Shown here: positions 1 through 64,000 of the stretch, piece after piece
Numbering within the stretch: the first letter of the stretch is position 1
Layout: each line of letters opens with the position of its first letter
From: Candidatus Rokuibacteriota bacterium
Lineage (GTDB): Bacteria; Methylomirabilota; Methylomirabilia; Rokubacteriales; CSP1-6
NCBI GenBank assembly: GCA_016193045.1
Contig: JACPSW010000007.1
Coordinates: 1-64,000 of the forward strand
Direction of reading: 5' to 3'
Length of the DNA stretch: 64,000 nt
Position numbers and translations under genes: made by a program
The notes under the pieces: model-generated
Database searches by the model: none
Told to the model about the DNA's origin: nothing
The model's input: only the letters and a program-made list of their open reading frames with translations

Positions 1-1383
1 GCTGCGCGGCGAATGGCCTTCCCCGGCGCCCGCCCGCTTCCGACTCCGGCGAGGTCGCCCGTCGCCGACTGACTTGGCAAGCCAGCGAGCGGTGCCCAAC
101 AACCGTGCATCACTGCCCCTACGTGCCACCAGCTGCACCCCGAGTGGCATCCCGGCCTCCGACCAAAGCAGCGGCAACGTCACCGCCGGAGTGCCAAGAT
201 ACGTCCACGTGGTGCAGAAGATCGGATCGCCCGTCGTCTCGAGCCCGTGCGGCGCTTCGCCCGGCGCTGCCGGCGTGAGAATCGCGTCGAACTCGTCGAA
301 CACCGGCTCGAGCGCGACGTTGAGCGACGGAATGCCCGCGACCGCCGCCGCGTAGTCGACCGCCCCATGGCGGCGACCGCGCTCGATCGCCTCGCGCAGC
401 ACCGGGCTGAGCCGATCGCGGCCTTTCTCGTAATCGCGACGGAGGTTGTGCGCCATCTCGACTTCCATGATGGTGCGATGCATCTCGACGGCGCGCGCGA
501 AGCTCTCGCCAAGCTCGACCTCGACGACCGCCTCGCCCAGCGTCCGGACGAGCTCGGCGAAGGCGTCGCGCGTCTCGGGCTCGGCGCGCTCCCAGACCGG
601 CGACCGCACGAAGGCCAGACGCGGCGGCAGCGGCGGCTCCGACGCGGCGACCGCGGCCAGCGGCGGGCGGGCGATGGGCCGCGTGTCCGGATCCTCCTCG
701 TCGAAGCCGACGAGCGTCTCGGCGAGGAGCGCGACGTCCTCGACCGTGCGCCCGAACACGCCGACGTGATCCAGGGTGCGCGACAGGAGGAGCGCCCCCG
801 TCCGCGGGATCAGGCCGTGGGTCGGCTTGAAGCCGACGACGCCGCAGAACGCGGCCGGCCGGATCACCGACCCATTGGTCTGCGAACCGATGGCGCCTGG
901 CACCATGTGCGCCGCCACCGCAGCGGCCGAGCCGCTGGAGGAGCCGCCCGGCGTCCGCCCCGCATCGTGGGGATTCGTGGTCTTGCCGGGCTGGAAATAC
1001 GCGCACTCCGTGGTCACCGTCTTGCCCATGATCACGGCGCCCGCCGCCCGCAGGCAGGCGACCACCGCCGCATCCCGTCGCGGCGTGCGGCCCTCCCACA
1101 GCGGCGATCCGAGCTCGGTGGGCATGTCGCCGGTATCGAAGATGTCCTTGACGCCGATCGGCACGCCGTGCAGCGGCCCCAGCGCTCGGCCGTGCTGACG
1201 ATGCACGTGGCCAGCCTCGGCCTGCTGCATCGCGTGGTCGCGGTCCAGAAACGCCCAGGCCCGGACTGTGGGCTCGACCTCCTCGATCCGCTTGAGGCAG
1301 TCCGCCACCAGCTCGGGGGAGGTGATGCGGCCCTCGCGAACGTCCGCCGTCGCGTGGGTGAGCGACAGGGCGTAGAGGCTCAT
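1..1383 (-). CDS. Amidase signature-family hydrolase (C-terminus cut by window edge)
   Basis: Translating back from the ATG at 1383 gives an open frame to base 1 with no stop. It matches the amidase signature family: Lys79 in GVKD, a Gly/Ser-rich loop GGSSSGS near residues 146-152, and the likely nucleophile Ser172 in QTNGSVIRPA followed by FCGVVGFKP. These are the Ser-cisSer-Lys triad positions of enzymes that hydrolyse amide bonds. The substrate cannot be told. The family core ends at about LLGTARWLA, so only a short tail is probably missing. It lies upstream of the TRAP operon remnants on the same strand but is separated from dctM's end by repeat C, so co-transcription is uncertain. Confidence 0.85.
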   Translation of the reverse strand, partial: MSLYALSLTHATADVREGRITSPELVADCLKRIEEVEPTVRAWAFLDRDHAMQQAEAGHVHRQHGRALGPLHGVPIGVKDIFDTGDMPTELGSPLWEGRTPRRDAAVVACLRAAGAVIMGKTVTTECAYFQPGKTTNPHDAGRTPGGSSSGSAAAVAAHMVPGAIGSQTNGSVIRPAAFCGVVGFKPTHGLIPRTGALLLSRTLDHVGVFGRTVEDVALLAETLVGFDEEDPDTRPIARPPLAAVAASEPPLPPRLAFVRSPVWERAEPETRDAFAELVRTLGEAVVEVELGESFARAVEMHRTIMEVEMAHNLRRDYEKGRDRLSPVLREAIERGRRHGAVDYAAAVAGIPSLNVALEPVFDEFDAILTPAAPGEAPHGLETTGDPIFCTTWTYLGTPAVTLPLLWSEAGMPLGVQLVARRGSDARLLGTARWLAKSVGDGRPRRSRKRAGAGEGHSPRS

Positions 1384-1391
1384 ACGTCCTT

Positions 1392-1428
1392 GGAGGGGGG
1401 CTCCGCCCCCCTTCCGATTCCTCCCCCC
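1392..1428. repeat. Repeat C copy 1, GC hairpin
   Basis: A run GGAGGGGGG, a CTCCG loop and CCCCCC form a strong stem, followed by TTCCGATTCCTCCCCCC. A second copy at 38354-38390 matches at 35 of 37 positions. This copy lies just upstream of the amidase start and after the end of dctM. It could act as a terminator, but no T-run follows. Confidence 0.65.
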
Positions 1429-1479
1429 GACACAGGGTGTCTCATCCGGAGCGGTCCTCCGTCGCGCCGCCCGCCGGGC

Positions 1480-2734
1480 TCAGCGCGGAGTGTACAGGTA
1501 GTCCGGCAGCCACAGGACCAGCTGCGGAAAGACGTAGACCAGCACCATGGCCATAAACACCATCCACACGAAGGGGAGGGCGCCCTTGAAGATATCCGCC
1601 AGCGTGACGTGCGGGGGCGCGACCCCCTTCAGATAGAACGCGGCCATCGCCACGGGCGGCGTGTTGAAGGCGGTCTGCGTGTTGAGCGCGACCAGGATGC
1701 CGAAAAAGATCGGATCGACCTTGAACGTGTCGAGCAGCGGCAGGAAGATCGGCACGAAGATGATGATGATCTCGGTCCATTCCAGCGGCCATCCCAGCAG
1801 GAAGATGATGAGCTGTGTCAGGATCAAGAACTGCGTCGTGGACAGGTTCATAGCCAGGAAGAGTTGCTCGATCACCGATTGGCCCCCGAGCAGCGCGAAC
1901 ACGGACGCGAAGGTCCACGACCCGATGAACAGGAAACAGACCATGGCCGTCGCCCGCGCGCACAGGAACACGGATTCCTTCAGCATCTGGAAGTTGGACC
2001 GACATAATCAGGATCGCGAGCGGAAGGAACGAGGTCGCCACGGAGCGCAGCACTTCGACCAAGGGCACGTCCGTCTGGTCCTTGGGCAACTTGGGGCACA
2101 GCGCCGGATTCAGCACCGCCCGCCCGATCACGTACGCCACGTAGAGGAACCCGAGCAGGAAGCCCGGGATCATGGCGGCCGCATACAGCTTGACCGCCGA
2201 GATCCCCGCGGTGGCGGCATAGACGATGAGCAGGATGCTGGGCGGAATGAGGATGCCGAGACAGCCGCCCGCGCACACGACCCCCGCGGAGAGCTTAATG
2301 TCGTAGCCGGCGCGCAGCATGGCGGGAAAGGCCAGGAGCCCCATCAGGGTCACCACCGCGCCCACGATCCCGGTGGCGGTGGCGAACATCGCGCACGTGA
2401 GAAGCGTCGCCACGGCCAGCGACCCAGGGACGCGCTTGGCGGCGATCTGCAGCGAGCCAAACAGGCGGTCGAGAATGTTGGCGCGCTCGACGACGTACCC
2501 CATGAACAGGAACAGGGGCACGGCCGTCAGCACGTCGTTGGACGTGACCTCGAAGGTCTTCTGGACCAGCAGCGTGAAGATGCGGTTGGCGAAAAAATCC
2601 TGGCCGGGCGTGTAGTAGGCGTAAAAGCCGAATCCCACGGCCATGGCGATGAGCGTGAAGGCGATGGGAAAGCCGAGCATGATGATGAAGATGAAGAGAC
2701 CCAGCATCGCTATGCCGATCTGGGGGTCGGTCAT
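1480..2734 (-). pseudogene. dctM: TRAP transporter large permease (DctM), internal deletion and frame change
   Basis: DctM is the 12-helix permease of TRAP transporters, which import organic acids using an ion gradient. The N-terminal frame begins at the ATG at 2734 (MTDPQIGIAMLG), overlapping the dctQ stop as ATGA. It gives a good DctM sequence (AVPLFLFMGYVVERANI, LIPPSILLIVYA) to LPLAILIMSV near 2005. It then runs out of frame. The rest of the family sequence continues in another frame from NFQMLKESVFL near 1995 to the stop at 1480 (FNTPPVAMAAFYLKGVAPP). The two parts together give about 413 residues. The family segment normally lying between them, including the ATPTEAAA signature, is absent. 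It is therefore either a broken gene or an assembly error. Confidence 0.8.
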
Positions 2735-3345
2735 ACTCCGGTCCCCTCGTGAGCAGAGGGCGGCCGCTCGCCGCGCTCGTCTCGCTCCTGCCGCTCGCGG
2801 AGGAGCACGGCCTCGATCTCCTCGACGTCGTGCAGACGCTGCGGCCAACGGCCCGAACGAATGCACAGGATACAGCGGATGATCTCGGCCACCCCCTGCA
2901 CGAGCAGGAGCACGCCGGTGACCGGGATCAAGGTCTTGAGCGGGAACACCGGAACCCCGGCCGGGCTGAAGATGCTCACCTCTCGGAACTGGACCGATAC
3001 CTTGGCGTATCCCCAGCCGGAATAGATCCAGGCCCCCACGGCGGGAAGGAAGAACACGATGTAGAGCGCCAGGTCCATGGCGGCCTGCACCCGCGGCGGC
3101 CAGAACCGGTACAGGACGTCGCCGCGCACGTGGCCGTTGCGTGACAGGGTATAGGCGCCGGCCATCAGGAACATGGCCCCGTACGTGATGTAGCTGATGT
3201 CGAAGGCCCAGGTCGTCGGCGCCCGCAGGGCGTAGCGCACGAAGACCTCATAGCTCACCCCGAAGGTGAGCACGAGGATCAGCCAGGCGAAGGCCTTCCC
3301 GACCCAGGTGCTGAGCGAGTCGATGAAGAAGAGAAACCGGGTCAT
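2731..3345 (-). CDS. dctQ: TRAP transporter small permease (DctQ family)
   Basis: This 204-residue protein has four hydrophobic segments (near residues 18-32, 50-66, 90-108 and 133-155) and the DctQ-like RYALRAPTTWAFDISYITYGAMF region. DctQ is the four-helix membrane partner of DctM. It sits between dctP and dctM on the same strand, and its stop overlaps the dctM start. The C-terminus is a charged, Arg/Glu-rich cytoplasmic tail. The frame is intact, unlike both neighbours. Confidence 0.9.
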   Translation of the reverse strand: MTRFLFFIDSLSTWVGKAFAWLILVLTFGVSYEVFVRYALRAPTTWAFDISYITYGAMFLMAGAYTLSRNGHVRGDVLYRFWPPRVQAAMDLALYIVFFLPAVGAWIYSGWGYAKVSVQFREVSIFSPAGVPVFPLKTLIPVTGVLLLVQGVAEIIRCILCIRSGRWPQRLHDVEEIEAVLLRERQERDERGERPPSAHEGTGV

Positions 3346-3360
3346 GTCCCCCTACAGAGA

Positions 3361-3390
3361 GTCGGGCGGCGTGAGGCCACGCCGCCCGAC
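3361..3390 (-). promoter_or_regulatory. 13-bp intercistronic hairpin between dctP and dctQ
   Basis: GTCGGGCGGCGTG at 3361-3373 pairs perfectly with CACGCCGCCCGAC at 3378-3390 around the loop AGGC. It lies in the dctP-dctQ gap with no T-run. In binding-protein operons such stems often stabilise the upstream message and lower permease expression. That role is inference. Confidence 0.6.
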
Positions 3391-3422
3391 CGGAACGAGC
3401 ACGATCAGCGCGGGAGATCCGG

Positions 3423-4398
3423 CTACAGCTTCAGCTTGCCGAAGTGATGCTCGTAGGCGACCCGGTAATCGGCGGCGTTGAACAGCCCGTAGTAGACCAC
3501 GCGCTTCACCCACGCCTTCTGCGAGTCCATCACCTTCTTCATGAACGGGTCCCTGCCGAGTTCGTCGATCAGCCCATCCCAGGCCTTGATCTGGACATCG
3601 AACACGTCCTTGGGGGTGCGGAGGACGTTGACCTTGTCCTTCGTGATCAGCTCCTGGAGGTCTTTCGAATAGTAGTCGTAGCTCTTCCACTCATTGGCCG
3701 CTGACGCGGCCTCGGCGGCATATTGCAGGATCGCCTGATGCTCCTTGGGCAGCGCGTTGAACTTGGTCCGGTTGAACATGATCTCGAAGTACTCGGTGGC
3801 CTGATGGTAGCTGCCCAGCATGTAGTTCTTGGCCACGTCCTGGGCGCCGAAGCGGCGGTCGGAGGTCGGGTTGTTGAACTCGAAGGCGTCGATCACGCCC
3901 GAGGGGCTGGGTCGGGTGGGGCATGACGAAGAAGCTCTTGATGTTGACCTTCATGATCTTCGTCTGGAGCTCGTCGAAGAGCTCCTTGCCGCCGCCGTTG
4001 TGGATCCAGCCGAGCCCCTCGTTGGCGTTGAAGCCGAACACCGGCCCGGTGCCGAACAAGGACGCAGCCTTGTGCTTGCCGTACCAGTACACGGTCACGG
4101 TGTGGGCGGCATCGATCTGCCCGCCGTGCACCCCGTCGAACACCTGGAAGGGATGGACGACGGCGCCGCCGACCAGGTAGTCGATCTTGAGCCGCCCGCC
4201 AGCCATTTCGTTGACGCGCTTGACATAGTCTTCGGCGAACTCGTTGAAGACGTCGGCCTTGCCCCAGGACCCCTGCATCTTCAGGGTGACCGTCTGCGCC
4301 CGCGAAACCTGTGGCATTGCGATCGTGGCCGCCGCAGCGGCGCCGCCGGCGACCGCCACCTTCTTCAGAAAGCCGCGTCGTGACGTGGTTTCCTTCAT
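3423..4398 (-). pseudogene. dctP: TRAP substrate-binding protein (DctP), internal deletion and frame change
   Basis: The start is the ATG at 4398, behind GAGGAGG. It gives a Tat-type signal (SRRGFLKK, then an Ala-rich core and SRAQ) and a DctP domain through KSFFVMPHPTQPLG near 3905. The frame then breaks. The C-terminal half resumes in another frame at GVIDAFEFNNPTSDRR near 3899 and runs to the TAG at 3423. Together about 323 residues remain, where the family usually has about 360-375. The missing piece is the segment normally linking PLGWF to LQRGVIDAFEFN. DctP would deliver the substrate to DctQM, so the operon as read is not functional. The dctM gene nearby has the same kind of lesion. 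Confidence 0.8.
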
Positions 4399-4472
4399 CT
4401 GCCATTCCTCCTCTGTGAGGGGCCTTGTTTGGGCTCTACGGGGACTCGCTTGCAAGACGAACGCGACACGCT

Positions 4473-4501
4473 ACCGTATTGGCATCCGGCTCATTTGTCA
4501 A
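4473..4501 (-). promoter_or_regulatory. Sigma-70-type promoter for dctPQM
   Basis: On the minus strand TTGACA (4496-4501) and TACGGT (4473-4478) are separated by 17 bases, about 75 bases upstream of the dctP ATG. The -35 is a perfect consensus. Confidence 0.6.
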
Positions 4502-4526
4502 GTGGCATTTGTTTAACCCAGGACAC

Positions 4527-4543
4527 CCGGGATATGTTCCCGG
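4527..4543. terminator. Short hairpin after the PDZ gene
   Basis: CCGGGA (4527-4532) pairs with TCCCGG (4538-4543) 14 bases beyond the stop of the PDZ protein gene. No clear T-run follows, so terminator function is uncertain. Confidence 0.35.
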
Positions 4544-4556
4544 CCGGGCGGTCCGT

Positions 4557-5288
4557 CTAAGGAATCCGCTGGCTTGGCGGGCTGACCGTGAGGGCCAGCG
4601 GCTCGCCCTCGCGCCGCACGGTCAGCCTGAGCGGCTGGTCGAGGCCCGCCTCCACGAGGACGGCGCTCACCGCCTGGCGGGACAGGACGGGCCGCCCGTT
4701 GACCTCCACGATGACGTCACCGGGCTTGAGCCCCGCCCGGTCGGCCTGGCTGTCGCGGAGCACCACGGCGACGGCCGGAGTGCCCGACGGCCGGGGCCGC
4801 TCCCGGTCCTCCTCAGGATCGCGGACGACGAACCCGAACTCCGCCGCCACCCGCTCGGCGACGATCTCCCGCGGCATGGCCTCCACGCTCACACGGAGCG
4901 TCTGGCGCCCCTCCTCGCGCCGGAGGATTGTCACGGCCACCTCCTGCCCCGCCGAGGTGGCGGCGACCAAGCGCTGGAGCGTGCGGGTGTCCACGACCGG
5001 CCGGTCCCTGAAGGCGACGACCAGATCGCCGTTCTTGAACCCCGCCCGCGCCGCCGGAGTGTCCTTCAGGACCTCCACGATCAGCGCCCCGTAGCCCTCC
5101 CGGATGCCGTGGCGCGTCGAGATCTCTTCCATCTCCTGCTCGGAGAGATCGCGGATCCGGACCCCCAGCCACCCCCACGTGGCCGACTGAGCGACGGCCG
5201 GGAGTGCCAGCGCCGCGACAACGAGAAGCGGAAGCCAGCGCCGCGATCGAGCTCTTGCCCCGGGTCGAGAACCGAGCCGGGTACCCAC
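4557..5288 (-). CDS. Secreted protein with two PDZ domains
   Basis: From the GTG at 5288 the product has about 243 residues: an Arg-rich start, a hydrophobic signal core (WLPLLVVAALALPAVAQS), then two PDZ-like modules. The first contains GYGALIVEVLKDTPAARAGF and the second PAVAVVLRDSQADRAGL with GDVIVEVNGRPV. PDZ domains bind C-terminal peptides and are common in HtrA proteases, but no protease domain is visible here. It may be a periplasmic adaptor. An upstream ATG at 5402 overlaps the stop of the preceding gene as ATGA and would add a 38-residue head encoded inside repeat A. That head is unlike a signal peptide, so the shorter start is preferred. Confidence 0.75.
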   Translation of the reverse strand: MGTRLGSRPGARARSRRWLPLLVVAALALPAVAQSATWGWLGVRIRDLSEQEMEEISTRHGIREGYGALIVEVLKDTPAARAGFKNGDLVVAFRDRPVVDTRTLQRLVAATSAGQEVAVTILRREEGRQTLRVSVEAMPREIVAERVAAEFGFVVRDPEEDRERPRPSGTPAVAVVLRDSQADRAGLKPGDVIVEVNGRPVLSRQAVSAVLVEAGLDQPLRLTVRREGEPLALTVSPPSQRIP

Positions 5289-5390
5289 CGAAGGTGGGTG
5301 GAGGCCCGAGGGAGGAGCCGACCGGAGCGTACGCGGTTGTACGTGAGGATCGGCGACGACTGAGAACGCCGGGATGCGACGGTTATCGGC
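5266..5390. repeat. Repeat A copy 1 (structured interspersed element)
   Basis: This element starts with GAGAACCGAGCCGGGTACCC and ends with GGGATGCGACGGTTATCGGC. The copy at 55137-55287 has the same order and orientation. A stem CCCACC-GAA-GGTGGG is conserved, with GTA as the loop in the other copy. The central part differs in sequence and length. It overlaps the 5' end of the PDZ protein gene. Confidence 0.75.
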
Positions 5391-5398
5391 CCGGGGAA

Positions 5399-6334
5399 TC
5401 ATGGGTTGAGCAGGACTTGCTCGACGACGCCCCCGGGCCCCAGGATGACCCGGAGCAGGAAGGCGGGCCGCCGCCGGAACGAGTGGGCGAAGCGGAGGTC
5501 CTGGTACTCGACAACCTGCCGCGCGCCCTCCTCGCGCACGATCACCACCGGGAAGCGCGCGAACCAGAGAAACGTCTTGACGGCCTCGACCTCCTCCGCC
5601 CGCGCCACCGGCCCGTTGCGGGGGCCCTTGGGGATCGGCGTCAGCCGCCCCTGCGCGCGCCCGAGAGCGACGATGCCCTGCCAGTACGTGTCTCCATCCT
5701 CCACGAAGCCGCGCCACCGAAACGGGGTAAACGGCTCCGGCAGCGCCTCGACCCGGCGCGGGACGATTCCCTGCGACCGCGCGATGCGATCCAGCGTGCT
5801 CACGGCCGCGAGGTGGTTGACGGCCATCAGGCCCAGGTAGCCCGCCATGATTCCCACGGCGACGCGCCCGATGAGCGCCGACCGGGAGCGCCAGGCATAG
5901 CCGGCGACCAGCGCCCCCAGGAGCGGCAGCGTGAGGAAGGGATCAATGATGAAGACGAGGTCCAGGGCGGGACGCGAGCGCGAAAACGGCAAGAACAGCT
6001 GGATCCCGTAGCTCGTGATGAGGTCCAGGAAGAGATGGCCGACCACGATCCCAAGAAGCGCGAGGCCCGACAAGAGCCGCCATCGTTTCTCAGGGCCCAG
6101 CAGGCGGACGATCAGCCCGAGGGCGAGCGCGAGCCCCAGGCCCCCGACGAACGAGTGGGTGATCCCGCGGTGGGTCTCGAGCGCCACGACGCTCCCCGCC
6201 GGCGACCAGAGGACGTCGATGTCGGGAATCAGCGCGCCCGCCGTCGTCGCCAGGGTGGCCTGGTAGCCGTAGCGCTGGCGAAGGCCCGCCTGGGCGAGCA
6301 CAGCCCCCGTCAATCCGTGCGTGATCGGGTCCAT
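5399..6334 (-). CDS. Membrane-bound metal-dependent hydrolase, DUF457/YdjM family
   Basis: This 311-residue protein begins MDPITHGLTGAVLAQAGL, the DUF457 hallmark with its early His. It continues with a PDIDVLW acidic motif, THSF, and GHLFLDLITSYG, all typical conserved His/Asp sites of YdjM/YbcI-like inner-membrane proteins. Several hydrophobic segments lie in the first 190 residues and a soluble tail follows. The biochemical role of the family is poorly known. It lies 100 bases after the LON-domain gene and its stop overlaps a possible ATG of the PDZ gene. Confidence 0.85.
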   Translation of the reverse strand: MDPITHGLTGAVLAQAGLRQRYGYQATLATTAGALIPDIDVLWSPAGSVVALETHRGITHSFVGGLGLALALGLIVRLLGPEKRWRLLSGLALLGIVVGHLFLDLITSYGIQLFLPFSRSRPALDLVFIIDPFLTLPLLGALVAGYAWRSRSALIGRVAVGIMAGYLGLMAVNHLAAVSTLDRIARSQGIVPRRVEALPEPFTPFRWRGFVEDGDTYWQGIVALGRAQGRLTPIPKGPRNGPVARAEEVEAVKTFLWFARFPVVIVREEGARQVVEYQDLRFAHSFRRRPAFLLRVILGPGGVVEQVLLNP

Positions 6335-6434
6335 ATTATCTACCTGGGCACGGGCACCCGGGCTGTCGCCACGCCCGTGCCCCGCCGGAATGTCGCGTTC
6401 GGCAACTCGGAGTGCGTCACGCGAGTCGCGTTCA

Positions 6435-7055
6435 TCAGGTCGCGGCCTGCCGCAGCAGGTCGTCGAGGGTGGCGGCGAGCCGGTCGAGGCGGCGCCCGAT
6501 GTCGAGCGTTTCCAGCAGCTCTTGCCGCAGGAGCGGATCCGGGATGACCACCGAGGCGATCCGGTCCGCCACCACTCCGGGGACCGTCGCCGCGCGGAGC
6601 GCCCGCTCCACCTCGCGCGAGGATTGACCCTGGGCCTTGAGGAGCCTGAGGCAGGCCGCTTTGACGCGATCGGTCTGGGAGGCGAGCCGGCCGCCATCTC
6701 CCTGAGGGACGGCCTCTTCCAGGACGCGCGCCCGCACCACCCGGTAAAGCGTGTCCGTCGGCAGTTCGGTCTCGATCCTCACACGGCAATCGCCACGGAC
6801 AAGGATGTTGAACCGGCCCGTGGCCAGCCGCTCCCACCGCACGATCTCCCCCGCTCCGGCCACGGCGTACACCTCAGGCTTCCCGTCATAGGTCGCCTCG
6901 TAGCCGGGCTTGAGCCCCACCACGGCCAGGCGCCGATCGCGGGCCAGGCAGTCGGTGACCATGGCGCGGTAGCGCGCCTCGAAGATGTGGAGCGGCAGGA
7001 GCGTGTGAGGAAAGAAGGTCAGGCCGGGGAGCGGGAAAATCGGCAGGACCACCAC
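6435..7055 (-). CDS. LON substrate-binding-domain protein
   Basis: The 206-residue product is only the N-terminal LON domain (LPIFPLPGLTFFPHTLLPLHIFEARYRAMV). It has no AAA+ or protease part. Stand-alone LON domain proteins are common and probably bind unfolded protein or peptides; the exact job is unknown. The start lies one base after the mrp stop, so translation is likely coupled to mrp. Confidence 0.88.
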   Translation of the reverse strand: MVVLPIFPLPGLTFFPHTLLPLHIFEARYRAMVTDCLARDRRLAVVGLKPGYEATYDGKPEVYAVAGAGEIVRWERLATGRFNILVRGDCRVRIETELPTDTLYRVVRARVLEEAVPQGDGGRLASQTDRVKAACLRLLKAQGQSSREVERALRAATVPGVVADRIASVVIPDPLLRQELLETLDIGRRLDRLAATLDDLLRQAAT

Positions 7056-7056
7056 G

Positions 7057-8133
7057 CTAGCTGATCTTCGGGAGCGTGAACGCAGAGAGGGTGGTGACCC
7101 GGTCGGCGACGGCCGCCGCCAGTTTCCTGAAGGCCGCGGCCTGGGCCGAATCGGGCTTCCGGACCAGAATGGGCTCTCCTTCGTCGCCGCCCTTCCGCGT
7201 CTCGGGATCGATCGGGATCTGGGCCAGGACCGGCACGCCCGCTTCCCGGGCGATCTTCTGCCCGCCGCCCTCGCCGAAGATCGGCGTCCGCCCGCCGCAG
7301 TGAGGGCAGACGAAGTCGCTCATGTTCTCCACGATCCCGAGGATCGGGACGTTGAGCTTCTTGAACATCGCCACTGCCTTCCGCACGTCCAGCAGCGCCA
7401 CGTCCTGGGGCGTGGTGACCATCACCACGCCCCCGAGCGGGATCACTTGGGAGAGGGACAGCTGGGCGTCTCCGGTGCCGGGTGGCATGTCGAAGACCAG
7501 ATAATCCAGCTCGCCCCAGAGCACGTCCCGGAGAAACTGCTGGACTGCCGAGTGGATCATGGGGCCGCGCCAGACGATGGCCTCCCCCGGCGCCACGAAG
7601 AAGCCGATGGAGATCAGCTTGATCCCGTAACTCTCCACGGGGATGATGCGATTCTCGAACATCCCGGGCTTGCCGCGCGCCCCCATCATCATCGGAATGT
7701 CCGGGCCGTACACGTCCACGTCCACGAGCCCCACCCTGGCGCCGGTCTCGTGGAGCGCCAGGGCAAGATTGACGGCGACGGTGGACTTGCCCACGCCGCC
7801 CTTGCCGGAGGAGACCGCGATCGTGTGCTTGACCTCGGGGATGAGGTCTTCCTTGGGAGGCTCGGCGGGGGCGGGGCGCCCGGCCGCCTGGGCCTGGCCT
7901 CCCATCGCCACCTGCACGTTGGAGACGCCCGGCACTCCGGCCACCACCTTCTTCGCCTGGCTGTGGATCTGGGCCTTGGCAAGCGCCGGCTGGGTCGTGA
8001 ACTGGAGGGTGAACGACACGTTCCCGTCCTGGATGGTCATGCCCTGGACCAGGCCGAGGCTGACGATGTCCTTGCCCGCGTCGGGGTCCTGGACAGTCCG
8101 GAGCGCCTGGAGGACGGCTTCCTCTGTGATCAT
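7057..8133 (-). CDS. mrp: Mrp/NBP35-type Fe-S cluster carrier ATPase
   Basis: The 358-residue protein has an N-terminal DUF59/MIP18-like domain (residues 1-80, VLQALRTVQDPDAGKDIVSLGL) and a linker. A ParA-like P-loop ATPase follows, with the deviant Walker A SGKGGVGKST. The CxxC pair in FVCPHCGG would bind a bridging 4Fe-4S cluster in the dimer. Mrp proteins deliver Fe-S clusters to apo-proteins in the cytoplasm. The ATG at 8133 was chosen because a near-consensus promoter ends 7 bases upstream, leaving no room for a ribosome site. Longer upstream starts would lie inside the promoter. Confidence 0.93.
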   Translation of the reverse strand: MITEEAVLQALRTVQDPDAGKDIVSLGLVQGMTIQDGNVSFTLQFTTQPALAKAQIHSQAKKVVAGVPGVSNVQVAMGGQAQAAGRPAPAEPPKEDLIPEVKHTIAVSSGKGGVGKSTVAVNLALALHETGARVGLVDVDVYGPDIPMMMGARGKPGMFENRIIPVESYGIKLISIGFFVAPGEAIVWRGPMIHSAVQQFLRDVLWGELDYLVFDMPPGTGDAQLSLSQVIPLGGVVMVTTPQDVALLDVRKAVAMFKKLNVPILGIVENMSDFVCPHCGGRTPIFGEGGGQKIAREAGVPVLAQIPIDPETRKGGDEGEPILVRKPDSAQAAAFRKLAAAVADRVTTLSAFTLPKIS

Positions 8134-8140
8134 TGGACTC

Positions 8141-8169
8141 ACTATAGGGGGCGGTCGTCCCCGAGTCAA
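8141..8169 (-). promoter_or_regulatory. Promoter of mrp, predicting a leaderless mRNA
   Basis: Minus-strand TTGACT (8164-8169) and TATAGT (8141-8146) are separated by 17 bases. Only 7 bases lie between the -10 box and the ATG at 8133, so transcription should begin at or next to the A of the start codon. Confidence 0.7.
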
Positions 8170-8176
8170 TCCGTGT

Positions 8177-8182
8177 TATCCT
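8177..8182 (+). promoter_or_regulatory. Possible -10 box of the flavin reductase gene
   Basis: TATCCT lies 9 bases before the ATG at 8192, and no Shine-Dalgarno sequence is present. No good -35 box is seen because that space overlaps the divergent mrp promoter. A very short or absent leader is likely. Confidence 0.35.
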
Positions 8183-8191
8183 GATCCTGCC

Positions 8192-8677
8192 ATGGGCATC
8201 GGCCCCGATGAATTCCGCCATGTTCTCGGCCATTTCGCCAGCGGCGTCACGGTGGTCACGACGTGGGGCCCCGACGGGCGCCCCACGGGCCTCACGGCCA
8301 GCGCCTTCACGTCAGTTTCCCTCGAGCCGCCGCTGATTCTGGTCTGCGTGGACCACAACGCCCAGAGCTATCCCGCCCTCCGCGCCAGCGGCCGCTTTGC
8401 GGTCAACGTCCTGGCCATCGAGCACGAGACCGTGTCCCGACGCTTCGCCACGGCGGACGCCGACAAGTTCAACGGGGTGAGCTACCGGTCCGGCCCCCTC
8501 GGCCTGCCGCTGCTTCCCGAGGCGCTGGCCCACCTCGAGTGCCGAACCGTTCACGCCTACCCGGGCGGCGACCACACGATCTTCGTCGGCGAGGTGGAGG
8601 CGGCCCAGGCGCGCGATGGAGACCCGCTTCTCTATTTTCGTGGGGACTATACGCGACTCGACCAGAGGAGATCCTGA
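8192..8677 (+). CDS. Flavin reductase-like FMN-binding protein
   Basis: The 161-residue product fits the flavin reductase (HpaC/FRED) family throughout: FRHVLGHFASGVTVVTT, GLTASAFTSVSLEPPLILVCVD, FAVNVLAIEHE, HTIFVGEVEAAQ. Such enzymes use NAD(P)H to reduce free FMN or FAD for partner monooxygenases or other acceptors. No monooxygenase is adjacent, so the partner is unknown. It is divergent from mrp and only 3 bases ahead of the DegT gene, so the two are probably co-transcribed. Confidence 0.9.
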   Translation: MGIGPDEFRHVLGHFASGVTVVTTWGPDGRPTGLTASAFTSVSLEPPLILVCVDHNAQSYPALRASGRFAVNVLAIEHETVSRRFATADADKFNGVSYRSGPLGLPLLPEALAHLECRTVHAYPGGDHTIFVGEVEAAQARDGDPLLYFRGDYTRLDQRRS

Positions 8678-8680
8678 CCC

Positions 8681-9760
8681 ATGAAGATCCCGCTTTCCCG
8701 CCCCCCCGTGGACGACGAGATCAAGGGGGCGGCCCTCGCCGCCATCGACTCCCGGCAGTACATCCTCGGCCCCGAGTGCAAGGCGTTCGAGGCCGAGTTC
8801 GCCCGTTACGTCGGAACGCGTCATGCCGTCCTGACGAGCTCCGGAACGGCCGCCCTCTGGATCACCCTGGAGGCCCTCGGGGCCAAGGCGGGCGACGAAG
8901 TCCTCGTCCCCGCCCACACGGCCTTCCCGACCGTCGAGGCAGTCTGCTTCAGCGAGGCCACGCCGGTCTTCGTGGACGTGGACGGCACCTACACGCTGGA
9001 TCTGGCCGATGCCGCCGAGAAGATCACGTCGCGGACGGTCGGCATCATCCCGGTTCACATCTACGGCCATCCCGCCAACCTCGCGCGCGTCCAGGAGCTC
9101 GTGTCGCGCCACGGGCTCTGGCTCCTCGAGGACTGCTGCCAGTCCCACGGGGCGACCTGGCAGGGCAAGAAGGTCGGCAGTTTCGGCCGCGGCGGCGCCT
9201 TCTCGTTCTACCCCTCGAAGAACCTCACCGTCATGGGCGACGGCGGCATCCTCGTGACCGACGACGACGAGATCGCGGCGCGGTGCCGGCGCCTGCGCGA
9301 CCACGGCAGGCTCAACAAGGACGTCCACAGCGAGGTGGGCTTCAACCTGCGGTTCAACGATATCCAGGCCGCGATCGGGCGCGTCATCCTGCGCAGGCTG
9401 GACGCCATGAATGAGCGGCGGCGCCAGCTGGCGCAGCGCTATGCCGAGCGCCTGGAGGGCCTCCCGCTGGTTCTTCCCACCGAGCAGCCGGGGGCCCGCC
9501 ACGTCTTCCACCTCTACGTCATCCGCACCGATCGGCGCGACGCGCTGGCCGGCTTCCTCCGGGAGCGGGGAATCCAGACCGGCATCCACTACCCCGTCCC
9601 CTGTCACCGCCAGCCCGCTGTGGAGCACCTGAATCCGCCGGCGCTTCCACGGACCGAGAGGATCGTCCGGGAGATCCTCAGCCTGCCGCTCTCGGCCGGT
9701 CACACGGAGGAGGAGATCGACCAGGTCGCCGCCGCCGTCCGCGAGTTCTTCCAGGCGTGA
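8681..9760 (+). CDS. DegT/DnrJ/EryC1/StrS-family PLP aminotransferase
   Basis: This full-length 359-residue sugar aminotransferase-like protein has SSGTAALWITLEAL for phosphate binding, LEDCCQSHGATWQGKKVGSFG, and the PLP lysine Lys180 in FYPSKNLTVMGDGG. The C-terminus has HVFHLYVIRT and GIHYPVPCHRQPA. The family transfers an amino group from glutamate to keto-sugars for surface glycans or antibiotics. Glycosyltransferase and flippase-like genes downstream favour a role in a surface polysaccharide. AGGAGAT precedes the ATG. Confidence 0.92.
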   Translation: MKIPLSRPPVDDEIKGAALAAIDSRQYILGPECKAFEAEFARYVGTRHAVLTSSGTAALWITLEALGAKAGDEVLVPAHTAFPTVEAVCFSEATPVFVDVDGTYTLDLADAAEKITSRTVGIIPVHIYGHPANLARVQELVSRHGLWLLEDCCQSHGATWQGKKVGSFGRGGAFSFYPSKNLTVMGDGGILVTDDDEIAARCRRLRDHGRLNKDVHSEVGFNLRFNDIQAAIGRVILRRLDAMNERRRQLAQRYAERLEGLPLVLPTEQPGARHVFHLYVIRTDRRDALAGFLRERGIQTGIHYPVPCHRQPAVEHLNPPALPRTERIVREILSLPLSAGHTEEEIDQVAAAVREFFQA

Positions 9761-10056
9761 GCAGCAAGAGCCGTCGGCGTCTCCCCTTGCTCGCTGGCCT
9801 GGGCCGGCAAACCAAGTCGACGGCGATCTGCCCGAGTGAGCCATGCCGAGAGGCGGTCGGGTCCCCGTCGTGAGCGAGCGGGGAAGGGGAAGCCGGACCG
9901 CACGCCCCGGCCGATGGGACGCGGACGGCGCGGGGATTCAACGTATGGCGAGAGAGTCGAGTGCAGCGGGAGCGAGTCCGGAGGGGCGTCCCCGCCCCGT
10001 GAGCCACTGACGGGTGACCGCCGAAGGCCCGGCGAGCGAGGGCAGACGGCGTCGAC

Positions 10057-11181
10057 ATGGGAAAATTGATTACTGAGCCGCTGAGGATCCTGCAGCTCTA
10101 CCCGAAGGAGGACTACTTCACCGGGGCGGCGATCCAGCTCCGCGACCTGGCCGTGGGGCTCCTCGCCCGCGGCCACCATGTCGTGGTGGCGACGCGTCCG
10201 AGCCCCCTGTGGCGGCGGAAGGCCGAAGAGGCGGGCATCCCGCACGCGTCCCTCCCCATGAGGCACGAGCTGGACCTGCGATCGGTGGTCGGGATCGTTC
10301 GCCTCCTGCGCGAGCACCGGATCCAGATCGTCCACTGCCACAAGGGCCGCGCCCGGACTCTGGCGCTCTTCGCCGGCCTCTTCGAGAAGATCCCCGTGCT
10401 GATCCTGAACCGCGGCGTCAGCTTCCCGCTGGACCCGTGGAACCGCCTGGGCTATACGACGGACCGGGTGACCGCCGTCGTGGCTGTTTCCCAGTCCATC
10501 AAGCGGGGGCTCGTGACGGCGGGCGTCGCGGGGGAGAAGATCGAGGTCATCTACTCCGGCACCGACACCGACAGCTTCCACCCCGGCGTGGACGGCAGCC
10601 GCGTTCGCTCCGAGCTGGGGCTCCAGCCCGACCACTTCCTCGTGACCCAGATCGGCGTCCGGAGCTGGCGCGGGAACGACGACGTCCTGGATGCCATGGC
10701 GCGGGTGGCCCCGGCGGCGCCGCAGGCTCGCCTGCTCGTCGTGGGGGCGCCGCCACCCCGGATCGTCAGCCTCGGCGAGAAGGCCCGCCAGCGTGGGATC
10801 GGGGACGTGACGCGGGTGCTCGGCCACCGGGAGGACGTTCCCGAGATCCTGGCGGCCAGCAACGTGACCGTGGACGCCTCCTACGCCGGCCTCGGGCTCA
10901 CGGGCTCGCTGAGGGAATCGCTGGCGGTGGAGACGCCCGTGGTCGGGACCAACCTCGAAGGGATCCCCGAGCTGGTCCTGGACGGCGAGACCGGCCTTCT
11001 CGTGCCGCCGCGGAACCCCGAGGCGCTGGCCCAGGCCATCCTGAGAGTCGTCGAGAACCCCACGCGCGCCAAGGCCATGGCCCGGGCGGGCCGCAAGCGG
11101 GTGGAGGCGCTCTTCTCCACCCGGATCAAGCTGGAGAGGACCGAGGCGCTCTACACGCGCCTGCTGGCGCAACGCGCGTGA
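10057..11181 (+). CDS. GT4-family glycosyltransferase
   Basis: The 374-residue protein has a GT-B fold layout. The N-terminal acceptor domain contains YFTGAAIQLRDLAVGLLARGH and HCHKGRARTLA, and the C-terminal nucleotide-sugar domain contains the EX7E-type region SLRESLAVETPVVGTNLEGIPELVLDGETGLLV. It would transfer a sugar from a nucleotide sugar to a lipid-linked glycan at the inner membrane. Its stop overlaps the GTG of the ABC exporter (GTGA). A gap of 296 bases before it holds no recognisable gene or site. Confidence 0.9.
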   Translation: MGKLITEPLRILQLYPKEDYFTGAAIQLRDLAVGLLARGHHVVVATRPSPLWRRKAEEAGIPHASLPMRHELDLRSVVGIVRLLREHRIQIVHCHKGRARTLALFAGLFEKIPVLILNRGVSFPLDPWNRLGYTTDRVTAVVAVSQSIKRGLVTAGVAGEKIEVIYSGTDTDSFHPGVDGSRVRSELGLQPDHFLVTQIGVRSWRGNDDVLDAMARVAPAAPQARLLVVGAPPPRIVSLGEKARQRGIGDVTRVLGHREDVPEILAASNVTVDASYAGLGLTGSLRESLAVETPVVGTNLEGIPELVLDGETGLLVPPRNPEALAQAILRVVENPTRAKAMARAGRKRVEALFSTRIKLERTEALYTRLLAQRA

Positions 11182-12908
11182 ACGTCTGGCCCCTGTACCT
11201 CCGCCTCCTGGCCTACCTCCGCCCCTACTGGCGCTGGCTCCTCGTCGGGACCGGGCTGGCGCTGGTGGTGGCGGCGATGGACGGCGCCATCGCCTGGCTC
11301 GTCAAGCCCGCCATGGACGACATCTTCCTCAAGCGCGACCTTCTCATGCTCAGACTCATCCCCTTGGCCCTGCTGGGAGCCTACCTGCTCAAGGCGGTCA
11401 GTCGATACGGCCAGTCGTACCTGATGGCCGCGGTGGGCGAGCGCGTGATCGCGACGATCCGGCGGAACCTCTACGCCCACATCCAGGGCATGCCGCTCTC
11501 CTTCTTCACGGACCTCCACTCGGCGGAGCTCATGTCGCGCCTCACGAACGACGTGAACCGGCTGGCGCGGCTCTCCTCCACGGTGATGGTCATGGCGATC
11601 CGCCAGGTCTTCACGATCGTCGCGCTCCTGGGCGTGATGATCGCCCGCGAATGGGTCCTCGCCCTGATCGCCGTCGTCGTGTTCCCCTTCGTGGGGGTCA
11701 CGGTCCGCGCCATCGGGAGGAAGCTCTACAAGATCAACAAGCGGACCCAGGAGAAGATCGCCGAGCTGAACGTGGTCCTCCAGGAGGTCTTCGCGGGGAC
11801 CAAGATCGTGAAGGCGTTCGGCCGCGAGGCCCACGAGCAGGAGCGCTTCGACCGGGTCAACGAGCGCCTGCTGGACCTGTCGCTGAAGGACCACCGGACC
11901 GACGAGATCACCGAGCCCCTCATGGAGGTCTTCGGCGCCCTCGGGATCATGGGGGCCCTCTGGTACGGCGGCTACCAGGTCATCCAGGGACACATGACGC
12001 CCGGGACCTTCTTCTCCTTCACCGCCGCCGTCATCATGCTCTACGGCCCCGTCCGGAAGCTCTCACGCATCGCCAACACCATCCAGCAGTCCACCGCCTC
12101 GGTGGAGCGCGTGTTCGACGTCCTCGACACGCCCCCCGCCATCGCGGACCGTCCGGGAGCCGCCCGCCTGCCGGCCTTCCGCGACCGGCTCGACTTCGAC
12201 CGCGTCTCCTTCCGGTACCCTGATGCGGAGGAGGACGTGCTCAAAGATATTTCCCTCACGGTGCGGCGAGGCGAGGTGGTGGCGTTCGTGGGCCTGAGCG
12301 GCGCCGGCAAGTCCACCCTGATGGACCTCGTCCCCCGCTTCCACGACGTGACGCGCGGGAAGATCCAGATGGACGGCCACGACCTCCGCGACCTGACGGT
12401 CGCCTCGCTCCGCGCCCAGATCGGCGTCGTCACCCAGGAGACCTTCCTCTTCAGCGACTCGATCTTCTACAACATCGCCTACGGCAAGCCGGGGGCGACG
12501 GCCGAAGAGGTGGAGCAGGCGGCGAAGCTGGCCCATGCCCACGACTTCATCCTGGCCGCCCCCGAGGGGTACCAGTCGCGAGTGGGCGAGCGGGGGGTGA
12601 AGCTCTCAGGCGGCCAGCGCCAGCGCCTCGCCATCGCGCGGGCATTTCTGAAGGACCCGCCCATCCTGATCCTGGACGAGGCGACCTCGGACCTGGACGC
12701 CGAGAGCGAGTTCATCGTCCAGCAGGCCTTGACCGACCTCATGAAGGGCCGGACCGTGCTGGTCATCGCGCACAGGCTATCGACCGTGAGAAACGCCGAC
12801 AGGATCTACGTCATCCACGAGGGCCAGATCGCCGAGGTGGGCCGCCACGAGGATCTCCTGGCCAAGGACGGCATCTACCAGCGCCTCTACGGAATCCAGG
12901 TCGGCTAG
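11178..12908 (+). CDS. MsbA-like lipid/glycan ABC exporter (fused membrane and ATPase domains)
   Basis: The GTG at 11178 overlaps the upstream stop by 4 bases and gives 576 residues. Residues 1-320 form a six-helix exporter domain. Residues 330-576 are the ATPase, with Walker A GLSGAGKST near 373, Q-loop VVTQETFLF, signature KLSGGQRQRLAIARAF, Walker B ILILDEATSDLD and the switch His in IAHRLSTV. It is closest in layout to MsbA, which flips lipid A-core. With the glycosyltransferase and aminotransferase upstream it probably exports a glycolipid. The symbol is withheld because the substrate is not shown. Confidence 0.92.
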   Translation: MNVWPLYLRLLAYLRPYWRWLLVGTGLALVVAAMDGAIAWLVKPAMDDIFLKRDLLMLRLIPLALLGAYLLKAVSRYGQSYLMAAVGERVIATIRRNLYAHIQGMPLSFFTDLHSAELMSRLTNDVNRLARLSSTVMVMAIRQVFTIVALLGVMIAREWVLALIAVVVFPFVGVTVRAIGRKLYKINKRTQEKIAELNVVLQEVFAGTKIVKAFGREAHEQERFDRVNERLLDLSLKDHRTDEITEPLMEVFGALGIMGALWYGGYQVIQGHMTPGTFFSFTAAVIMLYGPVRKLSRIANTIQQSTASVERVFDVLDTPPAIADRPGAARLPAFRDRLDFDRVSFRYPDAEEDVLKDISLTVRRGEVVAFVGLSGAGKSTLMDLVPRFHDVTRGKIQMDGHDLRDLTVASLRAQIGVVTQETFLFSDSIFYNIAYGKPGATAEEVEQAAKLAHAHDFILAAPEGYQSRVGERGVKLSGGQRQRLAIARAFLKDPPILILDEATSDLDAESEFIVQQALTDLMKGRTVLVIAHRLSTVRNADRIYVIHEGQIAEVGRHEDLLAKDGIYQRLYGIQVG

Positions 12909-13024
12909 AGCAATTTCACGGACCTTTACTGGCCATCGGCGGCCTCGATGGGTCGACTCTTGACAGGCTAGTGCAAATGACCTAGGAATATTCCAACTAA
13001 CCGCCCTCCGCCTCCTAGCAGGGT

Positions 13025-13180
13025 ATGGTGCAACTTGTACTGGCTGGTAGGTTTTTTACCACCACGTCTCAGTCCGCCAAGCGCAATCATGCCCAACCGG
13101 CTATTTTCTCAGCATTCCTATTTGGCATCGGCGTTGCCTTCTCTGCTCCTCCTGCTCTTGCTTGCCCGTCGAAACACTGA
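13025..13180 (+). CDS. Short ORF with a Sec-type signal peptide (51 residues)
   Basis: An ATG frame too short for usual gene calling gives a basic N-region, a hydrophobic core (FLFGIGVAFSAPPALA) and a signal-peptidase-like ALA|C site. Only five residues (CPSKH) follow before the stop. It may be the truncated head of a secreted protein rather than a working gene. The ribosome site is weak. Confidence 0.3.
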   Translation: MVQLVLAGRFFTTTSQSAKRNHAQPAIFSAFLFGIGVAFSAPPALACPSKH

Positions 13181-13330
13181 CCTGCGGGTTGCGGATGTGA
13201 GCGGTGACTCGCGTCCTCGAGCCGAGCGTCCGGTTGTGGACCTGTATCAAGGCCGAGTGGGCCAACGTGGCAGTCTCCGCCATCACGCCCACACAGTCGA
13301 GCGGGGGACCCGGCCAGATCTACATGCTGA

Positions 13331-13501
13331 ACCGCGGGGGGGCGAGCCTCGGGACGGCGCGGCTACGCGCCGTATTACAACCTGCTCTGGCGGTCCTCCA
13401 CGCTCTATCTGCCGGCCTTCGTGGGCTTCGTCTGCCTGGCCCGCGCCCTGTTCCAGGACGCGCGGGGGGTCGTGCGGCCGGCCTGGTCAGCGGTCGGGTG
13501 A
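13331..13501 (+). pseudogene. C-terminal fragment of an unidentified membrane protein
   Basis: The frame ending at TGA 13499-13501 encodes GYAPYYNLLWRSSTLYLP, then AFVGFVCLARALFQDAR and a short Arg/Trp tail. This looks like real membrane-protein sequence with a helix and a basic flank. The frame is closed by a stop at 13328 and no start fits, so it is a remnant. The family was not recognised. Confidence 0.4.
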
Positions 13502-13548
13502 AATGCTTCCGATCAATGCCTCTCAAACGCAACCCTCATGGGTTGCTC

Positions 13549-13578
13549 CTAGCCCAACTTCTGCGGAAGTTGGGCTAG
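13549..13578. promoter_or_regulatory. Perfect 13-bp inverted repeat upstream of the activase cluster
   Basis: CTAGCCCAACTTC (13549-13561) pairs with GAAGTTGGGCTAG (13566-13578) around TGCG. A partial third copy, CTAGCCCA, follows at 13589. It ends 47 bases before the ATG at 13626. It could be an operator or a terminator without a T-run. Confidence 0.5.
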
Positions 13579-13625
13579 TGCAAACGGACTAGCCCAAATC
13601 AGGCGGTCCTAGGGGGAGGAAAGAC

Positions 13626-15143
13626 ATGGCAACGGCGACCCTTCAGCCGTACCGGGCATATTCCCCGAAGCCGTTCACGAAAGACGAGCGAGGGCAGGTC
13701 ACGATCCTCTTCGGCGGCCTCCACTGGAGAGCCGAGCGGGTGCTCCAGGCCGTGCTCGAGAACCTGGGCTACCGGGCGCAGGTCCTGCCTGTCGCCACCA
13801 AGGAGGATCTCCTGAGGGGCCGGGAAGTGGCGGACATCGGGCAGTGCTGTCCCACCAGCTTCACGACGGGAAATCTGGTCAACTTCCTCCGGTCGGAGGC
13901 CGAGCGTATCGGAAAGGAGGAAGTCGTCCGGAAATACGTGTACTTCACGGCCGGCTCGTGCGGCGCGTGCCGCTTCGGCCAGTACCACCAGAGCTACGAG
14001 CTGGCGCTGCGAAATACGGGGATGGAAGCCTTCCGCATGTTCCTGATGGCCCAGAACCAGCTGGACCAGGGGGCGGCCATCGGGGACGGGCTGGAGATCA
14101 ACCTGCCCTTCACGCTGGGGGCGGCCTGGGCGGTGCTCTGCACGGATGTCCTGCAGAACCTGGAGTACCAGGTCCGGCCCTACGAGGTGATCCCCGGCCA
14201 GACGGATCAGGTCGTCAAGGAGAGCGTCGAGTATCTGTGCGAGGTGTTCCGGAACCGCCCCCTTCGGGGGAAGAAGTGGGGATCGCTCCTCTGGCACCTG
14301 ACGACCGGCTACTTCACGAAGGCGCTTCGCGAGGTGCACCGGAAATTCGCCGCCGTCGAGGTCGACCGCCTTCGCGCGAAGCCCATCGTCAAGATCACCG
14401 GCGAGTTCTACCTCCAGACCGTGGAGGGTGACCCGAACCACAACATCCACCGCTGGCTGGAGTCGGAAGGGGCCGAGATCTATCCGGCCGCGATCGCGGT
14501 GTGGCTCGACTATCTGATGCGGTTGGCCATCCAGGACATCGAGGAGTACGTCGGGATCGACCGCCGCGCCCGCCTCAAGGTAGCCGCGCTCAAGACGCTG
14601 CAGCGGGTCTACCGGTGGCAGTACGACCGGCTGCGGCATGCCCTGGGCGGCCAGCCTCCCGCGCTGCCGGACCAGTATGAGCTCAGGCGGCTCGCGGCCC
14701 CGTACTTCCACCACCGCCTGTCGGGCGGGGAAGGCGACATGCTCGTGGGGAAGGCCCTGTGGGCGTACCACCACAAGAAGGCCCACATGACCTGCGAGCT
14801 CTCCCCCTACTCGTGCATGCCCAACACCATGAGCATCGGCGCGATGGCCGGCGTCGTGGGGAAATATCCGGACCTCCTGTATGCCCCCCTGGAGATCAAG
14901 GGGGACGCCGAAGTCCACGCCCTCTCCCGGTGCCAGATGATTCTGACCGAGGCCAAGAAGCGGGCACAGAAGGAGTACGAGGAGGTCCTCGAGCGCACCG
15001 GGCTGACCGCGGAACGGGTCCGAGGCTACCTCGACGCCCACCCCGAGATGAAGAAGGCGACCTATCGGGTCCGGCGTGATGGCGTGGTCGGCACCGCCGC
15101 GAACCTGGTGCTGGACGTGGCGCGGCGGGGGGGCGGGCGATGA
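13626..15143 (+). CDS. CoA-dehydratase-like cysteine-rich protein (COG3581 type)
   Basis: The 505-residue product matches the conserved component that accompanies HgdC-type activases (recalled as COG3581). It has cysteine motifs DIGQCCPTSFTTGN, GSCGACRFGQYHQSYEL and HMTCELSPYSCMPNTMSIGAM that could hold Fe-S clusters. Related domains occur as the C-terminal part of very long activase proteins in anaerobes. The family belongs to the 2-hydroxyacyl-CoA dehydratase superfamily, in which ATP-driven electron injection drives difficult reductions, but the reaction of this branch is unknown. GGGGGAGGAAAG precedes the ATG, and the stop overlaps the next start as ATGA. Confidence 0.8.
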   Translation: MATATLQPYRAYSPKPFTKDERGQVTILFGGLHWRAERVLQAVLENLGYRAQVLPVATKEDLLRGREVADIGQCCPTSFTTGNLVNFLRSEAERIGKEEVVRKYVYFTAGSCGACRFGQYHQSYELALRNTGMEAFRMFLMAQNQLDQGAAIGDGLEINLPFTLGAAWAVLCTDVLQNLEYQVRPYEVIPGQTDQVVKESVEYLCEVFRNRPLRGKKWGSLLWHLTTGYFTKALREVHRKFAAVEVDRLRAKPIVKITGEFYLQTVEGDPNHNIHRWLESEGAEIYPAAIAVWLDYLMRLAIQDIEEYVGIDRRARLKVAALKTLQRVYRWQYDRLRHALGGQPPALPDQYELRRLAAPYFHHRLSGGEGDMLVGKALWAYHHKKAHMTCELSPYSCMPNTMSIGAMAGVVGKYPDLLYAPLEIKGDAEVHALSRCQMILTEAKKRAQKEYEEVLERTGLTAERVRGYLDAHPEMKKATYRVRRDGVVGTAANLVLDVARRGGGR

Positions 15144-17314
15144 AGCTCGTCGGGGTCGACGTCGGATCCACCACGGTCAAGGCCGTCGCGGTGGAGGACG
15201 GCCGCGTCCTGTGGCAGGACTACCACCGGCACAACACCAAGCAGGCGGAAATGGTCCTGCAGTTCCTGGAGCGGATTGAATCGGAGTGCGGGCTCGCGCC
15301 CGGGGGCGACCGGATCTTCTTCACCGGTTCCGGAGCCGGCCTGATCGGCCCCCTGGTGGGAGGCAAGTTCGTCCAGGAGGTCGTCGCCGTCGCCGCGGCG
15401 GTGGAGCGCCTCCACCCGGGGGTCCGGTTCGTCTCCGAGATCGGCGGCGAGGACATGAAGACCATCTTCTTCACGTCCACCGGCAACGGCAAGGGCAAGC
15501 AGGTCTACATGCAATCCGCCTGCAGCGGCGGGACCGGCACGTTCGTCGAGAAGACGGCCCGCAAGCTCCAGATCCCCACCGAGGCCCTCTGCCAGATGGG
15601 ATACGCCGGATACAGCCTGCACAAGATCAGCTCCAAGTGCGGCATCTTCGCCGAGGCCGATTCGAACACCCTCGTCAAGACGGGCGTGCCGGTGGAGGAG
15701 ATCATCGCCAGCCTGTTCGAGGCGGTGGTCTACCAGAACCTCGCGACCCTGACCAAGGGGAATACCCCCATGCCCGAGGTGCTGCTCCTGGGCGGGCCCA
15801 ATCTCTTCTTCAAGGGGCTCCAGGAGGCCTGGCGGCATCACCTGAAGAATCTGTGGGCCCAGCGGCGGGTCCCCCTGCCGGACGGCGGCGAGCCCGAATC
15901 CCTCATCCACGTGCCGGCCGACGCCCTCTACTACGCGTGCCTGGGGTGCGTCGAGGTCGGACGAGAGGAAGCCCAGGCGGTCGGCGTCTATCGCGGGACC
16001 CAGAAGCTCCGATGGTGGGTCGAGGAAGGGCAGCACGAGCAGAAAGCCAAGGAGGGGGCGCGGGGACTCGTTGGAGGCGAGGGTGATCTCTCGAGCTTCA
16101 CCGAGCAGTACGGCCACAGCCAGCGGAACGGCACCGCAGAACGATCCGACATCGACCGAGGGGCTCCCGTCCTGGTGGGCTGCGACTTCGGGAGCACCAC
16201 CGCCAAGGCCGTCGTGCTGTCCGAGGACAAGGAGCTCCTCTTCAGCTGCTACGCGCTCTCGAAGGGTAACCCCATCGAGGACGCCAAGGCCCTCTTCCGC
16301 CAGATCCGGGAGGCGCATTTCCGGCGCGTCGGCGCGCTGGCGCTCACGGGGTACGGGAAGGACCTCCTCAAAGACATCCTGGGGTCCGACGTGGCGATCG
16401 TCGAGACGGTGGCCCACGCGGCGGCGGCCCTGCACGTGTTCCCCGATGCCGACGTCATCTGCGATGTGGGGGGAACCGACGTCAAGATCATGATCCTCCG
16501 GCAGGGGACCGTCTCCGACTTCCGACTGAACTCGCAATGCTCGTCGGGCAACGGGGCGTTCCTGCAGGGGGTCGCCGAGCGCTACGACATCCCCCTGGAG
16601 CGCTACGCCGACAAGGCCTTTCTGGCTAAGGCCATGCCGACGCTGGCGATGGGGTGCGGCGTCTTCCTCCAGTCGGACATCGTGAACCAGCAGCGGAAAG
16701 GGTGGTCGGCGGAAGAGATCATGGCGTCGCTCGCCGCCGTGCTCCCACTCAACGTCTGGGTCTACGCCGGCCAGCTCCAGAACCTCGGCGCCGTGGGGCG
16801 GAAGTTCGTCCTGCAGGGAGGAACCCACCGGAACCTGGCGGTGGTCAAGGCCCAGGTGGACTTCATCACGGGCAAGGTGCCCGACGCCGAGATCGTCGTC
16901 CACCCCTATTCGGGCGAGGCGGGCGCAATTGGCGCGGCGCTGTGCGCCTTCGACCGGTGGCGCGGGGGGCACCCCACGCGGTTCCGGGGCTTCGACACCA
17001 TCGAGGCGTTGACTTACACCAGCACCACGAGCGAGCACACCGTCTGCCACTGGTGCACGTGCAACTGCAAGCGCACGTTCATCGACGTCCAGCTGCCGGA
17101 CGCGAAGGGCCGGACCTGGAGCAAGGTGCCGATCGCCGAGGGATGGGAACGAGTCATCAGCGGCAACTCGTGTCCGAAGGGGCTGGTCGAGGATGTCAAC
17201 GAGATGCGCGTCGTGAAAGCCAAATTCGAGGAGGTCAAGCGTGGCTACCCTAACGTTGCCGAGATGGTTCGCAAGGACGCCTTCCGGCGACCCAAAGTCG
17301 CGGTCTCACCTTAG
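15140..17314 (+). CDS. BadF/BadG/BcrA/BcrD-type activase with two tandem ASKHA ATPase domains
   Basis: This 724-residue protein contains two activase modules. Module 1 (residues 1-290) begins VGVDVGSTTVKAV and has TGSGAG, ACSGGTGTF and SKCGIFAEAD. Module 2 (about 345-620) begins LVGCDFGSTTAKAV and has QCSSGNGAF and MGCGVFLQSD. The Cys in the SGGTG/SSGNG loop and the following KCG/GCG Cys are the usual ligands of the 4Fe-4S cluster held between subunits. Here one chain could supply both halves. A C-terminal tail holds CHWCTCNCK (from Cys636) and SGNSCPKG, more cysteines than an ordinary activase. It would spend ATP to push low-potential electrons into a partner, probably the flanking proteins. 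Confidence 0.88.
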   Translation: MKLVGVDVGSTTVKAVAVEDGRVLWQDYHRHNTKQAEMVLQFLERIESECGLAPGGDRIFFTGSGAGLIGPLVGGKFVQEVVAVAAAVERLHPGVRFVSEIGGEDMKTIFFTSTGNGKGKQVYMQSACSGGTGTFVEKTARKLQIPTEALCQMGYAGYSLHKISSKCGIFAEADSNTLVKTGVPVEEIIASLFEAVVYQNLATLTKGNTPMPEVLLLGGPNLFFKGLQEAWRHHLKNLWAQRRVPLPDGGEPESLIHVPADALYYACLGCVEVGREEAQAVGVYRGTQKLRWWVEEGQHEQKAKEGARGLVGGEGDLSSFTEQYGHSQRNGTAERSDIDRGAPVLVGCDFGSTTAKAVVLSEDKELLFSCYALSKGNPIEDAKALFRQIREAHFRRVGALALTGYGKDLLKDILGSDVAIVETVAHAAAALHVFPDADVICDVGGTDVKIMILRQGTVSDFRLNSQCSSGNGAFLQGVAERYDIPLERYADKAFLAKAMPTLAMGCGVFLQSDIVNQQRKGWSAEEIMASLAAVLPLNVWVYAGQLQNLGAVGRKFVLQGGTHRNLAVVKAQVDFITGKVPDAEIVVHPYSGEAGAIGAALCAFDRWRGGHPTRFRGFDTIEALTYTSTTSEHTVCHWCTCNCKRTFIDVQLPDAKGRTWSKVPIAEGWERVISGNSCPKGLVEDVNEMRVVKAKFEEVKRGYPNVAEMVRKDAFRRPKVAVSP

Positions 17315-18425
17315 GGTCGGCATCCCGAGGCTCCTGAACGTCTGGTCGACCCACCAGTTCTGGTGGGGCTTCCTCACGGCCCTCGGCATCGAGGGGGAGG
17401 CAATCGTCTTCTCGTCCGACACCTCGGAGGACCAGAACCGGCAATTCGGAAAGGGCCGGGGCACCGTGGACTGTTGCTACCCGGTCAAGTGCGGCGCCGG
17501 GCATTACGGCGAGCTGGTCTTCGGCCAGAAGCGGAAGATCGACATCTTCTTCTCACCGATGATCTACACGCTGCCTTCTTTTCTCCGGGGCCACGTCGCC
17601 GAGACGCTCTCCTGCCCCCGGGTGATGGCGGGCCCCGAGAACATCAAGGCCGGCTTCATCAAGGAGAAGGATGTCTTTGCCGAGAACGGCATCCGCTATG
17701 TGTCCCCGCTTGTGTCCCTCGGCGAACCCTTGATTGTCCCGAAACAGCTCTACGAAACCCTCAAGGACGTCCTGCCCGGGCTGACTCTCGAGGAGACCAG
17801 GAGGGCCGTCCACGAGGGCTACCAGACGCTCCAGGATTTCAACGAACGGCTGCGGGCCAAGGGGCGGGAAGTCCTCGAGGCGTGCGCCAGGGAAGACAAG
17901 CCGTGCCTGCTGGTGCTCGCCAGACCCTATCACATGGATCCCGGGATCGGGCATGAGATCGAGGTGGACCTGCAGGTGTACGGCTATCCGATCCTCTGGG
18001 TGCAGTATTTCCCGGTGGACCCCGACCTCCTGGGGTGGATGTTCGGGGAGGACATCCGGGCCGGCATCGTCAAATCCCCCTTCGACATCTCCGACGTGTG
18101 GCCGTCCTCCTACAGCTCCAACACGAACGAGATTCTCTGGGGAGCCAAGGTCGCGGCGCGTGTCCCCTGGATCGCGTGCGTCATCCGGCTCTCCAGCTAC
18201 GAATGCGGCATGGACCAGCCCACCTACACGCCCATCCAGCAGATCGTCGAGCGCTCCGGCACGCTCTTCTTTTCCTTCCAGGACCTCGACTCCACCAAGC
18301 CGGCCGGTTCCGTGAAGATCCGGGTCGAGACGATCGCCCACTACCTCGAGAAATACTCCACAGAGATCATCGAGAAGAAGAAGGCCTCGATGCCTCCCGG
18401 CTGCCCCCTTCTGCGTGACCCCTAG
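17241..18425 (+). CDS. DUF2229-type partner of the activase (COG3580 type)
   Basis: The 394-residue protein has the DUF2229/HgdB-like layout: LRVGIPRLLNVWSTHQFWWGF, DCCYPVKCGAGHY, SCPRVMAGPENIKAGF, LLVLARPYHMDPGIGHEIE and SSYECGMDQPTYTPIQQIVE. Cysteine positions suggest a Fe-S cluster. The GTG at 17241 is chosen because GAGGAGG lies 6 bases upstream. It makes the gene overlap its predecessor by 74 bases in another frame. In long single-chain relatives this region directly follows the two ASKHA domains, so the split with overlap is notable. The substrate is unknown. Confidence 0.82.
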   Translation: MATLTLPRWFARTPSGDPKSRSHLRVGIPRLLNVWSTHQFWWGFLTALGIEGEAIVFSSDTSEDQNRQFGKGRGTVDCCYPVKCGAGHYGELVFGQKRKIDIFFSPMIYTLPSFLRGHVAETLSCPRVMAGPENIKAGFIKEKDVFAENGIRYVSPLVSLGEPLIVPKQLYETLKDVLPGLTLEETRRAVHEGYQTLQDFNERLRAKGREVLEACAREDKPCLLVLARPYHMDPGIGHEIEVDLQVYGYPILWVQYFPVDPDLLGWMFGEDIRAGIVKSPFDISDVWPSSYSSNTNEILWGAKVAARVPWIACVIRLSSYECGMDQPTYTPIQQIVERSGTLFFSFQDLDSTKPAGSVKIRVETIAHYLEKYSTEIIEKKKASMPPGCPLLRDP

Positions 18426-18520
18426 CGCGCATTAGTCACGAACGTGATGGCGCGAGCGGGCGGGTGGCGCAGGGTGCAGTCCCCACGGGGCCGCGCGCAG
18501 TGGGCCCCCCTCGTCCCGCC

Positions 18521-18539
18521 CGCCGCGCGCAGCGCGGCG
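18521..18539. terminator. GC hairpin between convergent genes
   Basis: CGCCGCGC, loop GCA, GCGCGGCG form a perfect 8-bp stem in the 196-base gap between the DUF2229 gene (plus) and nadE (minus). It lacks T-runs, so any termination would be factor-assisted. Confidence 0.35.
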
Positions 18540-18621
18540 TTCGGGCAAGTGGGTGACGAAGCCGGACCCACGGGGGGCTGCGCCCTGCGACAGGCCCCGC
18601 CCGCTACACTCGCCCATGCGC

Positions 18622-20346
18622 CTAGGGCTCGCGGAAGCGGTTCACGATGGGCAGGCGCCAGTCCTTGCCGAAGGCGCGCGGGGTAATCTTGATACCGATG
18701 GGACCCTGGCGGCGCTTGTACTCGTTCGTGTCCACCATGCCGATCACCTTGCGCACGGTGGCAGTGTCGAACCCCAGGGCGCTGATCTCCTTCAGCCCCT
18801 TGTCCCCCTCCACGTAGGCCTCCAGGATCGCGTCGAGCACGGGGTACGGCGGGAGCGTGTCCTGATCGGTCTGGTCGGGGCGCAGCTCGGCCGACGGCGG
18901 CCGCTCGAAGACGCTCTCGGGGATCACAACCCGCCCCGCGCGCTGGTTCACGTGGCGGGCCAGCCTGTACACCATGGTCTTCGGCACGTCCTTGAGGACG
19001 GCGAAGCCGCCGGCCATGTCGCCGTAGAGCGTGCAGTAGCCCACGCCGATCTCGCTCTTGTTCCCCGTTGTGAGGACCAGCCACCCGAACTTGTTGGAGA
19101 GCGCCATGAGGAGCGTGCCGCGGATCCGCGCCTGGATGTTCTCCTCGGTGACATCCTCCTTGAGCCCCTTGAAGGGCCGGGTCAGGGCGCGCTTGAAGGC
19201 CTTGAACACGGCGGTGATGGGGAGGGTGAGGAACTCGATTCCGAGATTCTTGGCCAGGCGCTTGGCATCGCTCCGGGTTCCCTTGGACGAATAGGGCGAG
19301 GGCATGGTCACGCCCGCGACGTTCTCGGCCCCCAGGGCCTCGCAGGCGAGAGCGGCCACGAGGGAGGAGTCGATGCCGCCCGAGAGCCCGATCACGACCC
19401 GCCGGAAGCCGTTCTTCCTCACGTAGTCCCGGGCGCCGACGACGAGGGCCTTGAAGATCTCCTCCACGGGCTCGAGGCGCTCGACCTCCCGCGCCGGCAG
19501 CGGCGGCTTTGGAGCCGGGGGCAGCGGTTGGAGCTCGATGCGGGGCACGCGATCCGCCAGGCGCAGCTTTTCCTTTCGGCGGCGGGAGTCGTGGAGCCGC
19601 GCCCGGAACACGGCGTCGAGATCGAGGTCGGCGACGACCAGCTCCTCCTCGAATGCCTTGCCCCGCGCCACGCACTCGCCCTTCTCGTTGAAGACGAAGG
19701 ACTGGCCATCGAAGACCAGCTCGTCCTGGCCCCCCACCATGTTGACGAAGGCCAGACACACGAGGTCGTCGGCCGCCCGGGTGGCGAGCATCTTCTCCCT
19801 GAAGTTGCCCTTGCCGGCATGGTAGGGCGAGCCGTTGATCGTGATCACAAGCTCGGCGCCCGCCAGCGCCTGGGCCGTGGTGGGGCCGGTGGGGTACCAG
19901 ATGTCCTCGCAGATGTTGGCGGCGATCAGAGTCTCGCCGAGGGCGAAGACGGGCGCGTCGGTGCCGGCCTGGAAATAGCGGTTCTCGTCGAAGACCCCGT
20001 AGTTCGGCAGGTACTGCTTGTGGTAGACGCCGGCCCGGCGGCCGTCGTGGAGGACCGCCGCCGCGTTGAAGATGTCGTCGCGCTTGTCCACGAAGCCGAC
20101 GACGGCTGTCAGGTGACGCGACGCCTTCGCGACCTCGTCGAGCGCCCTGAGGTTGGCCTCGATGAAGGCGGGCTTGAAGAGGAGGTCCTCGGGGGGGTAG
20201 CCGGTGAGCGCAAGCTCCGGGAAGCCCACCACGTCGCAGCCCAGCTGCCGCGCCTTCTCCATCCAGTCGAGGATGAGACGCACGTTCCCCTCGAGATCCC
20301 CCACGGTGGGGTTCACCTGGGCCAGGCCGATCCTGAGCCGCTTCAT
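18622..20346 (-). CDS. nadE: Glutamine-hydrolysing NAD+ synthetase
   Basis: This 574-residue two-domain enzyme makes NAD+ from nicotinate adenine dinucleotide, ATP and glutamine. The N-terminal nitrilase-type glutaminase has the triad Glu44 ([16 protein letters not shown]), Lys110 ([14 protein letters not shown]) and Cys146 ([10 protein letters not shown]). The synthetase domain has the PP-loop [28 protein letters not shown] and the C-terminal [14 protein letters not shown]. Length and motifs are complete. It is transcribed away from the zinc ribbon gene and stands alone. Confidence 0.96.
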
Positions 20347-20405
20347 TCCCCTCGTTTCCCTGGTATATTCTAATCCCCTGGACGGGCCAAACGCTGCGAA
20401 TTGCT

Positions 20406-20588
20406 ATGTGGAAGGCTCCCTGGCTCCCATCCCACGTCCCGCACGGGGAGACCCCTGAGCGCTGCCCCCGCTGCGGGCGGCGCGCCCTGATCCGCTGGAC
20501 GCTCCGCCGCGACCTCCAGCGCCGGGTCTTCCGCCTGTGGGTCTGCGCGGACTGCCAGGCCACCCAGGAGCGAGAGGAGCCGGAGTAG
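20406..20588 (+). CDS. Small zinc ribbon protein (60 residues)
   Basis: Two CxxC pairs, CPRCGRR near residue 20 and CADCQ near residue 48, are spaced as in zinc ribbons. The region between is rich in Arg (RWTLRRDLQRRVFRLW). It may bind nucleic acid or serve as a structural module. It lies between divergent nadE and arsR. No family is recognised beyond the ribbon. Confidence 0.6.
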   Translation: MWKAPWLPSHVPHGETPERCPRCGRRALIRWTLRRDLQRRVFRLWVCADCQATQEREEPE

Positions 20589-20607
20589 CCGCACCGAGGG
20601 CGGGGGC

Positions 20608-20637
20608 TTGACAGATCAATTTTCGTTGATATATGAT
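20608..20637 (+). promoter_or_regulatory. arsR promoter with embedded ArsR-type operator
   Basis: TTGACA (20608-20613) and TATGAT (20632-20637) are 18 bases apart. The inverted repeat ATCAA-N6-TTGAT (20615-20630) fills the spacer, as in ArsR/SmtB operators. The ATG at 20644 starts 6 bases after the -10 box, so the message is probably leaderless. Confidence 0.75.
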
Positions 20638-20643
20638 TCGGCC

Positions 20644-20946
20644 ATGGCGTTGCTGAAGATCGCCCAACCCCACGCCCGGGCCGCGGCCGCCCGGGGCTTC
20701 CACGCCCTCGCGGACGACACCCGCCTGCGGATCCTGGACCTCCTGCGCGACGGCGAGCGCTGCGTGTGCGAGCTCCAGGACTGGCTCGGAATGTCGCAGT
20801 CCGCGCTCTCGTTCCACCTGAAGACCATGAAGGACGCCGGGCTCCTCCTCGACCGCCGCCAGGGACGCTGGGTGTACTACCGGCTGAACCCGGCGGGCCT
20901 CACGGCGCTCGAAGACACGCTCTCGGGACTGATCAATACTCTTTGA
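20644..20946 (+). CDS. arsR: ArsR-family metalloregulator
   Basis: The 100-residue winged-helix protein includes [50 protein letters not shown]. The CVCEL motif at the start of the recognition region is the arsenite-sensing CxC site of classical ArsR. It should repress the overlapping promoter until As(III) binds. The start is the ATG after the promoter; a TTG at 20608 lies inside the -35 box and is rejected. It runs directly into arsM. Confidence 0.93.
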
Positions 20947-20960
20947 TGGGAGGCGCGAGT

Positions 20961-21794
20961 ATGGACACGAAAGAGCTGAAGGCCACGATCCAGGAGAAGT
21001 ACGGCAAGGCGGCGCTGAAGGCGAAAGAAGGCGCCAGTTGCTGCAGCGGCTCGTCCGGGGCCGACGTCGTCACGAAGGACCTCTACGTCAAGGACGAGCT
21101 CACCGGCCTGCCGGCGGAAGCCGTCGCGGCGTCCCTCGGCTGCGGGAATCCCACGGCCCTGGCCCAGCTCAAGCCGGGCGAGGTGGTGCTCGACCTGGGC
21201 TCGGGCGGCGGCATCGACGTGCTCCTCTCCGCCAGGCGCGTGGGCCCCACCGGCAAGGCCTATGGCCTCGACATGACGGACGAGATGCTGGCCCTGGCGC
21301 GGGAGAACCAGCGAAGGGCGGGCGTCCCGAACGCGGAGTTCCTGAAGGGCGAGATCGAGAGCATCCCCCTGCCCGACCGCTCGGTGGACGTCATCATCTC
21401 GAACTGCGTCATCAACCTCTCGGGCAACAAGGACCGGGTGCTGGCCGAGGCGTTCCGCGTCCTCAGGCCCGGGGGCCGCTTCGCCGTCTCCGACATCGTG
21501 GTGCGCGGTGAGCTTCCGGCCCCGATCCGCCGGAGCCTGGAGGCCTGGGCCGGCTGCGTGGCCGGGGCCCTCACGGAGGAAGAGTACCGGGAGAAGCTCG
21601 GCCGCGCCGGGTTTTCTCGGGTCGACGTCGAGCCGACCCGGATCTACCGCCTCGAGGACGCCAAGGAGCTCCTCACGCAGTACAAGGACCTGCTCGAGAC
21701 GGGGACGCTCGAGGGCGCGCGCCTGGAGGACCTCATCGCTGGGACGGAGGGCAAGCTGATGAGCGCCTTCGTCCGCGCCGTCAAGCCCGCCTAA
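20961..21794 (+). CDS. arsM: Arsenite S-adenosylmethionine methyltransferase
   Basis: The 277-residue protein has the class I methyltransferase core ([19 protein letters not shown]). The four cysteine sites expected of ArsM are in CCSG near the N-terminus, [16 protein letters not shown] and WAGCVAGAL. ArsM converts As(III) to methylated, volatile forms. GGGAGG lies 7 bases before the ATG at 20961; an ATG at 20946 overlapping the arsR stop would add five residues. arsR and arsM form an arsenic-inducible operon. Confidence 0.93.
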
Positions 21795-21810
21795 CGGTGC
21801 CGGCCTGGCG

Positions 21811-22857
21811 CTAGGAGCGGTTGAGGAAGTCGATCAACTGCCGCAGCCGCCCGTAGTTCGTCCGGTTGAACGGCAGGACGAGGCGGGGCAGATCGGGGTA
21901 CTCGTCCCCTTCTGGGGGGAGCGGCCCCGAAACCTGCTCGGCGGGACCCTTGAGAATGTCGTCGAACTCCCGCTGGAGGTCGGCGAGGGCCCCCTCGGAG
22001 AGCCGCTGGCGGAGCCGTAGCACCAGCTGGTCGCCCACGTCCCGCTGGGAGTGGTACACACGGTAGAAGGAGAGAATCTCGCGGGTGGCGTCGTCCGCGC
22101 TCTCCACCACTCGGTAGAGGTGGACGTCCTCGCCTGAGACCAGCTCCTGCCCCACCATCTGCCCCCGCACGAAGGTTTCCCACGTCTTCCAGTAGGAGCC
22201 CCCGGGGACGTCGAGCAGGATCACCGGGATCAGGCGGGTCTTCCCCGTCTGGATCAGCGTGAGCACCTCGAACGCCTCGTCGCAGGTGCCGAAGCCGCCC
22301 GGGAGGTAGCAGACGGCGGCCGACTCCTTGAGCAGGAAGAGCTTGCGGGTGAAGAAGTACTTGAAGGTGATCAGCTTGGGATCATCGGCGATCCACGGGT
22401 TGGCCTCCTGCTCGAAGGGCAGGCGGATGTTGAGCCCGAAGCTCTTCTCGCGGCCGGCTCCGGCCTGAGCCCCGCCCATCACGCCGCTCCCCGCCCCCGT
22501 GACGACCATCCACCCTGCTTCCACCATCCGGCGCCCCAGGTCGCGCGCCAGCGCCGAGAACGCGTGATCCACCGGCGTCCGGGCCGAGCCGAAGACGGTG
22601 ACCTTGGGCACCTCCCGGTACGGGGCGAACACCTTGAAGGAGTAGCGGAGCTCCTTCAGGGCCGAGTTCGCGATCTTCAGGTCGCCGACGTCGGCGCCGT
22701 CCTCGAACATCTTGAGGACGGTGGTCAGCATCTGGGAATAGTACGGCCAGGTCTCGCGGGGGATCTGGAGCCCTTCCAGCAGCGCATCGAGCTGTCGGTT
22801 GGACTCCTCCGACTGGAGCTGATACTTCCGTTCATTCGCCACGTACACAGTATACAT
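21811..22857 (-). CDS. LOG-family (lysine decarboxylase-like) protein
   Basis: The 348-residue protein has the LOG nucleotide-binding motifs TGAGSGVMGGAQAGAG and LPGGFGTCDEAFEVLTLIQ. Standard LOG proteins, phosphoribohydrolases acting on cytokinin-like nucleotides, have about 190 residues. This long form has an N-terminal helical head of about 85 residues and a C-terminal extension. Its start overlaps the phoU stop by one base, so it belongs to the phosphate operon. The true substrate is unknown. Confidence 0.85.
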   Translation of the reverse strand: MYTVYVANERKYQLQSEESNRQLDALLEGLQIPRETWPYYSQMLTTVLKMFEDGADVGDLKIANSALKELRYSFKVFAPYREVPKVTVFGSARTPVDHAFSALARDLGRRMVEAGWMVVTGAGSGVMGGAQAGAGREKSFGLNIRLPFEQEANPWIADDPKLITFKYFFTRKLFLLKESAAVCYLPGGFGTCDEAFEVLTLIQTGKTRLIPVILLDVPGGSYWKTWETFVRGQMVGQELVSGEDVHLYRVVESADDATREILSFYRVYHSQRDVGDQLVLRLRQRLSEGALADLQREFDDILKGPAEQVSGPLPPEGDEYPDLPRLVLPFNRTNYGRLRQLIDFLNRS

Positions 22858-23513
22858 TACGCCAGTGTGTGCCTCACCATCTTCCCTTCCACCATGTAGA
22901 TCACCATCTCGGCGATGTTGGTCGCGTGGTCGGCCACCCGCTCGAGAAAGCGCGAGACGAGAATCAGGCGGATGGCGCGCGGAATGGTCCGGGCGTCCTC
23001 CATCATGAAGGTCAGGAGCTCGCGGAAGACCTGCTCCTTGAGCGCGTCCACCTCGGCGTCCTCGGCGCACACCCGCCGGGCGAGCTCCGTGTCCCGCGTG
23101 ACGAACGCATCCAGGCTTTCCTTGACCATCCGCGCCGCTTTCTCCGTCATCCGGGGCAGGTCGATGTAGGGCTTGAGCTGGGGCTCGCGGTTCAGCTCGA
23201 TGGCGCGCTGGGCGATGTTCACCGCTTGATCCCCGATCCGCTCCAGGTCCGTCACGATCTTCATAGCCGTGGTGATGAAACGGAGGTCGCTGGCCGCCGG
23301 TTGGTGGAGCGCCAGCAGCTCCACGCACTTCTCGTCCACCTCGACGTCGTAGGTGTTGACCTGCCGGTCCCGATCGATGACTTCCTGGGCGAGGCCATCG
23401 TCACGCTCGACGAGGGCTCGCATCACCCGGTGGATCTGATCCTCCACCAGCGCGCCCATGGCGAGCAGGGTCTGCTTCAGGCCTTCGAGTTCCTCGTGAA
23501 AGTGCCGCTGCAT
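22857..23513 (-). CDS. phoU: Phosphate signalling protein PhoU
   Basis: The 218-residue all-helical protein carries two PhoU repeats with acidic metal-binding motifs (EVIDRDRQVNTYDVEVDEKC near residue 40, and ERVADHATNIAEMVIYM near residue 190). PhoU links PstB to the sensor kinase PhoR and damps the Pho response when phosphate is plentiful. It follows pstB by 13 bases. Confidence 0.95.
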   Translation of the reverse strand: MQRHFHEELEGLKQTLLAMGALVEDQIHRVMRALVERDDGLAQEVIDRDRQVNTYDVEVDEKCVELLALHQPAASDLRFITTAMKIVTDLERIGDQAVNIAQRAIELNREPQLKPYIDLPRMTEKAARMVKESLDAFVTRDTELARRVCAEDAEVDALKEQVFRELLTFMMEDARTIPRAIRLILVSRFLERVADHATNIAEMVIYMVEGKMVRHTLA

Positions 23514-23526
23514 GTCGGCCTCCCGC

Positions 23527-24345
23527 CTACCCGAACCGGCCCGTGATGTAATCCTCGGTGCGCTTGTCCCGGGGATTGGTGAAGAGCTCCTTGGTGACGC
23601 CGAACTCCACCAGCTCTCCCAGCAGCATGAAGCCCGTGTAGTCGGACACCCGCGCCGCCTGTTGCATGTTATGCGTGACGATCACGATCGTGTAGCTGTT
23701 CTTCAGGTCGAGCATCAGCTCCTCGATCTTGGCCGTGGCGATGGGATCGAGGGCCGAGCACGGCTCGTCCATCAGCAGCACGTCGGGCTCCACCGCGATG
23801 GCCCGGGCGATGCACAGCCGCTGCTGCTGGCCCCCCGAGAGCGCGAGCGCGCTCTCGCCCAACCGGTCCTCCACCTCTTCCCAGAGGGCGGCCGCCCGGA
23901 GGCTCCGCTCGACGATGCCGTCCAGGTCGGCCCGGCCCTTCGCGCCCAGGATGCGCGGGCCGTAGGCCACGTTCTCGAAGATGGACTTCGGGAACGGGTT
24001 CGACCTCTGGAAGACCATCCCCACGCGCTTGCGCAGCTCCGTGACGTCCAGCGCGGGATCGTAGATGTCGGTGCCCCCGAGCCGGATCGTTCCCGCGATC
24101 CGGACGCCATCGATCAGGTCGTTCATCCGGTTGAGGCACCGGAGCAGCGTGGTCTTGCCGCAGCCCGAGGGGCCGATGTACGCGGTGATCCGGTGCTTCG
24201 GTACCGACATCGAGATGTCCCGGAGCGCCTGCTTCTCGCCGTACCAGAGCGAGAGGCGGTCGATTTCCACCATCGGTGTCTCCATGATACCCGACGGACC
24301 CGCCTTGGGGTTGAGGCTCGCGGCCACCTGAATAGGACCGACCAT
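23527..24345 (-). CDS. pstB: Phosphate ABC transporter ATPase PstB
   Basis: The 272-residue ATPase has Walker [13 protein letters not shown], PstB-typical [17 protein letters not shown], signature [15 protein letters not shown], Walker [14 protein letters not shown] and switch His VTHNMQQA. It powers high-affinity phosphate import through PstCA. GGAGGG lies just before the ATG at 24345. An internal ATG ([12 protein letters not shown]) would remove a 20-residue head. Confidence 0.96.
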
Positions 24346-24354
24346 GAATCCCTC

Positions 24355-26028
24355 CTAGACCGCCGCCACGGCGTACTTCCGCCGCAGCCGGTTGCGCAGG
24401 CCGATGGCGAAGAGGTTCAGCAGCACGACGATCGCCAGCAGGAGCAGCGTGGTCACGAACACCATCGGCCGGGCGGCGTCCACGTTGGGCGACTGGAAGC
24501 CCACGTCATAGATGTGGAACCCCAGGTGCATGAATTTCCGGTCCAGATGGACGAAGGGCCAGAACGAGTCGAGGGGCAGCGCCGGCGCCAGCTTCACGAC
24601 GCCCGTGATCATGAGCGGCGCCACCTCGCCCGCCGCCCGGGCCATGGCCAGGATGAGGCCGGTCAGGATCGACGGCATCACCGCCGGCAGCACCACGCGG
24701 ACGGTGGTCTCGAGCTTGGTGGCGCCGACGGCATACGAGGCCTCCCGCGCCCCCATGGGGATGGCCGCGAGCCCCTCCTCGGTCGCCACGATCACGACCG
24801 GCACCGTCAGGAGCGCCAGCGTGAGCGAGGCCCAGAGGATCCCGCCGGTGCCGAAGGTGGGCGTCGGCAACGCCTCGGCGAAGAGGAGCCGGTCGACGGT
24901 CCCCCCGACGAAGTAGATGAAGAATCCCACGCCGAAGACGCCGAAGACGATGGACGGAACGCCCGCCAGGTTGTTGACGGCGATCCGCACGAGACTCACG
25001 AAGGGTCCCTGCTTCGCGTACTCCCGGAGATAAAACGCGGCGAGCACCCCCAGGGGCGTCACCATGAGGCTCATGATCATCACCATCATCACGGTGCCGA
25101 AGATGGCGGGGAACACGCCGCCCTCGGTGTTGGACTCGCGCGGGTCATCGGCGACGAACTCCCAGACCTTCCCGAGGTAGTGCCCGGCCTTGGCCGCCAC
25201 GCCCATCGCGTTGGGGAAGTAGACATTCACCACCTGAACCAGCGGCAAGTCCTTCTCCTTGCCGTCGTCAGCCGCGACGAGCACGCTGACCGTCTGCCGG
25301 GCCCGGAGTGCGGCCAGCCGCCCTTCCTGCTCCGTGTAGCGCGCCTGGAGGTCCGCCATCTCTCTCTGAAGGGCGTCTACTCGGTCCTCGCCTCGTGGCT
25401 CGCCTCGCGACGGCCTCCGCGGCAGCCCTTCGGCTCGAACTGCCTCCGGGCCGGCGGTGACCCCACGGAGCTCCAGCCGCCGCAGCTTCAGCCGGATCTT
25501 CTCCTGCTCGAAATTGATCCGGCCGATCTCCCCCTTCTCGATGCCGCGGATCTCCCTCCGGATCCGAGTGGCCTCGGGGAGCCGCTTCGCCATCTCGGCC
25601 CACCCGGCGGCAGGCCCCGCAGCCACCGGCTTGCCGCCCTCGCGGAGCTCCTTGACGACCCCGATCAGCGGCCCCCACTCCACGCGCTCGATGACCACCG
25701 CGTCCCCCGGATATTCCCGCCTGAGGACCTGCCCCTCCTCCAGCCACTGGAAGTCCGCGCCGTAGAGGTCCCGGTTGGCGACCTTGAGCTTGATCCGGAA
25801 CTGGCCGGCCTTCCCCGGCACCGGCTCGCGTTCGACGATCTGCCCCGTCCGCGTCGTGCCGTCGGCGAGGGCCAGGCGCACCACGTCCTTCGGCCAGAAG
25901 AACCCGAGGCCGTTGACCAGGATCAGCCCAACGAGCCCCGCGACCAGCAGCAGGGCGAGCGCCAGCGCCCCGCCCGTCAGCCAGATGAACGGTTCCCCGC
26001 TCCGCCAGAGTCGGCCCGCGCCTCTCAT
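24355..26028 (-). CDS. pstA: Phosphate ABC transporter permease PstA, long form with inserted coiled-coil domain
   Basis: The product has 557 residues; compact PstA has about 290. One helix at residues 18-42 is followed by an insert of roughly 250 residues rich in Glu/Arg/Leu, which looks coiled-coil (for example EIRGIEKGEIGRINFEQEKIR) and should lie in the periplasm. The normal permease core then begins near GVFPAIFGTVMMVMIMSL. The inner-membrane loop EEGLAAIPMGAREASYAVGATK is clear. The ATG at 26028 overlaps the pstC stop as ATGA. Confidence 0.93.
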   Translation of the reverse strand: MRGAGRLWRSGEPFIWLTGGALALALLLVAGLVGLILVNGLGFFWPKDVVRLALADGTTRTGQIVEREPVPGKAGQFRIKLKVANRDLYGADFQWLEEGQVLRREYPGDAVVIERVEWGPLIGVVKELREGGKPVAAGPAAGWAEMAKRLPEATRIRREIRGIEKGEIGRINFEQEKIRLKLRRLELRGVTAGPEAVRAEGLPRRPSRGEPRGEDRVDALQREMADLQARYTEQEGRLAALRARQTVSVLVAADDGKEKDLPLVQVVNVYFPNAMGVAAKAGHYLGKVWEFVADDPRESNTEGGVFPAIFGTVMMVMIMSLMVTPLGVLAAFYLREYAKQGPFVSLVRIAVNNLAGVPSIVFGVFGVGFFIYFVGGTVDRLLFAEALPTPTFGTGGILWASLTLALLTVPVVIVATEEGLAAIPMGAREASYAVGATKLETTVRVVLPAVMPSILTGLILAMARAAGEVAPLMITGVVKLAPALPLDSFWPFVHLDRKFMHLGFHIYDVGFQSPNVDAARPMVFVTTLLLLAIVVLLNLFAIGLRNRLRRKYAVAAV

Positions 26029-28313
26029 AGGTAGCGGTACTTCCGTCTCAGCCTGAGCCGGACTAGCTCGGCTGCGGTGTTCACGACAAAAGTGAGGCAG
26101 AAGAGCAGGAACGCCGCCAGGAAGAGCACGCGGAAGAGCGTCCCGCCCTCGGGCGCCTCCGGCAGCTCCACGGCAATGTTGGCAGACAGCGCGCGGAAGC
26201 CGTTGAAGATGGACCAGTCCATCACCGGGGTGTTCCCGGTGGCCATGAGGACGATCATGGTCTCGCCCACCGCCCGCCCGAACCCGATCATGATGGCCGA
26301 GAAGATCCCGGGGCTCGCCGTGGGAAGGACGATCCGGAGGGCCGTCTGCCAACGGGTGGCGCCGAGCGCCAGGGAGCCCGCACGCAGGTGCTGGGGGACG
26401 TTCGCGAGGGAATCCTCGGCGATCGTGAAGATGATGGGGATGACGGCAAACCCCATGGCGATCCCGACGACCAGCGAGTTGCGCTGGTCGTAGGTGAGAC
26501 CGAGCGCCGAGAGGAGCCACGTCTGATAGCTCCCGCCCAGGAGGGCGGCCTCCACGAGCCCGCCGAGCGCGAAGGCGACCCACAGGCCGAGCACGGTCAC
26601 CGGGACGAGGAGGAGGGCCTCCGTCCCGGGCTTGACGCGGTTTCGAAGCGCGACGGGAAGCCGCCGCCAGCCGAGGAGCGCGAGGAGAATGCACGAGGGC
26701 AGAACCAACGGCATCAGGAAGACCCCCGGCACCACGCGCTCCACCATGGGGGCGAGCCAGAGCCCGGCCAGGAAGCCCAGCACGACGCTCGGGAGGGCGG
26801 CCATGATCTCGACCACCGGCTTCACGTAGCCCTTCACGTTGGGGTGCATGAACTCGCTCACGTACAGGGCCGCCAGGAGCGCCAGCGGCACCGCGAAGAG
26901 AAGGGCGTAGAAGGTCCCCTTGAGCGTGCCGTAGATGAGCGGCGTCAGGCTGAGCTTCGCCTCGAAGTCGTCCGTGCCGCCGGTGGACTGCCAGACGTAG
27001 GCCGGCTCCGAGTACCCCTCGTACCAGACCTTCCCGAAGACCGTCCGGAGGGTCACCTCCGGGTGCGCGTTGTCCACCCCCCAGTGGGAGATCGCGCCGT
27101 GCGCGTCCACGGCGAGGAGGCCGTCGGCCTTGGGGGCGAAGTCGATCGCCCTGAGCTGGACGCCCTCCTCCGCCTTGAGCGAGAGCAGCGTCTTCCCCGA
27201 CGTCCCGTAGTGGACCTGGACCTGGCCGGAGGCGTCGGCCGTGGCGAAGCCCTTGTCGCGCTTGGAGGCGGTGATCGCGATGACGGGACCGCTATGCCCC
27301 TGGAACCGGTAGACGCGCGTGAGCCGGCGCTCCCCGCCCACCGGCCGCGGGATCACTTGCCAGGTCGAGACCGCGCCCCCCTCGTCGCCGGCCACCAGAG
27401 TCCGGTCGCCGATCAGGAAGCCGAGGGCGGTCACGGGGGCGCCAGCGGCCGAGACGCCGACCGCTTCGAGCAGCTTCGGCGTTTCGCGCTCCCGCAGGTC
27501 GTACCGCAAGACCTGACCGCTCGAAGTACCCACGAAGAGGTCCTCCGCCCGGCCGTCCAGCCTGAGGGCGGTGATCTCTCCCTCGGTTTCCGCCGTGAGC
27601 GCCTGGACGGACCGCTCCGTGCGGCTCTCGCCGATCAGAGCCCTCTTCTCCACCACCGTCTCGACGAGGAGCTCGCGGCGACCCACCTGAGCGATCGTGA
27701 CGGCCCCGCCGCCCGTGGAGGCGAACGCCACGCGCCGGATCGGGCGCTTCCGCGCGGGATCCAGGAGCGCCGCTTCCTTGAACTCGGGCTGCGGCGTGAC
27801 GCTCCGCCGGCCGTCCCTGAAGGCTACGTCGAACCTCATCTCCACCGGGATGGTCCGGCCGTCCGACGTCCCGAGGAGGAGGCCCCGATTGCCGGCGGAG
27901 GCGACCGTCGTGATACTGGCGCCATCCAGCCCGGGGACGGGCACGGGCGACGGGACCGGCCCCTCTTTCAAGGTCACGAACTCGATCGCCCCATCCCCCG
28001 TGATCCGGTACGCGACCTCCCGGTACTCCTCAACGCCGAGGGAATCGCCGGCAGCCGGCGCGCGGACACCCCCCGCGGCGTGACGGCCGAGGAAGCTCCC
28101 GGTGGGCTTCGTGAAGAGGGGGTAGACCTCGCCCGCGATCACCACGAGGATCGCGAGGATGGAAGCGATGATGATGACGCCGCCGCCCGCGACCAGGCGG
28201 GCGGCGGCACGGTCGGCCAGGAGCCGCCGCCTGGTGCGCCGGCGGCTCGCGGCGAGTGGGCGAGCCGGCGTCGCCGGCCCGCCCGCCCCGAGGGTCTGGG
28301 TGCTGATCGCCAC
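26025..28313 (-). CDS. pstC: Phosphate ABC transporter permease PstC, long form with periplasmic beta-propeller-like insert
   Basis: The product has 762 residues. A TM helix near residues 40-65 is followed by about 380 residues of repeated beta-rich segments (LRYDLRER, VSTWQVIPR, QGHSGPVIAITASKRDKGFATADASGQVQV), resembling a WD40-like propeller. The permease core begins near LIYGTLKGTFYALLFAVPLALLAALYVSEFM. Its coupling loop is NVPQHLRAGSLALGATRWQTALRIV. The pstC and pstA inserts probably form a joint periplasmic structure. It lies one base after pstS. Confidence 0.93.
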   Translation of the reverse strand: MAISTQTLGAGGPATPARPLAASRRRTRRRLLADRAAARLVAGGGVIIIASILAILVVIAGEVYPLFTKPTGSFLGRHAAGGVRAPAAGDSLGVEEYREVAYRITGDGAIEFVTLKEGPVPSPVPVPGLDGASITTVASAGNRGLLLGTSDGRTIPVEMRFDVAFRDGRRSVTPQPEFKEAALLDPARKRPIRRVAFASTGGGAVTIAQVGRRELLVETVVEKRALIGESRTERSVQALTAETEGEITALRLDGRAEDLFVGTSSGQVLRYDLRERETPKLLEAVGVSAAGAPVTALGFLIGDRTLVAGDEGGAVSTWQVIPRPVGGERRLTRVYRFQGHSGPVIAITASKRDKGFATADASGQVQVHYGTSGKTLLSLKAEEGVQLRAIDFAPKADGLLAVDAHGAISHWGVDNAHPEVTLRTVFGKVWYEGYSEPAYVWQSTGGTDDFEAKLSLTPLIYGTLKGTFYALLFAVPLALLAALYVSEFMHPNVKGYVKPVVEIMAALPSVVLGFLAGLWLAPMVERVVPGVFLMPLVLPSCILLALLGWRRLPVALRNRVKPGTEALLLVPVTVLGLWVAFALGGLVEAALLGGSYQTWLLSALGLTYDQRNSLVVGIAMGFAVIPIIFTIAEDSLANVPQHLRAGSLALGATRWQTALRIVLPTASPGIFSAIMIGFGRAVGETMIVLMATGNTPVMDWSIFNGFRALSANIAVELPEAPEGGTLFRVLFLAAFLLFCLTFVVNTAAELVRLRLRRKYRYL

Positions 28314-28314
28314 G

Positions 28315-29301
28315 CTATTGGATCTTGTTGAGCTCTTCCTTGGCGATCGAGGCAGGGATCGGGAAGTAGCCGTCCTTGATCACGACCTCCTGCCCTTCCT
28401 TGGAGAGCACGAGCTTGACGAACTCCCGGGTCAGGGGGTCGAGCGCCTTCCCGGGCGCCTTGTTCACGTACACGAAGAGGAACCGCGAGAGCGGGTAACT
28501 GCCGGCATAGGCGTTCTCAGGGTCCGCCTCGTAGCACCGGGCCCCTTCCTTCTCCGCCAGCGGCACCGCCCGGACCCCCGCCGTGGCGTAACCGATCCCG
28601 CTGTAGCCGACGGCGTAGCGGTCCACCGTCACGCCCTGGACGACCGACGCCGAGCCCGGCTGCTCCTTCACCGAGTCCTTGAAGTCCCCGTTCTTCAGCG
28701 CGTGCTCCTTGAAAAAACCGTAGGTCCCAGAGGCCGAGTTGCGGCCGTAGAGGCTCAAGGGCTTGTTGGCCCACTCGCCGGTCAGCCCGAGCTGCCGCCA
28801 GGTTTTGACGTCCTCCTTGTACCCGGAGCGGCGCGACTTGGAGAAGATCGCGTCCACCTGGGCCATCGTCAGGCACTTGATCGGGTTGTCCTTGTTGACG
28901 AACACCGCCAGCGCGTCCACGGACGTGCGGATCGGCGTCGGCTTGTAGCCGTACTTCTTCTCGAACTGGTCGATCTCGGTCCCCTTCATCGCCCGGGACA
29001 TGGGGCCGAGCTGCGCCGTCCCCGAGATCAGGGCCGGGGGCGCCGTGGAGGAGCCCTTCCCCTCGATCTGGATCTTGGCGTTGGGGTAGAACTTGTTGAA
29101 GCTCTCGGCCCAAAGGGTCATCAGGTTGTTCAGGGTATCCGACCCGATGCTCGACAGGTTGCCGCTGACGCCGGGCGCCGTCTTGTACGAGACCAGCGCC
29201 GGGTCGAGCTTGGGCGGCCCGGACGCGAACACCTCCGCCGCGGCCAGACCCGCCAGGATGACAGCTGCCAAGGCCATCGCGATCGCTCTGCGCGTCCTCA
29301 T
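28315..29301 (-). CDS. pstS: Phosphate-binding periplasmic protein PstS
   Basis: The 328-residue protein has a signal peptide ([23 protein letters not shown]). The phosphate-binding Ser/Gly motifs are [45 protein letters not shown] and [19 protein letters not shown]. It captures phosphate in the periplasm and hands it to PstCA. The ATG at 29301 is favoured because AAGGAGGAGAAG precedes it. A longer frame from 29334 would start ahead of that ribosome site. Confidence 0.95.
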
Positions 29302-29356
29302 CGCTTCTCCTCCTTGTTCGTCGGTTTCCAGCATGGCCGACCCGTGTTTCGGCCTG

Positions 29357-29383
29357 GTTACGGGCGTGTTACAAGTACGTTAC
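29357..29383 (-). promoter_or_regulatory. Pho box candidate, three 11-bp half-sites
   Basis: On the minus strand the core GTAAC recurs three times at exact 11-base spacing (plus-strand GTTAC at 29357, 29368 and 29379), with flanks CCGTAAC and TTGTAAC. PhoB sites are tandem 11-bp repeats with CTGTCAT/CTGTAAC-like cores. It lies about 56 bases upstream of the pstS ATG. Confidence 0.65.
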
Positions 29384-29422
29384 GGCTGTCCTCCACCACT
29401 GAGGCGAGTCTGGCCTGGAGAA

Positions 29423-29440
29423 ATTACGAAGGGATGACGG
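29423..29440 (-). promoter_or_regulatory. Second Pho box candidate
   Basis: Minus-strand CCGTCAT (29434-29440) and TCGTAAT (29423-29429) are 11 bases apart, fitting two PhoB half-sites. They lie about 40 bases upstream of the triple repeat and between phoR and pstS. Confidence 0.5.
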
Positions 29441-29488
29441 GCAAGTAAATAATGGGTAACGCCCTGCGCGATCGAAGAGAGGCCGGGC

Positions 29489-31291
29489 CTACGCCAGGGG
29501 GAGGGTGAAGCGGACGGTGGTGCCCTTGCCCGCCTCGCTCTCGATCCCGAGCGCTCCGCCGTGGGCCTGGACGAGGTGCTTGACGATGGCAAGCCCGAGC
29601 CCGGTCCCTCCCAGTTCCCGGGAGCGGGCCTTGTCCACGCGGTAAAAGCGCTCGGTGATCCGGGGTAAGTCGGTGGAGGGGATGCCGATGCCGGTGTCGG
29701 CGACGGCGATCTCGACCATCTGGTCCCGGGCAGCCGCGGTGACGGTCACGCGGCCCCCCGCCGGAGTGAACTTCACCGCGTTGTCGAGGAGGTTGATCAG
29801 GATCTGGGCCAACCGGTCCGCGTCCGCGAGGACGCGCGGGAGATCGGGCGGGAGGTCGGCGGCAAGAGACACGTCTTTCCCCGCAGCCCGCGGCTCGATG
29901 ATCGCCACCACTGCCTCGAGCGCCTCGCCGAGCTCCGTCGGCTGCAGTTCGAGGGCCACTTTCCCCAGCTCGATGTTGGAGAGGTCCGTGAGGTCGTCCA
30001 GCAGCCGGCCCAGTCGCTCGGTGTGGCGGGAGACGATCTCGAGGAAGCGCCGCGCGTTGTCCCGCTCGTCGAGCCCTCCCTCCAGCAGCGTCTCCAGATA
30101 GCCGCGGATGGCCGTCAGCGGCGTCCTGAGCTCGTGCGACACGTTCGCCACGAACTCCGTCCTGACGCGCTCCAGCCGGCGGAGCTGGGTGACATCATGG
30201 AGTACCATGAGCACGCCGGTCCCCTCGCCGCCGACGCGCAGCGGGAGGGCGTGCACGTCGAGGATCCGCTCCACGGGTGTGGTCAGGCTGAGCTCGCGCG
30301 AGACCATCTCCCCCCTCGCCTCCCGGCAGGCCCGGAGGAGGTCGAGGAGGTCGGCGTTCCGGATCACCTCGAGAAAGGGCTTCCCCTCTCCCGGCCGGAG
30401 GCCCAGGCGGAACATCGCCCGGACGCTCTGGTTCAGCAGGAGAAGATGGTCGTGGGCGTCCACCGCCAGCACGCCCTCTACCATGCTGTCGAGGATGGCG
30501 GTGATCGTGGCCTGCTCGCGCCCCAGATCCTGAATCTTCTCCCGGAACCTGGAAGCCATCACGTTGAGCGCCCTGCCGAGGCCGCCGATCTCGTCGGGGG
30601 AACGGACGGGCGCCCGCACCGAGAAGTCCCCGCCCGCCATCTGACGGGCGACGGACTGCATGTCGATGACCGGCCGGGTGACGCGGCGGGCCACGAAGAG
30701 ACCGATCCCGAGCGCCACCCCGAGGGCGAGGAGCCCTCCGGCCACCAGCACTTGACGGATGGAGGCGTAAGCGCCGGTCACGACTTCGAGCGACAGGGCG
30801 AGCCTGATGATCCCGACGGTGCGCGCACCGTCCCGGACGGGGAGCGCCGCATAGAGGAGGTCCTGCCCCACGATCTCGCTTCGCCTGACGGCCCGGCCGA
30901 CGCCGGTGGCGAGGGCATCCCGGACCTCGGGGCGATCCCGGTGACTCTCGATCTTGGCCAGATCTTCCAGGGGCCGATCGGATTCGGCCACCACGCGGCC
31001 GTCGGGCAGGATGAGGGTGACGCGGGCGTCGGTGGCACGCGCGGTCTTGAGCGCGAACTCCCGTCGCGCCCGGGGGGACGCCCCCGGAGCGAAGAGCGGG
31101 CGGGCGTCGTCCTGGAGGAGCCGGGCCAGCGCCACAAGCCGCCCCTCCAGCACCTGGACGGCGCGCTCCTCGAGGGCCCGCGTCAGGTACAGCCCCGCGA
31201 CGACCTCGACGACGGCTACGAAGGCCAGGAGCGTAAGGGTGAGCTTGACGGCGATGCGCCGGCGGAAGAACAGGATCAGCCGGCGGAGCAT
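29489..31291 (-). CDS. phoR: PhoR-type sensor histidine kinase
   Basis: The 600-residue kinase has TM helix 1 near residues 10-32, a periplasmic sensor, TM helix 2 near 185-205, then HAMP (RRVTRPVIDMQSVARQM), PAS (ILDSMVEGVLAVDAHD), HisKA with the phospho-His in NVSHELRTPLTAIRGYLE, and HATPase with NLLDNAVKFTPAGG, DTGIGIP and GGTGLGLAIVKH. With PhoB it senses phosphate limitation through PstSCAB-PhoU. The ATG at 31291 overlaps the phoB stop as ATGA. Confidence 0.93.
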   Translation of the reverse strand: MLRRLILFFRRRIAVKLTLTLLAFVAVVEVVAGLYLTRALEERAVQVLEGRLVALARLLQDDARPLFAPGASPRARREFALKTARATDARVTLILPDGRVVAESDRPLEDLAKIESHRDRPEVRDALATGVGRAVRRSEIVGQDLLYAALPVRDGARTVGIIRLALSLEVVTGAYASIRQVLVAGGLLALGVALGIGLFVARRVTRPVIDMQSVARQMAGGDFSVRAPVRSPDEIGGLGRALNVMASRFREKIQDLGREQATITAILDSMVEGVLAVDAHDHLLLLNQSVRAMFRLGLRPGEGKPFLEVIRNADLLDLLRACREARGEMVSRELSLTTPVERILDVHALPLRVGGEGTGVLMVLHDVTQLRRLERVRTEFVANVSHELRTPLTAIRGYLETLLEGGLDERDNARRFLEIVSRHTERLGRLLDDLTDLSNIELGKVALELQPTELGEALEAVVAIIEPRAAGKDVSLAADLPPDLPRVLADADRLAQILINLLDNAVKFTPAGGRVTVTAAARDQMVEIAVADTGIGIPSTDLPRITERFYRVDKARSRELGGTGLGLAIVKHLVQAHGGALGIESEAGKGTTVRFTLPLA

Positions 31292-31980
31292 CACTCGGCC
31301 TCCTCGAAGCGGTACCCGACGCTCTTGGCGGTGACGATGCGGCGCCCCTCGACGCCCAGCTTCTGCCGGAGACGGCGGACGTGCACGTCCACGGTGCGCG
31401 ACTCGATCTCGCCGGCGCGAGCGTATCCCCATACGCCGTCCAGGAGAACCTCGCGGGAGAGGACCCGGCCGCGGGCCTCGATGAGGGCGCGAAGGAGGTC
31501 GAACTCCTTCGGCGTGAGCACGGCCGGCGCGCCGCCCACGGCCACCTGGCGCTTGCCGAAATCGACGCTGAGGCCGCCGACGCTGAACACGGCCGGACCC
31601 TCCGGGGGCCGGGCCCGTCGGAGAACCGCCTTGACCCGGGCCACCAGCTCCTTCGGCGAGAACGGCTTGGTGATGTAATCGTCGGCGCCGAGCTCCAGGC
31701 CGACCAGGCGATCGGCCTCGTCCCCCTTGGCGGTGAGCATGATCACGGGGAGGGAGGCGGTGGAGGGATCCCGGCGGAGGCGGCGGCAGACCTCGAGGCC
31801 GCCCAGCTCGGGCAGCATCAGGTCGAGGACGACGAGGTCGGGGGGAGCGGTCTTGACGTGCCTCAGCGCCTCCGCGCCGTTCCGGGCCGTGCGGACCTGA
31901 AACCCCTCCCGCTCGAGGTGGAGGACGACGAGGTCGCGGATGTCCGGCTCATCCTCGACCACCAGCACCCGCGCCGCCAT
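31291..31980 (-). CDS. phoB: PhoB-type response regulator (OmpR family)
   Basis: The 229-residue protein has a receiver domain (acidic pair in VVEDEPD, phospho-Asp in DLVVLDLMLPELGG, Lys in ITKPFSPKELV) and a winged-helix domain (LTPKEFDLLRALIEARGRVLSREVLLDGVWGY, RTVDVHVRRLRQKL). It should bind the Pho boxes ahead of pstS. It starts 12 bases after the MBL lipoprotein gene and is followed by phoR. Confidence 0.93.
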   Translation of the reverse strand: MAARVLVVEDEPDIRDLVVLHLEREGFQVRTARNGAEALRHVKTAPPDLVVLDLMLPELGGLEVCRRLRRDPSTASLPVIMLTAKGDEADRLVGLELGADDYITKPFSPKELVARVKAVLRRARPPEGPAVFSVGGLSVDFGKRQVAVGGAPAVLTPKEFDLLRALIEARGRVLSREVLLDGVWGYARAGEIESRTVDVHVRRLRQKLGVEGRRIVTAKSVGYRFEEAE

Positions 31981-31992
31981 GGCGATCCCATC

Positions 31993-33039
31993 TTACCAGT
32001 GGCGTGTCTCACCGTGCTTGAGTAGGAACAGCCGGTCGGGGTCGATCCCGCGCCGCCGGGCTTCGGCCGCCAGGCGCTTCGGGGGCTCCTCGATCGGTTC
32101 TTCGGTCAGGTCGAACGTCCCCCAGTGGACGCCGAGGAACCGCCGGCCGCGGACGTCCTCGAAGAGCTGGAGGGCTTCCTCCGGCGTGGTGTGGGCCGGC
32201 CGCATGATGACGGCCGGCACATACGCGCCGATCGGGACGGCGGCCAGGTCGAAGGGGCCGAGACGCCTGCCGATCTCCTTGAAAACGTCGTAGTAGCCCG
32301 TGTCGCCCGCGAAGAAAAGCCGCTTGGCCCGCCCGGCCACCGCCCATCCGCTCCACAGGCGGCGGTTCCGGTCCCAGAAGGTGCGGCTCGAGAAGTGCTG
32401 GGCCGGCAGGCACGTCAGCGTGAGCCCCCGGACCGAGCGGCTCTCCCACCAGTCCAGCTCCTCCACGCTCGTGATCCCCAGGCCGGCGAACCACGCCTTG
32501 AGCCCCAGTGGGACGAGGAACAGCGGGCGGTGGACTTCGGCCAGGCGCGCAACGGTGGCGACGTCCAGGTGATCGTAGTGGTCATGGGAGATCAGGACCA
32601 GGTGGATGGGCGGGAGGTCCTCGAACCGGAGGCCGGGCGGCGTGACGCGCTTGGGTCCCATGAAGGGCAGCGGGCTCGCCCGCTCGGACCACTGGGGATC
32701 GGTCAGGAGGTTGACGCCGTCGAGCTGGATCAGGAGCGTGGAGTGCCCCACCCAGGTGACGGTGGCTTCGCTCCGGTTCCCGCGGAGCGCGCGGCCGTCG
32801 TTCTCCACGCGCGGCAGGCTCGCCGTCCGCGGATGGAAGGTCGTCGCCCAGATGCGGGAGAGGAAGAATTTTGTGCGGACCCAGGCCGGCGCCGGGACGT
32901 AGGCGGGGTTGGGATTCCTGAACCCGCCTTCCGCGTGGTGGGCGGGAGCGCCGGCCTTCGAGTCGCCGACGCCGGCGCACCCCGCGAGGAGACCGGCCAG
33001 CAGAATCGGGACGCCCCCGACGACGCGATTGAGGCTCAC
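31993..33039 (-). CDS. Lipoprotein metallo-beta-lactamase-fold hydrolase, NAPE-PLD/UlaG-like
   Basis: From the GTG at 33039 the 348-residue product has a lipoprotein signal ending LLAGLLAGC. An MBL fold follows: WVGHSTLLIQLDG, LISHDHYDHLD (metal HxHxDH), LPAQHFSSRTFWDRNRRLWSGW, FAGDTGYYDVF and GVHWGTFDL. The AQHFSSR and W-rich segment resembles NAPE-PLD-like phosphodiesterases, which cleave phospholipids. Its place directly ahead of phoBR suggests a role in phosphate scavenging, which is inference. An ATG at 33093 would lengthen the N-terminus by 18 residues. Confidence 0.82.
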   Translation of the reverse strand: MSLNRVVGGVPILLAGLLAGCAGVGDSKAGAPAHHAEGGFRNPNPAYVPAPAWVRTKFFLSRIWATTFHPRTASLPRVENDGRALRGNRSEATVTWVGHSTLLIQLDGVNLLTDPQWSERASPLPFMGPKRVTPPGLRFEDLPPIHLVLISHDHYDHLDVATVARLAEVHRPLFLVPLGLKAWFAGLGITSVEELDWWESRSVRGLTLTCLPAQHFSSRTFWDRNRRLWSGWAVAGRAKRLFFAGDTGYYDVFKEIGRRLGPFDLAAVPIGAYVPAVIMRPAHTTPEEALQLFEDVRGRRFLGVHWGTFDLTEEPIEEPPKRLAAEARRRGIDPDRLFLLKHGETRHW

Positions 33040-33945
33040 GGACCGCGAGTGTACCCCGGACCGTGACCGCGTGCCAGCGGAGCGGGCGCACAATCCTTAG
33101 GGCAACCCCGCCGGGGTCACGACTTCCGGAGGTCGAGGGCAGGGAGACCGAGGAGCGAGCGCCGGGCCACGGCCCACAGGCCCCGGGTTGCTTCGGTGAG
33201 GTCGCAGGCCGAGGGCGCGAGGAACCGAACCAGACATCCGCCCCGGGCCACGAGGCTCACGCCGCCCAGAACCGACGGCGACGCGGCGAGCCGCGCTTCC
33301 AGGGCGGACATCACGGCCTCCCAGCCCGCGAAGCCGTCGGCGAAAAGCCCGAGGCTCGCGACGTAACCGAAGCGCTCCATCCCGCCGAGCCCCTGGGGGA
33401 TTCGTCGCGAGGGATCGAGGTGGATCCGCTCCAGAAAGATCGGCCGCCCGCCGGAGGTGACGGTGATCCGGCTCATGATCTCTGCGAATGCCCAGCGCTC
33501 CTCCCGGGCGAGCCGGCCGATGGCCAGGGCGTCGGAGAGGATCGCCCGGCTCCCGGGCCCCATTTCCACGGTCAGGGACTGATGGAACGCCGAGCCCGGA
33601 TGGGGGATCACGTGATCTGGAATGTATTCGACCGTGGCGCCGGCCGCCAGCCGGATGCTGGTGTCCTGAACGGCGGGAGGGCCGAGCGCCCGATAGACCC
33701 GTGTGGCGGAGGGCGTGGTCAGGCAGACGTGGGCGCCGGGCCCGAGCGAGATCCCGCTCTCCAGGCGATCGCCTCCCAGCACCCCGCCCGTGGGATTCAG
33801 GAGCATGAGACAGACCGAGCCATCGGCCTCAAGGGGGATCGGCTCCAGCGCCTGGAGGGGAAGCGTGAAGCGGCGGGCGGTCAGGATGGTGCCCCCGCCC
33901 CGGCGCTCGAAGGCGAGCGCCAGGGCCCCGTCCCGCCCGACGCGA

Positions 33946-34530
<585 letters not shown>

Positions 34531-34728
34531 CCCGAAGCCGTAGCGCCGCGCGAAGCGCAGGGCGGCGGAGCGCGCTGAGTCCCGCAGGGACGAAGCCTAC
34601 CCCCCGCCGCGGGGGGATGGGGGGGCCAGCGGAGCCGCCCGAGCGAGCGCCAGGCGTCGAGGCGAGGAGGTCTGAGCGAGCGGGGCATCCCCGGCGGGAG
34701 CGGCGCAAACTCGAGTAAGGACCAGGGA

Positions 34729-35418
34729 TCATGAGCGGAAGAGCCTCGCGTCCAGCCGGGCGTGACGCATGCCCGCGATCTCGAGCCCCGGGGCAAAGCT
34801 CCAGAGATCCGCGGGCCCCTTGCCCTCTGCTTCGCGGGCGAGCCGCTCGATGAGCGGCGCCGCCGCCCGGAGGATGCGCTGGCCATCGAGCTGGCCGAGC
34901 GGCAGCAGCCTGAGCGCCGCGCCGACGAGGAGCGCCGCCGTCGAGTAGAGATACGCGCGGGCCGCGGCCTCGGCGGGCCACCCGAGCGCGCTCCCGGCCA
35001 GCCCGAAGGCCAGGGGGTGATGGCCCGGCGTCCGGCCCGCCTCGGCGAGCTCCGAGACGGCGCGGAGCACCGGGTGATCGGTCAGGGTAGCGGCGACGCG
35101 GAGGGTCTGGCGGCCCATCTGACGGCTGGCTTCCCGGAATTCAGCGACCGGCTTCATGGCCTCGAGGATCTCGTCGAGGGCGAGGCAGCCGTCCAGATCT
35201 TCCCTGTCGCCGAGGGCGAGCGCGACGACCACGCCGGCCGCATCGCACGGCCCCGCCGCCCCTTCGAGGTGGGCGCGGACGAACGCCTCGACGCCCGCGG
35301 CATCGCGGACCTCGCCCGCCTGCACGTAAGACTCCAGCCCGAAGGAATGGGCGTAGCCGCCGCTGGGAAAGAGACCGTCGGCGAACTGCAGGAGGCTCAG
35401 CAGGGGATCAGGGCTCAT
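34729..35418 (-). CDS. ureF: Urease accessory protein UreF
   Basis: The 229-residue helical protein starts LLSLLQFADGLFPSGGYAHSFGLESYVQAGEV, the UreF signature. It also has GRQTLRVAATL, HHPLAFGLAGSALG and LPLGQLDGQRIL. It acts as a gate and GTPase regulator in the UreDFG complex. It overlaps ureE by 11 bases. Its end is separated from ureG by a 198-base gap that holds only part of the ureG head and GC-rich filler. Confidence 0.93.
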   Translation of the reverse strand: MSPDPLLSLLQFADGLFPSGGYAHSFGLESYVQAGEVRDAAGVEAFVRAHLEGAAGPCDAAGVVVALALGDREDLDGCLALDEILEAMKPVAEFREASRQMGRQTLRVAATLTDHPVLRAVSELAEAGRTPGHHPLAFGLAGSALGWPAEAAARAYLYSTAALLVGAALRLLPLGQLDGQRILRAAAPLIERLAREAEGKGPADLWSFAPGLEIAGMRHARLDARLFRS

Positions 35419-35854
35419 GGGCGTGGGCAGCCCCGATGGGATTGAAGACGGCCGTCCGCCGCTCCCACCTCACCCCGAGCCGGGTGAGGAGCTGCTCCAT
35501 CGCCGGGTCGTCCGGGACGAGGAGGGCATCGGGCTCGAGGGCGAGCGAGAAATGGCGGTTGCCGACCTCGAAGGCGAGGCGGAGCGACTCGACGTGATCG
35601 CGCGGGAAGACGGCGATGACCGGCTCGGGGACCGATTCCACCTCCAGATACCACTCGGGCTCCACCGCGAGGATCTGCCCCGCGTGCAGCACGCTCCCGG
35701 TCGGCAGCGCGAGGGCGACTTCCCGCCCCCTCACGGTCGTGAGCCTCCGCCGGACCCACCGCCGCTCCTCCCAGGTCAGCCCGAGCGTATCCCGCTCCTT
35801 CCCGGCAAGGCTCGTCGGCTCCACGCGCGCGTGCGGTTCACTGATGACCTTCAT
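35408..35854 (-). CDS. ureE: Urease nickel metallochaperone UreE
   Basis: The 148-residue protein contains LTWEERRWVRRRLTTVRGREVALALP, GHILAVEPE-like AGQILAVEPEWYLEV, and the C-terminal metal-binding domain with VGNRHFSLALEPDALLVPDDPAMEQLLTRLG. The tail has only a few His residues (GAAHAHEP), so it is not the His-rich nickel-storing type. It lies one base after the ureC stop. Confidence 0.9.
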   Translation of the reverse strand: MKVISEPHARVEPTSLAGKERDTLGLTWEERRWVRRRLTTVRGREVALALPTGSVLHAGQILAVEPEWYLEVESVPEPVIAVFPRDHVESLRLAFEVGNRHFSLALEPDALLVPDDPAMEQLLTRLGVRWERRTAVFNPIGAAHAHEP

Positions 35855-35855
35855 G

Positions 35856-37571
35856 TCAGAAGAGGAAGTAGCGCTGGGCCATGGAAAGGCTCCGCGCCGG
35901 CTCGCACGTGAGGAGCTCGCCGTCGGCGCGGACCTGGTAGGTCTCCGGGTCCACCTCGATGCGCGGGCAGTAGTCGTTGCCGACCATCGCCCGCTTCGTG
36001 AGCCCCCGGCAGTTCTTCACCGCCGCCACCCGCTTCTGGAGCCCGAGGCGGGCCGCGACCCCGTCCTCCAGCGCCGCGCGGGAGAGGAAGGTCAGCCCCG
36101 TCGCGAACGGCGCGCGCCCGAAGGCACCGAACATCGGGCGGTAGAGCACCGGCTGGGGGGTGGGGATCGAGGCGTTCGGGTCCCCCATGGCCGCCCAGGC
36201 GATGAACCCGCCCTTCACCACCAGCTCGGGCTTGACGCCGAAGAAGGCCGGCTTCCAGAGCACCAGGTCGGCGAGCTTCCCGACCTCGATCGAGCCGGCC
36301 TCGTGGGCGATCCCGTGGGTGATGGCGGGGTTGATCGTGTACTTGGCCACGTAGCGCTTCGCGCGGGCGTTGTCGTGGCGGCCGTCCCCCCGCAGCGGGC
36401 CGCGCTGACGCTTCATCTTGTCGGCGGTCTGCCAGGTGCGCGCGACCACTTCGCCGATGCGCCCCATGGCCTGCGAATCGGAGGAGAGCATGCTGATCGC
36501 GCCCAGATCATGGAGCACGTCCTCGGCGGCGATCGTCTCGGCCCGGATGCGCGACTCGGCGAAGGCCAGGTCCTCGGGGATCTTGGGGTTCAGGTGGTGG
36601 CAGACCATCAGCATGTCCAGGTGCTCGTCCATCGTGTTCACGGTGAACGGCATGGTCGGGTTCGTCGAGGACGGCAGGCAGTTCGGCTCCCCGCAGACGC
36701 GGATGATGTCGGGCGCGTGGCCGCCGCCGGCGCCTTCGGTGTGGTACGTGTGAATCGTCCGCCCCTTGAAGGCGCGAATCGAGTCCTCGACGAAGCCCGC
36801 CTCGTTCAGCGTGTCGGTGTGGATCGCCACCTGGACGTCGTGTTCCTCCGCCACCCCGAGGGCGCAGTCGATGGCCGCCGGCGTGGTCCCCCAGTCCTCG
36901 TGGAGCTTGAGGCCGATGGCGCCCGCCTCGATCTGCTCGCGCAGGGGCTGGGGGCGCGAGGCGTTGCCCTTGCCGAGGAAGCCCAGGTTCATCGGCAGGC
37001 CGTCGGCTGCCTCCAGCATGCGGTGGATGTTCCACGCTCCCGGCGTGCAGGTCGTCGCGTTGGTCCCCGTGGCCGGCCCGCTGCCGCCGCCGATCAGCGT
37101 GGTCACGCCGGCGGACAGCGCCTCCCAGGCGAGCTGAGGGCAGACGAAGTGGATGTGGGCGTCGATCCCGCCCGCCGTGACGATCCGCCCTTCGCCCGCA
37201 ATGACCTCCGTGGCCGCGCCGATCACCATCCCCGGCGAGACCCCGGCCATCAGATCGGGATTGCCCGCCTTCCCGATCCCGACGATGCGGCCGCCCCTGA
37301 TCCCGATGTCCGCCTTGACGATCCCCCAGTGGTCCAGGATGAGGGCGTTGGTGACGACGCAGTCGAGCGCCCCCTCGGCCGCGGTGGCCCGGGCGGACTG
37401 CCCCATCCCGTCCCGGATCACCTTCCCGCCGCCGAACTTCACCTCGTCGCCGTAGACCGTGAAATCCCGCTCGACTTCGATGAGCAGCTCCGTGTCGGCC
37501 AGCCGGACCCGGTCGCCGACGGTGGGGCCGTAGAGATCCGCGTACTGCTTCCGCCCAAGCGTGAGACTCAT
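35856..37571 (-). CDS. ureC: Urease alpha (catalytic) subunit
   Basis: The 571-residue subunit hydrolyses urea to ammonia and carbamate. Visible active-site features are the His pair in [12 protein letters not shown], the carbamylated nickel-bridging Lys in [23 protein letters not shown], the nickel-binding His in [17 protein letters not shown], and the flap MVCHHL. The length equals the family norm. The ATG at 37571 overlaps the ureB stop as ATGA. Confidence 0.97.
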
Positions 37572-37939
37572 TTCGCCGCCCCCTGAAACCCCTCGCGCGC
37601 CGCGCGGCCCACGGCGCCCGCCCGCCCCGCGTCGCTCGCCGGCCCGTCGGTCAGGGCGTTCAGCCCGTACACCTCGCGGGCGCCGGCCAGCTCGACCAGC
37701 GTCACGCGCTTCTCGTCGCCGGGCTCGAAGCGGACCGCCGTCCCTGCCGGGATGTTGAGCCTCATCCCGAAGGCCCGGGCGCGGTCGAAGCGGAGCGCCT
37801 TGTTGGCCTCGAAGAAGTGAAAGTGCGAGCCGACCTGGATCGGGCGGTCGCCGGTATTGGCCACGGTCAGCTCGACGGTCCGGCGTCCGGCGTTGGCCAC
37901 CACCGGCTCGTCGCTCAGGAGATATTCGCCAGGTATCAT
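37568..37939 (-). CDS. ureB: Urease beta subunit
   Basis: The 123-residue beta subunit has [32 protein letters not shown] and [32 protein letters not shown] precedes the ATG at 37939. It is a separate polypeptide from ureA, as in most bacteria. The C-terminal 25 residues are Ala/Gly-rich. Confidence 0.95.
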
Positions 37940-37972
37940 CGGAACCTCCGTCCCCCGCACCCTGCTCTCCCC

Positions 37973-38020
37973 CCCTCACCTTGATCCTCTCCCCCGCTGG
38001 GGAAGAGGGTGGGGTGAGGG
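37973..38020. repeat. Repeat B copy 1 (REP-like palindrome)
   Basis: This element between ureA and ureB starts CCCTCACC and ends GGTGAGGG, with CTCTCCCC-type inner arms. Related copies lie at 50189, 60114 and 61735. Confidence 0.65.
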
Positions 38021-38041
38021 GGAGAGATGAAGGTCAGGGGA

Positions 38042-38344
38042 TCATCGTATCGGGTGGTGGATCGTGACCAGCTTCGTGCCGTCGGGGAAGGTCCCCTCGA
38101 CCTGGACTTCCTCCAGCATCTCCGGGACGCCTTCCATCACATCGTCGCGGGTCAGGATTTTCACGCCCTCGGCCATGAGCTGGGACACCGACCGGCCGTC
38201 GCGGATCCCTTCGAGGACCTCCGCGGTGATGAGAGCGAGCGCCTCCGGATAGTTCAGCCGGAGGCCCCGCGCCCGGCGGCGGCGCGCGACCTCCGCGGCG
38301 GTGAAGATCAGCAGCTTCTCCTGCTCACGCGGCGTCAGATGCAC
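38042..38344 (-). CDS. ureA: Urease gamma subunit
   Basis: The 100-residue gamma subunit starts [23 protein letters not shown] and ends [19 protein letters not shown], matching the family from end to end. It is the first gene of the urease operon ureABCEFGD. It lies 102 bases downstream of urtE with repeat C between, so it may be transcribed with the urea transporter. Confidence 0.96.
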
Positions 38345-38353
38345 GGTTACCTC

Positions 38354-38390
38354 GGAGGGGGGCTTCGCCCCCCTTCCGAATCCTCCCCCC
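38354..38390. repeat. Repeat C copy 2
   Basis: A 37-base element nearly identical to 1392-1428, with a CTTCG loop instead of CTCCG. It sits between urtE and ureA. As a strong hairpin it could limit read-through from urt into ure. Confidence 0.65.
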
Positions 38391-38446
38391 TCGATCAGGA
38401 TTGCGCGGGCAAAGCCCGCGCTCGAACAGACCCGTAAGTGATGCCC

Positions 38447-39139
38447 CTACACGCTCAGAAACTGGCTCACCTCGTCCACGCGAAACGCCCCCCGATCGCC
38501 CTCCAGGGCCACGCTGCCTTTTTCCATCACGTAGAAGCGGTCGCAGATCGCGCGGGCGAACTCGAGGTACTGCTCCACCAGAAGAATGGACCGCGTTCGT
38601 TCTCCCTTGATCCGCTCGAGCACCGCGGCGATCTCCTCCACGATGGACGGCTGGATCCCCTCGGTGGGCTCATCCAGGAGAAGTAGCTTCGGATCCGAGA
38701 TCAGCGCGCGGGCGATGGCCAGCTGCTGCTGCTGCCCCCCGCTCAGGTCCCCGCCGCGCTTGCCGAGCATCTGGGACAGCGCGGGGAAGAGGGACAGGAC
38801 GTAGTCCAGGGACTCCGGCGGCGGCCGCTTCCGGCGCGCTCCCAGGACCAGGTTCTCACGGACGCTCAGGGACGGGAAGATCTCTCGCCCCTGGGGCACG
38901 TAGCCGATCCCCCGGCGCGCCCGCTCGTAGGGAGTCAGGCGATCGATCTCGTGCCCGTCGAAGACGATCGTGCCCCGGCGCGGCGCCAGGAGTCCCATGA
39001 TGGTCCTGAGCAGGGTGGTCTTGCCGACGCCGTTACGCCCCATCACGCACACCACCTGGCCCTCCCCCACGGCGAGGCTCAGGCCCGTGAGAATGGGGCT
39101 TTCGCCATAGGAGACGTCGATGGCGTTGACGGCTAGCAT
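38447..39139 (-). CDS. urtE: Urea ABC transporter ATPase UrtE
   Basis: The 230-residue LivF-like ATPase has Walker A GRNGVGKTTLLRTI, signature LSGGQQQQLAIARAL and Walker B LLLLDEPTEGIQPSIVEEI. The GIQPSIV text is typical of UrtE. It overlaps urtD by 7 bases and completes the UrtABCDE importer. Confidence 0.93.
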   Translation of the reverse strand: MLAVNAIDVSYGESPILTGLSLAVGEGQVVCVMGRNGVGKTTLLRTIMGLLAPRRGTIVFDGHEIDRLTPYERARRGIGYVPQGREIFPSLSVRENLVLGARRKRPPPESLDYVLSLFPALSQMLGKRGGDLSGGQQQQLAIARALISDPKLLLLDEPTEGIQPSIVEEIAAVLERIKGERTRSILLVEQYLEFARAICDRFYVMEKGSVALEGDRGAFRVDEVSQFLSV

Positions 39140-39918
39140 GGCGCCTCCGCCTCCGCGCTCACCGTGCCACGGCCCAGGTACGCCTCGATCACCCGCTCGT
39201 CGGACTGCACCCGATCGATGGAGCCCTCCGAGAGCACGCTTCCCTCGTGGAGCACCGTCACCCGGTGGCCGCGGCCGGCGATCTGCCGGACGAACTGCAT
39301 GTCGTGCTCGATGAGCATGACGGTGCAGGTCGAGCGCTGTACGATCGACTCCATCAGGGCGACGGTCTTCTCCTTCTCCGCCCTCGTCATCCCGGCCACG
39401 GGCTCGTCGAGGCGGAGGAGCGTCGGCTCCTGGAGGAGCAGCATGGCGATCTCCAACCACTGCTTCTGGCCGTGCGAGAGGGTCCCGGCCCGCGCGCGCG
39501 CCTGCTGGAGCAGCCCGACCTGCTCCAGCACCCGGGCGATGCCATCCAGCTCCGGCGAAGCCGCGCGGGCGGCGAGGGTGGCCAGGAACCGCTTGCGACC
39601 GGAGGAGAGCACCATGTTCTCGAAGACGGTGTGATCCGGGAACACGGAGGGAGTCTGGAACTTCCGGATCACGCCGTGGTTGGCGATGGCATGCTCGCTC
39701 AACCCGAGCAGATCCACGTGATCCTTGAAGAGGACGCGGCCATGGTCCGGTTTGACTTGGCCCGTGAGCGCGTCGAACAGCGTGGTCTTCCCCGCCCCGT
39801 TGGGGCCGATCAGCAGGCGGATCCGCTCCTGCCGCTCCAGGATGAGGTTGAGGGTTCTCAACGCGAGAAACCCGTCGAACGAGACGCTGAGGCCTTCCAC
39901 GTACAGCAGCGTGTCCAT
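39133..39918 (-). CDS. urtD: Urea ABC transporter ATPase UrtD
   Basis: The 261-residue LivG-like ATPase has Walker A GPNGAGKTTLFDAL, a UrtD-like KFQTPSVFPDHTVFENM, signature LSHGQKQWLEIAMLL and DEPVAGMTRAEKEKT. Walker B reads LLRLDEP, with Arg where a hydrophobic residue is usual. It lies directly after urtC. Confidence 0.92.
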   Translation of the reverse strand: MDTLLYVEGLSVSFDGFLALRTLNLILERQERIRLLIGPNGAGKTTLFDALTGQVKPDHGRVLFKDHVDLLGLSEHAIANHGVIRKFQTPSVFPDHTVFENMVLSSGRKRFLATLAARAASPELDGIARVLEQVGLLQQARARAGTLSHGQKQWLEIAMLLLQEPTLLRLDEPVAGMTRAEKEKTVALMESIVQRSTCTVMLIEHDMQFVRQIAGRGHRVTVLHEGSVLSEGSIDRVQSDERVIEAYLGRGTVSAEAEAPC

Positions 39919-41058
39919 TTAGAGCGGGTGCCCTTCCACCTTCGATGCCGGAGCGACCCCCAGCGTCGTCAGAAAGATCCGCCTGCCCTTCCCGAGGGAT
40001 CGGAGCTTGTTCCCGAGCCCGACGAGTCCCTGCGGGAAAAACAGGATGACGGTCACGAACAGGCCGCCCAGGATGATCGGCCACAGGCTGGGATACGTGG
40101 CGGTCAGCACGCTCCGGAGCCAGTTGATGGAGATCGCCCCGAGCAGAGCGCCCCACAGCGTCCCCCGGCCGCCGAAGGCGACCCAGATGACGATCTCCAG
40201 GGAGGGGAGCACCCCGACCTGGCTCGGCGTGATGATGCCGACCTGCGGGGCGTAGAGCAGCCCCGCGAGCCCGGCCAGCGCCGCGGAGACTGAGAAAACG
40301 AAAATCTTGTAACTCGCGACATTGTAGCCCAGAAACTCCAGCCGCCGCTCGTTGTCCCGGATGGCCTGGAGAACCAGCCCGGTCTTCGAGCGGACGAGCC
40401 ACCGGCTCACCAGGAACGCCCCGACCAGCGCCGCCGCCGTGAAGATATAGAGGGCCCTGAGCGTCGCGGGCTGGCCCAGCGAGAATCCCAGGATGGACTT
40501 GAAGTCGGTCAGGCCGTTGGTGCCTCCCAGCTTCATCTCATTGCGATTGAGCATCAGCCACACGGCGAAGGCGATGGCCTGGGTGAGGATGGCGAAGTAG
40601 GTCCCGCGGAGCCGCCGGCGAAAGGTCAGAAACCCAACGAGCGCGGCCAGGGCGGCCGGCAGCACAACCGAGGAACCCAGGGCGAAGACAAAGGACGTGT
40701 AGGGCTTCCAGAAGAGCGGAAGCTGGTAGACCTGGTTCCAGATCATGAAGTCGGGGACCGGCTCTCCGTACACGCCCTGGCCGGTCCCCTCCAGCATCAT
40801 GTGCATCCCGATGGAGTAGGCCCCGATCCCGAAGAAGATGGCCTGGCCCAGTGAGAGGATCCCCGTGTACCCCCAGATGAGGTCCATGCCCAGGGCCAGG
40901 ATGGCGAGCGACAGGTACTTCCCGAAGAGGTTCAGGTAGTAGTCCGAGAGGAAACCCAGCGCGTTGGCCAGCGGGAGGACGACGATGAACACGATCCCGA
41001 ACAGCGCGAGCCACAGGAGGTGCGCGTCCCAGCTCCGCCGCCCCAGGGTGGGACCCAT
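39919..41058 (-). CDS. urtC: Urea ABC transporter permease UrtC
   Basis: The 379-residue LivM-like permease has about nine hydrophobic segments, YLSLAILALGMDLIWGYTGILSLGQAIFFGIGAYSIGMHMM, and the coupling region AIRDNERRLEFLGYNVASYKI. It forms the membrane channel with UrtB. It lies 8 bases after urtB. Confidence 0.93.
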   Translation of the reverse strand: MGPTLGRRSWDAHLLWLALFGIVFIVVLPLANALGFLSDYYLNLFGKYLSLAILALGMDLIWGYTGILSLGQAIFFGIGAYSIGMHMMLEGTGQGVYGEPVPDFMIWNQVYQLPLFWKPYTSFVFALGSSVVLPAALAALVGFLTFRRRLRGTYFAILTQAIAFAVWLMLNRNEMKLGGTNGLTDFKSILGFSLGQPATLRALYIFTAAALVGAFLVSRWLVRSKTGLVLQAIRDNERRLEFLGYNVASYKIFVFSVSAALAGLAGLLYAPQVGIITPSQVGVLPSLEIVIWVAFGGRGTLWGALLGAISINWLRSVLTATYPSLWPIILGGLFVTVILFFPQGLVGLGNKLRSLGKGRRIFLTTLGVAPASKVEGHPL

Positions 41059-41066
41059 GGGCGGGC

Positions 41067-42713
41067 TCAGGCGCCCTCGGCGGCGCGCCCCTTGGCGGGG
41101 AAGAAGCCCGTGGGCCTCCACTGGAGGAACCAGATCACGAGCGCGAGAATGGCGACCTTGGCGTAGATGGCGGCCGCGGTCCCCCCGATGGATGGCTCCA
41201 GGATCTTGTTCGACAGCCCGATGCCGAACGAGGCGACGACGGCCCCGAGGAGCTTCCCGACCCCGCCCAGCACGACCACCATGAAGGCATCCACGATGTA
41301 GGTCTTCCCGACCTCGGGATCCACCGTGCCGATCAGGGCCAGCGCGCACCCCGCCACCCCCGCCAGCGCCGTCCCCAGGGCAAACGTCAGGGCATCGATC
41401 CTCCGGGTGGACACGCCCAGGCACGAGGCCATCCCCCGGTTCTGCATCACGGCCCGCACGCGGAGCCCCGCGTAGGATCGCTGGAGCAGGAGATAGAGCG
41501 CCGCCAGCGCGAGGAGGGACAGCCCCACGATGAAGATCCGGCTCCAGGGGAAGATCAGTCCCCGCATCACCTCTACGCCGCCCCGAAACCAGCTCGGGGA
41601 GTTCACGCTCGTCTGGTCGCCGAAGTAGAGCCGGGCCGATTGCTGGAAGATCATCCCGATCCCCCACGTGACGATGAGCGTCTCCAGGGGCCGGCCGTAG
41701 AGGAAGCGGATGATGCCGCTCTCGATGGCGAGCCCCACCACCCCCGCGACGAGGAACGAGAGCGGCAGGGCCACGAAGAAGAAATAGTCCTGGTGGGCGG
41801 TGAAGCGCGCGGCGAAGATCTCCTGCACCACGTAGGCCGTGTAGGATCCGAGCATGAGCATCTCGCCGTGCGCCATGTTGATGATCCCCATCAGGCCGAA
41901 GGTCACGGCGAGCCCGAGGCTCATGATCAGCAGGACGGCCCCGAGGCTCACGCCGTTGAAGAGATAGCCGGTCAGGTTGCGCCAGGTGAGGAACACTTCG
42001 ACGCGCCTGACGGCCGCCTGGGCGGCGCGCTTCACCTCCGCGTCCCCGTCCTGCGCCGCCACGACCCTGAGCTGAGCCAGGCCCGACTCGGACCACGCCT
42101 GGCCCAGGAACTGCGCCGCCCGCGCGCGCGCGGGCGCGTCCGGGGACGAGAGGCTCAACCGGTTCAGCGCTTCCTGCATGACGCCTCTGACCCGCCGGTC
42201 CGTCTCCCGATCCAGGGCCTTCGCGAGCACCGGGATCGCGGAGAGGTCCCGCGAGTTCCCGAGCTTGAAAGCCGCCGACTGGCGCGCCTCGCGCTCCGCG
42301 CCGAAGACCTCGAGACGGTCGAGGAGGTTCTGGACGAGGCCGAAGAGCCGCTCTTCCAGGGCGATCGCCTCTTGCCCCTCGGCGGGCGAGACCGGCTGCC
42401 CGCGGTCATCCACGATCGGCTGCCCCGCCAGATCTTTCAGGGTGCCGTCATCCGCCAGGACGGTGAGCCGCGCCTTCCACCGATAGAGGGCCCCGTCCTT
42501 GAGCGCCCGCAGGAGGATCCCCACGGACGGGTCGCTGATCTCCCGCAGGGCGAGGATCGCCGCTTCCTGCGTGACCGGGGCCTCCAGGCGCGCGGGCAGC
42601 GAGGACAGGTCCGGGATCCCGGGCCCGGGGGCGGAGCCCGCCGCCGCGGGCCCGGGGATCGCCGGCAGAACCAGCAGAGCGAGAGAGACTACGACTGCTT
42701 TTCCGAGAGCCAC
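41067..42713 (-). CDS. urtB: Urea ABC transporter permease UrtB
   Basis: The 548-residue protein starts at a GTG (42713) inside the urtA tail, a 25-base overlap. It has a signal-like segment and a periplasmic helical domain of about 230 residues, which is usual for UrtB. The LivH-like permease follows: NGVSLGAVLLIMSLGLAVTFGLMGIINMAHGEMLMLG and AVMQNRGMASCLGVSTRRIDALTFALG. The first helices plus HEAT-like repeats make it far longer than LivH. Confidence 0.92.
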   Translation of the reverse strand: MALGKAVVVSLALLVLPAIPGPAAAGSAPGPGIPDLSSLPARLEAPVTQEAAILALREISDPSVGILLRALKDGALYRWKARLTVLADDGTLKDLAGQPIVDDRGQPVSPAEGQEAIALEERLFGLVQNLLDRLEVFGAEREARQSAAFKLGNSRDLSAIPVLAKALDRETDRRVRGVMQEALNRLSLSSPDAPARARAAQFLGQAWSESGLAQLRVVAAQDGDAEVKRAAQAAVRRVEVFLTWRNLTGYLFNGVSLGAVLLIMSLGLAVTFGLMGIINMAHGEMLMLGSYTAYVVQEIFAARFTAHQDYFFFVALPLSFLVAGVVGLAIESGIIRFLYGRPLETLIVTWGIGMIFQQSARLYFGDQTSVNSPSWFRGGVEVMRGLIFPWSRIFIVGLSLLALAALYLLLQRSYAGLRVRAVMQNRGMASCLGVSTRRIDALTFALGTALAGVAGCALALIGTVDPEVGKTYIVDAFMVVVLGGVGKLLGAVVASFGIGLSNKILEPSIGGTAAAIYAKVAILALVIWFLQWRPTGFFPAKGRAAEGA

Positions 42714-43975
42714 ACGCGCTTTCCGCCGACCGTGTCGTAGGTGCCCTTGCCGCCCTTGCTCCAGTCGCAGCCGCGAGACGGGTACGTCACGGTGCTCCAG
42801 GGCTCCGGGCGCACCCAGCCCTTGGTCTTCCACGCCACCTCGAACTGGCCGTCCGCCCGGATCTTTCCGATATACACGGGCTTCCACGTGTGGTGGTTCT
42901 GCTCGTCCACCTTGTACTTGCCCACTGGGCTCGGGACGTCGAGCCCCTCGAGGGCCTTCAGCACCCGGTCCACGTCGGTGGACTCCGCCTTGGAGACGGC
43001 CTTGGCCCAGAGCTTGACGTGGAGGTACGCGTGCATCATGGGGTCGTCGGTGACGGCCTGCTTGTCCGGGATCCCCCGCTGCTTGGCCCACTCCTTGTAG
43101 GCCTTGACCCACTTGAGGTTCTCGGGGGTCTTGAGCGACATGAAGTAGTTCCAGGAGGCGAGGTGGCCGACGAGCGGCTTCACGTCCAGGGTCTGGAGCT
43201 CCACCTCGGCGAAGCTGAACGACATGGTGGGCGTCCGGTCGGCGGTCACCCCCTGGTTGGCGAGCTCCTTGAAGAACGGGACGTTGCTGTCGCCGTTGAT
43301 CGTGTTGATGACGGCCGCGTCGCCGGCGGCGCTGAAGCTCTTGATCTTCCCCACGACCGTCTGGTAGTCCTGGTGATGGAACGGGGTGTACTCCTCGGCG
43401 ATGGCCGACTCCGGCACCTTCTTCACCTTCGTGAGGTAGAACTTCCTCTTGCCTCCGCCCTCGGGACTCATCAGGTAGTCGATGGCGGGCGTGGCCTGCT
43501 GGTTGATCGTCGCCCCGGTGTAGATCACGTTCTTGGAGCACTCCTCGCCCTCGTACTGCACGGGGTAGAAGAGCAGGCCGTTGTTCTTCTCGAAGACCGG
43601 CAGGACCGACTTCCGGCTCACCGAGGTCCAGCAGCCGAAGACGGCGGCCACCTTGTCCTGAAGCAGTAGCTTCTTGGACTTCTCGGCGAACAGGTCCCAG
43701 TTGGAGGCCGGATCCTCCACCATGGGCGCCACCTTGCGCCCCAGCACGCCGCCGGCCTTGTTGATCTCGTCGATGGCCATCAGGACGATCTCCTTGATCG
43801 GCGCTTCGCTGATGGCCATGGTGCCGCTGAGCGAGTGCAGGATACCGACCTTGATGGGCCCCTTTTCCTGGGCCCGAAGGATCGCGGGAAAGGACAGTCC
43901 TCCCGCAATCCCGGCGCCCGCGATGCCGAGGGCCGAAGCCTTGAGGAAATCCCGACGGGTATGACCCTGCGTCAT
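42689..43975 (-). CDS. urtA: Urea-binding protein UrtA
   Basis: The 428-residue substrate-binding protein carries a Tat signal (TRRDFLKASALGIAGAG). The mature part matches UrtA: KVGILHSLSGTMAISEAPIKE, VFGCWTSVSRKSVLPVFEKNNGLLFYPVQYEGEECS, YTGATINQQATPAIDYL and a C-terminal KGTYDTVGGKRVWL. It binds urea outside the inner membrane. AAAGGAGCAG precedes the ATG at 43975. Confidence 0.94.
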   Translation of the reverse strand: MTQGHTRRDFLKASALGIAGAGIAGGLSFPAILRAQEKGPIKVGILHSLSGTMAISEAPIKEIVLMAIDEINKAGGVLGRKVAPMVEDPASNWDLFAEKSKKLLLQDKVAAVFGCWTSVSRKSVLPVFEKNNGLLFYPVQYEGEECSKNVIYTGATINQQATPAIDYLMSPEGGGKRKFYLTKVKKVPESAIAEEYTPFHHQDYQTVVGKIKSFSAAGDAAVINTINGDSNVPFFKELANQGVTADRTPTMSFSFAEVELQTLDVKPLVGHLASWNYFMSLKTPENLKWVKAYKEWAKQRGIPDKQAVTDDPMMHAYLHVKLWAKAVSKAESTDVDRVLKALEGLDVPSPVGKYKVDEQNHHTWKPVYIGKIRADGQFEVAWKTKGWVRPEPWSTVTYPSRGCDWSKGGKGTYDTVGGKRVWLSEKQS

Positions 43976-44039
43976 GTGCTGCTCCTTTCGACAAAAGGCG
44001 TTCTGGGCAAGAAGGAACGTTTTGGCCTCATCGCCCCTC

Positions 44040-44107
44040 CGCGCGCCCTTGCGCGATCGATCCACGGGTGAGTCGTTCGAGCCCGCCCTGACCGACTCCG
44101 CTGTCGG
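44040..44107 (-). promoter_or_regulatory. Candidate ANTAR-responsive leader of urtA (two hexaloop hairpins)
   Basis: Read on the minus strand, hairpin 1 is CCGAC-AGCGGA-GTCGG (44107-44092). Hairpin 2 is CGCGC-AAGGGC-GCGCG (44055-44040). Both have six-base loops with A at position 1 and G at position 4, as in RNA targets of ANTAR antiterminators. The linker of 36 bases is longer than usual. An AT-flanked stem (AACGTTC/GAACG, then CCTTTT) about 25 bases further down could be the terminator it controls. Confidence 0.45.
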
Positions 44108-44131
44108 CGGTGCGCTTTGTAGTGACCAGTT

Positions 44132-44147
44132 AGCAAGCCACGTGCCG
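44132..44147 (-). promoter_or_regulatory. Sigma-54 promoter of urtA
   Basis: On the minus strand CGGCACGTGGCTTGCT matches the -24/-12 consensus GGCACG-N4-TTGCW. Predicted transcription starts near 44120, giving a leader of about 145 bases before the urtA ATG. Confidence 0.75.
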
Positions 44148-44281
44148 TTGAACGGGAGGAGGGAATGGTTCGATTCCGTAGAGAATTCAAGGGATTGCCC
44201 GGCGCGTCTATCCGGGATGAAACGGCGACGGCTGCCTGCTTCTTGGGCAAGCGCGCCGGGCTGCTAACGAATGCGGCAGGG

Positions 44282-44899
44282 CTACCGCGGGGCCGACTGC
44301 TCGCGGCGGGGATGCGTTCCTTCGAGGCGTTCGACCAGCAGGAGCGCCCGCGCGACCTCGACCATCGGCCTGCGGCTGTCCATGGCGGTCTTCTGGATCT
44401 TGCGGAAGGCCTCCGCCTCGCTCAGTCCGTGTCGGCTCATCAGGAGCCCCTTGGCGCGCTCGACCAGCTTGCGGGACTCCATGGCCTTCTTGAGATCCTC
44501 ATTCTCCCGCCTGATGGCGTCCAGCTCGCGGAACCGACCCGCGGCCAGCTCCATGGCCGGCTCGAGCTCTTCGGGGCGGAGGGGCTTGACCAGAAACGCC
44601 ATGATGCCCGCGTCACGGGCCCGCCGGACCACCCCCGCGTCCGTCCGGCTGGTCAGGAGCACGATCGGGCACGGCACCCGATCCATCACCGCCCGCGCGG
44701 CCTCGACGCCGTCGCCGTCGCGCAGGCCGACGGCCAGAATCAGGACGTCGGGGCGGGAGCGCTCCGCCAGTTCCAGGGCCTCGCGGGTCGACCCTCCGGC
44801 GCCGACGATCACTCCCCCGAGGGCGGTGACTGCCTCCGCCACCGCGACCCTGGACGGGGCATGGTCATCGACGAGGAGAACGCGCCAGTGCGGCTTCAC
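44282..44899 (-). CDS. ANTAR-domain regulator (NasT/AmiR type) with degenerate receiver
   Basis: The 205-residue protein has a receiver-like domain (1-120), a coiled linker, and a C-terminal ANTAR RNA-binding domain (KAMESRKLVERAKGLLMSRHGLSEAEAFRKIQKTAMDSRRPMVEVARALL). The receiver keeps the acidic pair (VDDH) and Lys (LVKP), but the phospho-acceptor site reads LILAVGLRDGDG, with Ala56 where Asp belongs. It probably does not use normal phosphorylation. Its place upstream of urtA suggests antitermination control of urea uptake. Confidence 0.88.
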   Translation of the reverse strand: MKPHWRVLLVDDHAPSRVAVAEAVTALGGVIVGAGGSTREALELAERSRPDVLILAVGLRDGDGVEAARAVMDRVPCPIVLLTSRTDAGVVRRARDAGIMAFLVKPLRPEELEPAMELAAGRFRELDAIRRENEDLKKAMESRKLVERAKGLLMSRHGLSEAEAFRKIQKTAMDSRRPMVEVARALLLVERLEGTHPRREQSAPR

Positions 44900-44906
44900 G
44901 CCGGCA

Positions 44907-46100
44907 TTAGAAGAACGAGTAGAAGAGGCTGACCGAAACGGTGTCCAGGCTCTGAGAGGTGGGGGTGAGCCCCGGCGTGCGGATCTTGAACACTTTCTCG
45001 TCCGCGCTGTCGTGGCGGTATTCGAGCCGCCCGACCAGGCCCCTCCAGATCTTGTACTGGACGGTCGCCGTCACCTCGTAGAGCGAGACCTTGGAGCCGG
45101 CGGCGACCCCCAGGGTGCGGATCCCGTCGGCGTCCTTGAAGTACTCGAGCCGGAGCGCCGTCCGGAGCTTCTCGGTCCAGTCGTAGGCCGCGTACGCCGC
45201 CCACCCCCACCAGGAGGCGTCGGAGTTGCTCCGGGTCGCGGCCGCGAGCAGCGAGGCCTCGTCGTCCTCCCAGCCGTAGTCGGAGTTGAGGCCGAGCGTG
45301 AGGTTCTTGATCCCGGTGTAGTTCACCACCAGGTCGAAGACGGTCCGGCGCTCTCCCTGGTTGAGCTGCTCGGGCCCGGTGATCCACTGGAAGTTCGTGG
45401 CGAGGTCCTTCAGCGGGGTCACCGCGATCTGGCCGGTCCAGGAGAGCTTGTCGTTGTTGTCATCGGCCACGTCCCAGCCGACGACCGGCCCCGCCGAGAC
45501 GCTCAGCCAGTCGGTGACGGGGTACGACGCCAGCGCCCCCACGTGGGTCAGCGGGATGGCGAAGGTGAACAGGAGCGCGCGGGAGAAATTCAGGTTGTTC
45601 GGCGACTCGATGACCTCGTAGCCGAGCAGCGTCACCCACTTCCCCGCCTTGATCGTGAGCCCGTTCCCGAGGGGGATCATCCCCGACACGTACCCCTCCT
45701 GGAGATCGTACTTGCGCGTGTTGCGGAACGGGAAGGCGTCGTTGTCGTCCCGGAAGATCCCGATGGCATGGTTCTTCTGCGAATCGATCCCCGACGTGAC
45801 GACGAGGCCGTAGCCGAACGGGTACTTCTCCGACGGGTCCTTCTTGATGCTGAACTCGGCGACGTTGAAGGTGTACCCCTCGTCGAAGTCGTAGAGGCGG
45901 AGCTCGTTGGTGGCGTCCCGCCCCGATCCGGTCAGGTTGAACGTGTAGCTGTTCTCGACGTAGGCGAAGAGCTTGTGCTCCTCCCAGAGGGTGGGCGGCC
46001 TCTTCTCTTCCTTGGTTTTTTCCTGGGCAAACGCGGAGGCAGCCACACACACCAGCAGGCTGGAAAGGACTAGCCTCAACAGCGTTCTCAGGTTTTTCAC
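44907..46100 (-). CDS. Outer-membrane beta-barrel porin (BBP2/OmpL-like)
   Basis: The 397-residue protein has a signal peptide (RLVLSSLLVCVAASAFA), many alternating hydrophobic strands and a C-terminal Phe (VSLFYSFF), the usual outer-membrane barrel ending. Segments such as NNLNFSRALLFTFAIPLTHVGALASY match the beta-barrel porin-2 family. Placed between glnA and the urea genes, it may let small nitrogen compounds across the outer membrane, which is inference. It starts at GTG with GAGGAG 7 bases ahead, and shows that the host is diderm. Confidence 0.85.
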   Translation of the reverse strand: MKNLRTLLRLVLSSLLVCVAASAFAQEKTKEEKRPPTLWEEHKLFAYVENSYTFNLTGSGRDATNELRLYDFDEGYTFNVAEFSIKKDPSEKYPFGYGLVVTSGIDSQKNHAIGIFRDDNDAFPFRNTRKYDLQEGYVSGMIPLGNGLTIKAGKWVTLLGYEVIESPNNLNFSRALLFTFAIPLTHVGALASYPVTDWLSVSAGPVVGWDVADDNNDKLSWTGQIAVTPLKDLATNFQWITGPEQLNQGERRTVFDLVVNYTGIKNLTLGLNSDYGWEDDEASLLAAATRSNSDASWWGWAAYAAYDWTEKLRTALRLEYFKDADGIRTLGVAAGSKVSLYEVTATVQYKIWRGLVGRLEYRHDSADEKVFKIRTPGLTPTSQSLDTVSVSLFYSFF

Positions 46101-46176
46101 GTGGAAACTCCTCGTTCGGTCACGCCGTTGGGACCGGTCCCGTGCGCGCGTTTTCCGCGGCCTTTGCTGTACCCGT

Positions 46177-47601
46177 TTAGATGTCGAAGTAGAGCGCGAA
46201 CTCCCACGGATGAGGCCGGAGCCGGATGGGGTCCACCTCGTTCTTCCGCTTGTACTCGATCCAGGTCTCGATCAGGTCGGGCGTGAAGACGTCGCCCTTC
46301 AGGAGGAACTCGTGGTCCTTCTCGAGCGCGTCCAGCACCTCGCCGAGCGATCCGGGAAGCTGCTTGACCTTCTTCGCCTCCGCCGGCGGTAGCTCGTAGA
46401 GGTCCTTGTCGATGGGCTTGCCCGGATCGATCTTGTTGGCGACGCCGTCGAGCCCCGCCATGACGCAGGCGGCGAAGGACAGGTACGGGTTGCAGGTGGG
46501 ATCCGGGGTCCTGAACTCGATCCGCTTGGCCTTCTCCGACCGCGAGTACATCGGGATCCGGATGCAGGCCGAGCGGTTCCGCTGGCTGTACACGAGGTTG
46601 ATGGGCGCCTCGTAGCCCGGCACCAGCCGGCGGTAGGAGTTCGTCGTGGGCGCGATGATCGCGCAGAGGGCCGGGGCGTGCTTCAGGATCCCCCCGATGT
46701 AGTAGAGGCAGAACTTCGAGATGTCGGCGTAGCCCCCGCGCTCGTACATGAGGTTCTTGCCGTTCTTCCAGAGCGACTGGTGCGTGTGCATGCCCGAGCC
46801 GTTGTCCTGGAAGATCGGCTTGGGCATGAACGTGGCCGTCTTGCCGTGCTTCCGCGCGGTGTTCTTGGCGCAGTACTTGTACCACAGCACGCTGTCGGCC
46901 ATCTTCGTCAGCGTGTTGAAGCGCATGTCCACCTCGGTCTGCCCGGCGGTGGCCACCTCGTGGTGGTGCACCTCCACCTTCACGCCGACCGACTCCAGGG
47001 CCAGGACCATGTCGGAGCGGATGTCCTGGAACTTGTCCATGGGCGGCACGGGGAAGTACCCCTGCTTGTAGCGGGGCTTGTAGCCTAGGTTCGGGCGGTC
47101 GGGCGTGCCTTCCTTGCCCGAATTCCAGAAGCCGGCCTCGGAGTCGATGTAGTAGTAGCCACAGTTGTAGGTCTGGTCGAAGCGGATCTCGTCGAAGAAG
47201 AAGAACTCCAGCTCCGGGCCGATGTACACCGTGTCGGCCACGCCCGACTTCTTCACGTAGGCCTCGACCTTCTGGGCCACGTAGCGGGGATCGCGGGTGT
47301 AGGCCTTGCCCGTGACCGGATCCTTGACGTTACAGATGAGGACGAGGGTCGGCACCGCCGTGAACGGATCCATGGTCACCGACGCGGGGTCGGGCATCAG
47401 CAGCATGTCCGACTCGTCGATCGTCTGGAAGCCGCGGATGGACGAGCCGTCGAAGCCGATCCCCTCCTCGAAGAGGTCCTCGGTGAGCTCCGCCACCGGG
47501 ATCGAGAAGTGCTGCCAGAGACCGGGGACGTCGATGAAGCGGAGGTCCACGATCTTGGCGCCCTTCTCCTTGGCCAGCTTGATCGCTTCTTTCGGGGTCA
47601 T
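46177..47601 (-). CDS. glnA: Glutamine synthetase type I
   Basis: The 474-residue enzyme joins glutamate and ammonia using ATP. Motifs: [48 protein letters not shown], the ATP loop [27 protein letters not shown] and [22 protein letters not shown]. The adenylylation-site Tyr is present in DKDLYELPP, so GlnE-type control is possible. AGGAGG precedes the ATG. It lies downstream of amtB. Confidence 0.97.
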
Positions 47602-47620
47602 GCGTCGCCTCCTGGCGCGA

Positions 47621-47642
47621 GGCCCCGGCAGGCGCCGGGGCC
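47621..47642 (-). promoter_or_regulatory. 9-bp GC hairpin in the glnA leader
   Basis: GGCCCCGGC (47621-47629) pairs with GCCGGGGCC (47634-47642) around AGGC. It sits between amtB's end and the glnA ATG, downstream of the putative glnA promoter. It could stabilise the message or limit amtB read-through. Confidence 0.4.
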
Positions 47643-47667
47643 GGAATGAAGTGGTCGGGACCCAATG

Positions 47668-47696
47668 AACATACTGGGATGGCCGAGCAAAATCAA
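47668..47696 (-). promoter_or_regulatory. Sigma-70-type promoter for glnA
   Basis: Minus-strand TTGATT (47691-47696) and TATGTT (47668-47673) are 17 bases apart. The -35 overlaps the last codons of amtB. It would give glnA basal expression independent of the glnK promoter. Confidence 0.5.
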
Positions 47697-49144
47697 GCGG
47701 GCATCGTCGGTTTGGGCGGAGGCTTCATGCCTTCCGCAAAGGCCCCGCCGCTCGTGATCCCGTAGCCCGGGCTCTCCAGCGCATAGGCGGTCTCCGAGTG
47801 CTGGGAGAGATCGAGCCCCGCGACTTCATCCTCCTCCGTGACGCGAAGGCCCATGGTGGCGTCGAGGATCTTCAGAATGATCACGGTCCCGAAGAACGCC
47901 AGCACCCACGACGCCAGGATGGCGACGATCTGCGGGCCCATCTGGGCCGGGTTGCCGGAGAAGAGCCCGTCGCCGCCGGCGTCGTTGACGGCCTTGGTGG
48001 CGAAGAGGCCGGTGGCCAGCGCCCCCCACGTGCCGCCGACGCCATGCACACCGACCACGTCCAGGGAATCGTCGTAGCCCAGCTTGGTCTTTACGTTGCA
48101 GGCGTTATAGCAGAGGAACCCCGCGACGGCGCCGATGATGATGGAGGCCAGCGGTGTGACGAAGCCCGAGGCCGGGGTGATCGCGACCAGCCCCGCGACG
48201 GCCCCCGACGCCGCGCCCAGGACGGTGGGCTTCCCGCGCATGGCCCACTCCGAGAACATCCAGCCCAGCGCGGCGGATGCGGTGGCAGTGTTGGTGACGA
48301 CGAAGGCGCTGGTCGCCAGGGCCCCCGCGCTGATGGCGCTGCCGGCGTTGAAGCCGAACCACCCGAACCAGAGGAGCGCGGCGCCGGCCACCGTGAGCGG
48401 CAGGTTATGGGGGCGCATGGGCTCGTGCCCATAGCCCTTCCGCCGGCCGACGACGAGAGCGGCGGCCAGGGCCGAGACCCCGGAGCTGATGTGCACCACG
48501 GTCCCCCCGGCAAAGTCGAGCGCCCCCCAGCCGCGGAGCCACCCCCCGACCCCCCAGACCCAATGGGCCAGCGGATCGTAGATGAACGTGGCCCAGGCCA
48601 GGGTGAAGACGATGAAGGTGGAAAACTTGATCCGCTCGGCGAACGCCCCCGTGATGAGCGCGGGCGTGATGATGGCGAACATGAGCTGGAAGACCATGAA
48701 CGCCTGGTGGGGCACCGTGGCCCCGTAGTCGGGGTTCGGCTGGAGCCCCACCCCCCGCAGGCCGATCCATTCCAGGCCGCCGATGATGCCGCCCTTGTCG
48801 GGCCCGAAGGCCAGGCTGTACCCCCACAGCACCCACTGGACCGAGATCAGCGCCAGGATGATGAAGCTCTGCATGATCGTGGCCAGGGCGTTCTTCGGGC
48901 GGACCATTCCGCCGTAGAAGAGGGCCAGGCCGGGCGCCGTCATCAGCAGCACGAGGGCCGAGGAGGTGAGCAGCCAGGCCGTGTCGCCCGAGTCGATCTT
49001 CGGGGCCGGGGCGGGAGCCGCAGCGGGCGCGGCCGGGGGCGGCGCCGCGGTCGGCTGCTGGGCCAGGCCCCACCCGATCGCCGCAACGAAGAGAATGAAA
49101 CAGAAGACTGCCAACGTCAGTGTCGAGCGTCGCGCTGTGACCAC
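47693..49144 (-). CDS. amtB: Ammonium transporter AmtB
   Basis: The 483-residue protein has a cleavable signal, a Pro/Ala-rich linker (about 25 residues) and an 11-helix Amt core: [53 protein letters not shown] and the second pore His in [16 protein letters not shown]. The GTG at 49144 is chosen because GGGGAGG lies 6 bases upstream and it clears the glnK stop. An ATG at 49189 would overlap glnK by 26 bases. It imports ammonium and is blocked by GlnK. Confidence 0.95.
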
Positions 49145-49163
49145 TGCGTCACCTCCCCTACGC

Positions 49164-49592
<429 letters not shown>

Positions 49593-49668
49593 TCACCAGG
49601 GGGGATGGGGCGACCGCCTGCCTACGGATTGGGCAGGCCCCCAACGCCTGCCGCCTGCTTGGGCAGAG

Positions 49669-50058
49669 TTACTCCCCTGCCGGCCTGGATCTGAAGACGA
49701 AGTGCGGAGCGCCCGGACTCTGGACGGCCCGGATGGCCGAGTGGAGTGCGCGGAGGCCCGGCGACTTCTCCGCGATACCGACGCAGGGCGGCGGAGGCGG
49801 CCCGCCGGCTGGGAGCGCCGCCGTGCACAGGATCACGGGAACCGTCGAGCCGCGAAGGCTCAGCGCGGCCAGGAACGCGAGGCCATCCATGCGGGGCATG
49901 TGGAGATCCAGGATGACCAGGTCGGGGGCGAGGGCATCGAAGAGGATGAGCCCCTCGAAGCCGTCCCGGGCCTCGACGACGTCCCACTTCCGCTCGAACT
50001 CCAGGCGGTAGAGGCTCCGCCAGGCCGGGTCGTCGTCGATGACCAGCAAGGTCGCCAT
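49669..50058 (-). CDS. Stand-alone receiver domain
   Basis: The 129-residue protein has a receiver fold: acidic pair in VIDDDPAW, phospho-Asp in LVILDLHMPRMDGLAFLAAL, and PVILCTAA. The region before the conserved Lys contains an odd Pro-run (GGPPPPPC). No output domain is present. It sits between the NtrC-type regulator and glnK, so it may be a phosphate sink or relay for the kinase upstream. A start at 50076 is also possible. Confidence 0.75.
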   Translation of the reverse strand: MATLLVIDDDPAWRSLYRLEFERKWDVVEARDGFEGLILFDALAPDLVILDLHMPRMDGLAFLAALSLRGSTVPVILCTAALPAGGPPPPPCVGIAEKSPGLRALHSAIRAVQSPGAPHFVFRSRPAGE

Positions 50059-50188
50059 GACCGGTGGAGGGTGCAAACCTGCTGCCGCGAGCGCGAGAAA
50101 CAGAAAAACAGAGGCTTAGAAAGCGCGACGCGGCGAATGGCCGTTCGAGAAATAACGCAGTGGTCGGAAGTCCGTCAGTCGGCCGACC

Positions 50189-50280
50189 CCCTCACCTTTA
50201 TCCTCCCCCCCCCACCCTGCCTCTCCCCAGTGGGGAGAGGAGAAGAGGTGAGGGGCATTCGAGTGGGGCAGGGTGAGGGG
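50189..50280. repeat. Repeat B copy 2 (extended)
   Basis: CCCTCACC at 50189, inner arms CTCTCCCCAGTGGGGAGAG, and GGTGAGGG at 50247 and again at 50272. It lies just before the stop of the NtrC-type gene on the minus strand and could serve as its terminator. The rest of the 50059-50188 gap shows nothing recognisable. Confidence 0.65.
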
Positions 50281-50285
50281 CGGCG

Positions 50286-51643
<1,358 letters not shown>

Positions 51644-51647
<4 letters not shown>

Positions 51648-53116
51648 GGCTGCCTCACCGGCAGGAGCACCCGCACGCGGGTCCCCTGCCCGAGCCGGCT
51701 GTCGATCTGGATCTGCCCGCCGTGGAGGTCCGCGACGGACCTGGCGATGGCCATGCCCAGACCGGTGCCGTGCGGTTTGGTGGTGAAGAAGAGGTCGAAG
51801 GCTCGCGAGAGTGTCTCGTCGGACATTCCGCACCCGGTATCCTCGATCGTCACCTGGATCTCCTCGCTCTGATGGGTGACCGCCACGGTCAGCGTCCCCT
51901 CGTCGCCCATGGCATCCAGGCCGTTCAGCAGGAGGTTCATGAAGACCTTTCTGAGCTCCCGGGGATCCAGCAGCGCGTCCGGTACGTCGGCCGCGTACTG
52001 CCGCTCGACGCGGATCCGCCTCCCCGCCAGGCGATCCTGGGCGAGGGAGAGGCAGTCGTCGAGGAGCTGGGCCACCTTGACCGGCTCGCGTTTCAATTCG
52101 GAGGGCCGGCCGAAGGCCGTGATCTCGGTGACGAGGTCGGAGAGGTGGTCGATGGCCCGCCCGATCTTCTGGGCCAGCTCGCCGAGCTCGGGATCCTGGA
52201 CGGTCCCGAGCCGCTTTTCCAGATGGCGGGCGTAGAGCTTCAGCCCGCCGAGGGGATTCTTCAGCTCGTGGGCGACCTGGGCGGCCATCCGTCCCAAGGC
52301 GGCCAGGGCTCCGCTTCGCAGCTGGGAGAGTTCGTGAGCGTTCTTGAGCGCCACCGCGGCCTGGAAGGAGAAGAGGGCCAGGAGCTCGAGGTCCTCCGGC
52401 GTGGGAGACACCCGCTCGGGGCATTCGACGACGAGGGCTCCCATTGGTCCCCCGCGGACCACGAGGGGGGCGGCGAGCGCGACGCGCCCGTCCGTCCCCG
52501 TGAGCATCGTGGGCACTCCCTTCTCCACCGCCGCCTGCGCGGCAGCCTGAAGGGGCTCCCACGCCTTGGGCTGCGTCCCCGCGCTGGCCATGGGGATGAG
52601 CTGGTCCCGCTCGAGCAGGAAGACGACCGAGCGCTCGGCTTCGGTCGCCTCCACCGTGGCCTGGGCCACGGCATCCAGGATCCGCTCCATCACGCCGGAC
52701 GACGCGAGCGTCTCCCCCACCACCTTGAGCCGGCCGCGGTCGCGGGCCCAGCGGCGCTCCGACAGGGCCCGGCCCACCCGGGTCCGCAGCTCCTCGGGGT
52801 TGAAGGGCTTGGTGAGATAGTCGAAGGCCCCCCGCTGGATCGCCGCCACCGCCTCCTCGATGGAGCCGTGGGCCGCCATGATGAGCACCGGCAGCCCCGG
52901 CAGCCGCTCGCGGGCCGCCTCCATCAGGGCGATCCCGTCCATGCGCTCCATGCGGAGGTCGAAGAGCGCAAGGTCGAATCCTCCTCCGTCCAGCGCCGCC
53001 AGCGCCTCCCGGGAGCCACCCACGGCCGTCACCTGGAGCCCAAGGGCCTCGAGCCGCCTCCCTAGCACCTCGCGGATTTTCGCGTCGTCATCGACAACGA
53101 GTACACGCCCCTTCAC
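51644..53116 (-). CDS. Receiver-GAF-histidine kinase (NtrB-like partner)
   Basis: The 490-residue soluble kinase has an N-terminal receiver (phospho-Asp in LALFDLRMERMDG, LTKPFNPEEL), a GAF domain (about 145-270), HisKA with the phospho-His in QVAHELKNPLGGLKLYARHLE, and HATPase with DTGCGMS and GTGLGMAIARSVADLHGG. No membrane helices are present, so it senses a cytoplasmic signal. It is translationally coupled to the NtrC-type regulator. The GAF domain replaces the PAS domain of classical NtrB. Confidence 0.92.
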
Positions 53117-53164
53117 GGCATCCTCTTCTGGTGTGGCTTCGACAGTAGCACAAGGACTTGGCCA

Positions 53165-53182
53165 GTGTCACGCAGCTGACAC
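53165..53182. promoter_or_regulatory. Perfect palindrome upstream of the kinase gene
   Basis: GTGTCA-CGCAGC-TGACAC is a six-base inverted repeat with a six-base spacer, 49 bases ahead of the kinase ATG. The form suits a dimeric regulator. The rest of the 248-base gap is AT-rich near 53245-53275 and may hold the promoter. Confidence 0.5.
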
Positions 53183-53364
53183 CTGCCTCTCCCCCCATTG
53201 TCCCACCCCGGACGGAACCGGAGGCGGGCCGGACGCACTGGTTCAGTGATTTTCATTTAAAACTCAATGGGTTTGATATCTCTGGCGTGCCGACAGCCCC
53301 CGCTTATTCCTGCAAGCCGAAGGCCGACCGATGGGGTCAGGCATGCGTATTTGCGTTACGGGGG

Positions 53365-53814
53365 CTAGCGGGCGGGAGTGGGGGCGATCTGGGTGGCCAC
53401 GAGCGTGGCGATCAGCTTGCCCCGCTCGTCTCTGACCTTGACCTCGACGACGAGAGTTGTGCGCCCGCGGTGGATGATCTCCGCCTCCGCCGTCAGGGTG
53501 CCCTGGCCGGCGTTGCCGACGAGGTTGACCGAGAGCTGGATGGTGAGGGGGAACAGCTCGGGCTTGAGCTCCCCGGTGGGGTTGGCCTCCCACATGGCGG
53601 CGGCCGTGGCCGTCTCGTCGGCAAAGGCGATGATGGCGCCGGCGTGGAAGCGCCCGGTGAGCTGGGTCAGCTCCGGCTTGAAGGCCAGCTCCGCTCGCGC
53701 CTTCCCCTCGCCCGCGCTGATGAAGCGGGTGCCGTGGGCGCCGATCATGGTGCCCCGGGCCCACTCGTTCAGCTTCTGGGCATAGGCGCGGGGATCGAGC
53801 CGCTCAGAACTCAC
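53365..53814 (-). CDS. PaaI-type hotdog thioesterase
   Basis: The 149-residue protein has a hotdog-fold pattern: HGTRFISAGEGKARAELAF, LTGRFHAGAIIAFADETATAAAM, with the Asp/Glu after FA typical of PaaI-like enzymes, then LTIQLSVNLVGNAGQGTLTAEAEIIHRGRTTLVVEVKV. It would hydrolyse an acyl-CoA, substrate unknown. It starts at GTG and overlaps the MFS gene end by 11 bases. Confidence 0.85.
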   Translation of the reverse strand: MSSERLDPRAYAQKLNEWARGTMIGAHGTRFISAGEGKARAELAFKPELTQLTGRFHAGAIIAFADETATAAAMWEANPTGELKPELFPLTIQLSVNLVGNAGQGTLTAEAEIIHRGRTTLVVEVKVRDERGKLIATLVATQIAPTPAR

Positions 53815-55069
53815 GCCTTCGCTCTAGCAGGTGGTAGATGTTCTGGGCGCGGGTCTCCTTGACGAGGAACGCCACCAGCGCGGCCCCGAGCACGAGGAGC
53901 GCGCAGACGAAGAAGGCGAAGCGGTACGCCTCGAGCGGATAGACCCGCGCGCCCCCTTCCATCGCTCCGGCCCAGCGGGCATCCAGCAGCGCCCCCATCG
54001 GCACCTGGGTCACCGCCGCCCCGAGGAAGCCGCCGAGGTTCACCACGGCCACGCTCACGCCCGCCAGGTGCGGGGGATTGACCTCCCGGCCGATGGGCCA
54101 GGTCAGGACGAAGGCCCCGCCGAAGAGCCCCAGCGTGAAGAGGAGCGCGTAGAGGCTGCCCAGGGCGAGTTGACCGAGCGTCAGGACGAACACTCCCCAG
54201 AGGAGCAGGTAGATCCAGCAGAGCACGATATAGGGGAGCCGGCGAAGCCCGAGGACCCGGTCGGAGAGATAGCCGGTGAGCGGCCCCGAAAAGATCACCG
54301 CGACCCAGGTGGCGGTCACATAGGTCGCCGCTCGCCCGAGCGAAAGCCCGTAGACATCGCGGAAGAAGGGAATCCCCCAGAGCATCAGGTTGCTGGCGGC
54401 GCCGTAGAGGCCGAAGAACGTCAGAAAGGGGGGCCAGGTATGCGGGTTCCTCAGGATGCGCCACGTTCCCTTCATGATCTGCGCGAAGGTCTGGGAAGGG
54501 GCGGCCTCGGCGGCGCCGGGGCGGTCGCGCACGAGAGCCCAGCAGAGGAGGGACGCGACGAGGGAGACCAGCCCCACCCAGACGAACCCCCAGCGCCAGC
54601 CGACGGCGCCGGCCAGGAACGCGAACGGCGCGGTAGCGGCCAGGGCGCCCAGCACGCCCATCGTGGAGGTGAGCGCCGACACGGTTCCGAACCAGCGCGG
54701 GGGGAACCAGACCGCCGCCACCTTGAGCGCCCCCACGAAGGTGACCGAGGCGCCGAGGCCGATCAGGAGCCGCCCGGCAAAGAGCGGCCCCCCGCTCCAC
54801 GCCCACCCCATGAGGAACGTGCCGAGCGCCATCAGGGTGCCGCCCACCGCCACCACCCGCCGCGGGCCGTAGGCGTCCACCAGGAGCCCGGCGGGCAGCA
54901 TGAGCCCGGCGTAGGCGTAGAAGTAGAGCGAGGAGAGCAGGCCGACCAGCGCGCCGCCGCCCTGAAAGGCGGCCATGAGCTCTTTGGCAACGGTCCCCGG
55001 CGCGACCCGATGGAAGAAGGCGATCAGGAAAATGAAGGACGGGACTCCCCACATCACCCATGGGCGCAT
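53804..55069 (-). CDS. MFS transporter
   Basis: The 421-residue protein has 12 likely helices in two halves, with DAYGPRRVVAVGGTLMALG and SDRVLGLRRLPYIVL at the two conserved MFS loops, and RVAPGTVAKELMAAF near the start. The ATG at 55069 gives a normal MFS N-terminus. An upstream frame to 55159 runs into repeat A. The substrate is unknown; it is paired with the thioesterase. Confidence 0.88.
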   Translation of the reverse strand: MRPWVMWGVPSFIFLIAFFHRVAPGTVAKELMAAFQGGGALVGLLSSLYFYAYAGLMLPAGLLVDAYGPRRVVAVGGTLMALGTFLMGWAWSGGPLFAGRLLIGLGASVTFVGALKVAAVWFPPRWFGTVSALTSTMGVLGALAATAPFAFLAGAVGWRWGFVWVGLVSLVASLLCWALVRDRPGAAEAAPSQTFAQIMKGTWRILRNPHTWPPFLTFFGLYGAASNLMLWGIPFFRDVYGLSLGRAATYVTATWVAVIFSGPLTGYLSDRVLGLRRLPYIVLCWIYLLLWGVFVLTLGQLALGSLYALLFTLGLFGGAFVLTWPIGREVNPPHLAGVSVAVVNLGGFLGAAVTQVPMGALLDARWAGAMEGGARVYPLEAYRFAFFVCALLVLGAALVAFLVKETRAQNIYHLLERRREF

Positions 55070-55136
55070 GCAGAGCCTGACCCTATCATCCCCGGTATTT
55101 GCGGCGCAAGCCGCGGCGTTTTCTCTTGGGCCGTGC

Positions 55137-55287
55137 CGAGAACCGAGCCGGGTACCCACCGTAGGTGGGTGGAGGCCCGAGGGAGGAGGCCACCGGAGGC
55201 GTAACGACCCAGCCCGCCTGCGGCGGGACTGGGTGCCCGCAAAGGAATGCCGACGACCGAGAACGACGGGATGCGATGGTTATCGGC
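55137..55287. repeat. Repeat A copy 2
   Basis: Same ends and orientation as 5266-5390. The middle carries a distinct stem (CCCAGCCCGCC-TGC-GGCGGGACTGGG) absent from copy 1, which makes it 26 bases longer. It fills most of the divergent gap between the MFS and LLM genes. Confidence 0.75.
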
Positions 55288-55355
55288 ACGGCCCTGCCGG
55301 TTGCAATACGGTCCCTCATAGCCTAGCATGGGGCATCCCCGAGGAGGCTCTGCCA

Positions 55356-56318
55356 GTGAACTTCGGCTTCTCGATCCCCGGTCGCGGGCCGCTTGCCGAC
55401 CCCGAGCTGATCCTCAAGCTGGTCCCCAAGGCGGAGCAGCTCGGCTATTCCTCCCTCTTCGTGACCGACCACGTGGTGCTTCCCACTGCCAGCCGGTCCG
55501 TGTACCCGTACCAGCCGTCGGGCCAGTTTCCCGGAGGCTACGATCAGGATTACCTGGAGCCGCTGACCCTCATGAGCTACCTGGCGGCCGCCACGAAGAA
55601 GATCCGCCTGGGAACGAGCGTCCTGATCGTGCCTTACCGGAACCCCCTCGTGGCGGCCAAGATGCTGGCCACCCTGGACGTGCTCTCGGGCGGGCGGGTC
55701 ATCGTCGGCGCGGGCGTCGGCTGGCTCCAGGAGGAGTTCGCCGCGCTGGGCGCGCCGCCGTTCGGCGAGCGCGGCAGGGTCACGGACGAGTACATCCGGC
55801 TGATGCGCGAGTGCTGGACCAAGGACCGGATCGACTTCCAGGGAACGTATTACCGGGTGAGCGACATCGTGTTCCTGCCCAAGCCCGTCCAGAAGCCGGC
55901 GATCCCGATCTGGATTGGCGGCCACACCGAGGGAGCGCTGCGCCGCGCCGGGGAGCTGGGCGACGGCTGGCACCCGATCGGCCTCCGCCCTCCGGCGCTC
56001 CTCCATCCGCCGGAGTACGCCGAGAAGGTGAAGAAGATCCACACCTGGGCGGCGCGGGCCGGGCGCAACCCGAAGCAGATCACGCTGACCCTCCGCGCGC
56101 CGATGGAGGTGTGGCCGAAGCGGGCCAAGCCCCCCGCCGGCGAGCGACCGCTGCTGCGGGGCACGGCCGAGCAGGTGGTCGCCGACATCCGCCAGTACCA
56201 GGCGCTCGGCGTGACGCACTTCGTCTTCGATCACACCGCGACCGATTTCAAGGCCATCGCGGCCAACATGGAGCGCTTTGCGGAGGAGGTGAGGCCCAAG
56301 GTGAGGCGCGCCCCGTGA
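55356..56318 (+). CDS. LLM-class, probably F420-dependent, oxidoreductase
   Basis: The 320-residue luciferase-like protein has VNFGFSIPGRGPLADPELILKLVPKAEQLGYSSLFVTDHVVLP, VLIVPYRNPLVAAKMLATLDVLSGGRVIVGAGVGWLQEEF and IPIWIGGHTEGALRRAGELGDGWHP. These fit the TIGR03619-like F420-dependent group. It starts at GTG with GAGGAGG 8 bases ahead. It leads a run of genes that ends in F420 synthesis, supporting F420 as cofactor. The substrate is unknown. Confidence 0.9.
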   Translation: MNFGFSIPGRGPLADPELILKLVPKAEQLGYSSLFVTDHVVLPTASRSVYPYQPSGQFPGGYDQDYLEPLTLMSYLAAATKKIRLGTSVLIVPYRNPLVAAKMLATLDVLSGGRVIVGAGVGWLQEEFAALGAPPFGERGRVTDEYIRLMRECWTKDRIDFQGTYYRVSDIVFLPKPVQKPAIPIWIGGHTEGALRRAGELGDGWHPIGLRPPALLHPPEYAEKVKKIHTWAARAGRNPKQITLTLRAPMEVWPKRAKPPAGERPLLRGTAEQVVADIRQYQALGVTHFVFDHTATDFKAIAANMERFAEEVRPKVRRAP

Positions 56319-56752
56319 GCGCCCTGCTCGCGCCGGAGGTGAGCGACTTCCTCAAGGCCGGGCGGGTCGCGCGCCTCGGCACCGCCGACGCGACGGGCCA
56401 GCCGCTGGTCGTTCCGATCTGCTACGCCTTCGACGGCCGCCACTGCTACTCGGCCATCGACGCCAAGCCCAAGCGGCAGGTCCCCGGCCGGCTCAAGCGG
56501 GTGAGGAACATCAGGGAAAACTCGCGGGTCTCGCTCCTCGTGGACCACTACGACGAAGAGTGGAGCCGGCTCCGGTACGTCGTCCTCCAAGGCCGGGCCG
56601 ACCTCCTCTCGGAAGGCGCCGAGTTCGCGCACGCGGTGGATCTCCTGCTCGAGAAGTATGCGCAGTATCGCGCCATGAGCCTCGACCGCGGCTCGGGGCT
56701 GGTGATCAAGATCACTCCCGAGCGGGTGATCCAGTGGAGCTTCGCGGCGTGA
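56315..56752 (+). CDS. PPOX-class, probably F420-dependent, enzyme (split beta-barrel)
   Basis: The 145-residue protein includes FLKAGRVARLGTADATGQPLVVPICYAFDG, DAKPKRQVPGRLKRVRNI, VSLLVDHYDEEWSRLRYVVLQGRADLL, matching pyridoxamine-oxidase-like F420 binders of the Rv0121 type (TIGR03668). It would use F420H2 to reduce an unknown substrate. The start GTG overlaps the LLM stop by 4 bases, and its stop overlaps cofG the same way. Confidence 0.88.
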   Translation: MSALLAPEVSDFLKAGRVARLGTADATGQPLVVPICYAFDGRHCYSAIDAKPKRQVPGRLKRVRNIRENSRVSLLVDHYDEEWSRLRYVVLQGRADLLSEGAEFAHAVDLLLEKYAQYRAMSLDRGSGLVIKITPERVIQWSFAA

Positions 56753-57936
56753 CGCGCGCCGAGCGCGCTCTCGACCGAATCCACTCCGGGGTGGCCCCCA
56801 GCCGGGACGAGGCGGTGAGCCTCCTGGGAGTTTCCGACGCTCGCCTGCCCGAGCTCCTCGGGGCCGCGTCGGCGGTGAGGGACCGCGGCCGGGGGCGGCG
56901 GATCACGTTCTCCAAGAAAGTCTTCGTCCCGCTCACCACCCTCTGCCGCGACTACTGCGGCTACTGCACGTTCCGGCGGGACCCTGGCGAGCCGGGGGCG
57001 CACACGCTGACTCCCGAGGAGGTCATCGCCCTCGTGCAGGCGGGCGCCCGGCTCGGGGCCAAGGAGGCGCTCTTCTCCCTCGGCGATCGGCCCGAGGCGC
57101 TCTTCCCCGAGCACCGCGCCTTCCTGAGGGTCATGGGCCATCGGACCACGCTGGGCTATCTCAGGCAGATCTGCGAGTTGGTCCTGAAAGAATCCCCCCT
57201 CCTTCCCCACGCCAATCCGGGCCTGATGGGCGAACGCGACCTGGCCCGCCTCCGCGAGGTCAACGTCAGCATGGGGCTGATGCTCGAGACGACCTCCGAG
57301 CGTCTGCTCCGCCCGGCCATGGCGCACCACCGCGCGCCGGACAAGGTGCCCACCCGCCGGCTCAGGACACTCGCGCTGGCCGGCAAGCTCCAGATCCCCT
57401 TCACGACCGGCATTCTGATCGGCATCGGCGAGACCCTGGAGGAGAGGGTAGACTCCCTTTTTGCGATCAAGGACTTGCACGAGCGCTTCGGCCACATCCA
57501 GGAGGTCATCGTCCAGAATTTCAGGGCGAAGCCCCGCATCCCCATGGCGCATCACCCAGAGCCGTCGGCGGGGGAGATGCTGCGCACGGTGGCGGTGGCG
57601 CGGCTTTGCCTGGGGGGAAGCGTCAACGTTCAGGCGCCCCCGAATCTGGCGGGAGACCTCTACCCCGCGCTGCTCCACGCGGGACTGAACGATTGGGGCG
57701 GGATCTCCCCCCTCACGGTGGACCACATCAACCCCGAAGCCCCCTGGCCCCTGATCGGCGCGCTGCGCCGGGCCACGGAGGCGGCCGGCTTCGAGCTTCG
57801 CGAACGGCTGGCCATCTACCCCGAGTACGCTTCCCGTCCCGAGTTTCTGGCGGAGGGGCTGCGCCCCCGCGTCCAGGCGCTTTTGGACGGCGACGGCTGC
57901 GTGAGGACCGACTATGAGCGCTGGAGACAGTGGTAG
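56749..57936 (+). CDS. cofG: FO synthase subunit CofG
   Basis: The 395-residue radical SAM enzyme has the cluster motif CRDYCGYCTF and the CofG text LETTSERLLRPAMAHHRAPDK, ILIGIGETLEERVDSLFAI, EVIVQNFRAKPRIPMAHHPEP and APPNLAGDLYPALLHAGLNDWGGISPLTVDHINPEAPWP. With CofH it makes the deazaflavin FO from tyrosine and a ribitylamino-uracil. It starts at GTG coupled to the PPOX gene and overlaps cofH by 23 bases. Confidence 0.95.
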   Translation: MTRAERALDRIHSGVAPSRDEAVSLLGVSDARLPELLGAASAVRDRGRGRRITFSKKVFVPLTTLCRDYCGYCTFRRDPGEPGAHTLTPEEVIALVQAGARLGAKEALFSLGDRPEALFPEHRAFLRVMGHRTTLGYLRQICELVLKESPLLPHANPGLMGERDLARLREVNVSMGLMLETTSERLLRPAMAHHRAPDKVPTRRLRTLALAGKLQIPFTTGILIGIGETLEERVDSLFAIKDLHERFGHIQEVIVQNFRAKPRIPMAHHPEPSAGEMLRTVAVARLCLGGSVNVQAPPNLAGDLYPALLHAGLNDWGGISPLTVDHINPEAPWPLIGALRRATEAAGFELRERLAIYPEYASRPEFLAEGLRPRVQALLDGDGCVRTDYERWRQW

Positions 57937-59188
57937 AGTCCCGGTGAACGGGCTCGCCGCATCGCTCGACTGGGTGGAGCCGGAGATCCGCCGGATCCTG
58001 GCGCGCGCGCTCGACGGCGCCGAGCCGTCCGCGGCGGAGGGGGCGCGGCTCGCCGGCGTCGAGGGGCGCGAGCTCCACGCCCTGGCCCTCGCGGCCGACG
58101 AGCTGCGGCGGCGGCAGGTCGGCGACACCGCCACCTACGTCGTGAACCGCAACGTCAATTTCACCAACGTGTGCATCAAGCACTGCACCTTCTGTGCCTT
58201 CAGCCGCGACCACCGGGAGGAGGAGGGCTACTTCCTGCCGATGGAGGAGGTGGTCCGCCGCGCCCAGGAGGCGTGGGACCTGGGCGCCACGGAGGTCTGC
58301 ATCCAGGCGGGGCTCCCGCCCAAGCTCGACGGCCGCTACTACATCGACCTCTGCCGGGCCATCAAGCAGGCGCTGCCCCGGATGCACCTCCACGCCTTCT
58401 CGCCGGAGGAGATCCTGTACGGCTCCGTGCGCTCGGGGCTGCCGATTCGCGAGTACCTCACGGAGCTGAAGGCGGCGGGGCTCGGGACCCTCCCCGGCAC
58501 CTCGGCCGAGATCCTCGACGACGCGATCCGCGACGTGATCTCCCGGGGCCGCATCACGACGGGCCAGTGGATCGAGGTCATCACGACCGCTCACTCGCTC
58601 GGCATCAGGACGACCTCAACCATCATGTACGGGCACATTGAAACGCCCCTGCACTGGGTCAGGCACATGGACCTGCTGCGGTCCATCCAGCGCCACACCG
58701 GCGGCTTCACCGAATTCGTGCCCCTCTCCCTGATCCACTCGGAGGCGCCCATGTACCGGCGCGGCCTCGTGCCCGGAGTCCGCCCGGGGGCGACGGGGAC
58801 GGAGGTCGTGAAGATGCACGCCCTCGCGCGCTTGATGCTCGGCCCCAGCTTCCGGAACGTCCAGGCTTCGTGGGTGAAGGAAGGGCCGAAGCTCGCCCAG
58901 CACCTCCTCACGTGCGGGGCCAACGACCTGGGGGGCACGCTGATCAACGAGAGCATCTCCACGTCCGCGGGCGCGCCGTACGGCCAGCTGGTCCCGCCGC
59001 GCGAGCTCCGGCGGATGATCCGCGAGGCGGGGCGCGTCCCCGCTCAGCGCAGCACCACCTACGAGCTCCTGAAGGTCTATGGCGACGCGGACGAGGAAAG
59101 CCCGCTGGACGCGATCCAGGACCCGGAGGCGCGCTTCGGGTCCTACCACCGGCTGACCGCATCGGCGGAGTTCAGGTTCAGAAAATGA
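57914..59188 (+). CDS. cofH: FO synthase subunit CofH
   Basis: The 424-residue radical SAM enzyme has VNRNVNFTNVCIKHCTFCAF (CxxxCxxC), CIQAGLPPKLDGRYYIDLCRAIK, LPGTSAEILDDAIRD, SLGIRTTSTIMYGHIE and GANDLGGTLINESISTSAGA, all typical of CofH. CofH joins the tyrosine-derived radical to the uracil precursor. CofG and CofH are separate genes here, not fused as in actinobacterial FbiC. Confidence 0.95.
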   Translation: MSAGDSGRVPVNGLAASLDWVEPEIRRILARALDGAEPSAAEGARLAGVEGRELHALALAADELRRRQVGDTATYVVNRNVNFTNVCIKHCTFCAFSRDHREEEGYFLPMEEVVRRAQEAWDLGATEVCIQAGLPPKLDGRYYIDLCRAIKQALPRMHLHAFSPEEILYGSVRSGLPIREYLTELKAAGLGTLPGTSAEILDDAIRDVISRGRITTGQWIEVITTAHSLGIRTTSTIMYGHIETPLHWVRHMDLLRSIQRHTGGFTEFVPLSLIHSEAPMYRRGLVPGVRPGATGTEVVKMHALARLMLGPSFRNVQASWVKEGPKLAQHLLTCGANDLGGTLINESISTSAGAPYGQLVPPRELRRMIREAGRVPAQRSTTYELLKVYGDADEESPLDAIQDPEARFGSYHRLTASAEFRFRK

Positions 59189-59190
59189 CC

Positions 59191-59218
59191 TTGCGCTCAG
59201 CACTCCCTCGATTACAAT
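59191..59218 (+). promoter_or_regulatory. Possible promoter of the HU gene
   Basis: TTGCGC (59191-59196) and TACAAT (59213-59218) lie 16 bases apart, 55 bases before the HU ATG. This suggests that the HU gene has a promoter of its own inside the F420 cluster. Confidence 0.4.
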
Positions 59219-59273
59219 ACGGCTCTGGTCTCGTCGTACATCGTTCACCCCAACCCCTGAGGAGGACGCTCTC

Positions 59274-59561
59274 ATGGCGAAGTCGATGACCAAGTCAGCC
59301 ATCATCTCTCACCTCGCCGCCAAGACGGCGCTGACGAAGAAGCAAGTGGGGGGAGTGCTCGAACATCTCGCCACGCTCGCCGTCAAGGAAGCCAAGAACG
59401 GCTTCCAGATCCCCGACCTGGGCAAGCTGGTCCTCCGCAACCGCGCCGCGCGGATGGGGCGCAACCCCCAGACCGGCGAGCCCATCAAGATTCCCGCCAA
59501 GCGGGTCGTCAAGTTCCGTGTTTCCAAGGCCCTGAAGGACGCGGTGCTTGGGAAGAAGTAA
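59274..59561 (+). CDS. HU-family DNA-binding protein
   Basis: The 95-residue basic protein has MTKSAIISHLAAKTALTKKQVGGVLEHLATLAVKEAK, the beta-arm core GFQIPDLGKLVLRNRAARMGRNPQTGEPIKIPAKRVVKFRVSKAL, as in HU/IHF. It bends and packages DNA. GAGGAGG precedes the ATG. It is unexpected between cofH and cofD. It has its own promoter candidate and overlaps the next gene. Confidence 0.93.
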   Translation: MAKSMTKSAIISHLAAKTALTKKQVGGVLEHLATLAVKEAKNGFQIPDLGKLVLRNRAARMGRNPQTGEPIKIPAKRVVKFRVSKALKDAVLGKK

Positions 59562-60177
59562 GACCCGCCGGGCCGCGGGCGAGCGCGCCCCGGCGACGCC
59601 GCCGTTGGCCCCCTTCGCGAGCCCCCCGGCTCCCGAGGGGGTTCTGTTTGAGCCCCTGACCGAGCGGATCGACGAGGCCCGCCGGCTCTTCAGTTACGCG
59701 GGGGCGTGGGCCCCGGCGCCGGCGCCCGGCGAGGTCCTCTGGGGGGCCTCGACCGGGCGGGAGGCCGATCGGAGGCTCATCGGCGCGCTTCTCCTCGAAA
59801 AGAAGGGGGCGGCCGGCATGCTCCACGGGCCGGTGGTGGTCCTCACTGCGGGAGCCGGCTGGAACCCGATTGAGGTGGCGGCCGGGCTTCTGGCCGCCCT
59901 CATACCGCACGCCACGGGGAGTGGGATCGAGACCCTCTTCGCCCGCCCTCAGGGGCTGGACCGGGTCTGGGTCAGATTCGGCTTCATCCCGGTTCCCGAA
60001 GCGGACCTGCCGCGGGCGTTCAAGGGACGGCCGGGGTCCGGCCTCTTCGCGTGGCGCGGTGGGACGGCGCTCTGGTCCACGCGCAAGCCGCAGAGCGACG
60101 AGGCCCCCTCGACCCCTCACCCTGCCTCTCTTCCCCCTCACCCTGCCTCTCCCCAAAGGGGGGAGGAGAAGATGTGA
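59548..60177 (+). CDS. Uncharacterised protein in the F420 operon, possibly GNAT-like
   Basis: The 209-residue frame begins at a TTG overlapping the HU stop. An Arg/Ala/Pro-rich head of about 30 residues precedes a globular part with GVLFEPLTERIDEARRLF, GPVVVLTAGAGWNPIEVAAGLLAALIPHATGSGIETLFARPQGLDRVWVRFGFIPVPEADLP. The last part resembles the C-terminal half of acetyltransferases (RxGF), but the acetyl-CoA loop is not clear. The final 22 residues (PSTPHPASLPPHPASPQRGE) are encoded by repeat B. Its conserved-looking core and position suggest a link to F420 synthesis. Confidence 0.55.
   Translation: MGRSKTRRAAGERAPATPPLAPFASPPAPEGVLFEPLTERIDEARRLFSYAGAWAPAPAPGEVLWGASTGREADRRLIGALLLEKKGAAGMLHGPVVVLTAGAGWNPIEVAAGLLAALIPHATGSGIETLFARPQGLDRVWVRFGFIPVPEADLPRAFKGRPGSGLFAWRGGTALWSTRKPQSDEAPSTPHPASLPPHPASPQRGEEKM
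60114..60172. repeat. Repeat B copy 3, supplying the cofD ribosome site
   Basis: CCCTCACC occurs twice (60114 and 60136), followed by CTGCCTCTCCCCAAAGGGGG and GAGGAGAAG. The right arm lacks the GGTGAGGG end. It encodes the tail of the unknown protein, and its GGGGGGAGGAG lies immediately upstream of the cofD GTG. Confidence 0.65.
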
Positions 60178-61109
60178 AAAGCATAATAGTGGCACTCGCT
60201 GGCGGCACCGGAGCCGCCAAGTTCCTCAGAGGGCTCGTCGCCGTGGTTCCGCCCGAGCAGGTCGCGGTGATCGTCAATACCGGCGACGACGCGCTCGTCT
60301 GGGGGCTCCACGTCTCCCCCGATCTCGACACCGTGACCTACGCCCTCGCCGGCCTTCTCGACGAGGCCAAGGGGTGGGGAGTCAGGGACGACACGTTCCG
60401 CTGTCTGGCCGCCATGGCGGCCCTCGGCCGCGAGACGTGGTTCAACCTGGGGGACCGGGACCTCGGAACCCACCTCTTCCGCACCGAGCGCCTCGCGGCC
60501 GGCCGGAGCCTCACCGAGGTCACCGAGGCGATCCGCAGGGCGCTGGGCGTGAGGAGCCGGCTCCTTCCCGCGTCGGACTCCCCCGTGGCCACCCGCGTCC
60601 TGACGCCCGGAGGCTGGCTCGGCTTTCAGGAGTACTTCGTGAGGGAGAAGGCCCGGGTCGAGGTGCTGGACGTCGCCTACGGGGGAGCCGAGACGGCTTC
60701 CCCCGCGCCCGGGGTGCTCGAGGCGATCCACGCCGCGACCGCTGTCGTCATCTGCCCATCGAACCCGATCACGTCCATCGGACCGATCCTGGCCGTCCCT
60801 GGAATCGCCGAGGCGCTGGCGAGCACTCCGGCCCGAGTCCTGGCCATCAGCCCCATCGTGGGGGGCGCGCCGGTGAGCGGCCCCGCGGGGAAGCTGATGG
60901 CGGCCAAGGGGCTGCCCGTGTCCGCTCTCGGAGTGGCGCAGCTCTATCGCCCGTGGCTGGACGTGCTCGCCCTCGACCGACAGGATGAACGCCTGGCGCC
61001 GGATGTCGCCGCGCTCGGCATCGCGCCCCTGGTCACCGGCACGCTCATGACCGACCGCCGGGCGGAGGCGGCGCTGGCCCGCGCGGTGGTCGACCGCCTC
61101 GCGTCATGA
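60174..61109 (+). CDS. cofD: 2-phospho-L-lactate (or phosphoenolpyruvyl) transferase CofD
   Basis: The 311-residue enzyme has LAGGTGAAKFLRGLVAVV, VIVNTGDDALVWGLHVSPDLDTVTYALAGL, WFNLGDRDLGTHLFRTERL and the CPSNPITSIGPILAVPGI motif. It moves the phospho-lactyl or phosphoenolpyruvyl group from the guanylylated donor to FO. The GTG overlaps the upstream stop by 4 bases, and GGGAGGAG is provided by repeat B. Confidence 0.95.
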   Translation: MKSIIVALAGGTGAAKFLRGLVAVVPPEQVAVIVNTGDDALVWGLHVSPDLDTVTYALAGLLDEAKGWGVRDDTFRCLAAMAALGRETWFNLGDRDLGTHLFRTERLAAGRSLTEVTEAIRRALGVRSRLLPASDSPVATRVLTPGGWLGFQEYFVREKARVEVLDVAYGGAETASPAPGVLEAIHAATAVVICPSNPITSIGPILAVPGIAEALASTPARVLAISPIVGGAPVSGPAGKLMAAKGLPVSALGVAQLYRPWLDVLALDRQDERLAPDVAALGIAPLVTGTLMTDRRAEAALARAVVDRLAS

Positions 61110-61777
61110 TCGTCGCCGCGGTCCCGGTCAAGGACCTCAGCAGCGCCAAGCAGCGGTTGGTCCCCCTTCTCTCGCCCTCGGAGCGCCGGGACTTGGCGCG
61201 GGCCATGCTGGAGGATGTGCTGGCGGCGCTGTGCGGAGCCGGCCTCGACGCGGTCCTCGTGGTCACCCGGGACGCCGAGGTCATCGAGCTGGCCCGCCGC
61301 GTGGCCGTCACGATCCTGGAAGAGGCGGCGAATCGCGGCCACACCGAGGCGGTGGCGCTGGCCCAAAGAGAGGCGGTCAAGATGGAGGCGCAGACCTTCC
61401 TCACCATCCCGGGGGACGTGCCGCTCGTCACCGCGGAAGAAATCCGCGCGCTGACCCGGGCCGTGCGCGCCGGACGGTCAGCGGTCTTCGTGCCGTCGCG
61501 GTCGGGCTTCGGGACCAACGCTGCGCTCCTGGCCCCGCCCGATGTCATGCCGCTCAAGTTTGGAGAGCCGTCGTTCGCCAACCACCTCAGCGCCGCGCGC
61601 GAGCGGGGGGTCGAGCCGACGGTGCTGGGGCTGCCGGGCCTGGGCCTCGATATCGACGGCCCCGACGACCTGGCGTCGCTCGCCGCCGAGGGCGGGCATA
61701 CGCGCAGCGGCCGCCTCGTCAGCGTCTGGGGCGCCCCTCACCTCTTCTCCTCTCCCCAGAGGGGAGAGGCAGGGTGA
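61106..61777 (+). CDS. cofC: 2-phospho-L-lactate guanylyltransferase CofC/FbiD
   Basis: The 223-residue nucleotidyltransferase has VPVKDLSSAKQRLVPLLSPSERRDLARAMLEDVLAAL, TIPGDVPLVTAEEI and FGTNAALLAPPDVMPLKFGEPSFANHL. It activates the phospho-acid with GTP for CofD; which acid it uses cannot be read off. The last 14 residues (APHLFSSPQRGEAG) are encoded by repeat B. The start overlaps cofD by 4 bases. Confidence 0.94.
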   Translation: MIVAAVPVKDLSSAKQRLVPLLSPSERRDLARAMLEDVLAALCGAGLDAVLVVTRDAEVIELARRVAVTILEEAANRGHTEAVALAQREAVKMEAQTFLTIPGDVPLVTAEEIRALTRAVRAGRSAVFVPSRSGFGTNAALLAPPDVMPLKFGEPSFANHLSAARERGVEPTVLGLPGLGLDIDGPDDLASLAAEGGHTRSGRLVSVWGAPHLFSSPQRGEAG

Positions 61778-61801
61778 GGGGGGAGAGGATTAAGGTGAGG
61801 G
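61735..61801. repeat. Repeat B copy 4, at the cofC-cofE junction
   Basis: CCCTCACC (61735), palindromic core CTCTCCCCAGAGGGGAGAG, GGTGAGGG (61773) and a second GGTGAGGG (61794). It contains the cofC stop and two of the three possible cofE start codons. Confidence 0.7.
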
Positions 61802-62568
61802 GGCCCGGTAACTCCGTGCCGCCGCGCTATGAAGTGATCGGGGTCGTCGGCCTTCCCGAGATCGGGAAGGGGGACGACCTGGGCCGCCTGATCGTCGAGG
61901 CGGCCGCCGCCCAGGGCACCGCGCTCGGAGATGGCGACCTGCTCGTGGTCAGCCAGAAGGTCGTGTCGAAATCAGAGGGGCGCGTGGTGCCTCTGGCCGG
62001 CGTCACGCCCTCCCCCGCGGCCCTGGCCATGGCGCGCGAGCTCGCCAAGGACGCGCGGCTGGTGGAGCTGATCCTCCGCGAGTCGCGGCGCGTGGTGCGC
62101 ATGGACAAGGGAATCCTCATCGTGGAGACCCACCACGGCTGGATCTGCGCCAACGGCGGCGTGGACCAGTCCAACGTGGACCTGGACTCCGCTTCCCTGC
62201 TCCCCGAGGACCCCGATCGCTCCGCCCGCGCGCTGAGGGAGCGGATCCGCGGGCTGACCGGCGCGGACGCGGCCGTCATCATCTCCGACACGTTCGGGAG
62301 GCCGTGGCGCGAGGGGCTGACGAACGTGGCGATCGGGATCGCCGGCCTCGCGCCGATCCGGAACTACCTCGGCGCCCAGGACCCGGCGGGACACACGCTC
62401 CAGGCCACCCTCCTGGCCGTGGCCGACGAGCTCGCCGGGGCGGCTGAGCCCGTCATGGGCAAGCTGAACCGCGTGCCCGTCACGATCATCCGCGGCCTCC
62501 CCTTCGAGCGCGGGGAGGACAGCTCGAAGGCGCTGCTCCGCGACCCCTCGCGCGACCTCTTCCGCTGA
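61774..62568 (+). CDS. cofE: F420:gamma-glutamyl ligase CofE
   Basis: The frame gives 264 residues from the GTG at 61774, which overlaps the cofC stop. GTGs at 61795 and 61816 are alternatives, the last giving 250 residues, the usual CofE size. Motifs: EIGKGDDLGRLIVEA, DGDLLVVSQKVVSKSEGRVV, GWICANGGVDQSNVD, ISDTFGRPWREGLTNVAIG. It adds glutamates to F420-0. No C-terminal nitroreductase domain is attached, unlike FbiB, but a possible relic follows. Confidence 0.94.
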   Translation: MRGERIKVRGPGNSVPPRYEVIGVVGLPEIGKGDDLGRLIVEAAAAQGTALGDGDLLVVSQKVVSKSEGRVVPLAGVTPSPAALAMARELAKDARLVELILRESRRVVRMDKGILIVETHHGWICANGGVDQSNVDLDSASLLPEDPDRSARALRERIRGLTGADAAVIISDTFGRPWREGLTNVAIGIAGLAPIRNYLGAQDPAGHTLQATLLAVADELAGAAEPVMGKLNRVPVTIIRGLPFERGEDSSKALLRDPSRDLFR

Positions 62569-62581
62569 CGGAGGACCCTCG

Positions 62582-62659
62582 CTGGACGATCTCGCGGGTC
62601 TCTTCGCCACGCGGAGCCGCCGCCATCTGCTCGATGACAACCAGCCTGACGCGATTTGA
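62582..62659 (+). pseudogene. Possible nitroreductase-domain relic after cofE
   Basis: Fourteen bases after the cofE stop, a frame behind GGAGGAC reads LDDLAGLFATRSRRHLLDDN and stops five residues later. The FATRSRRHLLD text resembles the N-terminus of nitroreductases (RRSxRxF), the domain fused to CofE in FbiB. It is only 25 residues, so chance is possible. Confidence 0.25.
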
Positions 62660-62684
62660 CCAACATTTGTCATCCCTGTAATAT
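62656..62684 (+). promoter_or_regulatory. Sigma-70-type promoter of the M16 lipoprotein gene
   Basis: TTGACC (62656-62661) and TAATAT (62679-62684) are exactly 17 bases apart. The GTG start lies about 35 bases after the expected transcription start. Confidence 0.7.
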
Positions 62685-62725
62685 GCGGGGACTCGGACGT
62701 GCGGTATGATCCAGCAGAGGGTCGA

Positions 62726-64000
62726 GTGACGAAACGCATCCTGGCCGTCATCTCGCTGTCGGCGTGGCTAGCCGGGTGTGCCGCCCAGGGCGCGCTCCAG
62801 GCGGCGTCGTCCGACGAGCAGGGCCTACCGCCCCCGACGCGCCAGGTGCTCGGCAACGGCCTGCGCCTGATCATCCAGGACCACCGCGCTGCCAACGTGG
62901 TAGCCCTTTATCTGTTCGTGAGCGTGGGCGGCCGCGACGAGGCGCCGAATCAGCTGGGCTTCTCCCACTTCCAGGAGCACATGCTGTTCAAGGGCACGGA
63001 CACCCAGCCGCCCGGGTGGGTGGACCGCGCCGTCGAGGGCGTCGGGGGCAAGTCCGACGCCAAGACCTCGCTCGACTACACGTTTTACTCGGTCATCGTC
63101 CCCGTCGAGGAGACGGCCAACGGGATCAGGATCCTGGCAGAGATGGCCTTCCGCTCGAAGTTCGATCCGGTGGAGCTGAAGCGCGAAGGCGAGGTCATCG
63201 TGGAAGAGGGGAACATCGAGCAGGACACCCCCCGCACCGCACTGATCCGGGGACTCTACGGGCTCGTCTTCCGCGACAATCCCTACGGCCGATCGATCCT
63301 CGGGAGCCCCGAGACGCTGGGCGCCGCCACGCGGGAGACCGTCTTCGCCTACTACAAGCGTCACTACGTCCCCGAGGCCATGACGCTCGTCGTGGTGGGG
63401 CCGGTCTCCGAGCGGGCCGTGACCGCAACCGTTCGCGAGGTGTTTCGGAAGATCCCGGCCACAGGCTACCGGCGGGCCCCGGTGCCGCCCCCCGCCCCGC
63501 TGACGGGCGGGATCCGCCGTCAGGTGGAGCGCCCGGAGCAGCAGGCCTTCCTCGGGATGGCGTGGGTCGCGCCGCGGGCCGACGACCCGGACGGCTTCGC
63601 GGTGGATCTCCTGGCCTCCATCCTCGGCGGATCGGAGAGCTCGCGCCTGGCCCGGACGCTCCGCGACCGCGACCAGCTCGTCTCCAGCGTCACGATGAGC
63701 TACGCGGCTCTCCAGGGGGCCGGGATCATCAGCCTCAGGGCCGAGCTGGAGGCGCCGGACCTCGAAAAGGTGGAGCGCCTGATCCTGGAGGAGATCGCGC
63801 GGATCCAGGCGGATGGGGTGACGGAAGACGAGCGCCAGCTCGCCGTCATCCAGTTCGAATCCGAGCACGCCTTCGACACGGAGACGGCGGAGGGGCTCGC
63901 TGACGCGTACGGCATCGCCGAGACGACGTGGACCCTGGACGCCGAGCTGACCTACGTGGATCGCCTCCGGCAGGTGACCCGGGAGCAGATCCGCGAGGCC
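62726..64000 (+). CDS. M16-family zinc peptidase lipoprotein (C-terminus cut by window edge)
   Basis: The 425 codons present start at a GTG with a lipoprotein signal (KRILAVISLSAWLAGC). An M16 domain follows: LGNGLRLIIQDHRAANVVALYLFVSVGGRDE, the inverse zinc motif HFQEHMLFKGT (HxxEH) and the downstream Glu in EEGNIEQDT. The second, non-catalytic M16 domain begins near GGIRRQVERPEQQAFLGMAWVAP and is cut. It is probably an envelope peptidase; a partner M16 gene may follow outside the window. Confidence 0.92.
   Translation, partial: MTKRILAVISLSAWLAGCAAQGALQAASSDEQGLPPPTRQVLGNGLRLIIQDHRAANVVALYLFVSVGGRDEAPNQLGFSHFQEHMLFKGTDTQPPGWVDRAVEGVGGKSDAKTSLDYTFYSVIVPVEETANGIRILAEMAFRSKFDPVELKREGEVIVEEGNIEQDTPRTALIRGLYGLVFRDNPYGRSILGSPETLGAATRETVFAYYKRHYVPEAMTLVVVGPVSERAVTATVREVFRKIPATGYRRAPVPPPAPLTGGIRRQVERPEQQAFLGMAWVAPRADDPDGFAVDLLASILGGSESSRLARTLRDRDQLVSSVTMSYAALQGAGIISLRAELEAPDLEKVERLILEEIARIQADGVTEDERQLAVIQFESEHAFDTETAEGLADAYGIAETTWTLDAELTYVDRLRQVTREQIREA

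Follow-up and report, generated by a model that had tools for sequence, protein, structure and literature searches.

In the 64,000-nucleotide stretch of DNA from a Candidatus Rokuibacteriota soil bacterium analysed here (hereafter the window), the urea-transporter gene urtA is preceded by what appears, with good support, to be an ANTAR-type two-hairpin target lying behind a sigma-54 promoter. This element is taken to be the 5' leader of the urtA operon mRNA, and we think it quite probable that it works in four steps. The first would be initiation by the sigma-54 RNA polymerase together with an NtrC-type activator at an upstream palindrome, with the presumed outcome that the operon is transcribed under nitrogen limitation. 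Two hairpins, P1 and P2, whose six-base loops have A at position 1 and G at position 4 (A1/G4), would then serve as target for the ANTAR protein of the adjacent gene. This protein would probably be gated by a protein or ligand partner and not by phosphorylation. Finally, its binding would alter expression after initiation. In the relatives, the hairpins cannot form together with a predicted helix in which the ribosome-binding site (RBS) is hidden or enclosed (in a single genome, the competitor is an intrinsic terminator instead), so that binding most likely permits expression, and would do so more often by freeing the RBS than by antitermination.

The window carries on its minus strand, in this order, glnK, amtB, glnA, a gene for a BBP2-type porin, the ANTAR gene, urtA and more urea-transporter genes, and the named relatives in the family of this genome are Candidatus Rokubacteria. 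The urtA product scores 492.3 bits against TIGR03407, whose cut-off is 492.75, and a PDB search with it returned the urea-binding proteins 7s6f and 7s6e. The ANTAR gene (PF03861, E 8e-24) does lie directly upstream of urtA, as an earlier reading from the sequence only had stated, and the two genes adjoin in most family members having urtA. Among the best 80 ANTAR loci of GTDB genomes, considered with 3 kb flanks, urtA was found in four, all of them from Rokubacteria. In another genus of the same class (g28; L011, L016, L018 and L032), the ANTAR orthologue lies 3' of amtB and urtA was not found. In one relative (L068 in G010), the leader is kept behind glnA and no ANTAR orthologue was found in a genome that is 94% complete; the gene may just be absent from the assembly.

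Features of the urtA leader and its surroundings, with positions in the window
Feature	Position	Strand	Basis
Sigma-54 promoter of urtA (predicted), GGCACG-N4-TTGCT	44132..44146	-	sequence; kept in orthologous leaders; rpoN present
NtrC-like sigma-54 activator, candidate enhancer-binding protein	50289..51656	-	PF00158, PF00072, PF02954
17-bp palindrome TGCCCA-AGAAG-CAGGCA (minus-strand reading), candidate enhancer (upstream activator site)	44233..44249	.	one mismatch to TGCCYA-N5-TRGGCA
Hairpin P1, GCCGAC-AGCGGA-GUCGGU, loop AGCGGA (A1, G4)	44091..44108	-	sequence; shuffles; orthologue covariation
Hairpin P2, UCGCGC-AAGGGC-GCGCGG, loop AAGGGC (A1, G4)	44039..44056	-	sequence; shuffles; kept in G002
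Linker of 36 nt separating the 5-bp cores of the two hairpins	44056..44091	-	long form also in relatives
ANTAR regulator, pseudo-receiver and ANTAR domain	44282..44899	-	PF00072, PF03861
urtA, urea ABC transporter substrate-binding protein, Tat signal	42689..43975	-	TIGR03407, E 7e-148; TIGR01409
Shine-Dalgarno AAAGGAG of urtA	43982..43988	-	sequence

The predicted sigma-54 promoter of urtA is strongly supported. Its elements on the minus strand are GGCACG (44146-44141), a four-nucleotide spacer and TTGCT (44136-44132), with the GG-N10-GC of the -24/-12 elements present, and the near-perfect site announced by the sequence-only reading has indeed a single mismatch to TGGCACG-N4-TTGCW. Only two sites in the 64 kb come within one mismatch of this motif, one before urtA and one before glnK, and the site is kept in the orthologous urtA leaders. 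A palindrome, TGCCYA-N5-TRGGCA, was spotted by eye in the urtA upstream regions and tested afterwards; allowing two mismatches, it is present in 35 of the 36 regions upstream of urtA sigma-54 sites, the window included. Its centre and the -24 element are mostly 61-63, 73-75, 84 or 93-95 bp apart (103 in one case), distances that step by about one helical turn. The genome of the window contains rpoN, and the NtrC-like activator of the window matches the NCBIfam ntrC model below the cut-off of that model. The sigma-54 reading is thus supported by the conserved, phased upstream palindrome and by the presence of rpoN and of this activator. The enterobacterial NtrC site TGCACC-N5-GGTGCA was also tried; its count in the window was not above chance, and TGCCYA-N5-TRGGCA was used instead. 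The second sigma-54 site, before glnK (49529-49544), has two such palindromes upstream, a perfect one (49619-49635) and a weaker one (49649-49665), and these elements probably belong to the regulon of the same activator.

Between a predicted start around 44121 and the urtA ATG at 43975, the leader would measure about 146 nt, close to the 145 or so bases anticipated earlier. The two A1/G4 hairpins, which had likewise been pointed out, each consist of five Watson-Crick pairs and one G-U pair, and both are C-G-closed hexaloops. Among 2000 dinucleotide shuffles, none yielded a pair of C-G-closed A1/G4 hexaloop hairpins with 5 bp or more each, and 2% yielded one or more of them. The folding energy of the whole leader is unremarkable (z -0.63) and an Rfam search with the window region and four relatives returned nothing credible, so the evidence is one of motif and conservation, and not one of stability.

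This conservation is extensive, since about 40 relatives have such a urtA leader. Their ANTAR-urtA intergenic regions mostly present a sigma-54 site, P1, P2, the Shine-Dalgarno (SD) and the ATG, in that order, and a P1-like hairpin is found in nearly all orthologous leaders. A short-linker A1/G4 pair with at least nine base pairs in total is present in 13 of the 24 leaders of the first set, against 0-2% in single-leader shuffles. Covariation among the leaders of relatives, a check set out beforehand, was found: in a 17-sequence alignment, 86% of the cells are paired, while slid partners reach 49% at most, and both sides have changed in seven pairs (0 of 500 shuffles), the loop conservation of these leaders being partly by construction as they were chosen by motif. 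A covariance model (R1) built from the 17 leaders gave the urtA leader as its top genome-wide match in ten genomes outside the training set (G060, G061, G063, G064, G065, G066, G067, G069, G070 and G080), which belong to the same family and hence share ancestry with that set. R1 overlooks long-linker, single-hairpin and some atypical leaders, and it gives no match to the window leader at E up to 10. As for further ANTAR targets in the genomes of the relatives, five weaker R1 matches were inspected; none adjoins a recognisable nitrogen gene, some lie inside reading frames, and they look like chance matches. In the leaders of genus groups g5, g8 and g14 (e.g. L136 and L141), P1 and P2 are C-G-closed hexaloops over a recurrent pyrimidine-pyrimidine mismatch.

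The linker between the two hairpins of the window leader is unusual. Its length is 36 nt here, 37 nt in the congener G002 and roughly 30-33 nt in G004 and in the genomes of g19, against 2-9 nt in most other relatives, so that the linker noted at first sight as unusual, and perhaps as a mark of a variant target, does mark a clade variant. The genus of the window has this long form in common with two sister genera, and the long-linker leaders other than that of the window are those of G002, G004, G020, G071, G073 and G074. In the eut leaders, the linker is 5-12 nt long and induction is drastically reduced at 3 or 14 nt (PMC3369931). Antitermination by EutV is impaired in vivo when the linker is lengthened to 14 nt (PMC3369931) and abolished in vitro when it is 20 nt longer (PMC8934654), and the 36 nt of the window exceed the lengths that abolish it. 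The long linker could then reflect the loss of the canonical pair, that is, a target which has degenerated in the genus of the window and of which nothing but P1, or a single hexaloop at any one time, is still recognised. The absence of an R1 match in the window would fit with this, as would the urtA leaders of two relatives, which have a single hexaloop hairpin (L127 in G076, L132 in G077), and the fact that one hexaloop is the minimal EutV target and is enough for binding (PMC8934654). We consider such a degeneration rather unlikely, however, because G002 keeps both hairpins (its P2 counterpart is GCGC-AAGGGU-GCGC) and because a second hexaloop hairpin, with A or G at position 1 and G4, follows P1 by 30-37 nt in three genera and shows compensatory changes there. 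In an alignment of six long-linker sequences, in which the hairpins were joined without the linker, 91.7% of the cells are paired, against at most 50% for slid partners, and compensatory pairs are found; the P2 loop of g19 has G at position 1 instead of A. The long-linker leaders allow the claimed need of ANTAR proteins for hexaloops at close spacing to be tested.

What ANTAR binding would do to expression is best approached through the relatives. Opening of the RBS with P1 and P2 locked showed no general effect, and general sequestration of the SD, as judged by opening energy, was not significant (p 0.46). Inspection of the leaders then suggested that the loop and 3' arm of P1 complement the SD-AUG region, and native P1-RBS duplexes are stronger than those formed with the RBS regions of other genera (permutation p about 0.003), a result that is post hoc, coming after the negative broader test. 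As controls, the 24-nt segments flanking P1 upstream and downstream gave p 0.64 and 0.83, the signal is restricted to segments over P1, the reversed string gave p 0.58, and the test weakens to p 0.12 without g19 and g7. In whole-leader ensembles, the native sequences form 4.12 P1-RBS pairs per genus, whereas permuted RBS regions give 1.56 +/- 0.47 (0 of 20000). Nine genus groups show this pairing and eight do not, the latter including the genus of the window and g3, g5, g8, g9, g17 and g19. In the nine genera, locking P1 makes the opening of the RBS 1.1-8.3 kcal/mol cheaper in all but two genomes, and positions 5-6 of the P1 loop show compensatory changes with the SD-AUG spacer, these being two loop positions.

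P2 seems to be involved elsewhere. In g5, g8 and G033, its 3' arm is predicted to pair with the urtA codons CGUCGCG(A/G)C, in a helix of -16.1 kcal/mol, and in G009 and G070, which are related genomes, a U-to-C change in P2 goes together with an A-to-G change in the codons (p 0.03); the evidence for this pairing is modest. In G004, the ACGGGUC of P2 is predicted to pair with a GACCCGU beside the start codon. The helix competing with the hairpins would thus be P1/SD-AUG in nine genera, P2/urtA codons in g5, g8 and g14, and P2/SD-AUG spacer in G004, all three pairings being predictions made after viewing the data. The P1-RBS and P2-codon helices probably act as read-outs at the level of translation, beneath a single conserved ANTAR target. 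A bolder proposal, plausible to us though short of probable, is that the hexaloop hairpins are direct RBS switches, the loop and 3' arm hiding the RBS and ANTAR binding turning translation on, and that the read-out was repeatedly replaced within one family (P1-RBS, P2-RBS, P2-codons, P2-terminator).

Binding could have the opposite effect, the ANTAR protein sitting just upstream of the SD and blocking the ribosome, as has been reported for mycobacteria. In many relatives, the end of P2 and the ATG are 30-40 nt apart. The actinobacterial ANTAR RNAs are also mostly devoid of terminators, translation being proposed as the controlled step; many overlap the RBS, the RBS or start codon often lying within the motif, and in mycobacteria binding represses translation (PMC8164766). 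In the rokubacterial leaders, however, the SD lies outside the hairpins, and P2 of the window ends 64 nt before the ATG. Unlike in the actinobacterial RNAs, the hairpin and the RBS-hiding helix are alternatives in the relatives, and since this predicted helix competes with P1 in nine genera, activation on binding is predicted. Repression is therefore an unlikely outcome in our view.

Classical antitermination, in which ANTAR binding to P1 and P2 prevents a terminator overlapping P2, as for EutV and NasR, seems a shade less likely again. The mechanism is known for the family (PMC3369931), and the minimum-energy fold of the window pairs the AAGGGCG of P2 with a CGCCUUU near the SD. It also fits the anatomy of one relative (L005 in G018, about 1071-1180), which has P1, P2, an intrinsic terminator overlapping P2 with a U-rich tail, and a third A1/G4 hairpin, GCGC-AACGGC-GCGC, that aligns to P2 of the window. 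This relative is the only one with an intrinsic terminator among 42 urtA upstream regions scanned, by a scan that could overlook terminators without U tracts in GC-rich DNA; the other 41, the window among them, have none, and the 42 include a distant urtA paralogue without a leader (G076b). In particular, no terminator overlapping P2 was found in the window. Moreover, the distance from P2 to the SD is only about 20-30 nt in many relatives, and a longer linker abolishes antitermination by EutV (PMC8934654). The sequence-only reading had proposed that urea uptake is controlled at both initiation and antitermination; the first part is supported, with a conserved promoter, the palindrome, rpoN and an activator, and the second is not, for want of a terminator in 41 of the 42 regions. 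Finally, that the hairpins are chance products of GC-rich DNA is most improbable, for the rate of single hairpins in shuffles and the ordinary energy of the leader would allow it, but the pair in none of 2000 shuffles, the covarying conservation in some 40 genomes and the leaders found at urtA outside the training set speak against it.

The permissive two-hairpin leader proposed here has counterparts in known systems. The dual-hexaloop ANTAR targets of the eut, nasF and amiE leaders likewise have two small hairpins with A1/G4 six-base loops before a nitrogen gene, with a cognate ANTAR gene present as here, and urea transporters were already among the predicted ANTAR targets (PMC3369931). The window differs from them in its 36-nt linker and in having no overlapping terminator, and its relatives in having a competing helix made with the RBS or with early codons. 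The nirBD leader of Pseudomonas (sigma-54/NtrC and NasS-NasT; PMC12830290, PMC3795266) combines the same sigma-54 initiation with an ANTAR-bound leader in nitrogen assimilation, but it concerns nitrate and not urea, and the window has neither an adjacent NasS gene nor a terminator. Two-level control is thus not new, as it is known in nirBD (PMC12830290); the novelty lies in the lineage, in the form with a long linker and in the evidence for read-outs at the RBS level, which vary from one clade to another. ANTAR RNA control thereby gains a further, phylogenetically supported case in the urea-uptake operon of uncultured Rokubacteria, where it is coupled to a sigma-54 promoter whose upstream palindrome is defined. 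The relatives offer a natural series of the same ANTAR hairpins over different read-outs, which makes the shift of an RNA-binding regulator from antitermination to translation control testable.

The regulator itself keeps most of the RNA-contact residues of EutV and departs from it in its receiver. The EutV RNA-contact residues R142, K143, K147, E160, Y164, M172 and R175 were used for the comparison, and their counterparts in the window are R143, K144, R148, E161, F165, M173 and R176, two of them being similar residues; N173 and R177 of EutV are Asp and Pro in the window regulator. The phospho-accepting Asp of EutV-type response regulators (Asp54 in EutV) aligns with Ala56, and all the urtA-linked ANTAR orthologues aligned have Ala at this position. 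As the regulator is without this Asp, gating by a protein partner is likely, by analogy with AmiR-AmiC and NasT-NasS; AmiR and NasT are gated by relatives of solute-binding proteins (PMC3795266). AmiR is a homologue of the window ANTAR protein (1qo0_D, E 1.4e-7) and AmiC one of UrtA (1pea, E 2e-35), but AmiC acts with AmiR inside the cell, whereas UrtA carries a Tat export signal. The genome encodes a second ANTAR regulator (L002; G000:C34:124442-124939), in which the phospho-accepting Asp is kept.
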